NCBI RefSeq assembly: GCF_004337475.1
Contig: NZ_SJZJ01000007.1
Coordinates: 62,001-126,000 of the forward strand
Direction: 5' to 3'
Length of the DNA: 64,000 nt
DNA from: Nocardioides jejuensis
GTDB lineage: Bacteria; Actinomycetota; Actinomycetes; Propionibacteriales; Nocardioidaceae
The notes beneath the pieces were generated by a model. It worked only from the letters and a program-made list of their open reading frames with translations. It was not told where the DNA came from and made no database searches. Shown here piece by piece: positions 1 through 64,000 of the stretch; position 1 is the stretch's first letter; each line of letters starts with the position of its first letter. The position numbers and the translations under genes were made by a program.

Positions 1-305
1 ACGCCCGACGGGTCGAGTCCGCACTCCTCCTCGGCCTCCCGTAGGGCCGCGGCAACCGGGCCGTCGTCCTCCGGGTCGAGGCTGCCGCCCGGGAAGGAGA
101 TCTGCCCGGGGTGCGACCGCATGGTGTGGGAGCGCTCGGTGAAGAGCAGGTCGGGACCCTGCGGCCCCTCGCCGAAGAGCATGAGGACGGCGGCCTCGCG
201 CGGCGACGGGCCACCGTCGGGCGGGCTGAACCGCGTCAGGTCGCTCGCCTTGACGGTGTCGAGCGAGTCGACGATGTCCTCGAGCCAGGCGGGGAGGCTG
301 TTCAC
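1..305 (-). CDS. Nudix hydrolase, CoA pyrophosphatase type (partial, 3' end outside window)
   Basis: Reading the complement from a GTG at 303-305 gives an open frame that runs off the left edge; about 101 residues are visible. It contains SHPGQISFPGGSLDPED followed by LREAEEECGL, the Nudix box in the form typical of CoA-diphosphatases (the SHxGQxxFPGG stretch comes just before the box). The expected role is hydrolysis of CoA or other nucleoside-diphosphate derivatives with a divalent metal held by the REAxEE glutamates. The GTG overlaps the TGA of the TlpA gene (GTGA), so it is the last visible gene of an nth–tlpA–nudix operon. The same trio occurs next to crp in mycobacteria. The C-terminus is not seen. 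Confidence 0.88.
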   Translation of the reverse strand, partial: MNSLPAWLEDIVDSLDTVKASDLTRFSPPDGGPSPREAAVLMLFGEGPQGPDLLFTERSHTMRSHPGQISFPGGSLDPEDDGPVAAALREAEEECGLDPSG

Positions 306-1036
306 GGGCTGTCCTCCGAGGTGCCGGCGGGGTCGGTCGTCGGGCTCTGCGTCGTCGGGCTTGGGGACATCGGCTTGAGGGCAGCGGCGCCGAGGTGCTC
401 GGCGGCGAGCTGCCGCAGCTCGTCGATGGACTCGATCTCCAGGGCGCGCACGCGTCCGGTCTCGTTGCCGTCCTCGTCGTGCCACACGCTGAGCACGCCG
501 TCGGCGTCGAGGAACGCCAGCGTCGGCAGCAGGCTCACCGGGAGGCCGCCCTTCTGGCGCACGGCGGTCTCGGTGTCGGCGAGCAGCGGGAAGTGGACGC
601 CGCTCTTGCGGGCCAGGTCGAGGGCGGCAGCCGGGTTGACGTCGTTGTAGTCGATGCCGACGACGGCGACGCGGCCGGCGTACTCCTGGGCGAAGCGCTC
701 GAAGATCGGCAGCTCGCGTCGGCACGGCCCGCACCAGCTCGCCCAGAACGTGATGACCATCGGGCCGCGGAGCTTCGCGAGGTCGACGGACGGACCGCCG
801 CCGAGGCACGGGAGCGTGATGGCGGGCAGGCCGTGGCGCTGGACCTCCCCGGAGGCAGTCGGCTCGGTGCAGGTCGGGATGTGTGCCTGGGCCTTCGCCG
901 CGCGGAGGGCGGGGGTGTCGACGTCGACGTGGAGCGTCGGCGCCGTGAGGGACGACGGGCCGCACGCGGTCATGCCGAGCGTCGTGAGTCCGGCGAACGC
1001 TGCGGCAACCCTGAACTTCGACTCACGACGTGTCAT
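302..1036 (-). CDS. TlpA-family thiol-disulfide lipoprotein
   Basis: A 244-aa exported thioredoxin-fold protein. The N-terminus has basic residues, a short hydrophobic segment and a lipobox ending at Cys25 (LGMTAC), so it should be lipid-anchored outside the membrane. The redox motif WCGPC puts the active cysteines near residues 102 and 105, inside the TlpA/AhpC-TSA signature VITFWASWCGPC. A cis-Pro segment (SLLPTLAFLD) follows. The last 20 residues are Ser/Thr/Pro-rich. The likely job is disulfide reduction or exchange in the cell envelope. The ATG at 1034-1036 overlaps the nth stop (ATGA). An upstream in-frame extension is rejected because it would bury the signal peptide. Confidence 0.85.
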   Translation of the reverse strand: MTRRESKFRVAAAFAGLTTLGMTACGPSSLTAPTLHVDVDTPALRAAKAQAHIPTCTEPTASGEVQRHGLPAITLPCLGGGPSVDLAKLRGPMVITFWASWCGPCRRELPIFERFAQEYAGRVAVVGIDYNDVNPAAALDLARKSGVHFPLLADTETAVRQKGGLPVSLLPTLAFLDADGVLSVWHDEDGNETGRVRALEIESIDELRQLAAEHLGAAALKPMSPSPTTQSPTTDPAGTSEDSP

Positions 1037-1758
1037 GCGCGTCCCTCCGTGCGGACCAGCTTCGCCGCCTCGGCGGGATCCGTCGGCCCTTCGCCGTACG
1101 CCGGGCACCAGCGCGCCACGGGGCACGCACCGCAGGCGGGCTTCCGGGCGTGGCAGATCCGGCGGCCGTGCCAGATGACGTGGTGGGAGAGCATCGTCCA
1201 GTCACGCTTGGGGAAGAGGTCGCCGATCGCGAACTCGACCTTCACCGGATCGGTCTCGTCGGTCCAGCCGAAGCGGCGGACCAGGCGCCCGAAATGCGTG
1301 TCGACGGTGATGCCCGGGACGTCGAACGCGTTGCCGAGCACCACGTTGGCGGTCTTGCGGCCCACACCGGGCAGGGTCACGAGGTCGTCGAGGCGGCCGG
1401 GGACCTGGCCGTCGTACCTCTCGACGAGCGCGGCGCTCAGCTTGAGCAGCGACTCGGTCTTGGCGCGGAAGAATCCGAGCGGACCGATGATCTCCTCGAG
1501 CTTCTCGCGCTCGGCCGCGGCCATCGCGGCCGGCGTCGGGTAGGCGCCGAAGAGCACCGGCCGGACCTTGTTGACGCGCTTGTCCGTGGTCTGAGCCGAG
1601 AGCACCGTGACCACGAGCAGCTGGAACGGATCGTCGAAGTTGAGCTCGCACTTCGCGTCGGGATAGGTGTCACCGAGGGTGCGATCGATCTTGCGGGCCC
1701 TGCGCACGAGCGCCGTGTCGGGACGCGAGTCCGGTCGGGCAGGAGAAGCAGGGGGCAC
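1033..1758 (-). CDS. nth: Endonuclease III (DNA glycosylase/AP lyase)
   Basis: A 241-aa base-excision repair enzyme that removes oxidised pyrimidines and cleaves the AP site. It has the helix-hairpin-helix LPGVGRKTANVV with the catalytic Lys at about 135 and the catalytic Asp in VDTHFG at about 153, the usual 18-residue spacing. The C-terminal cysteines C-x6-C-x2-C-x5-C (CHARKPAC, GAC, PVARWC) bind a [4Fe-4S] cluster. The GTG start at 1756-1758 lies six nt after TAGGCT (complement of 1765-1770) and has no Shine-Dalgarno, so it is probably leaderless. It heads the nth–tlpA–nudix operon and is divergent from crp. Confidence 0.95.
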   Translation of the reverse strand: MPPASPARPDSRPDTALVRRARKIDRTLGDTYPDAKCELNFDDPFQLLVVTVLSAQTTDKRVNKVRPVLFGAYPTPAAMAAAEREKLEEIIGPLGFFRAKTESLLKLSAALVERYDGQVPGRLDDLVTLPGVGRKTANVVLGNAFDVPGITVDTHFGRLVRRFGWTDETDPVKVEFAIGDLFPKRDWTMLSHHVIWHGRRICHARKPACGACPVARWCPAYGEGPTDPAEAAKLVRTEGRA

Positions 1759-1819
1759 GCCGACAGCCTACGGGTGCTGCCCTCGCGCGCGTGGCCCTCC
1801 GGGAACCGGTGCTGACTGG

Positions 1820-1835
1820 TGTGGTTTGATCCACA
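1820..1835. promoter_or_regulatory. Putative Crp/GlxR operator between nth and crp
   Basis: TGTGG-TTTGAT-CCACA is a perfect 5-6-5 dyad and close to the Crp/GlxR consensus TGTGA-N6-TCACA. It lies 75 bp before the crp start and 62 bp before nth. Autoregulation of crp is an inference from the motif and its position. Confidence 0.55.
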
Positions 1836-1909
1836 TGTGACCGACCGCACGGTATTGTGCCGGGCGAGACTCGCCTGAGCCCTTCGTGGGCTGACCCGAT
1901 GGAGGAAAT

Positions 1910-2587
1910 GTGGACAACGACGTGCTGCGTCAGGCTCCGCTGTTCAGCGCTCTCGACGACGAGGCCGCTTCCGCTCTGCGTGCGTCGATGGCGGAGTCCC
2001 GCCTTCGCCGTGGCGAGATCCTCTTCCACGAGGGCGACTCGGGCGACAAGCTCTACATCGTCCTCGACGGCAAGGTGAAGCTCGGCCGCACCTCCTCGGA
2101 CGGTCGTGAGAACCTCCTCGCCATCCTCGGCCCCGGCCAGATGTTCGGTGAGCTGTCGCTCTTCGACCCGGGCCCGCGCTCGGCCACGGTCACGACCGTC
2201 ACCGACGCGTCGTTCGCCTCGCTGTCGCACGAGGACCTGCTCAAGTGGCTCGAGGGCCGCCCGCTGGTCGCCTACTCGCTGCTCGCGCAGCTCGCGACCC
2301 GCCTGCGCAAGGCCAACGACGTCGTCGCCGACCTGGTCTTCTCCGACGTCCCGGGCCGTGTCGCCAAGGCGCTGCTCGACCTCGCCGACCGCTTCGGCCG
2401 CACCGCCGACGACGGCGTCCACGTCCACCACGACCTCACGCAGGAGGAGCTCGCCCAGCTGGTCGGCGCTTCCCGCGAGACGGTCAACAAGGCGCTCGCC
2501 GACTTCGCGTCGCGCGGCTGGCTGCGTCTCGAGCCGCGCTCGGTCGTCATCATGGACCTCGAGCGTCTGGGCCGTCGCGCCCGCTGA
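1910..2587 (+). CDS. crp: Crp/Fnr-family transcriptional regulator (GlxR/Crp type)
   Basis: A 225-aa global regulator. Residues 1-120 form a cyclic-nucleotide-binding beta-roll with the phosphate-binding cassette FGELSLFDPGPRSATV. A dimerisation helix follows, then a winged helix whose recognition part is LTQEELAQLVGASRETVNKAL. Length and C-terminus (ERLGRRAR) match mycobacterial Crp (Rv3676-like) closely, so cAMP-responsive control of carbon metabolism is expected. The GTG start is preceded by GGAGG at 1901-1905. It is divergent from nth, as in other actinobacteria. A Crp-like palindrome lies in the intergenic region, and the gene ends at a strong hairpin. Confidence 0.95.
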   Translation: MDNDVLRQAPLFSALDDEAASALRASMAESRLRRGEILFHEGDSGDKLYIVLDGKVKLGRTSSDGRENLLAILGPGQMFGELSLFDPGPRSATVTTVTDASFASLSHEDLLKWLEGRPLVAYSLLAQLATRLRKANDVVADLVFSDVPGRVAKALLDLADRFGRTADDGVHVHHDLTQEELAQLVGASRETVNKALADFASRGWLRLEPRSVVIMDLERLGRRAR

Positions 2588-2599
2588 TTCGTTCGTACG

Positions 2600-2643
2600 A
2601 CGGCCCCCATCCGCTCCGGGTGGGGGCCGTCGGCATTTTCTTT
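2600..2643 (+). terminator. Rho-independent terminator of crp
   Basis: ACGGCCCCCA (2600-2609) pairs with TGGGGGCCGT (2621-2630) across an 11-nt loop. The sequence after it contains TTTTCTTT. Confidence 0.85.
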
Positions 2644-2703
2644 CGCCGGCGGTGACCCCCGCGGGCGTGGTCTGCTGCGTCTAGAGGTGTGAAAGGGGGT
2701 CCG

Positions 2704-3198
2704 ATGCAGTCCGGAGAAGCAGCCTTCAACGACTTCGTCGCCGCGCGGACGGCGGCGCTGTCGCGCACGGCGTACCTGCTGACGGGGGACCACCACCTCG
2801 CCGAGGACCTGCTGCAGACCGCGCTGCTCCAGGCTGCGCGCCACTGGGAGCGGATCCACACGGCGCCCGAGGCGTACGTGCGCCGCGTCCTCTACAACCA
2901 GAACGTCTCGTGGTGGCGGCGCCGCAAGCTCCGCGAGACCACCCTCGGGACGTACGACGCAGCCGCGCCGGCGTCCTCGCCGGACCTGCGGCTGACCCTG
3001 GAGGAGGCGCTGGGCCGGCTGACCGCCAAGCAGCGGACGGTGCTGGTGCTGCGCTACTTCGAGGACCTGACCGAGGTGCAGGCCGCCGCCGCGCTGGGGA
3101 TCTCCGCCGGCACCGTGAAGTCGATGACCCGCCAGGCCCTCGCGCGGCTGCGCGTCCTGGCCCCTGAACTGTCCGAGCTGATCGGAGCGACGCCATGA
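2704..3198 (+). CDS. ECF sigma factor, SigE family (Streptomyces-type)
   Basis: A 164-aa sigma-70-like protein. Region 2 (AYLLTGDHHLAEDLLQTALLQAARHW) and region 4 (LTAKQRTVLVLRYFEDLTEVQAAAALGISAGTVK, listed here as segments) are joined by a short linker, with no other domains. ECF factors of this kind direct RNA polymerase to an envelope or stress regulon. ATG 2704 is chosen because GAAAGGGGG lies just upstream; an in-frame GTG at 2689 would place this ribosome site inside the gene. The stop overlaps the next gene (ATGA), so the downstream membrane protein is probably its partner or anti-sigma-like regulator. Confidence 0.88.
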   Translation: MQSGEAAFNDFVAARTAALSRTAYLLTGDHHLAEDLLQTALLQAARHWERIHTAPEAYVRRVLYNQNVSWWRRRKLRETTLGTYDAAAPASSPDLRLTLEEALGRLTAKQRTVLVLRYFEDLTEVQAAAALGISAGTVKSMTRQALARLRVLAPELSELIGATP

Positions 3199-4673
3199 CC
3201 GATGCCTTGCGTGAGGAGCTCGCCCGGATCGGCGACGGTGCGGCCCCGGTTGCCGTGTCGTCGGACGTGTGGGCGCGAGGTCGCCGAGCCCGCCGCCGGG
3301 ACCGGCTCGCCGCCGGTGGTGCCGCGCTGTCGGTGCTGGTGGTGCTCGCCGGAGCAGGTCTGACGTTGCGCGGGAGCGGCAGCGACGTACCGCCAGTAGC
3401 GACTGGCGTCGAGGCTGTGCCGTCGGTGATCCACCCGGTGCCGGAGCGGCTGGGGTTCGGAGGCATTGACGCGGACGCCACCTGGAAACCGTCGATCGGG
3501 GAGTCGGATCTCGCCATCGGCCGTGCGTCGGTCGCCTTCGCCAGTGGCGGGTACCAGCCGCTGCCGGCCGTCATCACTGCAGCAGACGGTGCCTACCATC
3601 TGCTCCAGCTGCCGGGATGGATCGGCACAAGCCTGGCCGCGAACATGACCCCCGGGATGCCGCTGGCGCTCTCGCCGGATGGCCGCTCGCTCGCGTGGGG
3701 TTGGTACGACGCGTCGACGCGCGGCTCGGCGCAGGTCACGGCTGGCGTGCGGATCGTCGACCTCGAGACCGGGCGCATCCGCACGATTCGCCTGGAAGGC
3801 GCACGAGGCGTGGAGGTCGCGTCGTTGCAGTGGTCGCCGGACAGTCGCTGGCTGGTCTGGCAGGGCGCGGAGTTGAAGCGTTGGGAGGTCAACAACACGA
3901 GCTGGGGTCGCAACGTCGCCGGCCGTATCGCGCCCGGAGCCACCGTGAGCACGAGCATCGCGGTCAGTCGAGGCGGTGGTGAGCAGCTCGCGATCGACGA
4001 CGAGGGGACCGTGGCGTGGGTGGCTGATGGCAGCTACCGCTTCAACCGCCTCGACCTGGCGGGCACATCTACGGGCCATATCGACGTTCTCGGTAACCGT
4101 CCGGTGGCCGCTGGTCGGTTCGGACCGGGTGCGTCGTTTGCCTTCGCAACCAATGAGTCGTCGAGCGTCGCCACGTTCTTCTACGAGGAGCCGCGGCGGA
4201 CGCCGGACGACGATGGAACGCTGGCTTACAAAGACAACGCCGCGATGGTTCCCGTCGCCCCGACCACCCGTGACTTGCCGGATGACCGCTTCCCGGCTGA
4301 CATCGAACCCATGGGCTGGATCGATCCGGACCACGTCGTCGAGCTCGTGACGCCCGTGCACCCGATCAGCGAAGCAGGCTGGACCGAGGGCGACAGCGAA
4401 CTGGTGGTGATGTCGCTCGGCGACGGCGAGCAGCCGGCGTACGACGCGGTGGCGCATGTCGCGCAGGGTGAGGAGCACGATGGCCGGATCCGGGGCGTCA
4501 CTGTCGCCGTCGACCTGATGACGCTGGACCACCCGACGCGCGACTTCCCGGCGCCGGAGTGGCCGTGGAGCGATGAGCGGAAGCTGGCGGTCTTCGGCGG
4601 CGCCGGTGTCGCCGTGGTGGCGGCGCTGGTCTTCGTCGTCAGCTACCGGCGAGGTCGTCGGCAGACGCCGTAG
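3195..4673 (+). CDS. Membrane-anchored WD40/PD40-like beta-propeller protein linked to the ECF sigma factor
   Basis: A 492-aa protein that starts inside the sigma factor stop codon. The first ~45 residues are basic, followed by a hydrophobic segment near 40-60. A large middle part has propeller-like blades (SPDGRSLAW; WSPDSRWLVWQ). A second hydrophobic segment near 465-485 ends in a basic tail (YRRGRRQTP). Two membrane segments with a long extracytoplasmic propeller are therefore likely. Genes of this shape commonly follow SigE-type factors in actinobacteria and are thought to regulate or sense for them. No zinc-binding anti-sigma motif is visible, so an anti-sigma role is only inferred from position. 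Confidence 0.6.
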   Translation: MTDALREELARIGDGAAPVAVSSDVWARGRRARRRDRLAAGGAALSVLVVLAGAGLTLRGSGSDVPPVATGVEAVPSVIHPVPERLGFGGIDADATWKPSIGESDLAIGRASVAFASGGYQPLPAVITAADGAYHLLQLPGWIGTSLAANMTPGMPLALSPDGRSLAWGWYDASTRGSAQVTAGVRIVDLETGRIRTIRLEGARGVEVASLQWSPDSRWLVWQGAELKRWEVNNTSWGRNVAGRIAPGATVSTSIAVSRGGGEQLAIDDEGTVAWVADGSYRFNRLDLAGTSTGHIDVLGNRPVAAGRFGPGASFAFATNESSSVATFFYEEPRRTPDDDGTLAYKDNAAMVPVAPTTRDLPDDRFPADIEPMGWIDPDHVVELVTPVHPISEAGWTEGDSELVVMSLGDGEQPAYDAVAHVAQGEEHDGRIRGVTVAVDLMTLDHPTRDFPAPEWPWSDERKLAVFGGAGVAVVAALVFVVSYRRGRRQTP

Positions 4674-4679
4674 CTGACG

Positions 4680-4726
4680 CAACGGGTGGACTTCTCGTCA
4701 CCTGCTGACGAGAAGTCCACCCGTTG
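4680..4726. terminator. Bidirectional terminator, 21-bp perfect stem
   Basis: A perfect 21-bp inverted repeat (4680-4700 with 4706-4726) has a 5-nt loop CCTGC. It lies between convergent genes ending at 4673 and 4745. There is no U-tract, but the stem is extremely stable and serves both directions. Confidence 0.75.
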
Positions 4727-4744
4727 ATGGTGAAGCGTGGGCGC

Positions 4745-5473
4745 TCAGCGCAGGTCGGCCGGGACCTCGACGCCGAGGTCGTCGGCGATCGCGCGCAACG
4801 CCGTACGGGTGGCGTCGGAGAAGTGCGGCTGTGCGCGGCGTACGGCATCCCACTCGCCGAGCTTCGCCGCCGTCTCGACGACTCCCTGCAGGCGGTGGTG
4901 CGGCAGCATCTCGAGGATCCGGGCGACGCGGGCGGGGTCCTCGATGACCTGGCCCGTGCGGACCAGCGCCTCATCGGAGAGGACGCCGAGCGTGCGCTGG
5001 ATCTGCGCGTCGGGGAGTACGCCGACGAAGTCGGCCATCGCGATGTACTCGCCGCGCTCGCCGAGGATCTGGCCGGCGTCGACGAGGAGCTGCGGCGGCA
5101 GCTTCTCGAGGATCGGCGTCACACGACGCGGATCGAGCTTCGGGGCAAGATCGGCGAGGAAGGTCAGCGGTACCCGGCTGGCCAGCGAGACCGCGGCGTC
5201 GGTCTCCATGACGCCCGCGACGCGGGCCGCGAGCTGCGGCGGGAACGCCATCGTCGCGATCTTGGCGGCAACCCCGCCCGGGACGATCTTCGTGGTCTTC
5301 GCGAGGCCGAGCAGGACGTCGCGGTTGGCGTCGAACAGCCGGTCCGTCAGCTTGTCGCGCAGCTCCTTCAGCGCGTCGTGCGACTGCCCCTCGAGGAACT
5401 CCAGCGCGTCCTCCGCGCAGCCGAGCAGGGATGCCAGACGGGTGAGCTCCACCCGTACCTCGGAGCTGGTCAC
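4745..5473 (-). CDS. Conserved actinobacterial hypothetical protein with MgtE-N-like helical repeats
   Basis: A 242-aa soluble, all-helical-looking protein without signal peptide or membrane segment. Repeated stretches such as LAPKLDPRRVTPILEKLPPQLL, VGVLPDAQIQRTLGVLSDEAL and DPARVARILEMLPHHRL (each cut to its core here) recall the superhelical N-terminal repeats of MgtE. No catalytic motif is evident. The GTG start (5471-5473) overlaps the stop of the small upstream gene, so the two are co-transcribed. Function is unknown. The resemblance to MgtE-N is by eye only. Confidence 0.6.
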   Translation of the reverse strand: MTSSEVRVELTRLASLLGCAEDALEFLEGQSHDALKELRDKLTDRLFDANRDVLLGLAKTTKIVPGGVAAKIATMAFPPQLAARVAGVMETDAAVSLASRVPLTFLADLAPKLDPRRVTPILEKLPPQLLVDAGQILGERGEYIAMADFVGVLPDAQIQRTLGVLSDEALVRTGQVIEDPARVARILEMLPHHRLQGVVETAAKLGEWDAVRRAQPHFSDATRTALRAIADDLGVEVPADLR

Positions 5474-5679
5474 AGGCCCACGACCTTCCGGACGGTGCCG
5501 CGCAGCGGGCGCGGGACGATCTCGAGGGCCTTGAGCAGCGAGGCCTCGAGCTCGGCGCCCTGCGTTGCCCGGGCGGTCTTGATCAGGTCGGCGAGCTGCT
5601 GGGTCTCGTCCTCGGTCAGGGTCAGGCCGGCCGGCGGCTTGGCACCCAGCTGGTGGGCCAGCGATGCTGCTGCGCTCAT
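5470..5679 (-). CDS. Small conserved hypothetical protein (69 aa)
   Basis: ATG at 5677-5679 is preceded on the minus strand by AAGGAGAGAC, a good ribosome site. The 69-aa product is soluble and helical (TEDETQQLADLIKTARATQ; ASLLKALEIVPRPL). It overlaps the following hypothetical gene by four bases and is probably translationally coupled to it. No family is recognised; a partner or chaperone-like role for the downstream helical-repeat protein is a guess. Longer upstream in-frame starts are rejected because they lack a ribosome site. Confidence 0.6.
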   Translation of the reverse strand: MSAAASLAHQLGAKPPAGLTLTEDETQQLADLIKTARATQGAELEASLLKALEIVPRPLRGTVRKVVGL

Positions 5680-5764
5680 GTCTCTCCTTGGTACGCGACG
5701 GCTCCAGGAGAACTTAACGAGACACTGCGTCCGAAGTAATGAGACGTGCGTCTCGCAGGCCGCC

Positions 5765-5830
5765 AAAACGCGGGTCTGAACGCGTCGAAACCCGGGTTTC
5801 GATGCGTCAAAACCCGGGTTTCGGCGTGTG
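5765..5830. repeat. Three tandem 22-bp units downstream of acs
   Basis: Units 5765-5786, 5787-5808 and 5809-5830 share the pattern RAAACSCGGGTYT plus a GCGTC-like end. Units two and three each contain the self-complementary AAACCCGGGTTT, so each forms a hairpin. They lie just past the acs stop on the minus strand and may act as its terminator. Confidence 0.75.
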
Positions 5831-5834
5831 GAGG

Positions 5835-7817
<1,983 letters not shown>

Positions 7818-7885
7818 CGTCGCTCCGGAGGTCATCGCGGGGGTTCTTCCTTTGTTGTGCAGCCTAGGGGCAGCTATGTCATGGG

Positions 7886-8280
7886 TCACAGGGGTGTGGT
7901 GTCGACGGCGGCGGCCTCGAGGGCGGCGTACTCCTCGTCGGTGAGGATCCGCGAGCGGATCAGGAACCGCACGCCGTGCGGCGCCTCGACCGAGAAGCCG
8001 GCGCCGCGGCCCTTCACCACGTCGATGGTCAGGTGGGTGTGCTTCCAGTACTCGAACTGGGATGTCGACATCCAGATGGGTACGGGGCGCTCGAGGCCGA
8101 TGTCGAGATCACCGAGGTGCGTGTCGGAGGCGCCGAGCCGGAACTCGCCGTCCGGGTAGCACATGGGAGCGGAGCCGTCGCAGCATCCGCCGGACTGGTG
8201 GAACATCAGCGGGCCGTGCTCGACGGTGAGGCGACGGAGGAGCTCCGCCGCCTCACCGGTCACCGCGACGCGATCGGGCA

Positions 8281-8281
<1 letters not shown>
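7886..8281 (-). CDS. DUF779 family protein
   Basis: A 131-aa soluble protein typical of DUF779. It has a conserved Cys-rich segment HQSGGCCDGSAPMCYP near residues 28-43 and the later stretch WMSTSQFEYWKHTHLTIDVV. The family is nearly always found with an aldehyde dehydrogenase. Its start ATG overlaps the stop of the aldehyde dehydrogenase gene (ATGA at 8279-8283), so the two are co-translated. A metal-binding or assembly role for the dehydrogenase is plausible from the Cys/His content but unproven. Confidence 0.85.
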
Positions 8282-9804
<1,523 letters not shown>

Positions 9805-9871
9805 CTGGGTGCTCCTGTGTGTGAGACGGGACGTCGTCTGTGACGCCCTTCACACGCTAGGAATCGCTACG

Positions 9872-9888
9872 TTGCAACGACGTTGCTG
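9872..9888. promoter_or_regulatory. Operator-like dyad before the aldehyde dehydrogenase operon
   Basis: TTGCAACGACGTTGCTG. It shares an 18-nt exact block (9869-9886) with the site at 11134-11151 and differs from the perfect dyad only in the last two bases. It lies about 68 bp upstream of the dehydrogenase start. Confidence 0.65.
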
Positions 9889-9915
9889 CCTTCTGGCCCA
9901 CGTCCGCGTGGCGGG

Positions 9916-11100
9916 TCAGAGCCCGAGCTCGCGGTCGAGACGGCCGATCTGTCCGTCGATCAGCGCCCGCATCGGCGACGTCGCCTCAACCGCATCACGC
10001 AGCGCGACCCACATGCCGTAGTCGTCCGCGCCCCACGAGGCGCGGGTCCACGCCCACATCAGGTCCGGTACGCCGGAGCGCAGCAATGCCGTGCGCAGGC
10101 TCGACTCCAGACTCTCCCGCAGACGTACGACGCCGGGCGCCGTCGAGCGCGGCAGCAGCGGTCCGCGGTAGCCCCGCACAGCGCCCGCGAGATCGCCGGC
10201 GGCCAGCAACGCCTCGGTGCCGAGCCAGTCGCCGGTGATGCCCGCGGCGAGTCGGTAGGGACGCGAAAGCAACAGTTCTTCACCCAGCAGGTGGCGCAGC
10301 CGGTTCATCTCTGCCCGCAGTGTCGAGGTGCCGGCGTCGTCCTCGTAGAGCAGTACGGCGAGCTCGTCGCCGGAGAGGCCGCGCGGGGCGGAGGCGAGCA
10401 GCAGCAGGATCTCGCTGTGCCGCGGCGAGAGGCGCAGGTTGGCCTGGCGCCCGGCGCCATCGGCAACTGCGAGCAGGGTCTCCGAGCGGCCCAGTGACTC
10501 GATCACCAGATGGGTGCCGGGACGCCGCGGCGTGGGCACCTGACGGGTGAGCTGCTCGCGGGCGAGCTCGGCCTCCGCCATCCGCGCTGCCGCGCGCACC
10601 ATCGCCATCGTCTGCGGCACGACGATCGCGTCACCGCCGGTGATGTCGAGGACGCCAAGGAGACGCGTCGAGCCGGGGTCGTGGATCGGCGTCGCTGCAC
10701 AGCTCCACTGCTGCACCGAGTGCCGGAAGTGCTCGGCGCGCACGATGCTCGTGGGCTGTCCGAGGCGGAGCGCCAGGCCAGGGGCGTTGGTGCCGGCGAG
10801 CCGCTCGTCCCAGTTGCTGCCCTCGACGAACCCGATCTGCTCGGCCTTGCGCAGCACCTGCGGGGTGCCGCAGACCCAGAGCAGCTGACCCACCTCGTCG
10901 GAGACGGCCATGATCGCGTCGCAGTCGCGCGCCGCCTGACCGAGGACGTCGTCGAGGAGCGGAAAGACGCGTGCGAGCGGGTGCGCTTCGCGGGCGTCAC
11001 GCAGCTCGTCGTCGGGCAGCGTGATCGGCGCGGCGACCTCGTCGGCTGGCACCCCCGCGGCCGCCGACCGGTGCCACGAGTCCGCCACCTCGGCACGCAT
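9916..11100 (-). CDS. GAF-domain transcriptional regulator (AcoR-like sensor, no AAA domain)
   Basis: A protein of about 394 aa. The start MRAEVADSWHRSAAAGV followed by a GAF region (roughly 45-190, with EGSNWDERLAGTNAPGLAL) matches the sensor half of AcoR-type activators. The C-terminal half has a winged-helix-like segment (LRLSPRHSEILLLLASAPRGLSGDELA, shown only in part here) instead of the sigma-54 AAA domain. This layout is common next to aldehyde dehydrogenases in actinobacteria. The start is uncertain: ATG 11098-11100 or GTG 11110-11112, both without a clear ribosome site. It lies upstream of, and on the same strand as, the dehydrogenase it probably controls. Confidence 0.78.
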   Translation of the reverse strand: MRAEVADSWHRSAAAGVPADEVAAPITLPDDELRDAREAHPLARVFPLLDDVLGQAARDCDAIMAVSDEVGQLLWVCGTPQVLRKAEQIGFVEGSNWDERLAGTNAPGLALRLGQPTSIVRAEHFRHSVQQWSCAATPIHDPGSTRLLGVLDITGGDAIVVPQTMAMVRAAARMAEAELAREQLTRQVPTPRRPGTHLVIESLGRSETLLAVADGAGRQANLRLSPRHSEILLLLASAPRGLSGDELAVLLYEDDAGTSTLRAEMNRLRHLLGEELLLSRPYRLAAGITGDWLGTEALLAAGDLAGAVRGYRGPLLPRSTAPGVVRLRESLESSLRTALLRSGVPDLMWAWTRASWGADDYGMWVALRDAVEATSPMRALIDGQIGRLDRELGL

Positions 11101-11136
11101 GCCCGTGTCCACGTCGCCAGTGTCGCACCGGAGACG

Positions 11137-11153
11137 TTGCAACGACGTTGCAA
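11137..11153. promoter_or_regulatory. Perfect dyad operator upstream of the GAF regulator
   Basis: TTGCAACG-A-CGTTGCAA is a perfect 8-1-8 inverted repeat 37 bp before the chosen start. The same core stands in front of the aldehyde dehydrogenase gene, suggesting auto- and target regulation by one protein. Confidence 0.7.
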
Positions 11154-11192
11154 TGCGTTACCGGAGGCGCGACCGGAGGCGCGACCGGGAGG

Positions 11193-11969
11193 TCAGCGGA
11201 AGTCGATCAACAGACCGTCGTCATCGTCGTGCTCGCCGGCGGGCTGCGCCGGATCGGCCTCGCCGTCGGCGCCGTCGCGGGGCGGTACTGACCACGGGTG
11301 CTCGATCACGCCCGCGCGGAAGCAGTGCGCGATCTGCGGGAGCTGCATGCCGTCGGGGCCGCGGCCGTAGTCGTCGTAGAGCGCGCGGACGTCGTCGAGC
11401 AGCCGCTCCTTCGCGGCCGCGTCCATCGTCGCGACCCGCGGGTCGAGGAGGGCCAGCGCACAGAGCCCGTCGCGGTGGACGGTGGTCCAGTGGCGGAAGC
11501 TGTCGGCGTCGACGAAGCCGAACTTCGTGGACTGCACGATCGAGTCCGGCGTCTCCGGGGCCGCGGTCTCGTCGCCGAGCAGGCGGGCGAACTTCCGCAC
11601 CCACGGGATCTTCGTGTCGAGGGTCTCGATGACCACGGCGACGTGGCCGCCGGGACGCAGGACGCGGGAGAACTCCGTGAGCGCCGCCTCCTCGTCGTAC
11701 GTGTGGAAGTTGCGGGCGACGACGACGTCGACGGAGGCGTCGAGGTTGGGCAGGCGCTCCGCGGTCGCCGCCGACGTGCGTACGCCGGGGTGCAGCTCGG
11801 CCAGCCGCTCGACCGCGGCCGCCGAGGAGTCGGTGGCGTGGACGTCGTGTCCCAGCGCGACGAGCTGGCCGGTGAGTGCGCCGTCGCCGGCGCCGATCTC
11901 GAGCACGGACTTCTGGTCGGTGCCGACCAGCCAGGCCACAGCCGCCACGGGGTACGTCGTCTCGCTCAC
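11193..11969 (-). CDS. Class I SAM-dependent methyltransferase
   Basis: A 258-aa enzyme with the SAM-binding glycine loop VLEIGAGDGALTGQL near residues 20-34, the acidic ribose contact HATDSS, and the motif IV/V segment VDVVVARNFHTYDEEAALTE followed by VLRPGGHVAVVIE. This is the Methyltransf_11/UbiE-like layout; the substrate cannot be told. GTG 11967-11969 is preferred because TAACCT lies seven nt upstream (complement of 11977-11982), the leaderless pattern; the next start upstream would run into the divergent gene. The C-terminal tail is acidic (EHDDDDG). Confidence 0.78.
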   Translation of the reverse strand: MSETTYPVAAVAWLVGTDQKSVLEIGAGDGALTGQLVALGHDVHATDSSAAAVERLAELHPGVRTSAATAERLPNLDASVDVVVARNFHTYDEEAALTEFSRVLRPGGHVAVVIETLDTKIPWVRKFARLLGDETAAPETPDSIVQSTKFGFVDADSFRHWTTVHRDGLCALALLDPRVATMDAAAKERLLDDVRALYDDYGRGPDGMQLPQIAHCFRAGVIEHPWSVPPRDGADGEADPAQPAGEHDDDDGLLIDFR

Positions 11970-11976
11970 CTCGACG

Positions 11977-11989
11977 AGGTTACTAGGCT
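11977..11989. promoter_or_regulatory. Overlapping divergent -10 boxes
   Basis: TAACCT (complement of 11977-11982) serves the minus-strand methyltransferase and TAGGCT (11984-11989) the plus-strand Fic-like gene. They sit 7 and 8 nt before the two GTG codons, and no ribosome site is visible on either side. The two starts are only 28 bp apart. Confidence 0.55.
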
Positions 11990-11997
11990 CTGCGCTT

Positions 11998-12723
11998 GTG
12001 ACCATGGATCCTCTTGCCTCGCTGGCCAGCCTCGAGGGCGTTCCGTCCGCCTTTGCGTCGAGTCGTGACGGCGTCGACGCGCTGCTGCGTGACCGGGGTC
12101 TCCGCAAGACGTCGCCGGAGCTGACGGGCGAGTCGCTGCTGCGCGGCGCCTGGGCCTCTGCGGTGCTCGAGGGATCGACGTCGTCCATGGACCAGGTGCG
12201 CGCCGGCGAGGGCGACGAGATCGCCGCCTCGGCTGTGCGGGTCTCGACCGAGCTGCTCTCGCTCGTGCCGGTCCTGAAGCGTTCGCCGCTGCAGGCCTTC
12301 GCCCGGATCCACGCGCTGGCCGGCCTCGGCTCCGTGCACGCAGAGGACCTCGGGCGCCCCCGGTCGGCCGAGGCTGCGGCAGGCCTGCAGACGCTGGCCG
12401 CCCGTCTGCTCGCTCCGACCACGGCGCCCGCGATGCTCGTCGCGGCGATCGTCCACGCGGACCTCGCCACGGCCACGCCGTTCGCGTCGCACAACGGCAT
12501 CGTCGCGCGTGCCGCCGAGCGCCTCGTCCTCGTCGCCCGCGGCGTCGACGAGAAGTCGCTGCTCGTGCCCGAGGAGGGTCACCGCTTCTTCCAGGCGGAG
12601 TACGAGTCGAACCTCCGCGCCTACGCGCACGCCTCCGGTGTCTCCGGCGTCCATGCGTGGCTGCTGTACGCCGCCGAGGCCTACGCCAAGGCAGCCGAGG
12701 CCTCCCCGGTCAAGGCGAAGTAA
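11998..12723 (+). CDS. Fic-like fold protein with degenerate active site (often annotated 'oxidoreductase')
   Basis: A 241-aa helical protein. A stretch near residues 155-175, ATPFASHNGIVARAAERL, aligns with the Fic motif HPFx(D/E)GNGRxxR but lacks the catalytic His (Thr instead), has Ser-His for Asp-Gly and Ile for the first Arg. AMP transfer by the usual mechanism is therefore unlikely. Proteins of this type sit beside the HAD-IB/ssd/tad cluster in many actinobacteria, which supports it as a real conserved gene. GTG 11998 fits a leaderless start; an ATG lies two codons later. Function is unknown. Confidence 0.6.
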   Translation: MTMDPLASLASLEGVPSAFASSRDGVDALLRDRGLRKTSPELTGESLLRGAWASAVLEGSTSSMDQVRAGEGDEIAASAVRVSTELLSLVPVLKRSPLQAFARIHALAGLGSVHAEDLGRPRSAEAAAGLQTLAARLLAPTTAPAMLVAAIVHADLATATPFASHNGIVARAAERLVLVARGVDEKSLLVPEEGHRFFQAEYESNLRAYAHASGVSGVHAWLLYAAEAYAKAAEASPVKAK

Positions 12724-12748
12724 GCCGCCGTATCGAGCGGACATGCGA

Positions 12749-12781
12749 GCGGCACCGGTGCTCAAAGAGTTCCGGTGCCGC
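12749..12781. terminator. Hairpin between convergent genes
   Basis: GCGGCACCGG (12749-12758) pairs with CCGGTGCCGC (12772-12781) around a 13-nt A-rich loop. It lies 26 bp after the Fic-like gene. Confidence 0.65.
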
Positions 12782-13010
12782 CGCTGACACGTGATGCGCG
12801 TTGGTTACCAAGCGTGCACTCTCAATTGCTGCCTCGGCTCTTTGGCCGCTCGGTCAGCGCCCTGTTAGGAAGGGTGAATCGCCGCGTGGGTGCCAGGCTC
12901 ACGTGCTGCTGTGAAGTTCTCGTGCTCCATGTGTACGCCGCAAAGCGAGGCACTTCAAGCCTTGATCTTTGGCCGGTGGAGGCGCATGCTCCGCGCCCGC
13001 GCGACGGTGC
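12782..13010. other. Gene-free stretch with lower GC
   Basis: About 230 bp between the hairpin and the end of the HAD-IB gene hold no plausible reading frame. Base composition is clearly less GC-rich than its neighbours (for example TTGGTTACCAAGCG and TCAATTGC). No tRNA, repeat or promoter pair is recognised. Confidence 0.4.
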
Positions 13011-13814
13011 TCAGACGGTGCGGTTGCGGCGGTGGCTGAGGACGATCGCGCTGCCCACGGCGACGGCTCCGCCGACGGCGAGCGCGGCCAGGGTGGGCTT
13101 GGCGGGCGGCAGGTTCATCCGGCGCTGGAGCGCGACCGGCTTGGTGAAGACGAGGACCGGCCAGCCGTTCTTGACCGCGAGCTTGCGGAGGTCCTTGTCG
13201 GGGTTGACCGCATAGCCGTGGCCGACCGCGCTGAGCATCGGAGCGTCGGTGATCGAGTCGCTGTAGGCGTAGCACTGGGCCAGGTCGTAGCCGCGCTGCT
13301 CGGCGAGCTCGCGGATCGCGGCAGCCTTGGTCTCGGCGTACGCGTAGTACTCGATCTGGCCGGTGTAGGCGCCGTCGACGACCTCGAGGCGCGTCGCCAC
13401 GACGTCGTCCGCACCGAGCATCGCGCCGATGGGTCCGACCATCTCGACACCGGAGGTGGAGACGATGATGACGTCGCGCCCGGCCGCGTGGTGCTCCTCG
13501 ATGAGGGAGACCGCCTCGTCGTAGACCATCGGGTCGACGATGTTGTGGAGGGTCTCGGCGACGATCTCGTTGACCGTGGAGACCTGCCAGCCCTTGACCA
13601 GCTCGGACATGAAGGCCCGCAGCTTCTCCATCTGGTCGTGGTCCGCGCCGCCGACGACGTACATGAACTGCGCGTAGGCGCCGCGCAGCATCACGCGCCG
13701 GGAGATCAGCCCGCCAGCCTGGAACTTGCGGTTGAACGCAAGAGCGCTCGACTTGGCGAGGATCGTCTTGTCGAGGTCGAAGAAGGCTGCCTGGCGGCGC
13801 CCCATGGCGGACAT
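13011..13814 (-). CDS. HAD-IB family hydrolase (SerB-like phosphatase)
   Basis: A 267-aa HAD-superfamily protein. Motif I is AAFFDLDKTI (nucleophile Asp near residue 12), motif II is VIIVSTSG, and motif IV is YAYSDSITDAPML. This is subfamily IB, related to phosphoserine phosphatase, with a helical cap between motifs I and II. A hydrophobic segment near the C-terminus (TLAALAVGGAVAVGSAIVL) followed by basic residues suggests membrane attachment, as in the mycobacterial neighbour of ssd. It is divergent from ssd. ATG 13812-13814 is used, with a second ATG three codons later. Substrate is unknown. Confidence 0.82.
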   Translation of the reverse strand: MSAMGRRQAAFFDLDKTILAKSSALAFNRKFQAGGLISRRVMLRGAYAQFMYVVGGADHDQMEKLRAFMSELVKGWQVSTVNEIVAETLHNIVDPMVYDEAVSLIEEHHAAGRDVIIVSTSGVEMVGPIGAMLGADDVVATRLEVVDGAYTGQIEYYAYAETKAAAIRELAEQRGYDLAQCYAYSDSITDAPMLSAVGHGYAVNPDKDLRKLAVKNGWPVLVFTKPVALQRRMNLPPAKPTLAALAVGGAVAVGSAIVLSHRRNRTV

Positions 13815-14009
13815 GTCATCGAGTCTAGGTGGCACGCCGAGGCCTTTGGGGAGATTTGCTTGCCGGTGGAGGGCTGTGGGCTCAGTCGACGGTGGCGCCC
13901 GGCGCGATCGCGGCCCGGTGTTCATCCACAGATCGCCCGCCCGACGCTTCCTCCCCAGCCCGTACGCCGCCGGGCGCAGGTCGCGCCCGGCAGGGCGAGG
14001 GTCGAGTGC

Positions 14010-15035
14010 ATGGAGATGCCCCTGATCGTGACGCGCGACCCGTCCCTGACCGATGAGCTGCTGCGGTTGGCTGCCGCGGCAGGGGTCTCGCCGGAGGTCG
14101 CGTCCGATCCCGGCGCCGCCGTGCGGGCATGGCGGACCGCCGCGCTGGTGCTGGTCGGCGTCGACGTGGCCGGTGAGCTGGCAGGGCTCGGGCCACCGCG
14201 GCGCGACGGCGTTCACCTCGTCGGGTGTGACGGGGTGCCCGACCGGGCCTTCCGCCATGCGCTCGCCCTCGGGGCCGCGCACGTCGTCGAGCTGCCCGCG
14301 TCCGGCCCGTGGCTGCTCGACGTGCTCTCCGACGCACACGACGGGCGCCGCGCCGCGGCGACGACGGTGGCAGTTGTGGGCGGTTCCGGTGGGGCAGGCG
14401 CGACGACGCTCGCGTGCGCGCTCGGTCTGGTCGCGGGAGCGCGAGGTCCGGCCTGCCTTCTCGACGTCGATCCCGTGGGCCCGGGAGCGGACCGGGTGCT
14501 GGGCTTCGACCGGCTCGACGGTGCGCGATGGGGTGCCCTGGAGCAGACGACGGGTCGGCTCGGGTCGCAGTCGTTGCGCGACGCGCTGCCCCGCCGGGGC
14601 GGTCTTGGCGTCCTCACGTGGGCTGCAGGCACGCGCGCAGCACCGCAGGCGTTCGCTGTCCGCGAGGCCCTCGCGGCAGCGGCGCGAGGGCATGACGTGG
14701 TGGTGGCGGACCTTCCGCGGACGGGCGCGCTCACGGCTGACGTCGCCGGTCGTGTCGATGCGGTCCTGGTCGTAGCCCGGCCCACTCTTCCCGGTCTGGC
14801 CGCGACGGCTCGTGTCGTCGCCGGTCTCGGCGCGGGCAGGGTGGGCGTGGTCGTGCGTGGGAGCTCCGAGTCGCGCGCTGTCGCACAGGTCGTGGGTGCG
14901 CCCGTCGTGGCCACCATGGCTGACCAACGCGGTCTCGACGAGGCGGTGGACCTGGGCCGCGGGCCGGTCTGGACGCAGCGAGGTGTCCTGGCACGCACGG
15001 CGCGCCAGGCCCTCGCGTGGTGTGCGGCGGGCTGA
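14010..15035 (+). CDS. ssd: Septum site-determining protein Ssd-like (MinD-related, TadZ-like)
   Basis: A 341-aa protein. The first ~115 residues form a receiver-like domain. The second half is a ParA/MinD-type domain with a glycine-rich loop GGSGGAGATTLA near 123-134 that lacks the usual signature and P-loop lysines, as is known for this family. Later come LLDVDPVGPGADRVLG and DVVVADLPRTG. Ssd/TadZ proteins localise the Tad apparatus and affect septation in mycobacteria. It is first in the tad gene run, and cpaF starts one base after its stop. ATG 14010 has GAGGG upstream; ATG 14016 is an alternative. Confidence 0.82.
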   Translation: MEMPLIVTRDPSLTDELLRLAAAAGVSPEVASDPGAAVRAWRTAALVLVGVDVAGELAGLGPPRRDGVHLVGCDGVPDRAFRHALALGAAHVVELPASGPWLLDVLSDAHDGRRAAATTVAVVGGSGGAGATTLACALGLVAGARGPACLLDVDPVGPGADRVLGFDRLDGARWGALEQTTGRLGSQSLRDALPRRGGLGVLTWAAGTRAAPQAFAVREALAAAARGHDVVVADLPRTGALTADVAGRVDAVLVVARPTLPGLAATARVVAGLGAGRVGVVVRGSSESRAVAQVVGAPVVATMADQRGLDEAVDLGRGPVWTQRGVLARTARQALAWCAAG

Positions 15036-15036
15036 C

Positions 15037-16182
15037 GTGGTCGCGGTCGAGCTGGTCGATGAGGTGAGGTCTCGCCTGGCGCGCGCGGGACTTGCCGTCA
15101 CTCCCCACGCGGTCGCGGAGGCCTTGCGGGCGGCGGGTCGTCCGGTCGGCGATGCAACGGTCCTCGCGGTCCACGGGGTGCTGCGTGCCGAGTCCGTGGG
15201 CCTGGGGCCACTCGAGCCGTTGCTTGCCTCGTCCGGGGTGACCGACATCCTCGTCAACGGTCCGCGTGAGATCTGGCTGGACCGGGGTGGCGGTCTGGAG
15301 CGTGCAGACCCTTCGGTGGGCTTCGCTGACGAATCGGCGGTGCGGCGCTTCGCCCAGAGGCTCGCGGCCGCGGGAGGCAGGCGTCTCGACGACGCGTCGC
15401 CGACGGTCGATGTGCGACTGCCCGACGGCGTGCGGTGCCATGCCGTGCTGGCGCCCGTGTCGCGACCCGGCACCCTGGTGTCGCTGCGCGTGCCGCATCG
15501 GATGGGCCTGGGTCTGGAGGATCTCGTCGACCGTGAGGCCCTGACCGCTGCCGGGCTCGCGCTCGTGCGCCGCCTGCTTGCTGCCCGCGTCGCGTTCCTG
15601 ATCACCGGGGGCACGGGCACCGGCAAGACGACGCTTCTCGGAGCCATGCTGGCGGACGTCGACCCGGCGGAGCGGCTGGTCGTCGTCGAGGACTCCGCCG
15701 AGCTGCAGCCCTCGCACCCGCACGTCGTCGCACTCGAAGCACGGCCGGCCAACCTGGAGGGTGCCGGGGAGGTGCCGTTGCGTGCTCTGGTGCGGCAGGC
15801 GTTGCGGATGCGCCCCGACCGCCTCGTCGTCGGCGAGGTGCGCGGGGGAGAGGTGGTCGACCTGCTTGCGGCTCTCAACACCGGTCACGACGGCGGCTGC
15901 GGCACCCTCCACGCCAACTCCGTCGCAGACGTCCCCTCGCGCATCGAGGCGCTGGCGCTCGCCGCCGGTCTGGGGCGCGAGGCCACCCACAGCCAGCTCG
16001 CCTCAGCCGTCGGCGCCGTCCTCCACCTCACGCGAACGCCGCACCGTCGGCTCGTCGAGGTCGGCGTACCGGTGCGGGACCCGTCGGGCCTGGTGCGGAT
16101 GGAGGCAGCGATCCGTTTCGACGAGGACGGTGTGGCGCGGGAAGGGCCGGCTGCCGACCTGCTCGCCGCGAGGGTGCGATGA
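15037..16182 (+). CDS. tadA: TadA/CpaF-family secretion ATPase
   Basis: A 381-aa type II/IV secretion ATPase. The N-terminal domain carries SSGVTDILVNGPREIWLDR, Walker A GGTGTGKTT is at about 191-199, an acidic box and Asp box follow (VVVEDSAELQ), then MRPDRLVVGEVRGGEV with Walker B, and the His box TLHANS. It powers assembly of Flp/Tad pili or secretion. The GTG start (15037) follows the ssd stop by one base, and the end overlaps tadB (ATGA). It is somewhat shorter than classical CpaF because the N-terminal FHA-like part is absent. Confidence 0.93.
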   Translation: MVAVELVDEVRSRLARAGLAVTPHAVAEALRAAGRPVGDATVLAVHGVLRAESVGLGPLEPLLASSGVTDILVNGPREIWLDRGGGLERADPSVGFADESAVRRFAQRLAAAGGRRLDDASPTVDVRLPDGVRCHAVLAPVSRPGTLVSLRVPHRMGLGLEDLVDREALTAAGLALVRRLLAARVAFLITGGTGTGKTTLLGAMLADVDPAERLVVVEDSAELQPSHPHVVALEARPANLEGAGEVPLRALVRQALRMRPDRLVVGEVRGGEVVDLLAALNTGHDGGCGTLHANSVADVPSRIEALALAAGLGREATHSQLASAVGAVLHLTRTPHRRLVEVGVPVRDPSGLVRMEAAIRFDEDGVAREGPAADLLAARVR

Positions 16183-17009
16183 CCAGCTCGGTCGTGTGGG
16201 CCGTCGTGGCGACCATCGCCGGTGCTGGTGCGGCCGCCCTGGCGTGGCCCGCCTCGCCGGGCCTCAACGGTCGGGGGCGCCGGGCAGGAGTCGCGCGGCG
16301 CGCGCTGGCCGCTCTGGTGGCGGGTGTGTCGCTGGCGGTCGGTGCCGGTCTAGGACTCGACGACGTCGCATCCGCTGTAGGGGCCGCCTCCGGGTGGGTG
16401 GGGCCGGTCGTGCTCGGTGTGGCCGTGCTGGCCGCCGGCTCCTGGCTGCGCAAGCGGTCCGGAGCCCGCCGGCAGGTGGCGCGTCGGGGCGCCGAGGTGC
16501 TCGAGCTCTGTGACGACCTGGCCGGTGACCTCGAGGCTGGCGCCTCGCCCGGGGTCGCTCTGCACCGGGCAGCTGTTCGGTGGCCCGGGTTCGCCGGTCC
16601 GGCCAGCGCACATGCTCTTGGAGGCTCCGTTCCTGATGCATGGCGCGAGCTCGCCCGGCTTCCCGGCGCCGCCGACCTGCGGGCGGTTGCCGCTGCCTGG
16701 CAGGTCGCTGAGCGCACGGGTGCGGGTCTTGCTGATGCGCTGGCAGCCGTGGGGGCTGGTCTGCGGGACCAGCAGCGGACCCGCCGACTGGTCGCATCGG
16801 AGCTGGCCTCCGCCCGCGCCACCGCCCGCCTGATGGCCGCGCTCCCGCTGTTGACGCTCGCGGTCGGCTCGGGAGCAGGGGACCCGATCGGCTTCCTGGT
16901 CGGCACCCCCGTCGGGCTGGCCTGTGCGGCGGCGGGACTGGGTCTCGGGTTCGTCGGGGTGGCCTGGATCGAGGCGATCGCCACCGGGCTCGAGGAGGAC
17001 GCCCGATGA
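16179..17009 (+). CDS. tadB: TadB-like type II secretion F inner-membrane protein
   Basis: A 276-aa membrane protein with two hydrophobic segments near the N-terminus, a cytoplasmic GspF/T2SSF helical domain (LELCDDLAGDLEAGASPGVAL … QVAERTGAGLADALAAVG) and two C-terminal membrane helices (LMAALPLLTLAVGSGAG; VGLACAAAGLGLGFVGVAW). It would form the platform for the Tad pilus with TadC. It overlaps tadA and tadC by four bases on each side. Confidence 0.86.
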   Translation: MTSSVVWAVVATIAGAGAAALAWPASPGLNGRGRRAGVARRALAALVAGVSLAVGAGLGLDDVASAVGAASGWVGPVVLGVAVLAAGSWLRKRSGARRQVARRGAEVLELCDDLAGDLEAGASPGVALHRAAVRWPGFAGPASAHALGGSVPDAWRELARLPGAADLRAVAAAWQVAERTGAGLADALAAVGAGLRDQQRTRRLVASELASARATARLMAALPLLTLAVGSGAGDPIGFLVGTPVGLACAAAGLGLGFVGVAWIEAIATGLEEDAR

Positions 17010-17743
17010 CCGGCTGGTCGCTGGTGGCCCTCATCTCGGCCGTCTGCGCCGGTGCGCTCGCGGGCCCCACCTCGTCCGCGCGACGGCTCGCTCGTCTCGA
17101 GCAGGATCCGGCCGCGCTGGGCGGGCACGCGCGTGACGAGGGGGTGCTCCGGCGCGGTCGGCCCGTGCTCGCGCTGCTCGCCGGAGCCGCCGGAGTCACC
17201 CTCGTGCACGGGGTCGTCGGCCTGGCGCTCGCCGTCATCGCGCCCGTCGTGGTGTGGGTGGTGTGCACGCGCGCCGAGCCGCCCGGCGTACGTCGTGAGC
17301 GTGAGGCCGTACGTCGCGGGCTGCCGCACGTCACCCGTCTGCTGGCGGTGGTCCTGGCGGGCGGTCAGTCGGTGCCGACTGCGCTGGGTGTCGTCGCCGA
17401 TGCGTTGCCGGGCCCCGCCTCGGCGCCGCTCGCTCGCGCCCGATCGTCGCTCGCGGTCGGCGTTCCGACGGAGGCGGTGTGGGCGGATCTCGCGGCGACT
17501 CCCGGGCTGGAGCCCCTCGGCCGTGCACTGCAGCGGGCGTCGGAGAGCGGCGCGCGCGTGGCCGAGGTGGTCGCGCGGCTGGCGACTCGACTGTCCGATG
17601 AGGAGCGCGCCGCGGTGGAGGATCGGGCCCGCACCGTCGGCATTCGTGCCGCCGTGCCGTTGGGCCTGTGCCTCCTCCCGGCGTTCCTGCTGCTCGGCAT
17701 CGTCCCCGTGGTCGCGGGTGCGCTCGATGCGCTGCAGTGGTGA
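17006..17743 (+). CDS. tadC: TadC-like type II secretion F protein
   Basis: A 245-aa second platform protein of the same family as TadB. It has hydrophobic segments at about 7-20 and 50-85, the T2SSF repeat (GLPHVTRLLAVVLAGGQSVPTAL … RALQRASESGARVAEVVARL) and a C-terminal membrane helix (LGLCLLPAFLLLGIVPVVAG). It starts inside the tadB stop (ATGA). A gap of about 130 bp with an AAGGAG ribosome site separates it from the pilin gene, so the pilin may also have its own promoter. Confidence 0.85.
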   Translation: MTGWSLVALISAVCAGALAGPTSSARRLARLEQDPAALGGHARDEGVLRRGRPVLALLAGAAGVTLVHGVVGLALAVIAPVVVWVVCTRAEPPGVRREREAVRRGLPHVTRLLAVVLAGGQSVPTALGVVADALPGPASAPLARARSSLAVGVPTEAVWADLAATPGLEPLGRALQRASESGARVAEVVARLATRLSDEERAAVEDRARTVGIRAAVPLGLCLLPAFLLLGIVPVVAGALDALQW

Positions 17744-17876
17744 CCCCTTTCCTTCCACAGCGGCGGAGGCCGTCGCCCTGTGCACCGGCTGCCGTCGCTC
17801 TCGCGCGACCGGTCGCCCTTCGCGCCACGGTGAAGGTCGAGGGGCGACCGACGCCCCTCCGAGCGAAGGAGACGAC

Positions 17877-18047
17877 ATGACGACGAGGCGCGACGAGCAG
17901 GGCATCACCACGGCGGAGTATGCGGTCGGCACAGCCGCCGGCGCCGGACTGGCGGGGGTGCTCTACCAGCTGGTGACCGGTGGCTTCGGTGACCAGATGC
18001 TGCGGATGCTGTTCGACCACGTGCTCGGCCTGTTGGGCATCGGATGA
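17877..18047 (+). CDS. DUF4244 Flp-like pilin
   Basis: A 56-aa protein with a short basic leader MTTRRDEQG and then ITTAEYAVGTAAGAGLAGVL, which resembles Flp pilins: a processing glycine, a Glu at position +5 and a hydrophobic stalk. Processing after Gly9 is inferred. AAGGAG at 17866-17871 precedes the ATG. It overlaps tadE by four bases. In mycobacteria the equivalent gene has the same position. It is the likely major pilin or pseudopilin of this Tad system. Confidence 0.82.
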   Translation: MTTRRDEQGITTAEYAVGTAAGAGLAGVLYQLVTGGFGDQMLRMLFDHVLGLLGIG

Positions 18048-18409
18048 GAGCGCGGCGGGGCGAGCACGGGGCAGTGACGGCCGAGGCGGCGCTGGTGCTC
18101 CCGGTCCTTGCCGCGGTCGCGCTGGCGCTCGTCTGGATGCTCGGGCTGGGCGTCGCCCAGATGCGGGTCACCGACGCTGCCCGGGAGGCCGCCCGGGCGA
18201 TCGCGCGCGGTGATCCGGTGGCCGACGCGGAGGACGCGGCGCACGTCGCAGCGCCGGGTGCCACCGTGCAGGTCGACGGCGGCGGTCATCGGGTGCGGGT
18301 GACGGTCATCGACGAGGTGCGACCGCCGGGCGACCTGCTCGGTCACCTCGGCGCGGCCCGGGTTCATGCAACCGCAGAGGCCCTCGTCGAAGGCGTTGGC
18401 AGTGAGTGA
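18044..18409 (+). CDS. tadE: TadE-family pseudopilin
   Basis: A 121-aa protein with the TadE signature: basic start MRARRGEHG, then AVTAEAALVLPVLAAVALAL as a single N-terminal membrane segment preceded by a processing glycine, then an extracytoplasmic beta-rich part starting QMRVTDAAREAARAIARGD. TadE proteins are minor pilins processed by a prepilin peptidase. It starts within the pilin stop codon and overlaps the next gene by eight bases. Confidence 0.87.
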   Translation: MRARRGEHGAVTAEAALVLPVLAAVALALVWMLGLGVAQMRVTDAAREAARAIARGDPVADAEDAAHVAAPGATVQVDGGGHRVRVTVIDEVRPPGDLLGHLGAARVHATAEALVEGVGSE

Positions 18410-18746
18410 CCGCTCTGACCGCGGCACGGCGACGGTCGCGGTGGTGAGCTTCGTCGGCGTGGTCCTCGTGGTCGCACTGGCTGGCGCGACCATTCTCGGT
18501 GCGGCTGTCGCACACCGGAGGGCGCAGGCCGCTGCCGACCTGGCCGCGCTCTCCGGGGCGACGACCCGTCAGCAGGGAGGAGACGCCTGCCGGGCAGCCG
18601 CCGACGTCGCCCGAGCCAACGGCGCGGTGCTGGACGTCTGCCGCGAGGTCGCGGACGACCTGCAGGTGACGGTGTCCGTGGCGCTGCCGCATGCCGTGCC
18701 TGGCCTTGGCCACGTCAGCGCGCGGGCACGGGCCGGGCCGTCGTGA
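18402..18746 (+). CDS. TadG-like helicase-adjacent secretion protein (Rv3654c-like)
   Basis: A 114-aa protein starting at GTG 18402. The leader DRGTATVAVVSFVGVVLVVALAGATILGAAV (given here in one part of 20, DRGTATVAVVSFVGVVLVVA, and continuing hydrophobic) matches the TadE/TadG anchor, and HRRAQAAADLAALSGA is the usual TadG follow-on. It has two Cys pairs (GDACRAAADV; LDVCREV). It is the last gene of the tad run and is convergent with the helicase gene, 5 bp away. Confidence 0.8.
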   Translation: MSDRSDRGTATVAVVSFVGVVLVVALAGATILGAAVAHRRAQAAADLAALSGATTRQQGGDACRAAADVARANGAVLDVCREVADDLQVTVSVALPHAVPGLGHVSARARAGPS

Positions 18747-18751
18747 CCCCG

Positions 18752-21091
18752 TCAGACGGCGTGCGCGAGCAGGGCATCGAGGAGCCGCACGGCCCCCGCC
18801 TTGTCGAGCGGGTTGTTCTGGTTGCCGCACTTCGGCGACTGCACGCACGACGGGCATCCATCCGTGCATGCGCAGCCGACGATGGCCTCGCGGGTCGCGG
18901 AGAGCCAGTCGCGGGCGACGGCGTACCCCCGCTCGGAGAAGCCGGCGCCGCCGGGGTGTCCGTCGTGCACGAAGACCGTGAGCATCCCGGTGTCCGGGTG
19001 CAGGGCGGTCGAGACGCCGCCGATATCCCAGCGGTCGCAGGTTGCGAAGAGGGGGAGCAGGCCGATCGAGGCGTGTTCGGCGGCGTGGGCTGCGCCGGGC
19101 AGGTCGCCCGGCTCGAGGCCTGCGCCCTCCCAGACGTGCTGCGGCACCGTCCACCAGACCGAGCCGGTGTGCAGGCTCCGGGCCGGCAGGTCGAGCGGCT
19201 CCTCGCCTATCACCTCGCCCGACGGCTGGCGCCGCCGGAGGTAGGAGACGACCTGGTGCGACACGGCGACCGAGCCGAACGTGAGCCGGCAGTCACCCCA
19301 CATCACGTGCTCGCGCTCGGAGAGGATCCGGATGTCGGTGACCTCCCGGGCGCTCGTGGAGTAGTCGGGGTCGGCGCGTTCCATGAAGGCCACGTGGCCC
19401 TCCAGATCGAGCTGCTCGACCAGCCAGGTCTCGCCGCGGTGCACGTAGACGGCTCCGGGGTGTGCGGTGCCGTGGGCCGACCCGGCGTCGACCGTGCCGA
19501 CCACACGACCGCTCGACGCCTCGATCAGCTGCACCGCAGAGCCGCCCGCCGAGCGCAGGTCCGCGAGGTCACTGGCCCTGCGGTGGTCGGTCCAGAACCA
19601 GCCGGCCTCGCGGCGGCGCAGCATGCCGGCCGCGGTGAGCGCATCGACGGCTTCGCGGGCGGTGGGTCCGAAGAGCGGCAGGTCGCGCAGCGTCAGCGGC
19701 TGCTCCTCGGCGGCCGCGCACAGGTGGGGCCCGAGCACGTAGGGGTTCGACGGGTCGAAGACGCTGGCCTCGACCGGTCGGCCGAGCAGCGCCTCCGGGT
19801 GCTGCACGAGGTAGGTGTCGAGCGGGTCGTCGCGGGCAACCAGGACAGCCAGGGCATCACCGCCGCTCCGGCCGGCCCGGCCCACCTGCTGCCACAGGGC
19901 GGCACGCGTGCCCGGGAAGCCGGCGAGCAGCACGGCATCGAGGCCGCTCACGTCGATGCCGAGCTCGAGCGCGTTGGTCGCCGCGAGGCCCAGCAGGTCG
20001 CCGCGTCGCAACGCCGACTCGATCTCGCGCCGCTCCTCGGGCAGGTAGCCACCCCGGTACGCCGCGACCCGGCGCGGCAGCGACGGATCGACCTCGGCGA
20101 GGTGGTCGGCGGTCGTCCGGGCGACCTGCTCGGCTCCGCGCCGCGAGCGGATGAAGGCGAGCGTCCGCACCCCTTCGATGACCAGGTCGGTGAGCAGGTC
20201 CGCGCACTCGGAGCTGGCGGCGCGGCGCACGGGAGCACCGTTCTCGCCCTCGTGGGAGGTGAACGGCGGCTCCCAGAGGCCGAGCGTCACGCGCCCACGC
20301 GGCGAGCAGTCTTCGGTCACCGGCACTGCCTCGACTCCGGTCAGCCTCAACGCGAGCGCTTCGGGATCCGCCACCGTGGCACTGGCCAGGATGAACGTCG
20401 GCGAGGCGCCGTACAGCGCGCAGATCCTGCGGAGCCGGCGCAGGACGTGGGAGACATGGGCCCCGAAGACGCCGCGGTAGTGGTGGCACTCGTCGATCAC
20501 GACGTACTGCAGGCCGCGGAAGAAGCGGGCCCAGCGTTCATGACCGGGCAGCAGGGAGTGGTGGAGCATGTCGGGGTTGGTGAGCAGCAGCTCGCCGCGG
20601 TCGCGGGCCCAGTCGCGCTGCTCGCGCGAGCTGTCACCGTCGTGCGTCGTCGCCCAGACGCCCGCGGCGAGGTCGAGGATCGAGGCGAGCTGGTCCTGGG
20701 CGAGCGCCTTGGTCGGGGCGAGATAGAGCGCGGTCGCACCACGCTGACCCTGCGGTCCGCGCGCACCGAGGATCGCGCTCAGCGCCGGCAGCTGGTAGGC
20801 GAGCGACTTGCCCGAGGCCGTGCCCGTCGCGAGCACGACGTGACGCCCCGCCCAAGCAGCGGAGGCGGCCTCGGCCTGGTGCTTCCACGGTGTCGCGACA
20901 CCGCGCCGGGTGAACCCCGCGACGACGTCCGGATGTGCCCACGTCGGCCACTCCGCCCGAACGCCGATGCGCGGCGGCAGCACCTCGACGTGGGCCAGCC
21001 GGTCAGCCCGGGTCGGGGTCGCCAGCCGGTCGAGGAGCGCGGCGGCGTCCACGCCGGGGCCGCCCGCCGGCTCACGCTGCATCGACGTCAC
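18752..21091 (-). CDS. DEAD/DEAH-box helicase, MrfA/Hrq1 type, with DUF1998 Cys cluster
   Basis: A 779-aa helicase. Walker A is [10 protein letters not shown], motif II is DECHHYRG, motif III is ILASATV, and the C-terminal RecA domain has [19 protein letters not shown] and [10 protein letters not shown]. The C-terminal part ends in four cysteines ([10 protein letters not shown] … KC), the zinc site of DUF1998. Homologues unwind DNA 3'-5' and repair mitomycin-type damage in Bacillus (MrfA). GTG 21089-21091 is used, with ATG 21080-21082 as an alternative. The gene keeps its place beside the tad cluster, as in mycobacteria. Confidence 0.9.
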
Positions 21092-21141
21092 CCGCGAAGT
21101 TTCCCAGCCACCGCCGACACACACATGGTTTGATTACGTGC

Positions 21142-21480
21142 GTGGACCTGGACCTCTCTGCTCGTGATCTCGAGGGCGTGTCGGTCGTCGCTGTCAACGG
21201 CGAGATCGACGTCTACACCGCACCCCGCCTGCGTGACCGGATCACCGACCTCGTCGGGTCGGGCACGTACCGCATCGTGATCGACCTCGAGGGTGTCGAG
21301 TTCCTCGACTCCACCGGCCTCGGCGTGCTCGTCGGCGGCCTGAAGAAGGTCCGCGCGCACAACGGTTCACTGCAGCTCGTGTGCACCCAGGAGCGCCTGC
21401 TCAAGATCTTCCGGATCACGGGCCTGGCCAAGGTCTTCGCCATTCACGAGGACGTCGCTTCCGCGGTTGCCGCTGCCTGA
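21142..21480 (+). CDS. bldG: STAS-domain anti-sigma factor antagonist, BldG-like
   Basis: A 112-aa single STAS domain. It carries [18 protein letters not shown] at the start and [18 protein letters not shown] with the phosphorylatable Ser in DSTGLG, and ends with [18 protein letters not shown]. This is almost the full pattern of Streptomyces BldG, which releases sigma factors by binding anti-sigma kinases when unphosphorylated. No partner kinase is adjacent in this window. GTG 21142 lies 7 nt after TTTGAT, a possible leaderless start. It is divergent from the helicase gene. Confidence 0.88.
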
Positions 21481-21569
21481 GGCCGCTCAGCCCGCACCCT
21501 CGACGCGTGACTGATCCCGTGCCACTCTGAGACGGCACACGGGGGACCCCGGAAAAACAGAGGTGTGGC

Positions 21570-23975
<2,406 letters not shown>

Positions 23976-23981
23976 CCCGCC

Positions 23982-24057
23982 TGCTGTAACGCGGTGTCCT
24001 CGTCGCCGCCGCGGGGTTGCAACCCCGCAGTCGCGACGAGAACACCGCGTTACAGCA
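23982..24057. repeat. Solo copy of a 76-bp near-perfect palindrome
   Basis: The left arm begins TGCTGTAACGCGGTGT and the right arm is its complement, meeting at GGGGTT-GC-AACCCC. Only three or four of 37 arm positions mismatch. Related palindromes flank the AbiEi-like gene (30639-30713 and 31828-31892). It lies between hppA and a methyltransferase gene on the same strand and could also act as a terminator. Confidence 0.85.
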
Positions 24058-24102
24058 ATACCGGGGCCGTGTGCCCCATCGTCCGTCGGGGATGATGGGG
24101 GC

Positions 24103-25617
24103 GTGACCGATCGCTCGCCCCTCGCCTCCCCGCTTCCGGTAGCTCTCCGCGACGCCCTCGCCGCCGCCGACTACACGTACGACGGAGTGGCCGGCCTGCT
24201 CGGTCCGATCGCGCACAACGCCCTGTCGCGCAACGAGACCGCGCCGGGCCTGCGGCGTACCACCGGCGGCACGCCGCTCGAGACGCTGACCCGCCTCTTC
24301 CTCCTGCAGGCGACCGTCCCGGTCGACGAGGCCGAGAAGGCGCTGCCCGACCTGGTCGACCGGCTCTGCGTCGAGGGCATCCTGGAGCGCAGCCTCTCCG
24401 AGGTCGCTGCACGGATCGACGTCCGCCCGTATGGGGCCCACCTCGACGAGGACAGCGACCGGGACTTCTGGGTCGTCTCCGACCTGACGCCTGGCCTCGA
24501 CGGCACCCCCAACAAGGTCGGTGCCAACCACGTCCTCGGCATCTCGTCCGCCTCGACGAGCCTGGCCCAGCTGACCCTGCGTCACCCGGTCCAGGCAGCC
24601 CTCGACCTCGGCACCGGCTGCGGCGTTCAGGCGCTGCACCTTGCCGGCCACGCCGACCGGGTCGTCGCGACCGACGTCAACAAGCGGGCACTGTGGATCG
24701 CGGAGTTCAACGCGGTCCTCAACGAGACCCCCAACGTGCAGGTCCTCGACGGGTCGTTCTTCGAGCCGGTCGCGGGAGACACGTTCGACCTGATCGCCAC
24801 CAACCCGCCGTTCGTCATCTCCCCGGCGACGGGGGAGCGTCTGGTCTACCGCGACTCCGGCCTGCCCGGTGACCGCGTCGTCGAGGACATCGTCCGCAAG
24901 GCGCCGGAGCTGCTCAACGACGGCGGCTGGTGCCAGATCCTCGCCAACTGGGTCATCCGCGAGGACACCCCGTGGGATGAGCGCCTCGCGAGCTGGCTCG
25001 ACGGCAGCTGCGATGCGTTCATCGTGCAGCGCGAGGTGCTCGACCCGGCCAGCTACGTCGAGCTCTGGCTCAAGGACGCCGGCCTGCAGTCAGCAACTGA
25101 CTACCTGCACCGCTACGACACCTGGCTGGCCTGGTTCGAGCAGCAGGGCATCGAGGCAGTGGGCTTCGGCTGGATCAACCTCCGCAAGCGCCCCGCCGCT
25201 GCCACCGGCGAGCCGACGTACCGCCTCGAGGAGTGGCCGTACGACGTCGAGCAGCCGATCGCGCCGGCCATCGGTGCCTGGGGCGAGGCCGTGGACGCGC
25301 TCTCGACGCTCGAGGGCGACGCGCTCTTCGCGGCGCGACTTCAGACCCGCGAGGACGTCCAGCAGGAGACCCTCGGCGCCCCTGGTGCGGAGGACCCGCA
25401 CACGGTCGTCCTGCGCCAGCAGCGTGGTTTCCGCCGCGCCCGGAAGGCCGACACGGTCGAGGCCGCGCTGGTCGGTGCCTGTGACGGCGAGCTGTCGGTC
25501 GGGCAGATCCTGGACGCCCTCGCGCAGCTGCTCGAGGCGGACCCCGCCGAGACCCGTGCCGGATATGCGGAGAAGGTCCGCGAGCTCGTTGCCGAGGGGT
25601 TCCTCGAGCTGGCCTGA
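24103..25617 (+). CDS. N6/N5-type SAM methyltransferase with NPPF motif (DUF7059/PrmC-like)
   Basis: A 504-aa protein with an N-terminal helical domain (1-140), a SAM-binding domain with ALDLGTGCGVQALHLAGHAD near 165-184 and the amino-methylating motif IATNPPFVIS, then a C-terminal region of about 220 residues, partly winged-helix-like. The NPPF motif indicates methylation of an amide or amino nitrogen (glutamine, adenine or guanine), as in PrmC, RsmC or RlmG. The target is unknown. GTG 24103 fits a weak leaderless pattern (GATGAT six nt before). It stands just after the palindromic repeat. Confidence 0.8.
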   Translation: MTDRSPLASPLPVALRDALAAADYTYDGVAGLLGPIAHNALSRNETAPGLRRTTGGTPLETLTRLFLLQATVPVDEAEKALPDLVDRLCVEGILERSLSEVAARIDVRPYGAHLDEDSDRDFWVVSDLTPGLDGTPNKVGANHVLGISSASTSLAQLTLRHPVQAALDLGTGCGVQALHLAGHADRVVATDVNKRALWIAEFNAVLNETPNVQVLDGSFFEPVAGDTFDLIATNPPFVISPATGERLVYRDSGLPGDRVVEDIVRKAPELLNDGGWCQILANWVIREDTPWDERLASWLDGSCDAFIVQREVLDPASYVELWLKDAGLQSATDYLHRYDTWLAWFEQQGIEAVGFGWINLRKRPAAATGEPTYRLEEWPYDVEQPIAPAIGAWGEAVDALSTLEGDALFAARLQTREDVQQETLGAPGAEDPHTVVLRQQRGFRRARKADTVEAALVGACDGELSVGQILDALAQLLEADPAETRAGYAEKVRELVAEGFLELA

Positions 25618-25747
25618 CCACAGGCCAGCGGTGCGGATCACCTCACATCCGCACTGGACGCCATGAATCGTGCGGCTACAGTGAGCGGCCGTGAGCACCC
25701 TCCGATGAGCGCGGGGTGCCACGAACGCAGCAGGGAGAGCAGAGCGC

Positions 25748-28483
25748 GTGGGACACAAGCTGGTCATCGTCGAGTCCCCGGCCAAGGCCCGCACCATCGG
25801 TGGGTACCTCGGTCCGGGCTATGTCGTCGAGTCCTCGATCGGCCACATCCGCGACCTCCCCAACAACGCTGCGGAGATCCCCGCGAAGATCAAGGACAAG
25901 CCGTGGGGACGCCTCGGCATCGACGTCGACGGCGAGTTCACGCCGTACTACGTGGTGCCGCGCGACAAGAAGTCCCACATGACGAAGCTCAAGTCGCTGC
26001 TGAAGGACGCCGACGAGCTCTTCCTCGCCACCGATGAGGACCGCGAGGGTGAGGCCATCGCGTGGCACCTCCTCGAGGAGCTGAAGCCGAAGAAGGGCGT
26101 CCCGGTCCACCGGATGGTCTTCCACGAGATCACCAAGTCGGCGATCATCGCCGCGGTCGAGAACCCGCGCGACATCAACCACGACCTGGTCGAGGCGCAG
26201 GAAACCCGCCGCATCCTCGACCGCCTCTACGGCTACGAGGTCTCCCCGGTCCTCTGGCGCAAGGTCCAGAGCGGTCTCTCCGCCGGCCGTGTGCAGTCCG
26301 TCGCGACCCGCCTCGTGGTGGACCGCGAGAAGGAGCGGATGGCGTTCAAGGTCGCCTCCTACTGGGACCTCGAGGGCACCTTTGACGCCGGCGCCGACCA
26401 CGACCAGCGGATGTTCCCCGCCAAGATCCACTCGATCGACGGCGCCCGCATTGCCCGCGGTTCCGACTTCGACACGACCGCGCAGCTCACCGCTGCCGCG
26501 ACCCGGGCCGGCGTCGCGCACCTCGACCGCAAGGCCGCCGAGGCGCTCGTCGACGGACTCCGTGACACCTCCTACGCAGTCCGCTCCGTCGAGTCGAAGC
26601 CCTACAAGCGCTCGCCGTACGCGCCGTTCCGCACGACGACGCTGCAGCAGGAGGCCAGCCGCAAGCTCGGCATGACCGCGCAGGTCGCGATGAGCGTGGC
26701 GCAGCGCCTCTACGAGGGCGGCTACATCACCTACATGCGTACCGACTCCACGACGCTGAGCGACTCCGCCATCGGCGCGGCCCGCGAGCAGGTCCGTGAG
26801 CTCTACGGCGCCGAGTACCTCCCCGACCGCCCCCGCGTCTATGCCTCCAAGGTCAAGAACGCGCAGGAGGCGCACGAGGCGATCCGCCCCGCCGGTGAGC
26901 ACTTCCGTACGCCGGCCCAGACGGGTCTGTCCGGCGACCAGTTCCGCCTCTACGAGCTGATCTGGATGCGCACCGTCGCGTCGCAGATGAAGGACGCGGT
27001 CGGCAACACGGTCTCCGTCCGCCTCGGCGGCACGGCGGCCGACGGCCGCGACGTCGTCTTCTCCGCGTCCGGTCGCACGATCACCTTCCACGGCTTCCTC
27101 AAGGCGTACGTCGAGGGCACCGACAACGACGCGACCAAGGATGACGCCGAGGCACGCCTGCCCCAGCTCGCCGAGGGCGCGGCAGTCTCCGCTGCGAGCC
27201 TCAGCGCCGCCGGCCACGAGACGAAGCCGCCGTCGCGCTTCACCGAGGCGACGCTGATCAAGGAGCTCGAGGACCGCGAGATCGGTCGCCCGTCGACGTA
27301 CGCCTCGATCATCAGCACGATCATCAACCGCGGGTACGTCTACAAGAAGGGCACGGCCCTGGTGCCGGCCTGGATCGCGTTCTCCGTCGTCCGGCTGCTC
27401 GAGGACCACTTCACGCGCCTGATCGACTACGACTTCACCGCCTCGCTCGAGGAGGTGCTCGACGGCATCGCCCGGGGCGAGCGCAACAAGCTCGTCGAGC
27501 TGCGCGAGTTCTACTTCGGCTCCGACGCGAAGGTCGGCGTCAAGCCGCTGGTCGACGGCCTCGGCGACATCGACGCCAAGGCGCTCGCGACGTTCCCCGT
27601 GGGTGATCCCGCGGACGGCATCGTCCTCCGCGTCGGCCGCTACGGCCCCTACATCGAAGGCCCGGAGGGTGACGCGGACGGTGCCCCGACCCGTGCCAAC
27701 GTCCCCGACGACCTGCCGCCGGACGAGCTGACCGCCGCCAAGGCGCGCGAGCTCTTCGCCAACCCGGCCGGTGCCGAGATCGAGCTCGGCGTCCACCCGG
27801 ACACCGGTCTCCAGGTCGTCGCGAAGAACGGCCGCTTCGGTCCGTACGTCACCGAGGTCCTGCACGAGGACGCGCCCAAGACCGGCAAGAACGCCGTCAA
27901 GCCGCGCACCGGCTCGCTCTTCAAGGACATGTCGCTCGACACGATCAACCTGGAGCAGGCCATCCAGCTGCTCAGCCTCCCGCGGGTCGTCGGCGTCGAC
28001 GCCGCCGGCGAGGAGATCACCGCGCAGAACGGTCGCTACGGCCCGTACCTGAAGAAGGGCACGGACTCCCGCACGATCGCCTCCGAGGCGCAGCTGCTCA
28101 CGATCACGCTCGACGAGGCGCTGGCGATCTACGCCCAGCCCAAGCAGCGCGGCCGCGGCGCCGCCACCCCTCCGCTCAAGGAGCTCGGCCCCGACCCGGT
28201 CTCCGGCCAGCCGGTCGTCATCAAGTCGGGTCGCTTCGGTGACTACGTGACCGACGGCGAGTACAACGCCACGCTGCGCAAGGACGACACCATCGAGGCG
28301 ATGACGATCGAGCGCGCGGCCGAGCTGCTCGCCGAGCGTCGCGCCAAGGGCCCGGCCAAGAAGGCGGCGAAGAAGACCGCCAAGAAGGCCCCGGCCAAGA
28401 AGGCGACCGCGAAGAAGGCTGCCGCCAAGAAGACGACGGCGAAGAAGACGACCGCCAAGAAGGCCGCTGCCAAGAAGGCGTGA
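25748..28483 (+). CDS. topA: DNA topoisomerase I
   Basis: A 911-aa type IA topoisomerase. The Toprim domain starts KLVIVESPAKARTIGGYLG and has the acidic triad in TDEDREGEA. The catalytic Tyr is about residue 329 in TYMRTDSTTLS. Instead of zinc fingers, the C-terminal region has repeated TopA_C domains (GRFGPYVT-type motifs, four or more copies) and a final tail of about 45 residues made of AKKA/TKK units, the Lys-rich tail known to aid processivity in actinobacterial TopA. GTG 25748 is preceded by GGGAGA. Confidence 0.97.
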   Translation: MGHKLVIVESPAKARTIGGYLGPGYVVESSIGHIRDLPNNAAEIPAKIKDKPWGRLGIDVDGEFTPYYVVPRDKKSHMTKLKSLLKDADELFLATDEDREGEAIAWHLLEELKPKKGVPVHRMVFHEITKSAIIAAVENPRDINHDLVEAQETRRILDRLYGYEVSPVLWRKVQSGLSAGRVQSVATRLVVDREKERMAFKVASYWDLEGTFDAGADHDQRMFPAKIHSIDGARIARGSDFDTTAQLTAAATRAGVAHLDRKAAEALVDGLRDTSYAVRSVESKPYKRSPYAPFRTTTLQQEASRKLGMTAQVAMSVAQRLYEGGYITYMRTDSTTLSDSAIGAAREQVRELYGAEYLPDRPRVYASKVKNAQEAHEAIRPAGEHFRTPAQTGLSGDQFRLYELIWMRTVASQMKDAVGNTVSVRLGGTAADGRDVVFSASGRTITFHGFLKAYVEGTDNDATKDDAEARLPQLAEGAAVSAASLSAAGHETKPPSRFTEATLIKELEDREIGRPSTYASIISTIINRGYVYKKGTALVPAWIAFSVVRLLEDHFTRLIDYDFTASLEEVLDGIARGERNKLVELREFYFGSDAKVGVKPLVDGLGDIDAKALATFPVGDPADGIVLRVGRYGPYIEGPEGDADGAPTRANVPDDLPPDELTAAKARELFANPAGAEIELGVHPDTGLQVVAKNGRFGPYVTEVLHEDAPKTGKNAVKPRTGSLFKDMSLDTINLEQAIQLLSLPRVVGVDAAGEEITAQNGRYGPYLKKGTDSRTIASEAQLLTITLDEALAIYAQPKQRGRGAATPPLKELGPDPVSGQPVVIKSGRFGDYVTDGEYNATLRKDDTIEAMTIERAAELLAERRAKGPAKKAAKKTAKKAPAKKATAKKAAAKKTTAKKTTAKKAAAKKA

Positions 28484-28538
28484 AACGACGCCGTAGCGCT
28501 TCCCGGGAATCGGGCTGCTCCGGAGGCATGATGCTCGC

Positions 28539-29009
28539 ATGAGCATCCAGGAGCAGCTCGACCCCGCGGCGGCGGACGAGGTCGTTGCCAGCGGCGAGAC
28601 CCTGCGCGACCTGCCGGTGGTCGAGAGGGCGCGGTCCGTCGTGAGCGCGCCGGTGGTTCCGGCACCCGGCCGGATCGCCCGCGGTGCCAAGGCCACCGGG
28701 CGTGGCCTGCTGACGCTCGCCCTCTTCCTTGTCGGCATCGCTGCCGGATTCGGCGCGGGCTGGGGCTACGGCCCGTACCTGAAGGAGGACGCGGTCGGGC
28801 GCACCGACCTCCTCCCGTCGTACGCCGCGTGGCCGGTGCTCTGGTGGGGCCTGCTGGCCAGCATCCCTGTGGCACTCGGCCTGGCGTTCTGGAAGCGGAT
28901 CCGCCCGATTGCGTTCGGCTACGTCCTCGCGCTGCCCTGGCAGCTGGTGCTCAGCCTCGGTTATGCGTTGTACACGTTCGGCACGTGGGGATACTCGCCT
29001 ACGCCGTGA
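28539..29009 (+). CDS. Membrane protein of unknown function
   Basis: A 156-aa protein: about 50 cytoplasmic residues, then hydrophobic segments near 58-78, 97-117 and 125-147. No family motif is recognised. ATG 28539 is preceded six nt upstream by CATGAT with no ribosome site, consistent with a leaderless transcript. It ends three bp before a convergent gene, with no terminator hairpin between them. Confidence 0.6.
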   Translation: MSIQEQLDPAAADEVVASGETLRDLPVVERARSVVSAPVVPAPGRIARGAKATGRGLLTLALFLVGIAAGFGAGWGYGPYLKEDAVGRTDLLPSYAAWPVLWWGLLASIPVALGLAFWKRIRPIAFGYVLALPWQLVLSLGYALYTFGTWGYSPTP

Positions 29010-29012
29010 TCC

Positions 29013-29288
29013 TCACGCCTGCTGCTGCCGGATCGTCATGCTCCGCAGCGGTCCCCCGAGGACTGCGCTGATCCAGCAGAGGTTGAAGGCGCCCGCCGAG
29101 AGCGGCACGACGCTCCACGCCATGAGGGCGATGCCGAGGCCGCTGTCGCGCAGCAGGAAGCCGACGACCAGGAACGTCGTCCCCGCCGTCAGCCGGAAGC
29201 CACGGCCGGTGGGGGAGTTGACCCACCGGCTGAAGCCGGTGCAGTTGAAGCGCTCGGCGAGCGAGGGGCAGGTGAGCGTCGTGGACAT
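29013..29288 (-). CDS. DUF2892 (YgaP-like) small membrane protein
   Basis: A 91-aa protein. It starts MSTTLTCPSLAERFNCTGFS, has NSPTGRGFRLTAGTTFLVVG and two hydrophobic segments (about 38-50 and 55-80) typical of DUF2892, which is often the membrane anchor of rhodanese or sulfur enzymes. It follows the DUF4242 gene by six bp on the same strand, so the two form an operon, and it is convergent with the preceding membrane protein gene. Confidence 0.7.
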   Translation of the reverse strand: MSTTLTCPSLAERFNCTGFSRWVNSPTGRGFRLTAGTTFLVVGFLLRDSGLGIALMAWSVVPLSAGAFNLCWISAVLGGPLRSMTIRQQQA

Positions 29289-29294
29289 GGAGGC

Positions 29295-29549
29295 TCAGCT
29301 GCCTTCGGAGACTTCGTAGATCTTGTCGGCGACGAGGCCGTGCGCCTCGCGGTGGACGGTGATGGCGGCGTCGGCGTCGGGCGCCTCGACCAGGCAGAAG
29401 ACCTTGCGGCTGGCCTCGTCGACCCAGTAGCTGCGGTACGTGACGCCGTACTGGTCCTGGATGGCGACGTCAGCGGCGTGGGCGTTGGCGACGTCGGCGG
29501 CGGTGGCGCCTTCGGGAAGTTCCTCGTGGACGTCCATGAAGAGAGGCAT
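29295..29549 (-). CDS. DUF4242 family protein (SCO4226-like)
   Basis: An 84-aa ferredoxin-like-fold protein: MPLFMDVHEELPEGATAADV, YRSYWVDEASRKVFCLVEAP and ITVHREAHGLVADKIYEV are the conserved parts. Streptomyces SCO4226 of this family is reported to bind nickel; the His residues in DVHEEL and VHREAHG fit metal binding. ATG 29547-29549 has GAAGGAGAAAT upstream. It is first in a two-gene operon with the DUF2892 gene and divergent from an AraC-type regulator 46 bp away, which may control it. Confidence 0.78.
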   Translation of the reverse strand: MPLFMDVHEELPEGATAADVANAHAADVAIQDQYGVTYRSYWVDEASRKVFCLVEAPDADAAITVHREAHGLVADKIYEVSEGS

Positions 29550-29595
29550 CGGATTTCTCCTTCGGTGAAGTGGGCGGGGTGACACACTCACTGTC

Positions 29596-30645
29596 ATGCC
29601 GTCTGCGCTCCACGGCCATGACCGGGACGCCGCCGCTGATGACCGTTCGCCCGGGGCACCCGGGCCGGATCTGGCGACTGCGCTGGGACGCCTGCGCCTG
29701 GAGGGCGCAATCTTCCTCCGGGGTGTCTACAGCGAGGCCTGGGCCTACGAGTCGGTCCCGGGTGCGGACGCACGCGCGCTGCTCGCCCCAGGCGCGCCAC
29801 GGATGCTCCTCTTCCATCTCGTCGTCCACGGCCGGACCTGGGTCGAGGTCGACGGCGAGGAGCGCCTGTACGCCGGGGCGGGCGACGTCATCGTCCTGCC
29901 GTACGGCGACACGCACCGCATGGGTGGCTCTGCTGCAGCGCCCTGCACCCCGTTGCGGACGTTGCTGGATCCGCCGCCCTGGGAGGCCATGCCCGTGGTG
30001 CGGCACGGGGGCGGAGGCGCCGCGACGGAGCTGGTGTGCGGCTACCTGGCCTGCGACGACGTGCTCTTCGACCCGCAGTTCGGTGCGCTACCGCGGGTCT
30101 TCGTGGTCCAGCCTCCGGAGGGCCCGGCACGCGACTGGGTGCGGGCCGGCATCGACTACGCCCTGGCCCAGACGTCGATGGCCGAGGATCACCTCGAGGG
30201 CCCGGTCGGCATCCCGCAGGCCCTGCTGGTGGAGGTGCTGACCCTCCACCTCGCGTCGGCCCCGGCGTCGCAGCGTGGCCTGCTCGCGGGTCTGCGTGAC
30301 CCGGTGACGGGTCCGGCGCTGGCAGCGATCCACCGCTCGCCGGCCGAACGCTGGACGGTCGAGGCGCTGGCCCGCGAAGCTGCCGTCTCGACAACCGTGC
30401 TCGACGAGCGCTTCCGGTCGGTGCTCGGCGTGGCTCCGATCCGCTACCTCGCCGACTGGCGCATGCACGTCGCCGGCGACCTGCTCCGTGACTCGGACCT
30501 GCCCGTCGTCGCCGTCGCGCGCCGCGTGGGCTACGAAGCCGAGGAGGCGTTCAGCCGCGCCTTCAAGCGGGCGCGCGGCGAGGCGCCGAGCGTGTGGCGT
30601 ACCCACCGCGGCACCTGGGTGCCGACCCCGCGCGGCCCGCTGTAA
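29596..30645 (+). CDS. AraC-family transcriptional regulator
   Basis: A 349-aa regulator with an N-terminal cupin ligand domain (DVIVLPYGDTHRM lies in the barrel) and a C-terminal double helix-turn-helix (AREAAVSTTVLDERFRSVLG; VARRVGYEAEEAFSRAFKRA). The class resembles AraC_binding/cupin_6 regulators of stress or oxidoreductase genes. It is divergent from the DUF4242–DUF2892 pair. Unusually, its last sense codon and TAA stop (CTGTAA) are the first bases of a palindromic repeat that flanks the next gene, so its native C-terminus may have been replaced. Confidence 0.85.
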   Translation: MPSALHGHDRDAAADDRSPGAPGPDLATALGRLRLEGAIFLRGVYSEAWAYESVPGADARALLAPGAPRMLLFHLVVHGRTWVEVDGEERLYAGAGDVIVLPYGDTHRMGGSAAAPCTPLRTLLDPPPWEAMPVVRHGGGGAATELVCGYLACDDVLFDPQFGALPRVFVVQPPEGPARDWVRAGIDYALAQTSMAEDHLEGPVGIPQALLVEVLTLHLASAPASQRGLLAGLRDPVTGPALAAIHRSPAERWTVEALAREAAVSTTVLDERFRSVLGVAPIRYLADWRMHVAGDLLRDSDLPVVAVARRVGYEAEEAFSRAFKRARGEAPSVWRTHRGTWVPTPRGPL

Positions 30646-30713
30646 CGCGGTGTTCTCGTAGCGACTGCGGGGTTGCAGCGGCGCGGCTGCTACGACAGCC
30701 CCGCGGTGGGTGC
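30639..30713. repeat. Left palindromic repeat of the AbiEi-like unit
   Basis: It begins GCTGTAACGCGGTGTTCTCG, identical to one arm of the solo repeat at 23982-24057. The inner stem TCGTAGC/GCTACGA is kept, and the inner-facing outer arm is degraded. The outermost six bases encode the end of the AraC gene. Confidence 0.8.
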
Positions 30714-30801
30714 GTTGGTCGAGCGCACGCGCCGCGGCTTCTGTCCACAGCATCGGCGCCACCGCCAGCAGCTCACGGCAGAACTGGTCACGCTGACGTG
30801 C

Positions 30802-31818
30802 ATGTACGCCGACATCCGCGCCCTCATGGCCCAGCAACACGGACTCATCGCACGACGGCAGGCAGTGAGCCGCGGGCTGCCTCCCGGTGACGTCGACAGG
30901 CTGGTTCGCACGGGGGCGTGGGTTGCCGTGCGGCGGGGTGTCTATGCCGAAGCGGCGCTCTGGTCGGAGCTGGACCCGCGGCGCGGTCGTCCGTTGCTGG
31001 TCGCACGGGCCGTCACCTTGAGCGCGCACAAGCCCCATGTGTGGAGTCACGACACGGCCGGGCACGCGTGGGGGTTGGCGATGCTGGATCCGGCAACCTC
31101 CCTGACGCACGTGACGCGCCGTGATGTTCGTGGCGATCGCACCGACTCGGGAGTGAAGCATCACGGTGCGGCGTTCGATCCGGGACAGGTGGTGCAGGTC
31201 GATGGAGCCAGAGTGCTCGACCTGGCGCGGACTGCCGTCGACATCGGCCGCGAGCACGGCTTCGCCCACGGACTGGTCGCGTGCGACAGCGCGCTGGCTG
31301 CAGGCGCAACCCGCGCCGAGCTGGTGTCGGCACTCGCCACCATGGCGTGCTGGTCGGGCACGGTTGCCGCACGCGCCGCAGTGGAGATTGCCGATGCCGA
31401 TGCTGATGGTCCAGGAGAATCGCTCACCCGCGGGCTGTTGATCCGAGCCGGCGAGCCCGAGGTCGAGACCCAATTCGGTCTCCGACGGGACGGCCGGACC
31501 GTCTGGTGCGACCTTCGGGTCCGGCGGCACATCATCGAGTTCGACGGCCGCGTGAAGTACCGCTCGATCTCCAACGGAGGGGTGTCGGGTGATCCCGAGG
31601 TGGCCCTCTGGGAGGAGAAGAAAAGGCAGGACTTCGTCCAGTCGTTCCGCCTCGGAGTGTCGCGGGTGACGTGGGCGCATGTGCAGCCGGATACGTGGCG
31701 CGCGACGGGGGAGCGTCTGGTTCGGGAGATCGCTGCAACCGATCGTCTCTTTGGTGGTGACATCGCCGACCTGTCGCCGTTCATCCTGCCCAAGTCGGCA
31801 CGCCGGCGGGCCGCCTGA
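30802..31818 (+). CDS. AbiEi-type winged-helix protein fused to PD-(D/E)XK (DUF559/Vsr-like) nuclease domain
   Basis: A 338-aa protein. The N-terminal ~60 residues (ALMAQQHGLIARRQAVSRGL … GAWVAVRRGVYA) match the AbiEi_4 antitoxin winged helix. A middle DNA-binding-like region follows (60-200). The C-terminal ~110 residues look like a DUF559/Vsr endonuclease fold: Asp237 (CDLRV), Glu246-x-Asp248 and Lys252 (IIEFDGRVKY), then EEKKRQD. No toxin gene of the AbiEii type is adjacent, so it is not a normal type IV toxin-antitoxin pair. It is bounded on both sides by copies of one palindrome. ATG 30802 has no clear ribosome site. Confidence 0.75.
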   Translation: MYADIRALMAQQHGLIARRQAVSRGLPPGDVDRLVRTGAWVAVRRGVYAEAALWSELDPRRGRPLLVARAVTLSAHKPHVWSHDTAGHAWGLAMLDPATSLTHVTRRDVRGDRTDSGVKHHGAAFDPGQVVQVDGARVLDLARTAVDIGREHGFAHGLVACDSALAAGATRAELVSALATMACWSGTVAARAAVEIADADADGPGESLTRGLLIRAGEPEVETQFGLRRDGRTVWCDLRVRRHIIEFDGRVKYRSISNGGVSGDPEVALWEEKKRQDFVQSFRLGVSRVTWAHVQPDTWRATGERLVREIAATDRLFGGDIADLSPFILPKSARRRAA

Positions 31819-31827
31819 ACCCGACCG

Positions 31828-31892
31828 CGGGTTTGTCGCCGCGGGTGCGGGGCTGCAACACCGCGACCGCGGCGAGAACACCGCGTTACAGC
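31828..31892. repeat. Right palindromic repeat of the AbiEi-like unit
   Basis: It ends CGAGAACACCGCGTTACAGC, the exact complement of the first 20 bases of the left copy. Over 39 outward-facing bases the two ends match at 33. An inner stem (GTCGCCGCGG with CCGCGGCGA) remains. Confidence 0.8.
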
Positions 31893-31948
31893 CGGCGGGG
31901 CCGCGGACGGATCGGCCCACGTCGGCGCCCCCACCTAAGGTGTACGAC

Positions 31949-32605
31949 GTGACTGCCGGCGTCTTCTCACCCACGGGCCTCTTCGTCTGCTTCGAGGGCG
32001 GCGAGGGCGGCGGCAAGTCGACCCAGTCGGGCCTGCTGCGCGACTGGCTCGAGACCGAGGGCCACACGGTCGTCCTCACCCGGCAGCCCGGTGGCACCAC
32101 CGTCGGGCAGCGGGTCCGCGAGATCGTGCTGAGCCCGGAGACGGGCGAGCTGAGCAACCGCACCGAGGTCCTCCTCTACGCCGCCGACAAGGCCGAGCAC
32201 GTCGACACCGTCGTCCTCCCGGCGCTGGCCCGGGGCGAGGTCGTCATCACTGACCGCTACGTCGACTCCGCCCTCGCCTACCAGGGCGCGGGGCGCACCG
32301 AGGCGGTCGCTGAGGTCGAGCAGGTCAACCGCTGGGCGACCCGTGACCTGCGGCCGCACCTGACCGTCGTCCTCGATCTGGAGCCGCAGGCGGGGCTGGG
32401 GCGGTTCGAGGAGCGCGACCGGATCGAGGGGGAATCGCTGGAGTTCCACCAGCGGGTGCGCCAGGCGTTCCTCGACATGGCCGCGGCCGACCCCGAGCAC
32501 TACCTCGTTCTCGACGCGCGCGACACGATCGAGTCGATCCACGGGCAGATCCGCTCCCGCGTCGCCAGCGTGCTGGCCCTTCGCGCCGGTCAGTTCAGCG
32601 CATGA
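31949..32605 (+). CDS. tmk: Thymidylate kinase
   Basis: A 218-aa enzyme phosphorylating dTMP to dTDP. P-loop GGEGGGKST is near 17-25, the DR(Y/H) motif is ITDRYVDSALAYQG, and a lid segment FEERDRIEGE follows. GTG 31949 is chosen because TAAGGT (31936-31941) lies seven nt upstream, giving a leaderless start; GTG 31940 overlaps that box. The stop overlaps holB (ATGA), the usual tmk–holB pair of this group. Confidence 0.95.
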   Translation: MTAGVFSPTGLFVCFEGGEGGGKSTQSGLLRDWLETEGHTVVLTRQPGGTTVGQRVREIVLSPETGELSNRTEVLLYAADKAEHVDTVVLPALARGEVVITDRYVDSALAYQGAGRTEAVAEVEQVNRWATRDLRPHLTVVLDLEPQAGLGRFEERDRIEGESLEFHQRVRQAFLDMAAADPEHYLVLDARDTIESIHGQIRSRVASVLALRAGQFSA

Positions 32606-33768
32606 GCACCGCCACCGTCCACGGCGTCTGGGACACCCTCGTCGGCCAGCGGCCCGCCATCGCGGCGCTCGACCGCGCCGCGAAGGGGCAGGGCATGAGC
32701 CACGCCTGGCTCTTCACCGGCCCGCCGGGGTCGGGCCGCTCCAACGCGGCGATCGCATTCGCTGCCGCGCTCGAGTGCGAGCAGGGCGGGTGCGGCGTCT
32801 GCCACGCCTGCCACACGGTCCTCGCCGGCAGCCACGCCGACGTCTCCGTCGTTCGCACGGAGAAGCTCTCGATCGGCGTCGACGAGGTGCGCGACATCGT
32901 GCGCCGCAGCGGGCTGAGCCCCGTCGGCAAGCGCTGGCAGATCCTGATCATCGAGGACGCGGACCGCCTGACCGAGCAGGCCTGCAACGCGTTGCTCAAG
33001 GCGATCGAGGAGCCGACGCCGCGCACGGTCTGGATGTTGTGTGCGCCGACCGTCGAGGACGTCCTGACGACGATCCGTTCCCGGTGTCGCCTGGTCACCC
33101 TGAGCACTCCGGCGCCCGCCGATGTCGCGGCGTTCCTGGTCCGCAGCATGGGGGTGCCCGACTCCCTCGCCGAGTACGCCGCCCGGCACAGCCAGGGCCA
33201 CATCGGCCGGGCGCGGGCACTCGCCGCTGACGAGGACGTCCGCAACCGGCGGCGCGAGATCGTCTCCATCCCGACACGGGTCACGAGCCTCGGCGCCTGC
33301 ATGCAGGCGGCCGACCGGCTGCACGCGGCGGCGAAGGCTGAAGCCGACGCGATCACGAGCGAGCTGGACCAGCGCGAGAAGGTCGACCTCGACGCGGCGT
33401 ACGGCGTGGTGGAGCGCGGTCGCCGCCCCCGCGAGTACGCGCCCGCGCTCGCCGCACTCGACCGCAGCCAGAAGACGCGCGCCAAGCGCCGGATCCTCGA
33501 CGTCGTCGACCGCTGCCTGATGGACCTGGTCAGCGTCTACCGCGACTCGATCGCGCTCGGCACGGGCTCGGGGGCGCAGCTGGTCAACGAGGAGCTGCGG
33601 CCCGACCTCGAGCGACTGGTCCAGGTGAGCAGTCCCGAGCAGGACCTGCGCCGGATTGATGCGATCTTCGCGGCGCGTGAGCAGATGCTCGAGTTCAACG
33701 TGCCGGCGCAGCTCGCCCTGGAGTCGATGATGGTGGCGCTGCGGCTGCCGGAGGGAGACCGGTCGTGA
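32602..33768 (+). CDS. holB: DNA polymerase III delta' subunit (clamp loader)
   Basis: A 388-aa AAA+ clamp-loader subunit. The P-loop is GPPGSGRSN, with Arg where the ATP-binding Lys would be, so this subunit probably does not hydrolyse ATP, in line with a stator role. The zinc module is CEQGGCGVCHAC. IIEDADRLTEQACNALLKAIEEP is the family signature, followed by TIRSRC. The C-terminal helical domain packs in the loader collar. It overlaps tmk upstream and the hydrolase gene downstream by four bases each. Confidence 0.93.
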   Translation: MSTATVHGVWDTLVGQRPAIAALDRAAKGQGMSHAWLFTGPPGSGRSNAAIAFAAALECEQGGCGVCHACHTVLAGSHADVSVVRTEKLSIGVDEVRDIVRRSGLSPVGKRWQILIIEDADRLTEQACNALLKAIEEPTPRTVWMLCAPTVEDVLTTIRSRCRLVTLSTPAPADVAAFLVRSMGVPDSLAEYAARHSQGHIGRARALAADEDVRNRRREIVSIPTRVTSLGACMQAADRLHAAAKAEADAITSELDQREKVDLDAAYGVVERGRRPREYAPALAALDRSQKTRAKRRILDVVDRCLMDLVSVYRDSIALGTGSGAQLVNEELRPDLERLVQVSSPEQDLRRIDAIFAAREQMLEFNVPAQLALESMMVALRLPEGDRS

Positions 33769-35333
33769 AGCGGGCGCTTCCGGTCCTGCTGGTCGTCCTG
33801 GGCCTCCTCTTCCCGGTGATCCTGGCCGTCGTGGTCCTGTCCAACGAGCGGCACGACGACCGCCCGGACGCCTCGGTCGGCACGCTGCCGCCGCGCCCCG
33901 AGCAGAAGGGCTCCCGCACGGTTCCCCGCCCTGCGCTGAAGCGCTTCTATCACCAGCAGCTCGACTGGTCGCCGTGCCGGACCGGGGGCGACCAGTGCGC
34001 CACGCTCCAGGTGCCGCTCGAGTACAGCAAGCCGCGCGGCCGCACGATCGGTATCGCGGTGCTGCTCAACCCGGCCGACCAGTCCCCGGCCAAGGCCCGT
34101 GACCTCGTGGTCAACCCGGGCGGCCCGGGCGCGGCGGGCACGGACCTCGCAGCGACCGACTCGCCGTTCATGAAGTTCCCGGACACGCTCTACGAGCACT
34201 TCAACTTCGTCGGGTTCGACCCGCGGGGCACGGGCGCCAGTGATCCGGTCGACTGCTTGAGTGACAGCGAGCTCGACGACTACACCGCCGGCGATCCTGA
34301 TCCGGACTCGCCCGCCGAGGTGGAAGCCCTGGTCCGGGCGTCGGACCGCTTCGGCGCCGGCTGCCAGGAGCGCTCGGGCGAGCTCTTCCGCCATGTCGGG
34401 ACGCACGACGCCGCCCGCGACATCGACGTCCTGCGTGCTGCCCTCGGCGATGCGAAGCTCGACTACCTCGGCGTCTCCTACGGCACCAAGCTCGGCGCAA
34501 CGTACGCCGACCTCTTCCCGAAGCGCGTCGGCCGGATGGTGCTCGACGGCGCCGATCCGCCGCAGTCCGCCCTGGAGATGGGCCTGCTCCAGGCGCACGG
34601 CTTCCAGGTCGCCCTCGATGCGTACGTCGACAACTGTGTGAAGCAGGGTGACTGCTACCTGGGATCGTCCCGCGAGGCGGCCCTCACGCGGGTCCGCACC
34701 TTCCTCGACGACGTCGACGCGAAGCCGCTGAAGGTCGGCTCACGTGAGCTGACGGAGGGTCCCGCGTTCTACGGGATCATCTATCCGCTCTACAGCAGGG
34801 ACCTCTGGAGCTATCTCGATGTCGCCCTCAAGGCGGCCCTCCACGGCGACGGCAGCACGCTGCTGCGCTTCGCTGATCTGTACAACGGCCGCAAGTCGGG
34901 CGGCGGCTACACGGACAACAGCGCCGAGGCGATCCAGGTGATCAGCTGCGACGACGACCCGAGCTCGGTGCCCCCGGCGAAGATCCCTGCCCTCTTCGGA
35001 CGGTTCGAGGAGCAGTCGCCGACGTTCGGCCGGATCTTTGCCTGGGGCCAGCTCGGCTGCCGCTCGCTCGGTCCCGGCAAGGGCGCGCCGAAGCCCGACT
35101 GGCACCTGGATGCGAAGGGCGCGGCGCCGATCGTGGTCGTCGGCACGACACGTGACCCCGCCACTCCGCTGGCCTGGGCCCGGGCGATGGCGTCCCAGCT
35201 CGACTCGGGGGTCCTGATCACGCGCGACGGTGACGGCCACGGCGGCTTCGGCCGCGGCAACACCTGTGTCGACCACGCGGTCGAGGGCTACCTGATCGAC
35301 GGCACTGTCCCCCGGGACAATCTTTCTTGTTGA
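33765..35333 (+). CDS. Alpha/beta-hydrolase, tripeptidyl aminopeptidase (TAP/SlpE) family, membrane-anchored or secreted
   Basis: A 522-aa protein. The N-terminal hydrophobic segment (LPVLLVVLGLLFPVILAVVV) is a signal or anchor. The fold has the oxyanion region VVNPGGPGAAG, the nucleophile elbow GVSYGTKLG, an Asp in VVGTTRDPATPL and a His in DGDGHGGFG. A TAP-like C-terminal domain follows. Proteins of this family release N-terminal peptides outside the cell or act as esterases. The GTG start overlaps the holB stop, a common position in actinobacteria. Confidence 0.85.
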   Translation: MKRALPVLLVVLGLLFPVILAVVVLSNERHDDRPDASVGTLPPRPEQKGSRTVPRPALKRFYHQQLDWSPCRTGGDQCATLQVPLEYSKPRGRTIGIAVLLNPADQSPAKARDLVVNPGGPGAAGTDLAATDSPFMKFPDTLYEHFNFVGFDPRGTGASDPVDCLSDSELDDYTAGDPDPDSPAEVEALVRASDRFGAGCQERSGELFRHVGTHDAARDIDVLRAALGDAKLDYLGVSYGTKLGATYADLFPKRVGRMVLDGADPPQSALEMGLLQAHGFQVALDAYVDNCVKQGDCYLGSSREAALTRVRTFLDDVDAKPLKVGSRELTEGPAFYGIIYPLYSRDLWSYLDVALKAALHGDGSTLLRFADLYNGRKSGGGYTDNSAEAIQVISCDDDPSSVPPAKIPALFGRFEEQSPTFGRIFAWGQLGCRSLGPGKGAPKPDWHLDAKGAAPIVVVGTTRDPATPLAWARAMASQLDSGVLITRDGDGHGGFGRGNTCVDHAVEGYLIDGTVPRDNLSC

Positions 35334-35394
35334 CGCAGATGAGGGTGCGAATCCCGTAACGCTGTCGGCATCTGCGGTGCTCTACCCTGCATCC

Positions 35395-35793
35395 ATGCCG
35401 CATTTGCGAATCAAGGACGCCGCCGCCCATCTGGGAGTCAGCGACGACACCGTGCGCCGCTGGGTCGACCGCGGTCTGCTCGAGGCCCGCGTCGACGACG
35501 CCGGGCGCAAGGTCGTCGATGGCTACGAGGTGGCGATGGTCGCGCGCGACCATGCCCAGCAGCCGGGGGTGCCGGGCATGAGCTCGGCGCGCAACCGTTT
35601 CGTCGGGCTGGTCACCGACATCACCCTCGACACGGTCATGGCCCAGGTCGAGCTGCAGTGCGGTCCGTTCCGCGTGGTCTCGCTGATGAGCAGCGAAGCG
35701 GTACGGGACCTCGGCCTCGAGCGGGGCTCGCTCGCGGTCGCTTCCATCAAGTCGACGAACGTCGTCATCGAGGCCCACGAAGGAATGGCATGA
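35395..35793 (+). CDS. HTH–TOBE molybdate-binding regulator (mop domain), first gene of the mod operon
   Basis: A 132-aa protein. Residues 1-55 are a MerR/excisionase-type helix-turn-helix (LRIKDAAAHLGVSDDTVRRW). Residues 65-132 form a single TOBE/molbindin domain (SARNRFVGLVTDITLDTVMA … VVSLMSSEAVRDLGLERGSL). Fusion of a DNA-binding domain to a molybdate sensor suggests it represses or tunes the following modABC genes. ATG 35395 is six nt after TACCCT with no ribosome site, so it is leaderless. The stop overlaps modA by four bases. Confidence 0.85.
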   Translation: MPHLRIKDAAAHLGVSDDTVRRWVDRGLLEARVDDAGRKVVDGYEVAMVARDHAQQPGVPGMSSARNRFVGLVTDITLDTVMAQVELQCGPFRVVSLMSSEAVRDLGLERGSLAVASIKSTNVVIEAHEGMA

Positions 35794-36602
35794 ACACGCA
35801 CCCCACAGAACCGCTCGCTGCGCTCGCGCTTCCGCGGGGACCCCGCACAAGCCTCCGCTCCATCACCGCCATCGCTGCCACCACCTTGCTTGCCGGCAGC
35901 CTCGCCGCCTGCGGCAGCGACACGAAGAAGGACGAGAGCACGACGCTCACCGTCTACGCGGCCTCGTCGCTCAAGACGGTCTTCGAGCAGCTCGCCACCG
36001 AGTTCGAGGCCGACCACAAGGGCGTGAAGCTGAGCTTCAACTTCGCCGGCTCCTCCGACCTCGTGGCGCAGATCCAGCAGGGCGCGCCGGCCGACGTCTT
36101 CGCCTCGGCCGACACCAAGAACATGCAGAAGCTGATCGGTACGGCTCTCGCGCCGGCCGCCTTCGCCACGAACACCCTCGAGATCGCGGTCCCCACGGAC
36201 AACCCCGCACACGTGCGCACGCTCGCGGACCTGACCACGAAGGGCGTCCAGCTGGTCACCTGCGCCCCCGAGGTGCCGTGCGGCGCGGCCGCTGCGACGG
36301 TCGAGACCAATGCGAAGCTCGACTGGAAGCCGGTCAGCGAGGAGCAGTCGGTGGCCGACGTGCTCGGCAAGGTCGAGGCGGGCGACGCCGATGCGGGTCT
36401 GGTCTACGTCACCGACGTGAAGGCGGCCGGTGACAAGGTCGTCGGCATCGAGATCCCCGGCAAGGTCAATGCCGTGAACACCTACCCGATCGCCGCACTG
36501 GACGGATCGAAGAACGCCGATCTCGCCGCCGCGTGGGTCGCGCTGGTCACGGGCGCCGAGGGCCAGAAGGTGCTCGCGGCTGCTGGCTTCGGCAAGGCCT
36601 GA
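35790..36602 (+). CDS. modA: Molybdate ABC transporter substrate-binding lipoprotein
   Basis: A 270-aa protein. The leader ends in the lipobox LAGSLAAC near residue 40. The mature part begins [20 protein letters not shown] and contains [20 protein letters not shown], the ModA signature that holds the oxyanion with Ser side chains. [11 protein letters not shown] is near the end. It binds molybdate or tungstate for ModBC. It overlaps the HTH–TOBE gene (ATGA), and modB starts two bases after its stop. Confidence 0.94.
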
Positions 36603-36604
36603 GC

Positions 36605-37390
36605 ATGCGCACGGGCGAGCCGTCGGTGCCGCGGTGGGCGTGGGTGCCCGCCGCGGCCGGCGGCCTGCTCGTGCTGCTGCCGCTGGTCGCGCTGCTGGCC
36701 AAGGTGCCGTGGAGCGATTTCGGCGGCCTGGTCACGAGCGAATCGGCGCGCGTCGCGCTGTGGCTGAGCCTGCGGACCGCCGCTGCCAGCACGCTCCTCT
36801 GTCTCCTCCTTGGTACGCCGATGGCGCTGGTGCTCGCGCGCTCCAGCTTCCGCGGCCTCGGGCTGCTGCGGGCCGGCGTGCTCGTCCCGCTGGTCCTGCC
36901 GCCCGTGGTCGGCGGTATCGCGCTGCTGGCGACGTTCGGCCGGCGCGGTCTGATGGGTCACGCGCTCGAGGTGGCCGGGGTGCAGGTGGCGTTCTCCACG
37001 ATCGCGGTGGTCCTGGCGCAGACCTTCGTGGCGCTGCCGTTCCTGGTGACCAGCCTCGAAGGGGCCCTGCGCACCGCCGGTCGGCGTTACGAGTCGGTCG
37101 CTGCAAGCCTGGGCGCGCGCCCCACACGGGTCCTCTTCCGGGTGACGCTCCCGCTGGTCCTGCCGGGACTGGTCTCGGGCGCCGTGCTCGCCTTTGCGCG
37201 CGCGCTGGGTGAGTTCGGGGCGACGATCACGTTCGCCGGGTCGCTCCAGGGGGTCACCCGCACCCTGCCGCTGGAGATCTACCTGCAGCGCGAGGTCGAC
37301 CCGGATGCTGCGGTGGCGCTGTCGGTGCTGCTGATGGCGGTGGCGGTCGTGATCATCGTCGTCGCCCGTCGTGACCGGAGCGCCTGGTGA
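36605..37390 (+). CDS. modB: Molybdate ABC transporter permease
   Basis: A 261-aa membrane protein with five or six hydrophobic segments and the permease loop [21 protein letters not shown] (EAA motif) that contacts ModC, then [14 protein letters not shown] typical of ModB/CysT. It forms the channel for molybdate uptake. It ends in a GTGA overlap with modC. Confidence 0.93.
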
Positions 37391-38424
37391 GCGGCGCGTT
37401 GCAGGTCGAGCTCGACGTCGCGGATCGCGACGTGCGGCTCGCGCTGCGGATCGAGCCGGGGGAGACGGTGGCGCTCCTTGGTCCCAATGGCGCGGGCAAG
37501 TCGACCCTCCTCGGCGTCGTTGCGGGCGCCCTGCGCGACGGTGCGTCGCGGGTGGCGCTGGGGGACCGTTCCCTCGCCGACGGCACCACCTGGGTGGCGC
37601 CGTACGACAGGGGCATCGGGCTGCTCGCCCAGGATGCGCTGCTCTTCCCGCATCTCTCCGTGGCGGCCAACGTCGCCTTCGGTCCGCAGGCCCACGGGGT
37701 GCGCCGCGCCGAGGCGCGCCGCCTCGCGGAGGCATGGCTCGAGCGCGTCGGCTGCACCGACCTGCGGCGCCGCAAGCCGGGCCAGCTCTCCGGCGGCCAG
37801 GCGCAACGGGTCGCCATCGCCCGCGCGCTCGCCGCCGATCCGGCGGTCCTCCTGCTCGACGAGCCCATGGCTGCGCTCGACGTCGACGCGCGGCCGGCAC
37901 TGCGTCAGCTGTTGCGCGAGGTGCTGCGCGACCGCACGGCCGTGATCGCGACCCACGACGTGCTCGATGCGCTGCTCCTGGCTGACCGCGTGGTCGTGCT
38001 CGAAGGCGGTCGTGTCGTGGAGGACGGCCCGACCACCGAGGTCCTCGCGCGGCCACGGTCCGCGTTCGCTGCGCGGGTCGCCGGCCTCAACCTGGTCGCG
38101 GGGCAGTGGGCCTCCGGCGTACTCGTGGGGGAGCGGAGTGTCTCCGGCTCGGCCCACGACGGGCTCGTCGACGGCGACGACGCCGTGGCGGCGTTCCGGC
38201 CCTCCGCAGTCTCGGTGTACGCCGAGGCGCCGGCGGGTTCGCCGCGTAACGCCTGGCCGGTGACGGTCACCGCCATCGAGCCGTCCGCTGACCAGATCCG
38301 CGTGCTTGCCGGTCGTCTGAGCGCACTGGTCACCCCGCAGGCGGCTGCCGAGCTGCGACTCGCGCCGGGCAGCGAGGTGGTCTTCGTCGTGAAGGCGAAC
38401 GAGGTGGAGATCTACCCGCGCTGA
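37387..38424 (+). CDS. modC: Molybdate ABC transporter ATP-binding protein
   Basis: A 345-aa ATPase. Walker A is GPNGAGKST, the Q-loop is [14 protein letters not shown], the signature is [15 protein letters not shown], Walker B is [11 protein letters not shown] and the H-loop is IATHDV. The last ~90 residues form a single C-terminal TOBE domain ([20 protein letters not shown]) that may sense molybdate. It completes the regulator–modABC operon and ends 12 bp before a convergent tetR gene, with no hairpin in between. Confidence 0.93.
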
Positions 38425-38436
38425 GGACGCGGGCGG

Positions 38437-39066
38437 TCAGGCGCGCGTGCCGCGGACGACACCCGTGACCAGCGCCTGCACCGTCGAGGCGAGCCGCTCG
38501 ACGTCGACCTGCTCCGGCGTCGACACCAGCAGGCGGCCGAAGTCTTCCGCGGTGGCGATCAGCGCACGGGCCAGGATGGCGGGGTCGGCCTTCTCGGCGG
38601 GGATGTAGGTCGCGATGAGCGAGGCCACCTGCGCGCGCAGGGCTGCCCGCGCCCGCTCGATGCGGGCGGTCAGCGCGGCGGGGGCCGAGCCGTCGCCGGC
38701 CAGGATCAGTCGCCACGTGACCGGCTCCCGGCGGACGGCGTCGGCCCAGGCCTTGGTGATCCGGGCGGCGAGCGTCGAGGGGTCGCCGAAGATCATGAAC
38801 GGCAGCACCGAGGTGAGCTGGCCCATCGCCTTGCCCTCCTCGCGGTCGAGCAACGACTCCAGCAGCGCGGGCAGTGTCTCGAACGCTCCGTAGAGGACCG
38901 GCTTGGTCACGCCGGCCTCGGCAGCGATGGCCTGGGCCGTCAGTGCGCCGTAGCCGTCGCGCGCCACGACACGCAGCGCAGCGTCGAGCAGCTCGGTGCG
39001 TCGCTGCTCGACGGGCATGCGCGCGGCATACGGCCGGCGCTTGCGCTTCTCCTCGTGGCTGCTCAT
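38437..39066 (-). CDS. TetR-family repressor
   Basis: A 209-aa regulator with an N-terminal helix-turn-helix (VVARDGYGALTAQAIAAEAGVTKPVLYGAF, shown in parts: GYGALTAQAIAAEAGVTKPV) and a helical ligand-binding part. The start ATG 39064-39066 is seven nt after TACCCT (complement), so it is leaderless. A perfect 15-6-15 inverted repeat covers the divergent promoter region to the next gene, making this gene and the small membrane gene its likely targets. Confidence 0.88.
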   Translation of the reverse strand: MSSHEEKRKRRPYAARMPVEQRRTELLDAALRVVARDGYGALTAQAIAAEAGVTKPVLYGAFETLPALLESLLDREEGKAMGQLTSVLPFMIFGDPSTLAARITKAWADAVRREPVTWRLILAGDGSAPAALTARIERARAALRAQVASLIATYIPAEKADPAILARALIATAEDFGRLLVSTPEQVDVERLASTVQALVTGVVRGTRA

Positions 39067-39083
39067 CGGAGGGAGGGTAGCGT

Positions 39084-39119
39084 GTTCATGATTACTACTC
39101 TATGGTAGTAATCATGAAC
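39084..39119. promoter_or_regulatory. TetR operator, perfect 15-bp inverted repeat over divergent promoters
   Basis: GTTCATGATTACTAC (39084-39098) and GTAGTAATCATGAAC (39105-39119) are exact complements separated by TCTATG. The plus-strand -10 box TATGGT (39101-39106) lies inside it, and the plus start codon (39114) is within the right arm. Confidence 0.85.
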
Positions 39120-39335
39120 ACCGAACCTGCCACCCGGGCGGCCGACGCCCCCGACGTCGTCAGCGGGCCGGCGACGACCCTGCTGATGCTCGCGATCGTG
39201 GCCTACGTGGTCATCGGGATCCTCTGGATGGACGCCACCGGCGCCGAGCCCACGAGCACGCTGACGATCCTCAGCATCTTCCAGTTCCTGTGGGCGATCC
39301 TGTTCTGGCCGCTCCACCTGATCGGCATCGGCTGA
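39114..39335 (+). CDS. Small membrane protein under TetR control
   Basis: A 73-aa protein with two hydrophobic segments (about 23-41 and 50-72, LSIFQFLWAILFWPLHLIGI). No family is recognised. ATG 39114 is seven nt after TATGGT and lies inside the TetR operator, so transcription and translation begin within the repressor site. An upstream ATG at 39102 is inside the -10 box and is rejected. It is followed by a coiled-coil gene whose start overlaps its stop. Confidence 0.65.
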   Translation: MNTEPATRAADAPDVVSGPATTLLMLAIVAYVVIGILWMDATGAEPTSTLTILSIFQFLWAILFWPLHLIGIG

Positions 39336-39625
39336 TGGCGCTCAATCCGGTCGGCGACATCCTCAAGAACGCCAACCGGACGCTGCGCAGCGCCGACGAC
39401 ATGCTCGGCCAGGTCGGCCAGACCCTTGTCTCCGTCGACGGCCGGCTCGTCGACGTCCACGGCCTGCTCGGCAATGTCGAGGGCCTCCTGGGTCGCACCG
39501 AGCAGACGCTGCTGAAGGTGCAGGGCCTGCTCGAGGTGCTCGAGGAGCGCATGGTGCTGCTCGATGAACTGCCGGCGATGCAGGTCCAGCTCTCCGAGAT
39601 CCACGCGGCAGTCGGCGGCGCCTGA
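39335..39625 (+). CDS. Small coiled-coil protein, second gene of the TetR-controlled operon
   Basis: A 96-aa amphipathic, almost wholly helical protein. It has repeated stretches such as ADDMLGQVGQTLVSVDGRLV, VHGLLGNVEGLLGRTEQTLL and KVQGLLEVLEERMVLLDELP with about 11-residue hydrophobic periodicity, resembling phasin- or apolipoprotein-like helices. The ATG shares one base with the stop of the small membrane gene, implying coupling. A membrane- or granule-surface role is plausible but only inferred. Confidence 0.6.
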   Translation: MALNPVGDILKNANRTLRSADDMLGQVGQTLVSVDGRLVDVHGLLGNVEGLLGRTEQTLLKVQGLLEVLEERMVLLDELPAMQVQLSEIHAAVGGA

Positions 39626-39657
39626 CGCTCCGGCCTGACCTGGCAGTGGGTCAGCGC

Positions 39658-40302
39658 TCAGAGACCGCGCTGGCGCCCGGCAGCGATGACCCGGTACAGG
39701 TTGACCATGCGGGTGACCAGCAGGTCCACCGTGCTCGCAGTGGGTGCCTCGTCGCCGAGATCGCGCACCCAGTGCGCGATGACGTCGAACAGACCGCCGA
39801 TCAGCCCGATGGCGACGCCGTCGTCCTCCGGCCGGGACGGGTTGCCGAACTGTGCCCAGAGCCCCTCGACGAAGGCGGCCGCCGTCTGGCGGTTGGCTCG
39901 TCGCTGGAGCTCCGCCTCCGGAGTGATCGCGCTGCCCGCCCCGAAGGTCACCTGGGCGAACCGGACGTCGTCGACGAACGCGTGCGCGAAAGCCGAGAGG
40001 ATCCGCGGGGCCAGCTCCTCCTCGCTGCCGCCCTCGGTCGCGACCTGGGCGAGCTCGCCGAAGACCCGGTCGGAGATGCTCCGCAGCAGCGCCTCGTAGA
40101 GCTCGTCGCGACTCGCGAAGGTCTCGTAGAACGCCTTCGTGCCGACGTACGCGTGCTGGCAGAGCTGCTCGATCGAGGTCTTGGCGAAACCCTGCTGGGG
40201 GAAGAGATCGAGCCCTGCGTCGAGCAGCGCCTGGCGTCGCGACGCCTTCCGCTGCTCGGCATCGAGGCCGCGGATGATCCGGGGGCGCGGGGCGGTGGTC
40301 AT
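39658..40302 (-). CDS. TetR-family transcriptional regulator
   Basis: A 214-aa regulator. The helix-turn-helix is GFAKTSIEQLCQHAYVGTKA followed by FYETFASRDELYEALL. The C-terminal helical ligand-binding domain is divergent from that of the TetR at 38437. It lies upstream of, and on the same strand as, no obvious operon partner; its own downstream side is convergent with the coiled-coil gene. The secreted lipase gene begins to its right on the same strand. The regulated genes are unknown. Confidence 0.85.
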   Translation of the reverse strand: MTTAPRPRIIRGLDAEQRKASRRQALLDAGLDLFPQQGFAKTSIEQLCQHAYVGTKAFYETFASRDELYEALLRSISDRVFGELAQVATEGGSEEELAPRILSAFAHAFVDDVRFAQVTFGAGSAITPEAELQRRANRQTAAAFVEGLWAQFGNPSRPEDDGVAIGLIGGLFDVIAHWVRDLGDEAPTASTVDLLVTRMVNLYRVIAAGRQRGL

Positions 40303-40370
40303 GACAGGGCGAAGGCTACCCCGGCGATGGGGGTCTGCTCGTGGAGCCGGGGCAGCCTTCGGTCAGGGGG

Positions 40371-41219
40371 TCAGCCGTAGAACGGCATGGGGATGCACTG
40401 CACGGGCTGGGCGTTGGCCGGGTCCAGGGCGTTCTTCACGAGGGCGAAGACATTGGGGTCGGTGGCCTGGCCGACGTGCCCGGAGAAGTCGCTCGAGCAG
40501 ACGTCCTGGAGCACGATGTTGGTGACGTTCGGCGCCGGAGCGAGGATGCCGCTGGTGTAGGGCGTCACGACGGTGTCGTACTGGCTGACGATCGAGGTGT
40601 ACGTCGGGCCGGCAACAGTCACGCCGCCGGCGTTCAGGTCGGTGATGAAGCTGGAGTTCGGCGCGTACTCGTTGCACGCGATGCAGCCGCCGGCGTCGAG
40701 GATCGACCGGAAGCCGGTGAGGTCGGCGAGGGTCTGCAGGCCGTTGAGGCTGGTGCCCTGGAAGTTCGAGCCAAAGCCGACGAAGCGGTTGACGACCGCG
40801 CCGCCGCCCAGGAACTTCAGGTAGTAAGCCGGGACGGTGGTGCCCTCGGAGTGGCCCACGATGTCGACCTTGGGCGCGCCCGTGGTGGTGCGGACCTTGG
40901 TGACGAAGTCCCGCAGCTCGCCGGCGCTGGTGCGCATCGAGGCGAGTCCGCCGGAGTAGGAGCCGTAGTACGTCGTGCCGTACGTCTTGTGGAAGACGCA
41001 GTAACCGGCCTGCTGCAGCTGCGGTGCGAGCAGCGCGAAGTTGGTGTCCGAGTTGGTCCCCATGCCGTGCCAGAGGATCACGGGATCGGGGTGGGCAACC
41101 GACGGCTTGCACGACCAGTCGTTGACGCCGGACGACGTCGCGGCCTGGGCGGCGGGGGCTGTCAGGCCGGCAGTGGCGACCAGGCCGACGGTGACCAGAA
41201 GGCGGGCGAAAAGCTTCAT
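40371..41219 (-). CDS. Secreted lipase/esterase (alpha/beta-hydrolase, class 2 lipase type)
   Basis: A 282-aa protein with a clear Sec signal peptide (KLFARLLVTVGLVATAGLTA, cleavage after AQA near residue 26). The mature part has the oxyanion segment PVILWHGMG, the nucleophile elbow GHSEG, an Asp in QYDTVVTPY and a His in DFSGHVGQ. Four cysteines probably form disulfides. It resembles EstA/LipA-type triacylglycerol lipases of actinobacteria. ATG 41217-41219 has AAGGAG upstream. Confidence 0.85.
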   Translation of the reverse strand: MKLFARLLVTVGLVATAGLTAPAAQAATSSGVNDWSCKPSVAHPDPVILWHGMGTNSDTNFALLAPQLQQAGYCVFHKTYGTTYYGSYSGGLASMRTSAGELRDFVTKVRTTTGAPKVDIVGHSEGTTVPAYYLKFLGGGAVVNRFVGFGSNFQGTSLNGLQTLADLTGFRSILDAGGCIACNEYAPNSSFITDLNAGGVTVAGPTYTSIVSQYDTVVTPYTSGILAPAPNVTNIVLQDVCSSDFSGHVGQATDPNVFALVKNALDPANAQPVQCIPMPFYG

Positions 41220-41356
41220 CGAATCTCCTTGTGTGACGGGGGCCACTCATGAAAACACGATGACTTGTTAGAAACAAGACATCTTTTCCAAAGTTGTTCA
41301 CGGCCGCCTGTGTCGGCGCGCTTCTCCCGCGAGGCCCATCTCCGTACGCTCGTCGC

Positions 41357-41806
41357 ATGCGCATGCTGCTTCTCGGGACCCTCCTCGTTTTCGCCCTGTC
41401 GGCCTGCGGTGCCGACACGGGCGACACGGCGTCCTCCGCCGGTCCGACTGCCGCAGGCAGCAGCGCGTCGCCCGACAACGCCCTGGCCAAGGCGGCCGAA
41501 GAGCTCGCGAAGTCGGCCACGGACATCCCGACCGACATCCCGCCCCCGCCGGAGGTCCCGAGCGAGGAGCCGGCCCTGACGATCACCGCCGAGCCCAGCA
41601 AGTACGTCATCCCGACGCCGATCGACGAGACCTCCGACGACTGCTCGACGATCTGGCGGCCCGGCAAGACCCTGCCCTCGCCGTACGACGGATGCATGGA
41701 CAACTCCGGCCTCGTTGCTGCCGAGGGGCATGCGCGCAGCGGAGCGGTCTACTACGACTACCAGGGGCTCTGCGCTCGGGAGGGCGCCGCGATCCGCGCC
41801 TGCTGA
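41357..41806 (+). CDS. Hypothetical lipoprotein
   Basis: A 149-aa protein with a lipobox FALSAC at residues 12-17, then a Ser/Ala/Pro-rich linker and a C-terminal domain of about 70 residues with four Cys (DDCSTIW, DGCMDN, QGLCARE, terminal AC). ATG 41357 stands six nt after TACGCT, a leaderless start. No family is recognised. It ends just before a strong hairpin shared with the old downstream flank of tRNA-Thr. Confidence 0.7.
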   Translation: MRMLLLGTLLVFALSACGADTGDTASSAGPTAAGSSASPDNALAKAAEELAKSATDIPTDIPPPPEVPSEEPALTITAEPSKYVIPTPIDETSDDCSTIWRPGKTLPSPYDGCMDNSGLVAAEGHARSGAVYYDYQGLCAREGAAIRAC

Positions 41807-41817
41807 GCAGAAATGCA

Positions 41818-41846
41818 CGAAGCCCCGTCCGGTGGACGGGGCTTCG
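41818..41846. terminator. Bidirectional terminator; original tRNA-Thr terminator
   Basis: CGAAGCCCCGTCC (41818-41830) pairs perfectly with GGACGGGGCTTCG (41834-41846) over a 3-nt loop. On the minus strand it is followed by TGCATTTC. Before element insertion it would have stood directly after the tRNA gene. Confidence 0.8.
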
Positions 41847-41849
41847 TCG

Positions 41850-41894
41850 TGGAGCCACCTGTCAGATTCGAACTGACGACCTGCTCATTACGAG
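41850..41894. other. attL: 45-bp copy of the tRNA-Thr 3' half
   Basis: Identical over 45 bp to 48764-48808. It covers CCA, acceptor, T arm, variable loop, anticodon 3' stem and the anticodon loop of the tRNA, but the rest of a tRNA is missing here. Confidence 0.92.
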
Positions 41895-41966
41895 ACCGTC
41901 CGGAGCCTTAAGTTGAGCGGAAGGCGCCGGCCTTCGGCGTGCGTGTGATGCGCTGGCTCCCGGGGT

Positions 41967-41986
41967 CTGGGGTGCGCCGGGGGTGC
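41967..41986 (+). repeat. Left copy of 20-bp element-end repeat (arm-type site candidate)
   Basis: CTGGGGTGCGCCGGGGGTGC, 73 bp inside attL. The exact same sequence stands at 48660-48679 in the same orientation, 85 bp inside the other end. Confidence 0.7.
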
Positions 41987-42207
41987 ATGAAATCGAGGTC
42001 GGGTACGCCGCGGAGGGTGAGGCTTCGGGGCGGCCCCGGAGGTGTCGCACGTCGTCTTCCGCGGTGGTGATCTGAGCGGACCGTGACCGCTGGGGCGAAG
42101 TGGTCTGAGCTGGCGCCTGGTCTCCGTCGTCACCAGCCCTGAGGGGTGGGGTGCGCGGAGGGACCGGGCGCCAGCCCGCATGCCCGGAGCGCGGGGCCCC
42201 GCCCCGC

Positions 42208-42226
42208 GGCGCGCCGCAGGCGCGCC
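42208..42226. repeat. GGCGCGCC palindrome pair
   Basis: GGCGCGCC-GCA-GGCGCGCC, itself preceded by a GCGGGGCCCCGC palindrome. It forms a strong hairpin in either strand. Role unknown: terminator or single-strand origin are possibilities. Confidence 0.5.
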
Positions 42227-42563
42227 CTTGACCAAGGAGAGGAAGTTCTTAACCGCCCGCACTCCGAGTCGCGGACTCCGAGTAAGACACGGCTCGTGTG
42301 CTGCCTGACTCCGCTTGACAGGTGGTATGCCGGCGCAGTCCGATTCGTTGCTGGTGCGAGGCGGGTGCCCGCCATCACGAGCGTTGCAGGCCGGCGCGAC
42401 GGCCCCGCTCCGCCTCTGGAAGCTTGAGCCGGCAACACCAAGTGTCGCTCACTCTTGATATTCCGTCACGTGCATCCCATGGCACATGCAATTATGTCGC
42501 GTCTTTCCCGTCGGGCCCGTCGTCGGCGGGTCCTTACTTATGTGACGAATCGGATGTACTGAC

Positions 42564-44453
42564 TTGAGAACAACATTGGCGAGGATCGCCACTGCTCTGC
42601 TGGCTTTCGCTGCTTTGGTATTGGTTGGAGTCTCCGCGCGTCCCGCGGAGGCGCTGGCGTCTGCAGGCGGCGGATTCCGGCCTATCACCGCCTTCCGGCT
42701 GGCCTACACGTCGGACGGTACAGGCGGATACTCGACCCCAATCGGCGCAGGTGTCACCCGCTCGTACCAGATCCTTGGGAAGGGAGGAATCCCCACCAGC
42801 GACGTGTCGGCCGTCGTTGTTGACGTCGCTGTCTTCGATGCGACGGCCGACTCGGGCATCCGGGTATGGAACTACGACGCCTCGATGCCCTCGGCCACGA
42901 TGCTGCGGTTTGGCCCTTCGATGGACCGCAGTAACACCGTCATCGTCCCGGTGGGGCCTTCCGGCAAGATCTCGATGTGGAACCAGAGTGGCGCCGCCAA
43001 GTACAACATTGATGTCCAGGGCTACTTCACGTCTACGTCGGACAGTTCCACGACGGGTGGCTTTACGCCCGTGGCGCCGTTTGTTCGAGTGGTCGATTCG
43101 GGGCAGCTCGGCATTAGCGACACGAACCTTGTGGCGAACAAGGACTACGACGTCCAGGTGACCGGTGGTCAGATTCCTTCGACCGCCACCGCAGTGTTCG
43201 CCAATGTCAAGGTGGGCGGCGGCGGAGGTGCCGACGGCGGCCTGAGGCTAGGCCCTGGCGGTACCGATATTTCCACCCTGCCTGCCGCTGTGAACTTCCA
43301 GGGGTCCGGTTGGACCGACTCAGGAGTCACGATCAAGCTTTCGTCGACCGGAAAGCTTCGCGTCCGCAACGCGACGGTAGGTGCATCCCCGTACATCTAC
43401 ATCGACGTCGAAGGCTATTTCGAGGGCAGCGGGACTGGAGGGGGTGGATTCAAGCCGCTGGCGCAGGGCCTGATTTCGGACACGATCATCCCCGCAGGGC
43501 AGAAGCTATTCATTAGTCCTGAGGGCATGGGCGGCCTACCGACGGACGGTTCGCTCGGTACGATCGCCGGAACGGTGACTGTCCTCAACTGGGGTGGCGC
43601 TGGCGGCGTGAGTGTGTCGCCTACTGCAGATCAGGCGATCAGCAGCACGAACCTGTCCTGGAACGGCACGATGTCGCCCTCGGCGGGCATTTCGACGACC
43701 GCACTTATCGGCACCGATCCTGACGGTACGCGCTTTGAGATCTCCAACTCGAGCCCTGATTCAGTGCTTGTTCGCATTGCAGCCCAGGGCTACTTCGTTC
43801 GGGACGGATTCGTGGACCCGCCGGCACCCGAGGCCTCCGAGGCAGGCAATGTGGATCCCTCCCATGGTGTCCCTGCATCGACCACGGTTGACTTGCCTGC
43901 CGACCAGGAGTGCATCGACTCAACCGACTACGCCGGAGACAAGTCGGACCCCGACTATCAGCAGTTCGTGCGCGACGAGTGCACGTACACGGTCGACACA
44001 TCCGCGACCTCGACGCTGACTAACGATTTCACACCGTCGGAAGCTCGGCTCACCGCGCGCGATGGCACGTCTCTGGCCTACGCGTCTCGGAACCACCCAG
44101 TGGCCGCGGTTGTCTACGCCCAGTCGACCCACGGTAAGACCAACACGTGGAAGGTCGAGCACGAGGTGAAGGCCTACTATGACGCGGATGGACGCGTCTG
44201 GTCAGACAAGACCATGTACGGCAAGCGGGGATACCACAATTGTGGCGAGGTGTACTCGTACGGCGCCTCGATCTCGACCGTGCGCTGCGATGAGGTCTAT
44301 CGCGACGACCTCTACAGCCAGTGGGGACATCCGATCTCGGAGTACTACAAGTTCAAGCGGTCCTTGTTCTTCAAGGGATTCCCCATGAGCCGAGTCGATA
44401 TGATCCACGTGAACTGCTATCCGTCCGGCGAGTGCTACTCGCACAAGGATTGA
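42564..44453 (+). CDS. Large secreted cargo protein: three '…DVQGYF' modules plus Cys-containing C-terminal domain
   Basis: A 629-aa exported protein. The signal peptide (IATALLAFAALVLVGVSA) is probably cleaved after AEA. Residues about 32-155, 160-290 and 295-425 are three related beta-rich modules, each ending with YNIDVQGYF, YIDVEGYF or RIAAQGYF, the surface module common in actinobacterial exoproteins. A Pro/Glu linker leads to a unique ~175-residue C-terminal domain with six Cys and many Tyr/His (for example GYHNCGEVYSYG and HVNCYPSGECYSH). The only usable starts are TTG 42564 or TTG 42576. GC is visibly lower than in neighbouring genes. Function unknown. Confidence 0.7.
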   Translation: MRTTLARIATALLAFAALVLVGVSARPAEALASAGGGFRPITAFRLAYTSDGTGGYSTPIGAGVTRSYQILGKGGIPTSDVSAVVVDVAVFDATADSGIRVWNYDASMPSATMLRFGPSMDRSNTVIVPVGPSGKISMWNQSGAAKYNIDVQGYFTSTSDSSTTGGFTPVAPFVRVVDSGQLGISDTNLVANKDYDVQVTGGQIPSTATAVFANVKVGGGGGADGGLRLGPGGTDISTLPAAVNFQGSGWTDSGVTIKLSSTGKLRVRNATVGASPYIYIDVEGYFEGSGTGGGGFKPLAQGLISDTIIPAGQKLFISPEGMGGLPTDGSLGTIAGTVTVLNWGGAGGVSVSPTADQAISSTNLSWNGTMSPSAGISTTALIGTDPDGTRFEISNSSPDSVLVRIAAQGYFVRDGFVDPPAPEASEAGNVDPSHGVPASTTVDLPADQECIDSTDYAGDKSDPDYQQFVRDECTYTVDTSATSTLTNDFTPSEARLTARDGTSLAYASRNHPVAAVVYAQSTHGKTNTWKVEHEVKAYYDADGRVWSDKTMYGKRGYHNCGEVYSYGASISTVRCDEVYRDDLYSQWGHPISEYYKFKRSLFFKGFPMSRVDMIHVNCYPSGECYSHKD

Positions 44454-44462
44454 GGGATCACG

Positions 44463-44711
44463 ATGTCTGCCGTGACCAATAGGCGCGCACCCGGGCTGCT
44501 GACCGTTGCCCTCTGGGGCCTAGGGATCTTGGCCGGGTCGATGCTGCCAGGCGGGGGACTTGCCGTTGCAGCGGTGTCGGTCGTAACCACCTTTCGATCG
44601 GCTCCGCTCAAGGTCCGGTTGGCCCTGCTTGCGGTCGGTGTGCTGACTGCATTCCTCCAGGTCAGCATCCTGCTGCCCGCATCGGCACCCACCCTTACTC
44701 GCATCCAGTAG
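44463..44711 (+). CDS. Small membrane protein next to the secreted cargo
   Basis: An 82-aa protein with hydrophobic segments at about 11-28, 30-42 and 50-72. It starts nine bp after the cargo stop with GAGGG upstream, so it is co-transcribed with it. No homologue is recognised. The arrangement resembles an effector with a membrane immunity or export partner, but nothing in the sequence proves this. Confidence 0.6.
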   Translation: MSAVTNRRAPGLLTVALWGLGILAGSMLPGGGLAVAAVSVVTTFRSAPLKVRLALLAVGVLTAFLQVSILLPASAPTLTRIQ

Positions 44712-44728
44712 CTAGTCGGTCGCGCACG

Positions 44729-44758
44729 AGAGGCCCCCGCCAAAAGGTGGGGGCCTCT
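44729..44758. terminator. Terminator after the cargo operon
   Basis: AGAGGCCCCC (44729-44738) pairs with GGGGGCCTCT (44749-44758). The stem is extended by GCC/GGT around an AAAA loop. It separates the cargo genes from the convergent HTH gene. Confidence 0.8.
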
Positions 44759-44826
44759 GGTGTCTCGGTCCGTCGGATGTTGGTCTGGCGCTCAGCCGCT
44801 GGGCGGGGGCAATGGGGGCAAGGCGA

Positions 44827-45549
44827 TCAGGCGATGCTGCCGATATTGGCTACGACCTCGTCGACGAGGTCGTGCGCGCGGGCAAGTTCGCGGGGTCCGC
44901 CGTGTTCGGCCAGATCGGCCGCGAGTAGGAGGCGGCTCAGGCGCAGTGGGCGCTCGGGAGCAACGTGGAGGATCACGTTGGGCCGCTCCCCGGGTCGCGG
45001 TTCCTCGAGCCAGTGTCGTGCGATCAGCGGTTCGACGTCGTGGCTGGCGACGTACCCCTCGACGAGCGACATGTCCTCTATGGAGCTCTGCTCCACCGAC
45101 AGTCCCGAGAGCAGGATAAGCGGATCCTCGCGAAGGCCGCCTAGGTCTGCCGGCGCGGCCGAGAGCTGGAGCCGGTCGCCGCGCCAGCTGAGCCAGGCGA
45201 AGAGGTCCGCATGGTCACGGTTGGCGAGCGCGCGTCGAATGCGTGCCGAAGCGCGCCAGCGGGAGGAGGCGCTGATCCGTTCGGCGCGCTCGCGCAGTGG
45301 CTCTGCCTCGCGGGATGCCGGGTCGTCGACGACCGGGTCGACGTCGAGCTCGAGCAGGCTTGCCCAGACCGACCGGGGGTCGACGGGTCGGCCGCGCTGT
45401 GGGCGAGGCGCAGGCCCGGCGGGGAGGTCGACCAGCCAGCGGCCGCCGATCTTCTCGGCGCGGATCTGGCCGGCGTCGATGCGCTGGCGTACGCGGCCCT
45501 CGGAGACGCCGAGGCGTTCAGCTGCCTGTCGTACCGAGAGCTGAGCCAT
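44827..45549 (-). CDS. HTH_17/excisionase-type DNA-binding protein of the element
   Basis: A 240-aa protein. The first ~45 residues are a helix-turn-helix of the excisionase/MerR kind (LSVRQAAERLGVSEGRVRQR … RWLVDLP). A Pro/Arg linker follows, then a ~170-residue C-terminal region with no known motif (for example RAERISASSRWRASARIRRA; SLVEGYVASHDVEPL). It probably regulates the element. ATG 45547-45549 is seven nt after TAGCAT (complement of 45557-45562), a leaderless start; the ATG two codons upstream is less likely. The small dyad CTAACG-N4-CGTTAG lies directly upstream. Confidence 0.68.
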   Translation of the reverse strand: MAQLSVRQAAERLGVSEGRVRQRIDAGQIRAEKIGGRWLVDLPAGPAPRPQRGRPVDPRSVWASLLELDVDPVVDDPASREAEPLRERAERISASSRWRASARIRRALANRDHADLFAWLSWRGDRLQLSAAPADLGGLREDPLILLSGLSVEQSSIEDMSLVEGYVASHDVEPLIARHWLEEPRPGERPNVILHVAPERPLRLSRLLLAADLAEHGGPRELARAHDLVDEVVANIGSIA

Positions 45550-45559
45550 ATTCATAATG

Positions 45560-45575
45560 CTAACGCTTTCGTTAG
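45560..45575. promoter_or_regulatory. Small dyad at the promoter of the element HTH gene
   Basis: CTAACG-CTTT-CGTTAG, perfect 6-4-6. It overlaps the TAGCAT -10 box. Probable autoregulatory site. Confidence 0.55.
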
Positions 45576-45847
45576 GTTTATGAAATTGCCGACGGGGGAC
45601 GCCTGCCAGGCCGATCGGGCGGTTATCCACAGGCAGATCGATCAGACGCGTCCGGTCACGATCGGTACTGGTTGGCGCTGGTTGTTGCTTAACGATGCTT
45701 GCTGCTGTTTCAAACCGTCTCGCTGTGTTGCTACACGGGCGAGGACCCCCGCAAGAGATTCGGGGGTGCGCTGTAGCGCTAAGCGCAGGCTGGGTGCACG
45801 GTATTGGCGCATTCCCGGCAACCCGACTCGGAGGGTGGTGGCACGCG
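45576..45847. other. Gene-free region before rep; candidate replication origin
   Basis: About 270 bp between the divergent HTH and rep genes. It includes TTATCCACAGG near 45625, the hairpin ACCCCCG-N9-CGGGGGT (45745-45767) and a run of GCGCT/AGCGC repeats (45769-45787). A double-strand origin for rolling-circle replication would be expected near here, but no nick site can be assigned by eye. Confidence 0.4.
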
Positions 45848-47413
45848 ATGGGCGTTGGATCTCGCAGTGACGTGATCTCCCTGCTGCCTCGACTGCTGCC
45901 CGATGCGTTACCCGGCCTGGGCGGCGAACCGCTCCCCGACGTCCCGGCACTGAGCGGGGCCGAGCAGGACCGGTTCCTCGAGCAGCTCCGCTCCCAGTCG
46001 GTCGGTGACTTCGCCGATGCGCTGGCCAAGGTCGGTGGCTGCTCCCACCCGGTCCGGCTCGTCGGCTCCTCGATGCGGGTCGACGCCGCTACCGGCGAGG
46101 TCGTCGCGTCGTTTGCGAGCAAGGATCAGGAGCTCGGGGTCGTCTACATCCCGTGCGGCAACCGTCGTACGTCGAAGTGCCCCGCGTGCGCGTGGGTCTA
46201 CGCCGGCGACACCTACTGGCTGATCAAGACCGGCATCTGCGGCGGCCGCACCGTCCCGGACCGGGTGGCTGAGAACCCGATGGTCTTCGCGACCTTCACC
46301 GCCCCCTCCTTCGGCGCAGTCCATGGCCGGCGCGACGCCGGGGCCTGCCGACCCCGCCGCGGTGAGTGCGAGCACGGCCGACCGCTCGGCTGCCACCGTC
46401 ACCACGCCGAGGACGACGAACTCCTCGGGCAGCCGCTGTGCCGCGACTGCTACGACTACACCTCGCACCTGATCTGGCAGTGGCACGCCGGGGAGCTGTG
46501 GCAGCGGTTCAACATGGCCATCAAGCGCGCCGTCGCCAAGCACCTCGGGGTCGCTGGCTCGAAGGTCACCAAGCACGCCTGCGTGCAGTACGGCAAGGTC
46601 GCCGAGCTCCAGGCCCGCGGCGCGATCCACTTCCACGCACTGATCCGCCTCGACGGCCCCAAGACCACCCGCGGCTACGAGCCCGCCCCGGCCGGCATTG
46701 ACGCCGCCGGCCTCGGTGAGCTGATCAAGGAAGCCGCAGCCTCGGTCCGGCTCGAGGTGCCCGGCGCAACACCCGACGACGTCCGCCGCGTCCTCGCCTT
46801 CGGCGCCCAGATCGATGTCCGCACCGTCCACCCCGGCAACCGCGAGGACGACCCCGACGGACCGCTCACCGCAAACCAGGTCGCGAAGTACGTCGCCAAA
46901 TACGCCTCCAAGGCAGCCTCCGACGACGCCAAGAACAACGACCACTTCCAGCGCCTCCGCGCCACCGCCTACGCGCTCGCCGAGCGGACCCGCGACGCCG
47001 CAGAAGAGTGGCGCGCCCAAGGCGAGACGCCGCCGCGCTACGGCGAGATGTCGCGGTGGGCGCATGAGCTCGGCTACCACGGCCACTTCGCCAGCAAGTC
47101 CCACGTCTGGGGCCTCACCCGCACCCAACTCCGCCGTGCGCGGCAGCGGGTCCGGATCCTCGAGGAGCAGGCCCGCCGAACCGGCGAAGTGCTGGACCTC
47201 GCCGCCCGGGAGGCCGAGCTCTACGCCAAGGAAGCCGTCGAGGACGAGACGACCGTCGTGATCGCCGAGTGGCAGTACGCCGGCACGGGCTGGGCCAACG
47301 ATGCCCAAACCACCCTTGCCATCGCCTCCGCGGCCGCCGCCCGTGAGTACGCCCGCGAGGAAGCAGCGGAACGCAGGACCACCCACAACAACTCGGAGAA
47401 GGGAACACGGTGA
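45848..47413 (+). CDS. RepSA-like replication initiator (HUH rolling-circle type)
   Basis: A 521-aa protein. Zinc-like Cys clusters stand early (PCGNRRTSKCPACAW; CRPRRGECEHGRPLGCHRHH). The HUH motif is GAIHFHALIRL at about 259-269, and the tyrosine motif is VAKYVAKYASK at about 346-355. This is the order of Streptomyces pSAM2 RepSA/RepA proteins that nick the element's origin after excision. ATG 45848 is used with GGAGG 13 nt upstream; earlier in-frame starts lie in the presumed origin. It is followed directly by xis and int. Confidence 0.85.
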   Translation: MGVGSRSDVISLLPRLLPDALPGLGGEPLPDVPALSGAEQDRFLEQLRSQSVGDFADALAKVGGCSHPVRLVGSSMRVDAATGEVVASFASKDQELGVVYIPCGNRRTSKCPACAWVYAGDTYWLIKTGICGGRTVPDRVAENPMVFATFTAPSFGAVHGRRDAGACRPRRGECEHGRPLGCHRHHAEDDELLGQPLCRDCYDYTSHLIWQWHAGELWQRFNMAIKRAVAKHLGVAGSKVTKHACVQYGKVAELQARGAIHFHALIRLDGPKTTRGYEPAPAGIDAAGLGELIKEAAASVRLEVPGATPDDVRRVLAFGAQIDVRTVHPGNREDDPDGPLTANQVAKYVAKYASKAASDDAKNNDHFQRLRATAYALAERTRDAAEEWRAQGETPPRYGEMSRWAHELGYHGHFASKSHVWGLTRTQLRRARQRVRILEEQARRTGEVLDLAAREAELYAKEAVEDETTVVIAEWQYAGTGWANDAQTTLAIASAAAAREYAREEAAERRTTHNNSEKGTR

Positions 47414-47616
47414 TGAAGAAGCCAGAAGGAAGCGCAGAAGGCCTGACGTTCATGCTGACCACCAGCGAGGTGGCCAAGCGGCTGCAGGTCTCGCCGTCGA
47501 CGCTGTCGCGCTGGCGGGCAACCGGCATCGGACCGAAGGTCTACTGGATCAGCCAGGGCTCGCCCCGCTACCGCGAGGACGACGTGATGGCGTGGCTCGA
47601 GGGATTGTCGGTGTGA
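47413..47616 (+). CDS. xis: Excisionase (HTH, Xis)
   Basis: A 67-aa protein with a winged helix of the MerR/Xis kind: LTTSEVAKRLQVSPSTLSRW, then RYREDDVMAWLE. It steers integrase to excision. ATG 47413 has AAGGGA eight nt upstream; a GTG one codon earlier is also possible. It shares bases with the rep stop and overlaps int (GTGA), forming one rep–xis–int transcript. Confidence 0.87.
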   Translation: MKKPEGSAEGLTFMLTTSEVAKRLQVSPSTLSRWRATGIGPKVYWISQGSPRYREDDVMAWLEGLSV

Positions 47617-48704
47617 CCGTCCGCAAGACCCCCAACGGCCGCTGGCGGGGGCAGGTCAAGGTCGGCCGCACCCAGGTCGCCTCGCGCACCTTCGACACCC
47701 GGCGCGAAGCCGTGTCGTGGGTGATGCGGGAGCGGGCAGCGATCGCCGGGGGAGTGGACCCACGGGCCGGCAGGCAACGGGTCCGCGACCTGCTCCCGGA
47801 GTGGCTCGAGGTCCGCAAGGCGTCGGTCTCCGCGCGCACCTATCGCTCGGACAAGGACCTGGTCCGGCTGGTGCCGGTGGCGATCGGTGCCATGTACGTC
47901 TCTGCGATCACCGATCGCGAGGTGCAGCGGGCGCTGGTCGCGCTCTCGCAACGCGGCCTCGCGGAGTCCTCGGTCGAGCGGTTCCGTGCGTCGCTGTCGG
48001 CGTTCTTCGGCTGGTGCGTCCGCGAGCGGATCATCCTCACCAATCCGGTCACGCGGACGAAGGTGCCACGGCAGACCCGCCCGACGGTGGAGATGTACCC
48101 GTTCTCGGAGGACGAGCTCGAGGAGGTCGTCGCAGCCGTCGCTGAGCGCAACGTGCAGCTCTCTCGCGTGGTGCTTGTCGCGGGATGGACCGGACTGCGC
48201 TGGTCGGAGCTGCGCGCGATCCGGGTGCGCGACTTCATCCGGGTGCCGCTGCCGTTGCTCGTTGTCGAACGGGCCGCGCCGGAAGGAGTCGGGGTGAAAC
48301 AGACCAAGGGGCGGCGGGTCCGCCGTGTCCCGGTCGCCGACCGGATCCTGTCGATCGTTGAGGCGTTCTCCATGGAGAAGGGGCCGAACGACCTGCTCTT
48401 CACCACCGATGCCGGTGCCCAGCTGCACGCCACCCCGTTCCGGCGTACCACGAACTGGCCCGTCACCGGACAGGGCCGACGCGTCCACGACCTGCGGCAC
48501 ACCGCGGCATGCCTGTGGCTCAACAAGGGCGTCGATCCGGCGACCGTCCAGGCGTGGATGGGGCACGCCTCGATCGGCACGACGAACATCTACATCCGCC
48601 ACCTCGGCACCGGTGCTGACCGGGCAGGACTCGACCGTCTGAATGCCGATTCCAGGGGGCTGGGGTGCGCCGGGGGTGCGTCAGAGGTCCGGGGGTCCGA
48701 ATGA
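47613..48704 (+). CDS. int: Tyrosine recombinase (site-specific integrase)
   Basis: A 363-aa phage-type integrase. The N-terminal arm-binding domain has RKTPNGRWRGQVKVG, a SAM-like core-binding domain follows, and the catalytic domain has Arg in TGLRWSELRAI, HDLRHTAACLW (H-x-x-R), MGHAS and the nucleophile Tyr in TNIYIRHLG. All catalytic residues are present, so it is probably active. The GTG start overlaps xis. The last ~15 codons run through the 20-bp element-end repeat (48660-48679). It ends 59 bp before the attR/tRNA end. Confidence 0.94.
   Translation: MTVRKTPNGRWRGQVKVGRTQVASRTFDTRREAVSWVMRERAAIAGGVDPRAGRQRVRDLLPEWLEVRKASVSARTYRSDKDLVRLVPVAIGAMYVSAITDREVQRALVALSQRGLAESSVERFRASLSAFFGWCVRERIILTNPVTRTKVPRQTRPTVEMYPFSEDELEEVVAAVAERNVQLSRVVLVAGWTGLRWSELRAIRVRDFIRVPLPLLVVERAAPEGVGVKQTKGRRVRRVPVADRILSIVEAFSMEKGPNDLLFTTDAGAQLHATPFRRTTNWPVTGQGRRVHDLRHTAACLWLNKGVDPATVQAWMGHASIGTTNIYIRHLGTGADRAGLDRLNADSRGLGCAGGASEVRGSE
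48660..48679 (+). repeat. Right copy of 20-bp element-end repeat, inside int
   Basis: CTGGGGTGCGCCGGGGGTGC, identical to 41967-41986. It lies within the 3' end of the integrase gene, 85 bp from attR. Confidence 0.7.
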
Positions 48705-48712
48705 CAAGCGAA

Positions 48713-48756
48713 AACCCCGCCCGGTTCGCAGGAGTTCCTGCAGGTGGGGCGGGGTT
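48713..48756. terminator. Element-borne terminator for int and tRNA-Thr
   Basis: AACCCCGCCC (48713-48722) pairs with GGGCGGGGTT (48747-48756). An inner stem GCAGGA/TCCTGC (48728-48733/48736-48741) adds to it. On the minus strand it is followed by TTCGC after a run of T, so it ends the tRNA transcript. Confidence 0.75.
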
Positions 48757-48763
48757 CTCGATC

Positions 48764-48808
48764 TGGAGCCACCTGTCAGATTCGAACTGACGACCTGCTC
48801 ATTACGAG
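48764..48808. other. attR: 45-bp repeat within tRNA-Thr
   Basis: Same 45 bp as 41850-41894. It runs from the encoded CCA to the first base of the anticodon loop. Confidence 0.92.
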
Positions 48809-48839
48809 TGAGCTGCTCTACCAGCTGAGCTAAGGCGGC
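48764..48839 (-). tRNA. tRNA-Thr (anticodon CGT)
   Basis: 76 nt including an encoded CCA. On the minus strand the 7-bp acceptor GCCGCCT pairs with AGGTGGC (one G-U). D arm GCTC…GAGC, anticodon stem GCTCA/TGAGC, loop CTCGTAA (anticodon CGT, reading ACG) and T arm GTCAG-TTCGAAT-CTGAC are all perfect. The 3' 45 nt are supplied by the integrated element. Confidence 0.95.
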
Positions 48840-48914
48840 CCGTGCCCGAAGGCAACGCGGAGAAGTATACGGATGGCGCGGCCGCGTGGCGAAACGGGGG
48901 CTACGCTCGCGGAC

Positions 48915-49523
48915 GTGCACCCCGTCGTACGCCGTCAGATCACCCGCTCCGCGACCGTCGCCGTCCTCCTCGGCACGGCCGTGCTGGCCGGCTGCGGAGA
49001 CGAGAAGCCCCAGGCTGTCGTCAGCCCGAGCCCTGCCGACATGAAGCCGACCGTCACGGTCGAGCTCGCGCGCGGCATCTACAAGGAGAACGACCCGGGC
49101 GGGGAGCAGAAGCCGCTCGTCAGCACCTCCGACGCGAAGTGCATCGGCACGGACCTGATGACGAAGTTCAGCGTCCAGGACCTGATGAACGTCGGCGTCC
49201 TCGACAACACCTACGTCTACGCCAACGCGCCCATGTCGGCGCCGGTGGACGTGGCAGAGAAGTGGATCGCCTCGTTCGACGCGTGCCTCGACCTCGACGC
49301 CTACATGCTCGGCGTGACCCGCGCGGGCGTCCAGACGGTCGCGCCGAAGTACGGCAAGAGCGACGCCGACTGGGCGAAGGTCGCGACGTGCGTCGGCAAG
49401 GCCGACCCGGCCGCCGCGCACGACGTCATGCTCAGCCAGCTCACGGCGAAACTGACCGACAACGCCGCGACGAAGTCGTTCATCGACTGCGTGAAGATCG
49501 CCTACCCGGACGTGTCCTTCTAG
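48915..49523 (+). CDS. Hypothetical lipoprotein
   Basis: A 202-aa protein with a basic N-terminus, a hydrophobic segment and a lipobox VLAGC near residue 22. The mature domain has four Cys (DAKCIGT, DACLDL, ATCVGK, DCVKI) and amphipathic helices. GTG 48915 stands seven nt after TACGCT with no ribosome site, so it is leaderless. No family is recognised. It is a chromosomal gene directly upstream of, and divergent from, tRNA-Thr. Confidence 0.72.
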   Translation: MHPVVRRQITRSATVAVLLGTAVLAGCGDEKPQAVVSPSPADMKPTVTVELARGIYKENDPGGEQKPLVSTSDAKCIGTDLMTKFSVQDLMNVGVLDNTYVYANAPMSAPVDVAEKWIASFDACLDLDAYMLGVTRAGVQTVAPKYGKSDADWAKVATCVGKADPAAAHDVMLSQLTAKLTDNAATKSFIDCVKIAYPDVSF

Positions 49524-49540
49524 TTCACCTCGTCCTCGTG

Positions 49541-49557
49541 CCCGAGCTTCGCTCGGG
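49541..49557. terminator. Short hairpin between convergent genes
   Basis: CCCGAGC-TTC-GCTCGGG, perfect 7-bp stem with 3-nt loop, 18 bp after the lipoprotein stop. GAGCAAGCTC-type repeats follow. Both strands lack a U-tract. Confidence 0.5.
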
Positions 49558-49606
49558 CCTCCTCCTTCGCTCGCGGCCCGGACGAGCAAGCTCGCCGGTC
49601 GCTCGC

Positions 49607-50266
49607 TCAGTCGTCGTCGAAGTGCGGGTCGGCGAGGAGGTACTGGGCGATCAGCCCGTCGTGGGAGCGGTCGTGGTGCCGGATCGGCTCCGGTGCCATG
49701 CGCCCCTCGGCCATGTCCCAGAACAGGTCGACGCGCAGCGCCACCTTCCGGGCCAGTCGGCCGCCGACGCCCTGGTGGGGGACGTACGGGTGCGGACGCG
49801 TGGGAGCGTGGAGCTCGGCCTTGTAGAGCCGCTCGCTCCAGTCGGGGTCGCCGTCACGGCGGTGCTGGTCGAGGTCGCGGCTGAGGGCTTCCTCGAGCTC
49901 CCGGATCGCGGCCAGCTCGGTGCGGGTGTCGTCCCAGACCGAGGACCACGTCCGCCCGATCGCGTACGTCGAGCCGTACAGGCGCGCCTTCACCTGCGCC
50001 ATCGCTGCCTCGAGCCGACGCGCCTGGCGGACCAGCTCGTGCCCGCGCTCGGCGCCGTCGGGGAGTCGCTTGCGGGCCGCGGGCACCAGGACGCCGACGG
50101 CAGCGTTGACGTGCCGACTCGCACTGGCGAGGAACGTGTCGGTCACCGGGTAGCGCGACCGCGGATCGTTGCGCTCCGGGTCGGTCGAGGCGGCCTGTTC
50201 GAGTCGAGCAGCCAGGACGTCGTGGGTAGCGCGTGCACCTGCCGTGAGTGTGTCCACGAGAACCAT
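49607..50266 (-). CDS. Hypothetical helical protein (hemerythrin-like?)
   Basis: A 219-aa soluble protein that is mostly amphipathic helices in the first 150 residues (THDVLAARLEQAAS; SRHVNAAVGVLVPAARKRL; RRLEAAMAQVKARLYG). Spaced His/Glu residues faintly recall hemerythrin-like domains, but no complete HHE set can be confirmed. The C-terminus is rich in His/Asp (HHDRSHDGLIAQYLLADPHF). ATG 50264-50266 or GTG 50270-50272 could be the start. It is divergent from the thiamine-type ABC operon. No function is assigned. Confidence 0.5.
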   Translation of the reverse strand: MVLVDTLTAGARATHDVLAARLEQAASTDPERNDPRSRYPVTDTFLASASRHVNAAVGVLVPAARKRLPDGAERGHELVRQARRLEAAMAQVKARLYGSTYAIGRTWSSVWDDTRTELAAIRELEEALSRDLDQHRRDGDPDWSERLYKAELHAPTRPHPYVPHQGVGGRLARKVALRVDLFWDMAEGRMAPEPIRHHDRSHDGLIAQYLLADPHFDDD

Positions 50267-50424
50267 CTCCACTGATTGGCGGGGAGAGCTCGTGCGGTCG
50301 GGCCCGCCCTCGTCTTCCAGTCTGCTCCTGGGGTGGGCAGGCCTCAAGACCGATGTCCGGAGTGTCCGACGGGGTTGTCGGAGCGCGGCGATAGCCTGTG
50401 CCGACACCGCCTGAAGGAGCCTCC

Positions 50425-51528
50425 ATGCCCCGCCTTGACCGCCGTCTCGCCGTCAGCACCGCCGCCGTCCTCACGGCTGCCAGCCTCGCGCTGTCGGGCT
50501 GCAACCTGGTCGGCAAGGAGAAGAGCCCGCAGGGCACGAGTGGCACGCCGGTGGCGAGCGAGGCTGCCGTGCCCGGCTCGACCGTCACGCTGGTGACCCA
50601 CGGCGACTTCGCGCTGCCGGCCGCGCTGCTGAAGAAGTTCGAGACCGACACGGGCCTCAAGCTCAAGGTCGACAAGATCGAGGACGGCCTGCCCAACCAG
50701 CTCGCGCTCACCAAGGACCACCCGCTCGGCGACGTGGCCTACGGAGTCGACAACGGCGCGGCGGCGTTCGACCTGCAGCAGGGGGTCTTCGCCGACTACG
50801 AGGCGGAGCTTCCCGACGGCGCGTCCCACTACCGGCTCAAGGGCGCCGCGGACAAGGACTGGCTGACTCCTGTCGACCACGGCGCGGTCTGCGTCAACGT
50901 CGACCTGCCGTGGTTCGCGCAGCACAAGATCGAGCCGCCGGCGACGCTGGAGGACCTCACCCTTCCGGCGTACAAGGACCTCACCGTGCTGCCCGGCGCC
51001 ACCGGGTCCACGACCGGCCTCCTCTTCATGCTGTCGACGATGGACCAGTACGGCGCCGACTGGACCGACTACTGGTCGCGCCTGGTCAAGAACGGTGCCG
51101 ACATCGCCAAGGACTGGAGCGACGCCTACTACGGCGGCTTCACCGCGGGCGAGAGCGGCGGCAAGCGTCCGATCGTCGTCTCCTACGACACGTCGCCGGC
51201 GTTCACGGTCAACCAGAAGACGGGGGAGTCGACGACGGCGGCCCTGCTCGACACCTGCATCCAGCAGATCGAGTACGCCGGCGTGCTCAGCAACGCGGCC
51301 AACCCGGCGGGCGCGCGTGAGCTGGTCGACTTCCTGATCTCGCCGGAGGTCCAGGCCGCGCTGCCGGACAGCATGTACATGTTCCCGGTCGCCACGGGCA
51401 CGCCGCTACCGGACGACTGGGCGCGGCACGCCCACCAGCCGAGCCGGGTCTACACGTTCGATGCCGACGAACTGGCGAAGCACCGCCAGGAGTGGCTGGC
51501 CGAGTGGCGCGACGTCACCACCCGCTGA
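50425..51528 (+). CDS. Thiamine-type ABC transporter substrate-binding lipoprotein
   Basis: A 367-aa protein with a lipobox LALSGC near residue 26. The mature part starts VTLVTHGDFALPAALLKKFE, the TbpA/ThiB pattern, and contains VAYGVDNGAAAF and PGATGSTTGLLFMLST. It binds thiamine or a related compound (iron-type transporters of this class are similar, so the substrate is not certain). ATG 50425 has AAGGAG. The permease gene overlaps its 3' end. No TPP riboswitch is seen upstream. Confidence 0.82.
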   Translation: MPRLDRRLAVSTAAVLTAASLALSGCNLVGKEKSPQGTSGTPVASEAAVPGSTVTLVTHGDFALPAALLKKFETDTGLKLKVDKIEDGLPNQLALTKDHPLGDVAYGVDNGAAAFDLQQGVFADYEAELPDGASHYRLKGAADKDWLTPVDHGAVCVNVDLPWFAQHKIEPPATLEDLTLPAYKDLTVLPGATGSTTGLLFMLSTMDQYGADWTDYWSRLVKNGADIAKDWSDAYYGGFTAGESGGKRPIVVSYDTSPAFTVNQKTGESTTAALLDTCIQQIEYAGVLSNAANPAGARELVDFLISPEVQAALPDSMYMFPVATGTPLPDDWARHAHQPSRVYTFDADELAKHRQEWLAEWRDVTTR

Positions 51529-53156
51529 GCCGTTCCGTCGGGAGGCCGGCGGCGCTGCTCGGCCTGGCGGCCGGGCCGCTGCTGGTCCTCGGCCTCTTCT
51601 TCCTGCTGCCGGTCAGCGGGATGCTGGCGCTCGGCCTGTGGCCCGACGGTTCGTTCGACGCCTCCGGTGCGCTCGAGGTGCTCCGCCACGAGCGGACGAT
51701 CCGGGTGCTGTGGTTCACCGTCTGGTCCGCTGCGGTCGGCACGGCGCTGACCCTTCTGCTCGGGCTGCCGGCGGCCTACGTCTGCTACCGGCTTCGGTTC
51801 CCGGGGCGACGGCTGCTCCGGCTGGTCCTGGTCATGCCCTTCGTGCTGCCGACCGTCGTCGTCGGTCTCACCTTCGACAACCTTTTCGCCGAGCAGGGCC
51901 TCCTCGGTGGACTCGGTTGGCACGGCACGCCCGCCGCGATCATCGCGGCGCTCGTCTTCTTCAACCTTGCGGTCGTCGTACGCACGGTCGGGCCGGCGTG
52001 GGAATCCCTCGATCCCCGGTCGGGCGAGGCTGCCGCTGCGCTCGGGGCAGGCCCGGTCCGGGTCCTGCGTGACGTCACCCTGCCGGCGCTCCGGCCCGCG
52101 ATCGTCTCTGCGGCGAGTGTCGTCTTCCTCTTCTGTGCGACCGCGTTCGGCCTCGTGCTGGTCCTGGGCGGGCTCCGCTACGCGACCGTCGAGACCGAGA
52201 TCTACCTGCTCACCACCGACCTGTTCGACCTCCAGGGAGCGGCGGCGCTCTCGATCCTGCAGCTGGTCGTGGTCACGGTGCTTCTCGCCATCGCGCACCG
52301 CGCGCGGGCGACGGCGCCGGTGGACCGACGTCCGGTCGCGCCGCGCCGTCCGCACCGCAGCGACCTTCCTGCCGCGGCGCTGACGCTGGGCGCCGGAGCG
52401 CTGGTGCTGCTGCCGCTCGGCGCGCTTGTCATCGGGTCGCTCCGGGTGGAGGGCCGGTGGACGCTCGACAACTTCCGGGCACTGCGCACCGTCGGCGACG
52501 GGGTCGTGCCGGTCACCGATGCGCTGCGCAACTCGCTCCTGACCGCGCTCGACGCGACCTGGATGTCGGTCGGTCTGGGCCTCGTGATCGCCCTGCTGGT
52601 CACGCGCCGCTCACACTCAGCCACCGAACGCCGGATCCGCGCCATCCTCGACGGCCTCTTCATGCTTCCCCTCGGCGTGTCCGCGGTGACGCTCGGCTTC
52701 GGCTTCCTGGTGACCCTCGACCACCCGCCGATCGACCTGCGCACCTGGCCGCTGCTGGTGCCGATTGCTCAGGCTCTAGTCGCGCTGCCGCTCGTGGTGC
52801 GCACGGTCGTGCCGGTGCTCGCCGGCATCGACGACCGGCAGCGTCAGGCGGCGGCGTCGCTCGGCGCAGGTCCGCTCCGCGTGCTGGCGACGATCGACCT
52901 CGCCGTCGTCTGGAAGCCGCTGCTCGCCGCAGCCGGCTTCGCGTTCGCGGTCTCGCTCGGCGAGTTCGGCGCCACGTCGTTCCTGGTCCGCGAGGACGCT
53001 CCGACGCTGCCGGTGATCATCTACCGGCTGCTCAGCCACCCGGGGACGGGTCACTACGGCATGGCGCTCGCCGCGTCGCTGGTGCTGGCCGGACTCACCG
53101 CGCTGGTCCTGCTCGCGGTCGAGCGGCTGCGGGTGCCGGGCGTGGGAGGGTTCTGA
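51504..53156 (+). CDS. ABC transporter permease, fused double-domain (ThiP-like)
   Basis: A 550-aa protein with two copies of the binding-protein-dependent permease domain, about 12 hydrophobic segments in all. Each half has an EAA-type loop (ALGAGPVRVLRDVTLPALRP; SLGAGPLRVLATIDLAVVWK). This fused layout is that of ThiP and of Fe3+ permeases. GTG 51504 overlaps the binding-protein gene by 25 bp; GTG 51492 is an alternative. It ends two bases before the ATPase gene. Confidence 0.86.
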   Translation: MARRHHPLSRSVGRPAALLGLAAGPLLVLGLFFLLPVSGMLALGLWPDGSFDASGALEVLRHERTIRVLWFTVWSAAVGTALTLLLGLPAAYVCYRLRFPGRRLLRLVLVMPFVLPTVVVGLTFDNLFAEQGLLGGLGWHGTPAAIIAALVFFNLAVVVRTVGPAWESLDPRSGEAAAALGAGPVRVLRDVTLPALRPAIVSAASVVFLFCATAFGLVLVLGGLRYATVETEIYLLTTDLFDLQGAAALSILQLVVVTVLLAIAHRARATAPVDRRPVAPRRPHRSDLPAAALTLGAGALVLLPLGALVIGSLRVEGRWTLDNFRALRTVGDGVVPVTDALRNSLLTALDATWMSVGLGLVIALLVTRRSHSATERRIRAILDGLFMLPLGVSAVTLGFGFLVTLDHPPIDLRTWPLLVPIAQALVALPLVVRTVVPVLAGIDDRQRQAAASLGAGPLRVLATIDLAVVWKPLLAAAGFAFAVSLGEFGATSFLVREDAPTLPVIIYRLLSHPGTGHYGMALAASLVLAGLTALVLLAVERLRVPGVGGF

Positions 53157-53158
53157 CC

Positions 53159-54184
53159 GTGCTGTCGCTCTCGTCGGTCTCCGTCGCCTACCCCGGCTCG
53201 GCGCGGCCTGCGCTGGAGGACGTCTCGCTCGAGCTGCGCGCGGGGGAGGTGCTGGCGGTCCTCGGCCCGTCGGGATGTGGCAAGTCGACCCTGCTGCGCG
53301 CCGTCGCCGGGCTCGAACCGGTGGCGTCGGGAGCGATCACCTGGGACGGCCGTGACCTCGCCGGTGTCCCGACGTACAAGAGGGGCTTCGCACTGCTCTT
53401 CCAGGACGGCCGGCTCTTCGCTCACCGCACCGTCGGAGACAACGTCGGCTACCCGCTCCGTCTTCGTCGTACGCCGCGGCGCCAGGTCCGCGCCCGGGTC
53501 GCGGAGCTCCTCGAGCTCGTCGGCCTCTCCGGCTACGGCGACCGGTCGCCCGCGACGTTGTCGGGGGGCGAGCGCCAGCGCGTCGCCCTGGCCCGCGCGC
53601 TCGCGACGTCGCCCCGGCTGCTGCTCCTCGACGAGCCGCTCTCCGCCCTGGACCTGACGCTGCGCGAGCGGCTTGCCGGCGACCTGCGCGAGATCCTGCG
53701 CGCCTCGGGCACGACCGCGCTCTTCGTGACGCACGACCACGAGGAGGCCTTTGCCGTGGCCGACCGGATGGCGCTCCTCCGTGACGGGCGGCTCGTGCAG
53801 CAGGGCACGCTCGACGAGGTCTGGCGCCACCCGGTCGACGTCGAGGCGGCGGCGTTCCTCGGCTATGCGAGTGTCCTGGCGGGGGAGGCAGCGGCCCGGG
53901 TGCTGGCCACCTTGCCGGCAGGTTCGACGGCCACGAGCCCGGAGGCGGCGTCGGCGGTCGCCCTGCGGCGTTCGGCCCTGCGGGTGGATCCCGACGGGCC
54001 GCTGCGTGGTCGCGTGGTCGAGGCCAGGCTGACGCCGGAGACGCTGCGCCTCTCGGTCGATGTCGGCGGGATCGGGGTGCTCGACGCGGTTGCCTCGGGC
54101 GGTCTCGCTGACGCGCCTGCGGTCGGCGCTGCCGTGCGGCTCGTGGCGGATCCCTCACGCCTCGCGCTCGTGCCGATCGTGTGA
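53159..54184 (+). CDS. ABC transporter ATP-binding protein (thiamine/iron type)
   Basis: A 341-aa ATPase. Walker A is GPSGCGKST, the Q-loop is LLFQDGRLFAHRTV, the signature is LSGGERQRVALARAL, Walker B is LLLDEPLSALD and the H-loop is FVTHDHEEA. A C-terminal part of about 110 residues resembles a TOBE-type regulatory domain. It completes a binding protein–permease–ATPase operon. GTG 53159 is used. The following gene has its own promoter. Confidence 0.88.
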   Translation: MLSLSSVSVAYPGSARPALEDVSLELRAGEVLAVLGPSGCGKSTLLRAVAGLEPVASGAITWDGRDLAGVPTYKRGFALLFQDGRLFAHRTVGDNVGYPLRLRRTPRRQVRARVAELLELVGLSGYGDRSPATLSGGERQRVALARALATSPRLLLLDEPLSALDLTLRERLAGDLREILRASGTTALFVTHDHEEAFAVADRMALLRDGRLVQQGTLDEVWRHPVDVEAAAFLGYASVLAGEAAARVLATLPAGSTATSPEAASAVALRRSALRVDPDGPLRGRVVEARLTPETLRLSVDVGGIGVLDAVASGGLADAPAVGAAVRLVADPSRLALVPIV

Positions 54185-54214
54185 ACCCTTGCCTTCCTCC
54201 CTAGACTGACGCCC

Positions 54215-55267
54215 GTGCATCGCCGGGCCTACGTACTCCTCATCGGCGTCGCGACGATGATGGGCGCACTCGCGCTGATCACCGCGCTGGCGCTCGACAA
54301 GAAGCTTGTCGACCCCGATGGCTTCCTCGGCCCCTCGTGGGCGCGCCTGCCATTGCTGGTGGGCGGTGCCCTCCTGCTCGACATGCTCCCGCGCACGTTG
54401 TGGGGGTCGCGCCTGAAGCCGTCGCTGATGTGGCCGATCGTCCGCGACCGGTGGGTCTCCCACTGGAACCGCGAGCGCCTGACGCTCGTGCTGATGGGCC
54501 TGATCTGCTTCTACATCACCTACGTGAGCTACCGGAACCTCAAGTCGTTCCTGCCCGAGGTGATGGGTCCGGACCACGACTACGACTACCAGCTCCACCA
54601 GATCGACCGATTCCTCTTCTTCGGCCACGAGCCGGCGCTGGTGCTTCACAGCCTTCTCGGCACGGGTGCGATCGCGTACTTCCTCTCCTACATCTACCTG
54701 TGGTTCCTGCCGCTCGTGCCGCTGGCGCTGGCCGCCTGGCTGGTGTGGTCGCGCAACATCAGCTTCGGCTACTGGTTCGCCACCTCGCAGGTACTGGCGT
54801 GGACGATGGGCACGGCGTCGTACTACCTGGTGCCGTCGGTGGGGCCGGGCTTCGAGAACCTCTGGCTCTACGACAACCTCGACAACACGCCTGCCAGTCA
54901 GCTGATGGATTCGCTCTACAACGGGCGGGAAGCGGTGCTCTCCTGGGGCACCAACCCGGACGCGGTGCAGTCGGTGGCGGCGTTCGCCTCGCTGCACTGC
55001 GCGATCACGCTGCTGGTCGCGCTGATGGTGCAGTACACGATCAAGACCCGCTGGGTGCACTGGGTCGGGTGGGTCAACTTCGGCATCACGGTCGTCGCGA
55101 CGCTCTACTTCGGCTGGCACTACGTCTCGGACGACGTCGCCGGCATCGTGATCGCGCTGCTCTCCTTCTACCTCGGTGGTCTCGCCTCGGGACAGAAGTT
55201 CGACCGCCACGGTCTCTCCTCGCACCCCACGACGACCTCCTCCATCGTCCCCGTCGACGACGACTGA
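54215..55267 (+). CDS. Membrane PAP2-superfamily phosphatase (inositolphosphotransferase/Aur1-like)
   Basis: A 350-aa protein with six or more hydrophobic segments. The PAP2 catalytic pieces are visible: FASLHCAITLLVA (motif 2, His nucleophile region) and FGWHYVSDDVAG (motif 3, His/Asp). The upstream motif 1 (KxxxxxxRP) is not clear. PAP2_3 proteins of this length act on lipid phosphates. GTG 54215 is seven nt after TAGACT (54202-54207) with no ribosome site, giving a leaderless start. It ends at a strong terminator. Confidence 0.8.
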   Translation: MHRRAYVLLIGVATMMGALALITALALDKKLVDPDGFLGPSWARLPLLVGGALLLDMLPRTLWGSRLKPSLMWPIVRDRWVSHWNRERLTLVLMGLICFYITYVSYRNLKSFLPEVMGPDHDYDYQLHQIDRFLFFGHEPALVLHSLLGTGAIAYFLSYIYLWFLPLVPLALAAWLVWSRNISFGYWFATSQVLAWTMGTASYYLVPSVGPGFENLWLYDNLDNTPASQLMDSLYNGREAVLSWGTNPDAVQSVAAFASLHCAITLLVALMVQYTIKTRWVHWVGWVNFGITVVATLYFGWHYVSDDVAGIVIALLSFYLGGLASGQKFDRHGLSSHPTTTSSIVPVDDD

Positions 55268-55294
55268 GCGAGGCGCTCAAAACTTTTTCGAACG

Positions 55295-55328
55295 CCGGAC
55301 CCGGGCCTGTCATCAGGCCCGGGTCCGG
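55295..55328 (+). terminator. Terminator, 15-bp perfect stem
   Basis: CCGGACCCGGGCCTG (55295-55309) pairs perfectly with CAGGCCCGGGTCCGG (55314-55328) around TCAT, shortly after the PAP2 gene. It is followed by TGCATTTCGG. Confidence 0.8.
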
Positions 55329-55595
55329 TGCATTTCGGCGTCCCTGAGCGTGAATCCAGGGCCGGATGTCCGAATGACACGCATGTAGTTCGAGAATTAC
55401 ATCGATGTAAGAGTCAAGCCGACACGCCGATGAATCCGAGAAAATTGGAAAGAACTGTTTCTTTTGTGACTGGAGTTCACTAGCGTGCTCCGCGTGCCCG
55501 GTGTGGTGGGGAAGCCACCTGGGCCGGCCCCGGCGGTGGGGAAGCCGCCGGGGCCCAGCTCCCCACCACGGGTGGGGTCGACGAGGGGAAGAGAC
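55329..55595 (+). promoter_or_regulatory. Promoter and structured 5' leader of the NlpC/P60 gene
   Basis: 267 bp without a gene. The first half is AT-richer and has a perfect 14-bp palindrome TTACATCGATGTAA (55397-55410). The second half forms a long hairpin: 55503-55512 pairs with 55560-55569, and CCCCGGCGG (55528-55536) with CCGCCGGGG (55545-55553). GGTGGGGAAGCC occurs twice (55506-55517 and 55535-55546). GAGGGGAAGAG just before the ATG is the ribosome site. The c-di-AMP riboswitch consensus found before some actinobacterial cell-wall hydrolases could not be matched. Confidence 0.5.
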
Positions 55596-56903
55596 ATGCG
55601 CAGGAAGATCACAGGCCGCCCGCTGGCCATGGCCGCGGTAGCGGCAGTGGCCGTCGGTGGCCTTGCTCTGCCGGCCATGGCTGCCGACCCGTCCAACGCC
55701 CCGTCGCAGCAGCAGGTCGACGCCGCGCGCGCCGCCGCTGACGCCAAGGCCCACACGGTCCAGGGCGTCCAGTCGCAGCTCGACTCCGCGAACGCCCGCC
55801 TCGAGTCGGCGCAGATGGCTGCCGAGCAGGCCGGTGAGGCCGCCAACGGCGCGATCTACCACCTCTCCCTCGCGCAGGCCGCCGCCGCGAAGGCGGACGC
55901 CGCCGAGGCCAAGGCCGCCCGCACCCTCAAGGGCCACAAGGCGGCGTACACCGACCTCATCGCCCGCACCTACGAGCAGCAGCCGCAGCTCCAGGCGATC
56001 AACGCCATGACGACGCAGGAGCGCCCGCGTGCCCTGCTCTCCTCCGCGAGCACGACCTACCAGGTCACCCGCGCGATGGACGACATCGAGCGTGGCTACA
56101 AGGAGGCGGCTGCCGCCGCCGGCGCCGCCGCCGACAAGGCGGACAAGGCCCGCTCCGACGCCGCGGCGCTCGCGGCCCAGGCCACGGCCGCGCGCAACCA
56201 GGCCGAGGCAAGCGCCGCTCACGCCGCTGCCGAGGCGACCAGCGTTGCGCAGGAGAAGAAGAAGCTCCTCGGTGAGCTCGCGAACCTGCAGCACATCTCG
56301 GTCCAGCTCGCGTCCCAGCGCCAGGCCGCCCTCGAGGAGCAGCGCCGCGAGGCGGCCGCCGCCGCCGCGAAGGCGAAGGCCGAAGCAGCTGCCAAGGCCG
56401 CTGCCGCTGCTGCTGCCGCCAAGGCGGCCGCGGACAAGGCAGCTGCGGACAAGGCAGCGCAGGAAGCCGCCAACAATGGTGGCGGAGGCGGCTCCACGCC
56501 GCCGCCCGCACCGCCGGCTCCCTCGACTCCTCCGGTCTCCTCCGGCGGCATCGAGTCGGTCATCGCGTACGCGCAGGCCCAGCTCGGCGAGTGGTACCTC
56601 TGGGGTGCCGCCGGCCCGGACCGCTGGGACTGCTCCGGCCTCACGATGATGGCGTTCCGCCAGGCGGGCATCTACCTGCCGCACTTCTCCGGCGCGCAGT
56701 ACGACGCCGGTACGCCGATCCCGGTCAGCTCCGCGCAGCGCGGCGACCTGCTCTTCTGGACCAGCAACGGCCGCCCGTCGGGCATCCACCACGTCGCGAT
56801 CTACCTCGGCAACGACCAGGTCATCGAGGCCCCGCACTCCGGCGCCCAGGTCCGGATCCGCTCGCTCGAGTACTGGTACCCGGACCTCGCCGTCCGGCTC
56901 TGA
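55596..56903 (+). CDS. NlpC/P60 peptidoglycan endopeptidase with coiled-coil (RipC-like)
   Basis: A 435-aa secreted protein. The signal peptide is cleaved after AMA near residue 29. Residues ~35-295 are an Ala/Lys/Glu-rich coiled coil that ends in a pure Ala/Lys repeat stretch, followed by a Gly/Pro linker. The C-terminal NlpC/P60 domain has Cys346 (WDCSGL), His399 (IHHVAIY) and a third polar residue in EAPHSG. It cleaves D-Glu–diaminopimelate bonds in the wall, and the coiled coil suggests control by an FtsEX-type complex. Perfect GC-hairpins precede and follow it. Confidence 0.92.
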   Translation: MRRKITGRPLAMAAVAAVAVGGLALPAMAADPSNAPSQQQVDAARAAADAKAHTVQGVQSQLDSANARLESAQMAAEQAGEAANGAIYHLSLAQAAAAKADAAEAKAARTLKGHKAAYTDLIARTYEQQPQLQAINAMTTQERPRALLSSASTTYQVTRAMDDIERGYKEAAAAAGAAADKADKARSDAAALAAQATAARNQAEASAAHAAAEATSVAQEKKKLLGELANLQHISVQLASQRQAALEEQRREAAAAAAKAKAEAAAKAAAAAAAAKAAADKAAADKAAQEAANNGGGGGSTPPPAPPAPSTPPVSSGGIESVIAYAQAQLGEWYLWGAAGPDRWDCSGLTMMAFRQAGIYLPHFSGAQYDAGTPIPVSSAQRGDLLFWTSNGRPSGIHHVAIYLGNDQVIEAPHSGAQVRIRSLEYWYPDLAVRL

Positions 56904-56921
56904 TCCACCGCACGCGTACGA

Positions 56922-56954
56922 CGACAGCCCGGGGCTCCTCGCCCCGGGCTGTCG
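56922..56954 (+). terminator. Terminator of the NlpC/P60 gene
   Basis: CGACAGCCCGGGGC (56922-56935) pairs perfectly with GCCCCGGGCTGTCG (56941-56954) around TCCTC. Confidence 0.85.
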
Positions 56955-56972
56955 CTCGTTAGGGTGGTTTGC

Positions 56973-58943
56973 ATGGCCACCCCAACGAGCAAGGTCTCCG
57001 AGAACGGCTACGCCCAGCCGGTCGTCGACGTCCCCGCACTGACCCGCCTCCTTGACGGCGAGCACGCCGCGGTGCGCGACAAGGTCCGCGTGTCGCTCGT
57101 GGAGCACGCCGGCCTCCTCGACGAGGCCGAGGAGCTGTCTCGCGACGCGTACCGCGACCGGGTGCTCGAGACCGTCGTCGCGATGGCTGGCACCGGCCAG
57201 ACGGCGTACCACTTCCCGGCGGAGTACGGCGGCGCCGGCGACTTCGGCGCGACCGTCGCGGCGTTCGAGACCACGGCATTCGGCGACCTGAGCGTGCTGG
57301 TGAAGGTCGGTGTGCAGTTCGGTCTGTGGGGCGGCGCCGTGCTCAACCTCGGCACGCAGTGGCACCACGACGCGTACCTCGCCGACATCGCCGCCGGCCG
57401 CCTGCTCGGCTGCTTCGCGATGACCGAGTCCGGTCACGGCTCCAACGTCCAGGCGATCGGCACCACCGCGACGTACGACGCGGAGACGCGCGAGTTCGTC
57501 ATCCAGACGCCCGATGACGCGAGCCGCAAGGACTTCATCGGCAACGCCGCCCGCCACGGACGGATGGCTGCGGTCTTCGCGCAGCTGATCGTCGATGGCG
57601 ACAACAAGGGCGTGCACTGCCTCGTGGTCCCGCTCCGCGACGAGGAGGGGCAGCCGCTGCCCGGCGTACGCATCGGGGACTGCGGGCACAAGATGGGCCT
57701 CAACGGCGTCGACAACGGCCGGCTCTGGTTCGACGACGTCCGCGTCCCGCGCGAGGCGCTGCTCAACCGCTTCGCCGACGTCTCCGAGGACGGCGCCTAC
57801 TCCAGCGAGATCGAGAGCGCCAACCGGCGCTTCTTCACCATGCTCGGCACGCTCGTCATGGGTCGCGTGAGCGTCGCGGGCGCGGGCATCTCCGCGAGCA
57901 AGGTCGCGATGGCCATCGCGACCCGCTACGCAGACCGGCGTCGTCAGTTCGCGACGGACGACGACCAGCCGGAGCAGCTGCTCCTCGACTACGGCCTGCA
58001 CCAGCGTCGGCTCTTCCCGCTGCTGGCCCGCACGTATGCGCTGCACTTCGCGCAGGACGGCCTGCGCCGCCAATTCGACGACGTCTTCTCCGGGCGCGCG
58101 ACGTCCGAGGAGATCCGGCGCGACCTCGAGTCGAAGGCGGCGGGCATCAAGGCGCTCGGCACCTGGCACGCGACGCGGACGATCCAGGAGTGCCGTGAGG
58201 CCTGTGGAGGCGCGGGCTATCTCTCCGCCAACCGGTTCGCCGCGCTCAAGGCCGACACCGACGTCTTCACCACCTTCGAGGGTGACAACCACGTCCTGCT
58301 GCAGCTCGTGGCCAAGGGCCTGCTCACCGACTACTCCAGCGAGTTCGGCGACATGAGCCAGTTCGACCTGGTGAAGTTCGTCGCGAGCATGGCGGTCGAC
58401 CAGGTCGTCGAGCGGACCATGGCGCACCGGCTGATCGAGCGGCTCCGCGATGTCCTGCCGGGCGACGACAAGTGGAACCAGGACGCCGGCCTGCTGGACC
58501 CGGCGTACCACCTCGACATGCTCCGGTTCCGCGAGGAGCACATGCTTGCGGGCGCGGCGAAGCGCCTCAAGCGCGGCGTCGACAGCGGGATGCCGGCCGG
58601 CGAGGTCTTCTCCCGCGTGCAGGACCACGTCATCGCGACCGCCAACGCGCACGTCGAGCGGCTGGTGCTCGAGTCGTTCGTGGCGGTCTTCGCGACCCTG
58701 CCGCAGGGCCCGAACCGGGTGGCGCTGGGTCTGCTCTGCGACCTCTTCGCACTGAGCACGATCGAGGCCGACCGCGGCTGGTTCATGGAGCACAACCGGC
58801 TCACGACCAACCGCTCGAAGGCGATCAGCCGCGAGATCAACGACCTCTGCCGCAAGCTGCGGCCGCTCGCGGTCGACCTCGTCGACGCGTTCGGCGTACC
58901 CGAGGAGATGCTGCGCGCCGAGGAACTGCTGAGCTGGGAGTGA
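56973..58943 (+). CDS. Acyl-CoA oxidase/acyl-CoA dehydrogenase
   Basis: A 656-aa flavoenzyme, the length of acyl-CoA oxidases. FAMTESGHGSNVQAIGTTAT is the FAD/substrate-binding stretch, GHKMGLNGVDNGRLWFDDVR follows, and ECREACGGAGYLSANRF with FEGDNHVLLQ is the oxidase signature. The catalytic Glu is the one in TTFEGDN. It oxidises acyl-CoA to enoyl-CoA. ATG 56973 is seven nt after TAGGGT (56960-56965) with no ribosome site. The SDR gene follows 21 bp later with its own -10 box. Confidence 0.9.
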   Translation: MATPTSKVSENGYAQPVVDVPALTRLLDGEHAAVRDKVRVSLVEHAGLLDEAEELSRDAYRDRVLETVVAMAGTGQTAYHFPAEYGGAGDFGATVAAFETTAFGDLSVLVKVGVQFGLWGGAVLNLGTQWHHDAYLADIAAGRLLGCFAMTESGHGSNVQAIGTTATYDAETREFVIQTPDDASRKDFIGNAARHGRMAAVFAQLIVDGDNKGVHCLVVPLRDEEGQPLPGVRIGDCGHKMGLNGVDNGRLWFDDVRVPREALLNRFADVSEDGAYSSEIESANRRFFTMLGTLVMGRVSVAGAGISASKVAMAIATRYADRRRQFATDDDQPEQLLLDYGLHQRRLFPLLARTYALHFAQDGLRRQFDDVFSGRATSEEIRRDLESKAAGIKALGTWHATRTIQECREACGGAGYLSANRFAALKADTDVFTTFEGDNHVLLQLVAKGLLTDYSSEFGDMSQFDLVKFVASMAVDQVVERTMAHRLIERLRDVLPGDDKWNQDAGLLDPAYHLDMLRFREEHMLAGAAKRLKRGVDSGMPAGEVFSRVQDHVIATANAHVERLVLESFVAVFATLPQGPNRVALGLLCDLFALSTIEADRGWFMEHNRLTTNRSKAISREINDLCRKLRPLAVDLVDAFGVPEEMLRAEELLSWE

Positions 58944-58964
58944 GCGCCTCCTAGGCTGGGGCGC

Positions 58965-59621
58965 ATGACCGCACCCGTCTACATCGTCCTGGGCGCCGGC
59001 CCGGGCCTCGGCCTGTCCACCGCCCGCCGCTTCGCCGAGGCCGGCCACCGCGTCGTCCTCCTCGGCCAGTCCGTGGAGCGCGCGCAGCCGCTCGCGGACC
59101 AGCTCGTGGCGGAGGGCTACGCAGCGGACGTCGACGCGGTCGACCTCCTCGACGAGGCCGACGTACGCCGAGCGGTCGCCGCCGCCGGGGAGCGCCACGG
59201 CCGTATTGACGTCCTGCACTTCAACCCGAGCGCGTGGCGCGAGCGGACCGTCCTGGAGCTCACCGTTGCTGAGCTCCTCGAGGACGTCGCGTTCGGTGCC
59301 GGGGCGCTGCTGCCCGCGCTCCAGGCCGCTGCTCCCGTGATGCCCGCTGGTGGCCGCGTGCTCGTGACCGGTTCGGCGGCCGCCGACACGCCGTGGTCGG
59401 GCGCCCCGACCCTCGGCGTACAGAAGGCCGCCGTTCGCAACCTCGTGACCAGCATCGACGCGACGATGAAGGAGCGCGGAGTCCGCGCCGTCGCGATGCA
59501 GGTCAACGGCATGCTGGCGAAGGAGGGCCCGTTCGGCCCGGACGCCGTCGCGGCGGCGCTGTTCGCTGCTGCGACCCGGCCCGACGAGGGCTGGACCGCC
59601 CACGTCTCCTACAACGGCTGA
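58965..59621 (+). CDS. Short-chain dehydrogenase/reductase-like protein
   Basis: A 218-aa Rossmann protein. GAGPGLGLSTARRFAEAGHR is the cofactor loop and VLHFNPSAW replaces the usual NNAG. The catalytic Ser is in VLVTGSAAADTPW and, unusually, no YxxxK tetrad is visible after it (GVQKAAVRNL has Val-Gln before the Lys, so the Tyr is missing). Substrate oxidation may therefore be impaired. ATG 58965 is seven nt after TAGGCT, a leaderless start. Confidence 0.78.
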   Translation: MTAPVYIVLGAGPGLGLSTARRFAEAGHRVVLLGQSVERAQPLADQLVAEGYAADVDAVDLLDEADVRRAVAAAGERHGRIDVLHFNPSAWRERTVLELTVAELLEDVAFGAGALLPALQAAAPVMPAGGRVLVTGSAAADTPWSGAPTLGVQKAAVRNLVTSIDATMKERGVRAVAMQVNGMLAKEGPFGPDAVAAALFAAATRPDEGWTAHVSYNG

Positions 59622-59642
59622 CCGCGACGGGCGGGTGTCGCC

Positions 59643-59729
59643 AAACTGTCAATCTGACAGTTTCGCGCTGCGTGACACTTCCGAAATGTCAGAACGGGCC
59701 AAACTGTCAGATTGACAGTTTGGCCCGTT
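59643..59729. terminator. Cluster of nested CTGTCA inverted repeats between convergent genes
   Basis: Three inverted repeats in a row: AAACTGTCA-ATC-TGACAGTTT (59643-59663), TGACA-N9-TGTCA (59673-59691) and AACGGGCCAAACTGTCA-GAT-TGACAGTTTGGCCCGTT arms at 59693-59709 and 59713-59729 (17 bp, perfect). It serves as terminator for both the SDR gene and ppa. Confidence 0.75.
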
Positions 59730-59741
59730 CGTCGCGGTGGA

Positions 59742-60245
59742 TCAGTGGCCGCCGTTGGCCTGGGCGGCCTTGAAGCGCTCGACCGACTTGGCGATCTCCT
59801 TCTCGGCCTCCTCGCGACCGACCCAGTCAGCGCCCTCGACGGACTTGCCGGGCTCCAGGTCCTTGTAGACCTCGAAGAAGTGCTTGATCTCGAGCAGGTC
59901 GAACTCGGAGACGTCGCCGATGTCCTGCAGGTGCGCCATGCGCGGGTCGTGCGCGGGCACGCAGAGGAGCTTGTCGTCGCCGCCGGCCTCGTCGGTCATG
60001 CGGAACATGCCGATCGTGCGGCACGGGATGTGGCAGCCCGGGAACGTCGGCTGGTCGAGGATGACCAGCGCGTCCAGCGGGTCGCCGTCGTCCGCAAGCG
60101 TGTCGATGACGTAGCCGTAGTCCTCCGGGTACGCCGTGGACGTGAAGAGCATCCGGTCGAGGTAGATCTTCCCGGTCTCGTGGTCGACCTCGTACTTGTT
60201 CCGCGAGCCCTTGGGGATCTCGACGAGGACCTCGAACTCCAGCAC
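59742..60245 (-). CDS. ppa: Inorganic pyrophosphatase (soluble, family I)
   Basis: A 167-aa enzyme. [18 protein letters not shown] starts the family signature, and the metal-binding triad is in [10 protein letters not shown]. It hydrolyses PPi to phosphate, complementing the membrane pyrophosphatase at 21570. GTG 60243-60245 is chosen because GGAGGAACA lies directly upstream; a longer frame from 60269 would bury it. It is divergent from dacB, as in most actinobacteria. A possible -10 TAGTCT lies at 60300-60305 (complement). Confidence 0.94.
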
Positions 60246-60382
60246 TGTTCCTCCAGCGTGTTGCGTCATCGGGTGCCCGGGCCGGCGCGGCCAGCGGGCA
60301 GACTAGGGGGCCGGCCCCCGCGGGGCCGCGCCTCATCTTGACGCAGAATCCGCGCTTTTGCGCATTCGAAAGGACATGATCC

Positions 60383-61834
60383 GTGGCACGAGACGCCTCC
60401 AGCGCCCGCTCCCGACCCTCGCGGTGGGGTGTCTGGGGCCCGGTGGTCCTCGTGCTCGCGGTGGTCGCAGGCGCGTTCGCCTCCTTCCAGTACGACGTCC
60501 CGCGCCGCCTCGGCTGGGGTGACCGCGCCGATGCGCCCGCGCTGGTCGCGCCCCCGAGCGGTGTGTCCCTGCCCGATCTCGCGGCTCCGGCGCCGGTCGC
60601 CGACCCACTGGTCGCGACCACGACGGACCCCGCCAGCATCAAGGCGGTCCTCGCGCCCGTGCTGCGCAACAAGGACCTCGGTCGGCACGTCGTGATGGCT
60701 GTCGCGGATGCCCACGGCAACGTCCTCTTCCGTGGCGGCACGTCGCCGGTCACTGCCTCGGCGGTGCCCGCGTCCACGACGAAGCTGCTCACCACCACGG
60801 CTGCTCTCTCCGCGCTCGGCCCGGCGACAACCTTCCGAACGAAGGTCGTGTCCGGCGCGTCCGCCGGCCAGATCGTCCTCGTCGGTGGCGGTGACCCGTA
60901 CCTGACCGCGACGCCCGCAGACAGCGACTCCAGCACGCCCGCACCGGCCGACCTGCGGACGCTCGCGCGCGAGACCGCCGCTGCCCTGAAGAAGCAGGGC
61001 ACCACCCGCGTCCGCCTCGGCTTCGACGACTCCCTCTTCTCCGCGCCGGGTGTCAACCCGCACTGGGACCCGACGGACGTCGGGGCCGGCTACGCCGCGC
61101 CGATCACGGCGCTCTGGTCCGACCAGGGTCACCCGGTGAGTGGCCCGGTCACGGTCAGCGACCCGTCGCTCGACGCGGCGCAGCGCTTCGCCCGCTCACT
61201 GAAGGCTGCCGGCATCAAGGTCGCCGGCGCCCCTCGTCGTACGACGGCCGCCGCCGGTGCGACCGAGCTGGCCGGCATGGACAGCGCGCGTCTCGACGAC
61301 ATCGTCGACGAGGTCCTGGCCACCAGCGACAACGAGGGTGCGGAGCTGCTGGCGCACCAGGTCGGGGTGAAGGAAGGTTTCGGCGGCTCCTTCGAGGGTG
61401 GCCTCAAGGGAGTGACGAAGGTCCTCGGCGGCCTCGGCGTGCAGCTCCAGGCGGCGGACCACGTCTTCGACGGCTCGGGCCTCTCGCCGGCCACGCGCCT
61501 GACGCCCGACACGCTTCTCCACGTGCTCGCGCTCGCCGTCGACCCCGCGCACCCCGAGCTGCGTACGGTCGACACGGCGCTGCCGGTTGCCGGCTTCACC
61601 GGCTCGCTCGCCGACCGCTTCTCGCACGGGCCCGTCGCCGGACGCGGACGTGCTGCCGCCAAGACCGGCACCCTGACCGGCGTGCACGCTCTCGCCGGAG
61701 TCGCCGTGACGCCCGACGGCGAGACGCTGCTCTTCGCGGTGATGGCCGACCAGGTCAAGCCGGAGAAGGCGCTCGACGCTCGTCAGGCGCTCGACGTCAT
61801 CGTCTCCACACTCGCGTCCTGCATCTGTAGCTGA
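60383..61834 (+). CDS. dacB: D-alanyl-D-alanine carboxypeptidase/endopeptidase (PBP4, S13)
   Basis: A 483-aa enzyme with an N-terminal membrane anchor (about 16-35). The three penicillin-binding motifs are Ser131-x-x-Lys (ASTTKL), Ser315-Asp-Asn (TSDNEG) and Lys427-Thr-Gly (AKTGTL). It trims peptidoglycan stem peptides. The C-terminus ends in a Cys pair (SCICS). GTG 60383 follows GAAAGGACATGATCC. It lies in the conserved ppa–dacB–DUF2342–tilS order. Confidence 0.93.
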   Translation: MARDASSARSRPSRWGVWGPVVLVLAVVAGAFASFQYDVPRRLGWGDRADAPALVAPPSGVSLPDLAAPAPVADPLVATTTDPASIKAVLAPVLRNKDLGRHVVMAVADAHGNVLFRGGTSPVTASAVPASTTKLLTTTAALSALGPATTFRTKVVSGASAGQIVLVGGGDPYLTATPADSDSSTPAPADLRTLARETAAALKKQGTTRVRLGFDDSLFSAPGVNPHWDPTDVGAGYAAPITALWSDQGHPVSGPVTVSDPSLDAAQRFARSLKAAGIKVAGAPRRTTAAAGATELAGMDSARLDDIVDEVLATSDNEGAELLAHQVGVKEGFGGSFEGGLKGVTKVLGGLGVQLQAADHVFDGSGLSPATRLTPDTLLHVLALAVDPAHPELRTVDTALPVAGFTGSLADRFSHGPVAGRGRAAAKTGTLTGVHALAGVAVTPDGETLLFAVMADQVKPEKALDARQALDVIVSTLASCICS

Positions 61835-61879
61835 CCGCGGCAGCCGGGCGTTCCGTGGGCGCCGCGTACGCTTCCGGGC

Positions 61880-62938
61880 ATGAGTGAGGCAGCGGCGGAG
61901 ACCGCGGGCGAGGGTCAGCCGCAGGTCGTCGACTGGGAGTACGCCGTCAAGCTCGGCACGAAGTTCGCGGGCGAAGGCCCCGTGGTGAGCCGGGCCGAAG
62001 CGGACGCCGCCGTGGCCGAGCTGCGTGCCGGCGCCAACCGCTCGACCGGCCTCGTCGCGGAGTTCACCGGCCTCGTGGCGCCCGAGAACACCGCCCCCGT
62101 CCTCGTGGTCGACCGCGGTGGCTGGGTGCAGGCCAACGCCGACAGCTTTGCGGTCCTGCTCGACCCTCTGATGTCGAAGGTGGCACGCGGCAAGCAGCCC
62201 GGCCCGGCCGCCCGCGCCGTCGGGGGTCGCATCGCGGGGGCCGAGCTCGGCCTGCTGCTCGGTTTCATGGGCTCCAAGGTGCTCGGCCAGTTCGACCCCT
62301 TCTCCCCGCCGGCAGGTCGACTCCTGCTGGTGGCGCCCAACGTGGTGCACATCGAGCGCGAGCTCGGCGCCGACCCCACCGACTTCCGTCTCTGGGTCTG
62401 CCTCCACGAGGAGACCCATCGCGTGCAGTTCACCGCCGTCCCCTGGATGCGTGACCACATCCGCTCCCAGGTCCAGGCGCTGTCGGACACCGTCGACCCG
62501 TCCCGCATGTGGCAGGACATCGCCTCCGGTGTCTCCCGCATGGTCAAGGGCGAAGGCGGCAGCATCGCCGAGCTGATGAGCTCCCCGGCACAGCGCGAGA
62601 TCATCGACCGCGTCACCGGCGTCATGTCGCTGCTGGAGGGCCACGCCGACGTCGTCATGGACGGCGTCGGGCCCGAGGTGATCCCCTCGGTCGCGGACAT
62701 CCGCCGCAAGTTCACCGAACGCCGCGGCGGCGTCGGCGTACTCGACAAGGTCCTGCGTCGCCTGCTCGGCCTCGACGCCAAGATGGCGCAGTACCGCGAC
62801 GGTGCCGTCTTCGTCCGCCACGCCGTCGACACGGTCGGTATGGAGGGCTTCAACGCCGTCTGGACCTCGCCCGAGACGCTGCCGTCGAAGGCCGAGATCC
62901 ACGACCCCGCCGCGTGGGTGAAGCGCGTCCACGGCTGA
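61880..62938 (+). CDS. Zinc-dependent metallopeptidase-like protein (DUF2342)
   Basis: A 352-aa protein with the zincin motif HEETH (His176, Glu177, His180) in VCLHEETHRVQF and a downstream LEGHADVVMDGVG segment that may supply the third ligand. The family is annotated as 'coenzyme F420 biosynthesis associated' or minimal gluzincin, but no substrate is established. ATG 61880 is seven nt after TACGCT (61867-61872), so it is leaderless. Its stop shares one base with the tilS start. Confidence 0.86.
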   Translation: MSEAAAETAGEGQPQVVDWEYAVKLGTKFAGEGPVVSRAEADAAVAELRAGANRSTGLVAEFTGLVAPENTAPVLVVDRGGWVQANADSFAVLLDPLMSKVARGKQPGPAARAVGGRIAGAELGLLLGFMGSKVLGQFDPFSPPAGRLLLVAPNVVHIERELGADPTDFRLWVCLHEETHRVQFTAVPWMRDHIRSQVQALSDTVDPSRMWQDIASGVSRMVKGEGGSIAELMSSPAQREIIDRVTGVMSLLEGHADVVMDGVGPEVIPSVADIRRKFTERRGGVGVLDKVLRRLLGLDAKMAQYRDGAVFVRHAVDTVGMEGFNAVWTSPETLPSKAEIHDPAAWVKRVHG

Positions 62939-64000
62939 TGACCCTGCACCCCGCGGTCGCGGCGGTGCGCCTCGGCGTACGTCAAGAACTGGCGCCGTTC
63001 CTCGAGGTGTCGCCCCGGCGCGAGGGCGACGATCGGCTCCGGCTGGTGCCCGGTGACGCGGTCCTGGTCGCCTGCTCGGGAGGTGCGGATTCGCTTGCGC
63101 TGCTCGCGGCCACCGTCTTCGAGGGACGGAAGGTGGGGCTCCGGGTGATCGGTGTGACGGTCGACCACGGTCTCCAGGAGGGGTCGGCCGAGCACGCCGC
63201 GCGCGTGGTGGCGCAGATGGCGGCCCTCGGAGCGCACGAGACCGCGTCGATCCGGGTCCACGTCGACGTTGCCGCCGGCGGCGTCGAGGCCGGAGCGCGT
63301 GAGGCTCGGTACGCCGCGCTGGCACAGCTCGCGGACCACTTCGGCAGCTTCCTGGTGCTGATCGGTCACACCCTGAACGACCAGGCAGAGACGGCGTTGC
63401 TCGGGCTGACCCGGGGAAGCGGTGGCCGCTCGATCGCCGGAATGAGGCCCGCGTTCCCTCGGGACGACGTGTGGTTCCACCGTCCGCTGCTCGACATCAC
63501 CCGCGCGCAGACCGAAGCCGCCTGCGAGGCCGAGGGGATCGACGTCTGGGTCGACCCGCACAACAGCGACCCGCGCTTCCTCCGGTCGCGCGTGCGCCAC
63601 GACGTACTGCCGGTGCTGGAGCGCGAGCTCGGCCCGGGGGTGGCGGAGACGCTGGCGCGCACGGCCGGTCAGCTGCGGCGTGACATGGAATACCTGGACG
63701 CGGCCGCATCGGAACGGTTCGTCGAGGCGGTCGAGCAGAGCGCCGGGCCGTCCGAGCAGGGCCTCGGGTTTCGCATGGGCGTTGCGCCGCTCGCCCACGA
63801 GGACGCTGCCATGACCACCCGCGTGGCCCGGCTGGCTGCGCTGGCCGCAGGATGCCCTTCCTCGGAGCTCGCGGCGGTCCACGTCGAGGCGCTGACCGAG
63901 CTGTTGACGGGCAGCGGTCGTGGCCGCGAGATCCAGCTGCCCGGCCACGTCACCGCGTACCGCGAGGGCGGCGACCTCGCCTTCCGGCGTACGCCTCCGC
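62938..64000 (+). CDS. tilS: tRNA(Ile)-lysidine synthase (partial, 3' end outside window)
   Basis: From ATG 62938 the frame is open to the right edge (about 354 residues seen). VLVACSGGADSLALLAA contains the PP-loop SGGADS near residues 47-52. HTLNDQAETALLGLTRGSG and NSDPRFLRSRVRHDVLPVLE are the family signatures. It modifies C34 of tRNA-Ile2 with lysine. It is co-transcribed with the DUF2342 gene. Only the extreme C-terminal domain is missing. Confidence 0.93.
   Translation, partial: MTLHPAVAAVRLGVRQELAPFLEVSPRREGDDRLRLVPGDAVLVACSGGADSLALLAATVFEGRKVGLRVIGVTVDHGLQEGSAEHAARVVAQMAALGAHETASIRVHVDVAAGGVEAGAREARYAALAQLADHFGSFLVLIGHTLNDQAETALLGLTRGSGGRSIAGMRPAFPRDDVWFHRPLLDITRAQTEAACEAEGIDVWVDPHNSDPRFLRSRVRHDVLPVLERELGPGVAETLARTAGQLRRDMEYLDAAASERFVEAVEQSAGPSEQGLGFRMGVAPLAHEDAAMTTRVARLAALAAGCPSSELAAVHVEALTELLTGSGRGREIQLPGHVTAYREGGDLAFRRTPP

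Follow-up and report, generated by a model that had tools for sequence, protein, structure and literature searches.

An AbiEi-Nuclease Gene between Inverted Palindromes in Nocardioides: A Candidate Palindrome-Spreading System That Resembles REP-RAYT Units

Why is a single gene that joins an AbiEi-like region to a nuclease domain bracketed by two inverted palindromes? REP elements, which are common repeats between genes, pose the question of how a single enzyme passed on vertically can maintain a whole set of palindromes. The locus considered here lies at positions 30641-31890 of the window, the whole 64,000-nucleotide stretch of Nocardioides jejuensis DNA that was analyzed; a window coordinate equals the coordinate on contig C7 of this genome (G000) minus 62000. 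The initial annotation had described an AbiEi-nuclease gene between inverted palindromes, and this observation was confirmed as a whole. The components of the unit are as follows.

30641-30706, no strand assigned: left palindrome, with outer end TGTAACGCGGTGTT, the inverted partner of the right palindrome
30802-31818, plus strand: gene for a protein of 338 amino acids, start ATG, with an AbiEi-like N-terminal part (residues ~1-198) and a Vsr/EDxHD-type nuclease domain (residues ~203-315)
31826-31890, no strand assigned: right palindrome, an inverted copy of the left palindrome

The outward arms had been claimed to be inverted copies, and positions 30639-30658 match the reverse complement of 31873-31892 at 20 of 20 bases and at 33 of the first 39. 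A repeat search extended the inverted pair to 30630-30710 and 31821-31901 (81 nt, 77% complementary), which is the longest inverted pair within 30400-32200. Shuffled versions of the right palindrome fold less well than the palindrome itself (z -3.0). The inner arm of the left palindrome looks decayed because the left palindrome alone folds no better than its shuffles (z -0.27). Within the left palindrome, the TAA at 30643-30645 doubles as the stop codon of the AraC-type frame, and the frame of the 338-residue gene is already open from a TTG at 30673. The upstream neighbor is this AraC-type regulator gene, and the downstream neighbor is the gene that the initial annotation named tmk, the protein of which was matched once each in 116 of 118 genomes of the genus. 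In line with the reported absence of a toxin partner, no toxin gene was found beside the window gene. At the gathering threshold, an Rfam search of the window and four loci found only a tRNA.

The N-terminal half of the protein was readily assigned. AbiEi_4 is the sole Pfam family above the cut-off for the window protein, and the PADLOC AbiEi models match it as well. In the AF2 model (mean pLDDT of 93.5), the fold of this half matches AbiEi (6y8q, Z of 10.7) and Rv2827c (Z of 9.2). The best fold match of the nuclease domain is the EDxHD homing endonuclease I-Bth0305I (3r3p, Z of 11.1, rmsd of 2.2 over 96 residues), and Vsr (1cw0) is matched with a Z of 9.5; the EDxHD assignment is one by fold. 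The proposed fusion of AbiEi with a Vsr/DUF559-like domain is supported for the AbiEi and Vsr/EDxHD parts; DUF559 (PF04480) has no Pfam match in the window protein and is found in 1 of the 27 members of alignment A2 (E of 6e-5). The identity of the C-terminal nuclease is supported by the predicted fold and not by Pfam DUF559. Across the 27 members, Pfam at E ≤ 0.01 returned AbiEi_4 in 21 and MTES_1575, DUF559, and CMD in one each, with no transposase family among the matches; NCBIfam returned no family for any member (0/27). The fold search gave no tyrosine-transposase row, a result that is no evidence of absence. Residues E206, D237, E246, and R275 are invariant across the 27 members, and Q224, D248, and K252 are almost so. 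MTES_1575 is described as a Vsr-type nuclease fused to HEPN and winged helices, and palindromes go unmentioned in the part of that source drawn on here (PMC3710099).

The association of the gene with its flanks extends well beyond the window. Matching flank repeats, inverted or direct, were found at 89 of 97 homologous Nocardioides loci versus 4 of 344 control genes nearby, and inverted pairs with a score of at least 40 were found at 85 of the 97 loci versus 1 of the 344 controls; these genomes share ancestry and the counts are not independent. Across the phylum, 16 of 29 loci have matching flanks (12 of them inverted) versus 0 of 812 mismatched flank pairs. That the palindromes belong to the unit had been put forward as an inference, and it is supported by the 89 flanked loci. 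The pairing is not obligate, since a pair was undetected at 8 of the 97 loci, and the same is true of 13 of the 29 loci phylum-wide. L140, one of the loci without a detectable pair, has assembly gaps. At L121 (site C), another of these loci, the right copy was lost through an untidy deletion, and clean excision at this site was rejected. Five genes of genome G000 have five different flank repeats; its paralog on contig C21 is without a detectable matching flank pair, and the direct-repeat scores of these paralogs come from scoring that took N versus N as a match.

Upstream of tmk, about 1.5 kb (338 nt in one case) was read in the relatives ranked highest by tmk similarity (the best 29 of 116), and the window gene was found in none of them. 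It is therefore not fixed between araC and tmk. A gene fixed at this site and homologs without flanking palindromes were the two outcomes that the initial annotation had set beforehand against its own interpretation; neither describes what was found, and the interpretation is supported overall. Homologs occupy six main host sites, the site label changes 5 times along the gene tree, and orientation changed at least 5 times at site A and at least 2 times at site B; old duplications and losses are another possible source of the site differences. The gene is less conserved than its neighbors in 535 of 543 same-site pairs (sites A-F; the pairs are not independent), and it thus appears to evolve faster than they do; the site labels behind the tree and this comparison predate a coordinate correction at L089. 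Copy number is low, at 1-4 matches per positive genome (E ≤ 1e-20). By these comparisons, the gene is for the most part passed on without leaving its few host sites, with few site differences and repeated inversion. The designation as a mobile unit is partly upheld: the site and orientation of the gene vary and, at two of the sites looked at, solo palindromes are not shared by all relatives, but the gene is not freely jumping.

The palindrome is about 70 nt long, and in the subfamily of the window gene each end reads TGTAAC-N5-GTT. Gene lineages were shown to differ in palindrome sequence, the motif taking the form TAAC-N5-GTTA in the window family and a repeated TGACAGTTT in the family of L003, a paralog on contig C13. 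The palindrome of the window gene (family 1) has 8 solo copies without a gene, and that of L003 was found at 27 places. A solo copy of each type lies in the window.

23985-24054, no strand assigned: solo copy of the palindrome of the window unit, 6.6 kb from the unit, without a gene (G000 C7:85980-86056)
59640-59725, no strand assigned: solo copy of the TGACAGTTT-type palindrome of paralog L003 (G000 C7:121640-121725)

A strict tag-to-tag pattern of the palindrome was present in 59 of 118 genomes, with 1-31 copies per positive genome, and a mirrored control pattern was present in 0 of 118. The palindrome co-occurs with the subfamily-1 gene (56/59 versus 23/59, Fisher 4e-11, uncorrected for kinship), yet three genomes (G017, G018, and G042) carry the TGTAAC palindrome with none of the homologs examined there flanked by it. 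Both flanking palindromes are complete at 30 of the 97 loci. There, identity between species at the N5 positions ranged from 0.28 to 0.93 and pairing between arms from 0.75 to 1.0, and agreement between the left and right flanks was 0.93-1.0 (direct) and 0.70-1.0 (inverted). By this comparison, N5 varies between species but agrees between arms and flanks. An unrelated 80-nt stretch of L072 was disregarded in the palindrome alignment (A4). Among 17 copies from G114, two-sided changes were seen in 4 of 26 predicted pairs and the covariation term was slightly unfavorable (+0.53); the G114 copies alone therefore do not show selection on pairing. In G047, 6 of 20 copies fetched were identical, but they lie inside a longer repeat and so are not countable as independent jumps, and a recent burst of copies in this genome was rejected.

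Differences between relatives were found for individual solo copies. One G114 palindrome is missing from all 7 relatives compared, and another is present in 7 of 7. One G014 palindrome is absent in G033 and G086, and the site in G034 holds unrelated or decayed sequence. The edges are ragged at both polymorphic sites, and inspection by eye showed no target-site duplication at either. Given these edges and the sequence in G034, loss in the other genomes is as possible as gain at the G014 site. Solo sites common to G001 and G114 amount to at least 4/15 and at least 4/17, from 17 of 18 G001 palindromes (2 at the gene locus) and 17 of 25 G114 palindromes; these are lower bounds, and the sharing was set aside as a measure of turnover. 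No clean empty site was seen for the gene-bearing unit. In G104, the nearest relative by tmk, the missing block (~29258-31861) is larger than the unit and its right edge is uncertain, so the junction is uninformative, and a search with the flanks of L105 in 9 genomes gave no match.

The initial annotation had likened the layout to REP-RAYT units, and the likeness is confirmed on several points, namely the inverted flanks, the scattered cognate copies, a sequence particular to each species, and fast evolution. In the part of the REP/RAYT account used here (PMC2817692), a single gene lies between two inverted palindromes, cognate solo copies are dispersed, the palindromes are lineage-specific, and the RAYT gene is not often seen to change place and evolves faster than its neighbors. 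The present system shares the inverted cognate flanks, the dispersed solo copies, the lineage-specific palindromes, and a fast-evolving gene that is not often seen to change place. It differs from RAYTs, which are tyrosine transposases related to IS200/IS605, in that the enzyme is an AbiEi-like region with a Vsr/EDxHD-type nuclease. REP tags are given as GTAG or CGTC in the portion of PMC3733652 relied on, whereas the tag here is TGTAAC-N5-GTT; the strict copies are also fewer than those of REP, and the gene inverts and occupies several sites. The catalytic-domain fold is shared with I-Bth0305I and the Vsr endonuclease, but the gene described here is joined to AbiEi, free-standing, and flanked by palindromes of its own, with no sign of solo-site homing. 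The AbiEi antitoxin region of AbiE, a type IV toxin-antitoxin system, corresponds to the N-terminal half, although no adjacent AbiEii toxin gene was found and a nuclease domain is fused. As in MITEs and small insertion sequences, noncoding palindromic copies share the ends of a gene-bearing unit; unlike in them, no target-site duplication was seen, the gene is seldom elsewhere, and both ends of the unit are whole palindromes.

Several other explanations were weighed. The AbiEi antitoxins of AbiE systems are autoregulators, and the palindromes could be operators through which the AbiEi-like region controls the gene that encodes it together with a dispersed regulon; the nuclease would then be used otherwise, for example in defense, and the palindromes would spread by other means. 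The motifs do resemble paired short palindromes, but the gene has a copy on its downstream side too, and by a GC3 frame estimate only 4 of 68 solo copies have divergent neighbors, compared with 29 that have convergent and 35 that have co-directional ones, unlike promoter operators. With one G114 solo copy also absent from all 7 relatives, we regard this explanation as unlikely. The solo copies do often lie near 3' ends (of 136 sides, 64 have the stop of a GC3-rich frame no more than 120 nt away, at a median distance of 21 nt), as expected if they were ordinary bidirectional transcription terminators that stand beside the gene by chance. This is very improbable, given a species-specific sequence common to both flanks and the solo copies and the lack of a comparable inverted pair at 343 of 344 control genes. 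The palindrome TAA was also considered as a preferred upstream stop codon, and it was rejected: it serves in 30 of 68 cases, compared with 29 and 31 in the two shifted frames and 42-45 at positions ~30 nt upstream, which amounts to no signal.

A homing element, with solo palindromes as the targets of the nuclease and repair of the cut installing a gene copy between two regenerated palindromes, would account for the flips by insertion in either orientation. The best fold match, I-Bth0305I, dimerizes on a target just short of 60 bp according to the portion of PMC3943268 consulted, which is close to the length of the palindrome. However, 0 of 68 solo sites (from a limited sample of 9 genomes) share both host neighbors with any of the 97 gene loci, 13 matching on one side; homing into solo palindromes thus found no support and, with a gene mostly inherited in place at low copy number, is rather improbable. 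Conflict systems are known to include AbiEi-type regions as well as Vsr-type nucleases, and a defense or addiction device that attacks foreign DNA, with its own palindromes as decoys or self-marks, would agree with the PADLOC matches and with the conflict role of Vsr-type nucleases in the relevant part of PMC3710099. No toxin partner was found, and defense alone does not explain the matched flanks and the inversion; we consider it slightly less probable even than homing.

We consider it reasonably probable that gene and palindrome instead form a selfish or semi-domesticated system of two parts, operating in the manner of REP-RAYT but with an unrelated enzyme. We think that the protein cuts its own palindrome and thereby spreads it, and we infer both the cutting and the spreading. 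A dimer would use its AbiEi-like region to bind both ends of the palindrome (TGTAAC-N5-GTT each in this subfamily), and its nuclease domains may nick or cut the palindrome as a duplex, a cruciform, or a single-strand hairpin at the replication fork. Host repair or copying would follow, and a copy of the palindrome could occasionally be put into a different intergenic region. Involvement of the palindromes on both flanks would invert the gene between them or, rarely, move it. The enzyme and its N5 "address" may co-evolve, and therefore each genome would have its own palindrome population and several gene-palindrome pairs could exist side by side.

In the open-access literature, with subscription papers mostly outside the scope, we found no description of an AbiEi-nuclease gene paired with palindromes. 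What is seen here looks like an unrelated reinvention of the partnership by which REP elements spread their palindromes. The odds are, in our judgment, somewhat better than even that REP-RAYT-like spreading arose a second time in Actinomycetota, with a restriction-fold (Vsr/EDxHD) nuclease and an AbiEi-type DNA-binding region in place of a tyrosine transposase, several pairs with different addresses per genome, and an enzyme that disperses palindromes and flips the gene encoding it. If independent, a system of other chemistry would reveal what such a partnership cannot do without: the flanking pair, the address sequence, the vertical gene, and the mobile palindrome. The natural variation in N5 already provides both fitting and non-fitting combinations of enzyme and substrate for studies of specificity, and possibly a programmable nicking module. 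If true, this reading would give a function to a large Actinomycetota family of AbiEi-nucleases that has no NCBIfam name and would explain many lineage-specific palindromes of this phylum.

The initial annotation described a gene bracketed by inverted copies of a palindrome, and this was borne out by reading the sequence: 30639-30658 is an exact inverted copy of 31873-31892, and over 39 bases there are 33 matches. A repeat search lengthens the pair to 81 nt, at 77%. Both ends of the unit are palindromic in themselves. The right palindrome folds better than shuffled sequence, and the left folds no better than shuffled sequence, its inner arm looking decayed. A single gene of 338 aa, counted from the ATG at 30802, lies between them. 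The elements located in the window, a stretch of contig C7 in a 3.25 Mb genome, are listed below.

23985-24054, solo copy of the window palindrome (without a gene)
30641-30706, left palindrome of the unit
30802-31818, forward strand, gene with AbiEi-like region and Vsr/EDxHD-type nuclease
31826-31890, right palindrome of the unit
59640-59725, copy of the palindrome type that flanks L003, the paralog on contig C13

The outer end of the palindrome is also matched, with one mismatch, at 62083-62095.

The own genome contains five family genes, including the window gene; the other four are 23-44% identical to the window protein. The five are bracketed by five different repeats, one kind per gene, and the pair around the paralog L002 is in direct orientation. 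A profile search gave further matches on contigs C21, C5, and C34; the one tested, on C21, had no flank pair. Homologs at E <= 1e-20 were found in 100 of 118 Nocardioides genomes. Flank pairs were scored at 97 loci (5 own, 29 from the genus search, 3 named Nocardioides loci, and 60 further fetched): the upstream flank was aligned locally to the reverse-complemented downstream flank, and a score of >=40 counted as a pair. An inverted pair was found at 85 of the 97 loci, and a pair in either orientation at 89; the values for 344 other genes of the same stretches were 1 and 4, respectively. The eight loci without a pair are L072, L079, L093, L110, L111, L121 (where the right palindrome copy was lost), L140 (N runs in the flank region), and L145. 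In a phylum-wide search, a match at E <= 1e-15 was obtained in 68 of 246 genomes. At the same threshold, 16 of the 29 loci listed had flank pairs, 12 of them inverted, and 13 had no detectable pair; mismatched flanks gave 0 of 812. The more distant AbiEi-nuclease paralogs L224 (genome G059), L229, and L233 (both G042) carry short tandem-like flank repeats, inverted on the opposite side of the gene, rather than one long palindrome.

The palindromes are also dispersed apart from the genes. Eight solo copies of the window palindrome are present in the own genome. The L003 palindrome, composed of TGACAGTTT, is unlike that of the window in sequence; its 57 matches were grouped as 29 places, 27 of them apart from the gene, the weakest being at E 0.45 and some being contig-end fragments. 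Copies lie at the ends of contigs C2, C15, C17, C26, and C39, and these repeats therefore probably break the assembly. A strict pattern for the window gene's kind (subfamily-1), TGTAAC-N5-GTT to its own mirror image at a spacing of 30-60 nt, was found in 59 of 118 genomes with up to 31 copies each; a mirrored control pattern was found in none of the 118. The subfamily-1 gene, scored as present at about 140 bits or more in the genus search (79 genomes), occurs in 56 of the 59 palindrome-positive versus 23 of the 59 palindrome-negative genomes (Fisher 4e-11, relatives not being independent). The exceptions G017, G018, and G042 have 9, 3, and 9 strict palindromes, respectively, and no subfamily-1 gene; the homologs examined there have either other flank repeats or none at all, never TGTAAC palindromes. 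Such palindromes could be orphan populations left by gene loss, or could depend on another helper.

Several genomes show further variation. G047 has the highest strict count (31), and its gene (C1:5051992-5053006) is divided between overlapping reading frames (residues 1-200 and 199-338), which may mean a broken gene, recoding, or a sequencing error. Of the 20 palindromes fetched from it (L270-L289), about 12 are embedded in a longer repeat with as much as 200 nt of common upstream sequence and with other inverted repeats. G115 has its subfamily-1 gene split in two (C1:3932473-3933284) and still carries 7 strict palindromes. The palindromes of G114 (L290-L306) are mosaics of two arm types, mostly one of each and some with two identical arms, recalling REP doublets.

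The TGTAAC and GTT ends are constant by design of the search, and the five bases between them are free to vary. At the 30 of 97 loci where both flanking palindromes are complete, between-species agreement by position was 0.53, 0.93, 0.48, 0.34, and 0.28. Pairing between the arms of one palindrome was 1.0, 1.0, 1.0, 0.8, and 0.75, and agreement between a gene's left and right palindromes was 1.0, 1.0, 1.0, 0.93, and 0.93 (direct) and 1.0, 1.0, 1.0, 0.83, and 0.70 (inverted). From sequence comparison, this is how a co-evolving recognition sequence would be expected to look; common descent of the copies inside one genome contributes to the agreement as well.

Two of the 17 G114 solo copies retrieved were sought in seven relatives: L290 is missing from all seven, its flanks lying 7-15 nt apart in four, and L305 is present in all seven. 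A solo copy near the gene locus of G014 is missing from G033 and G086. The corresponding site holds unrelated or decayed sequence in G034 and another insert, of 1.1 kb, in G083, so both gain and loss are possible. Insertion edges at polymorphic solo sites are untidy, and no target-site duplication was seen at the two read closely. By a GC3 frame estimate, 29 of 68 solo sites lie between convergent neighbors, 4 between divergent, and 35 between co-directional ones. Homing into solo palindromes was not seen at any of the 68.

The 97 genes concentrate at a small number of host sites, namely A (31), B (15), C (8), D (7), E (6), and F (5), the others being paired or single. Five changes, the minimum possible for six labels, suffice to place the site labels on a quick maximum-likelihood tree, and the gene is therefore mostly inherited in place. 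The variety of sites could have come from moves or from old duplications followed by losses. Relative to the adjoining host genes, the gene switched orientation at least five times at site A, where 8 of 320 orientation links were inconsistent, and at least two times at site B. Conservation of the gene falls below that of its neighbors in 364 of 365 pairs at site A, 99 of 104 at B, 28 of 28 at C, 20 of 21 at D, 14 of 15 at E, and 10 of 10 at F. The window copy groups with L066 and close to the site-E genes, yet occupies a place of its own. The unit had been proposed as a candidate mobile or selfish element, and the gene is indeed not fixed at the araC-tmk junction, being absent upstream of tmk in 29 of 29 relatives read. 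The exact insertion point cannot be read in the closest of these, G104, because roughly 2.6 kb, the AraC-type gene among it, is lacking there.

AbiEi_4, at the N-terminus, is the sole Pfam family above cut-off for the window protein, which is also matched by the PADLOC AbiEi models. Fold searches used an AlphaFold2 model built on a 21-sequence alignment (mean pLDDT 93.5). The N-terminal part (residues 1-198) resembles the AbiEi antitoxin 6y8q at Z 10.7, with rmsd 5.9 over 172, and Rv2827c at Z 9.2. The best match for residues 203-315 is the homing endonuclease I-Bth0305I (catalytic domain; Z 11.1, rmsd 2.2 over 96/97), followed by a Neisseria endonuclease-like protein (Z 9.8) and Vsr (Z 9.5); TnsA folds scored at most 6.8. 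Among 27 family members, E206, D237, E246, and R275 are invariant, and Q224, D248, and K252 almost so. Pfam assigned AbiEi_4 to 21 of these, MTES_1575 to 1, and DUF559 to 1; none matched an NCBIfam family.

A flanking pair, dispersed cognate copies, a lineage-specific address sequence, and rapid evolution of a gene that rarely shifts position together come close to the account of RAYT genes and REPs in PMC2817692. The likeness to REP-RAYT drawn in the initial annotation extends to these features. RAYT, however, is a tyrosine transposase, whereas the enzyme here joins a restriction-fold nuclease to an AbiEi-like region; the unit would therefore work like REP-RAYT without being a member. We consider it fairly probable that this is a two-part, REP-RAYT-like system with an unrelated enzyme. 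Points against this reading are the untidy edges and lack of a target-site duplication at the two polymorphic solo sites, one of which could reflect either gain or loss; the palindromes of G017, G018, and G042; the 8 of 97 and 13 of 29 loci lacking a flank pair; and the 68 solo sites, none of which showed homing. We infer that the protein binds, cuts, and copies the palindromes. A dimer would hold both palindrome ends and then cut the palindrome, and repair following the cut would copy or move it; engagement of both flanking palindromes could invert the gene. The nearest structural relative, I-Bth0305I, dimerizes on a target of nearly 60 bp according to PMC3943268, about the length of the palindromes here. 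Nothing on the pairing of an AbiEi-nuclease gene with palindromes was found in searches of an open-access library, and a description elsewhere is possible. On balance, we lean toward the view that REP-RAYT-like palindrome spreading has arisen a second time, driven by a nuclease that may both disperse the palindromes and invert its own gene.
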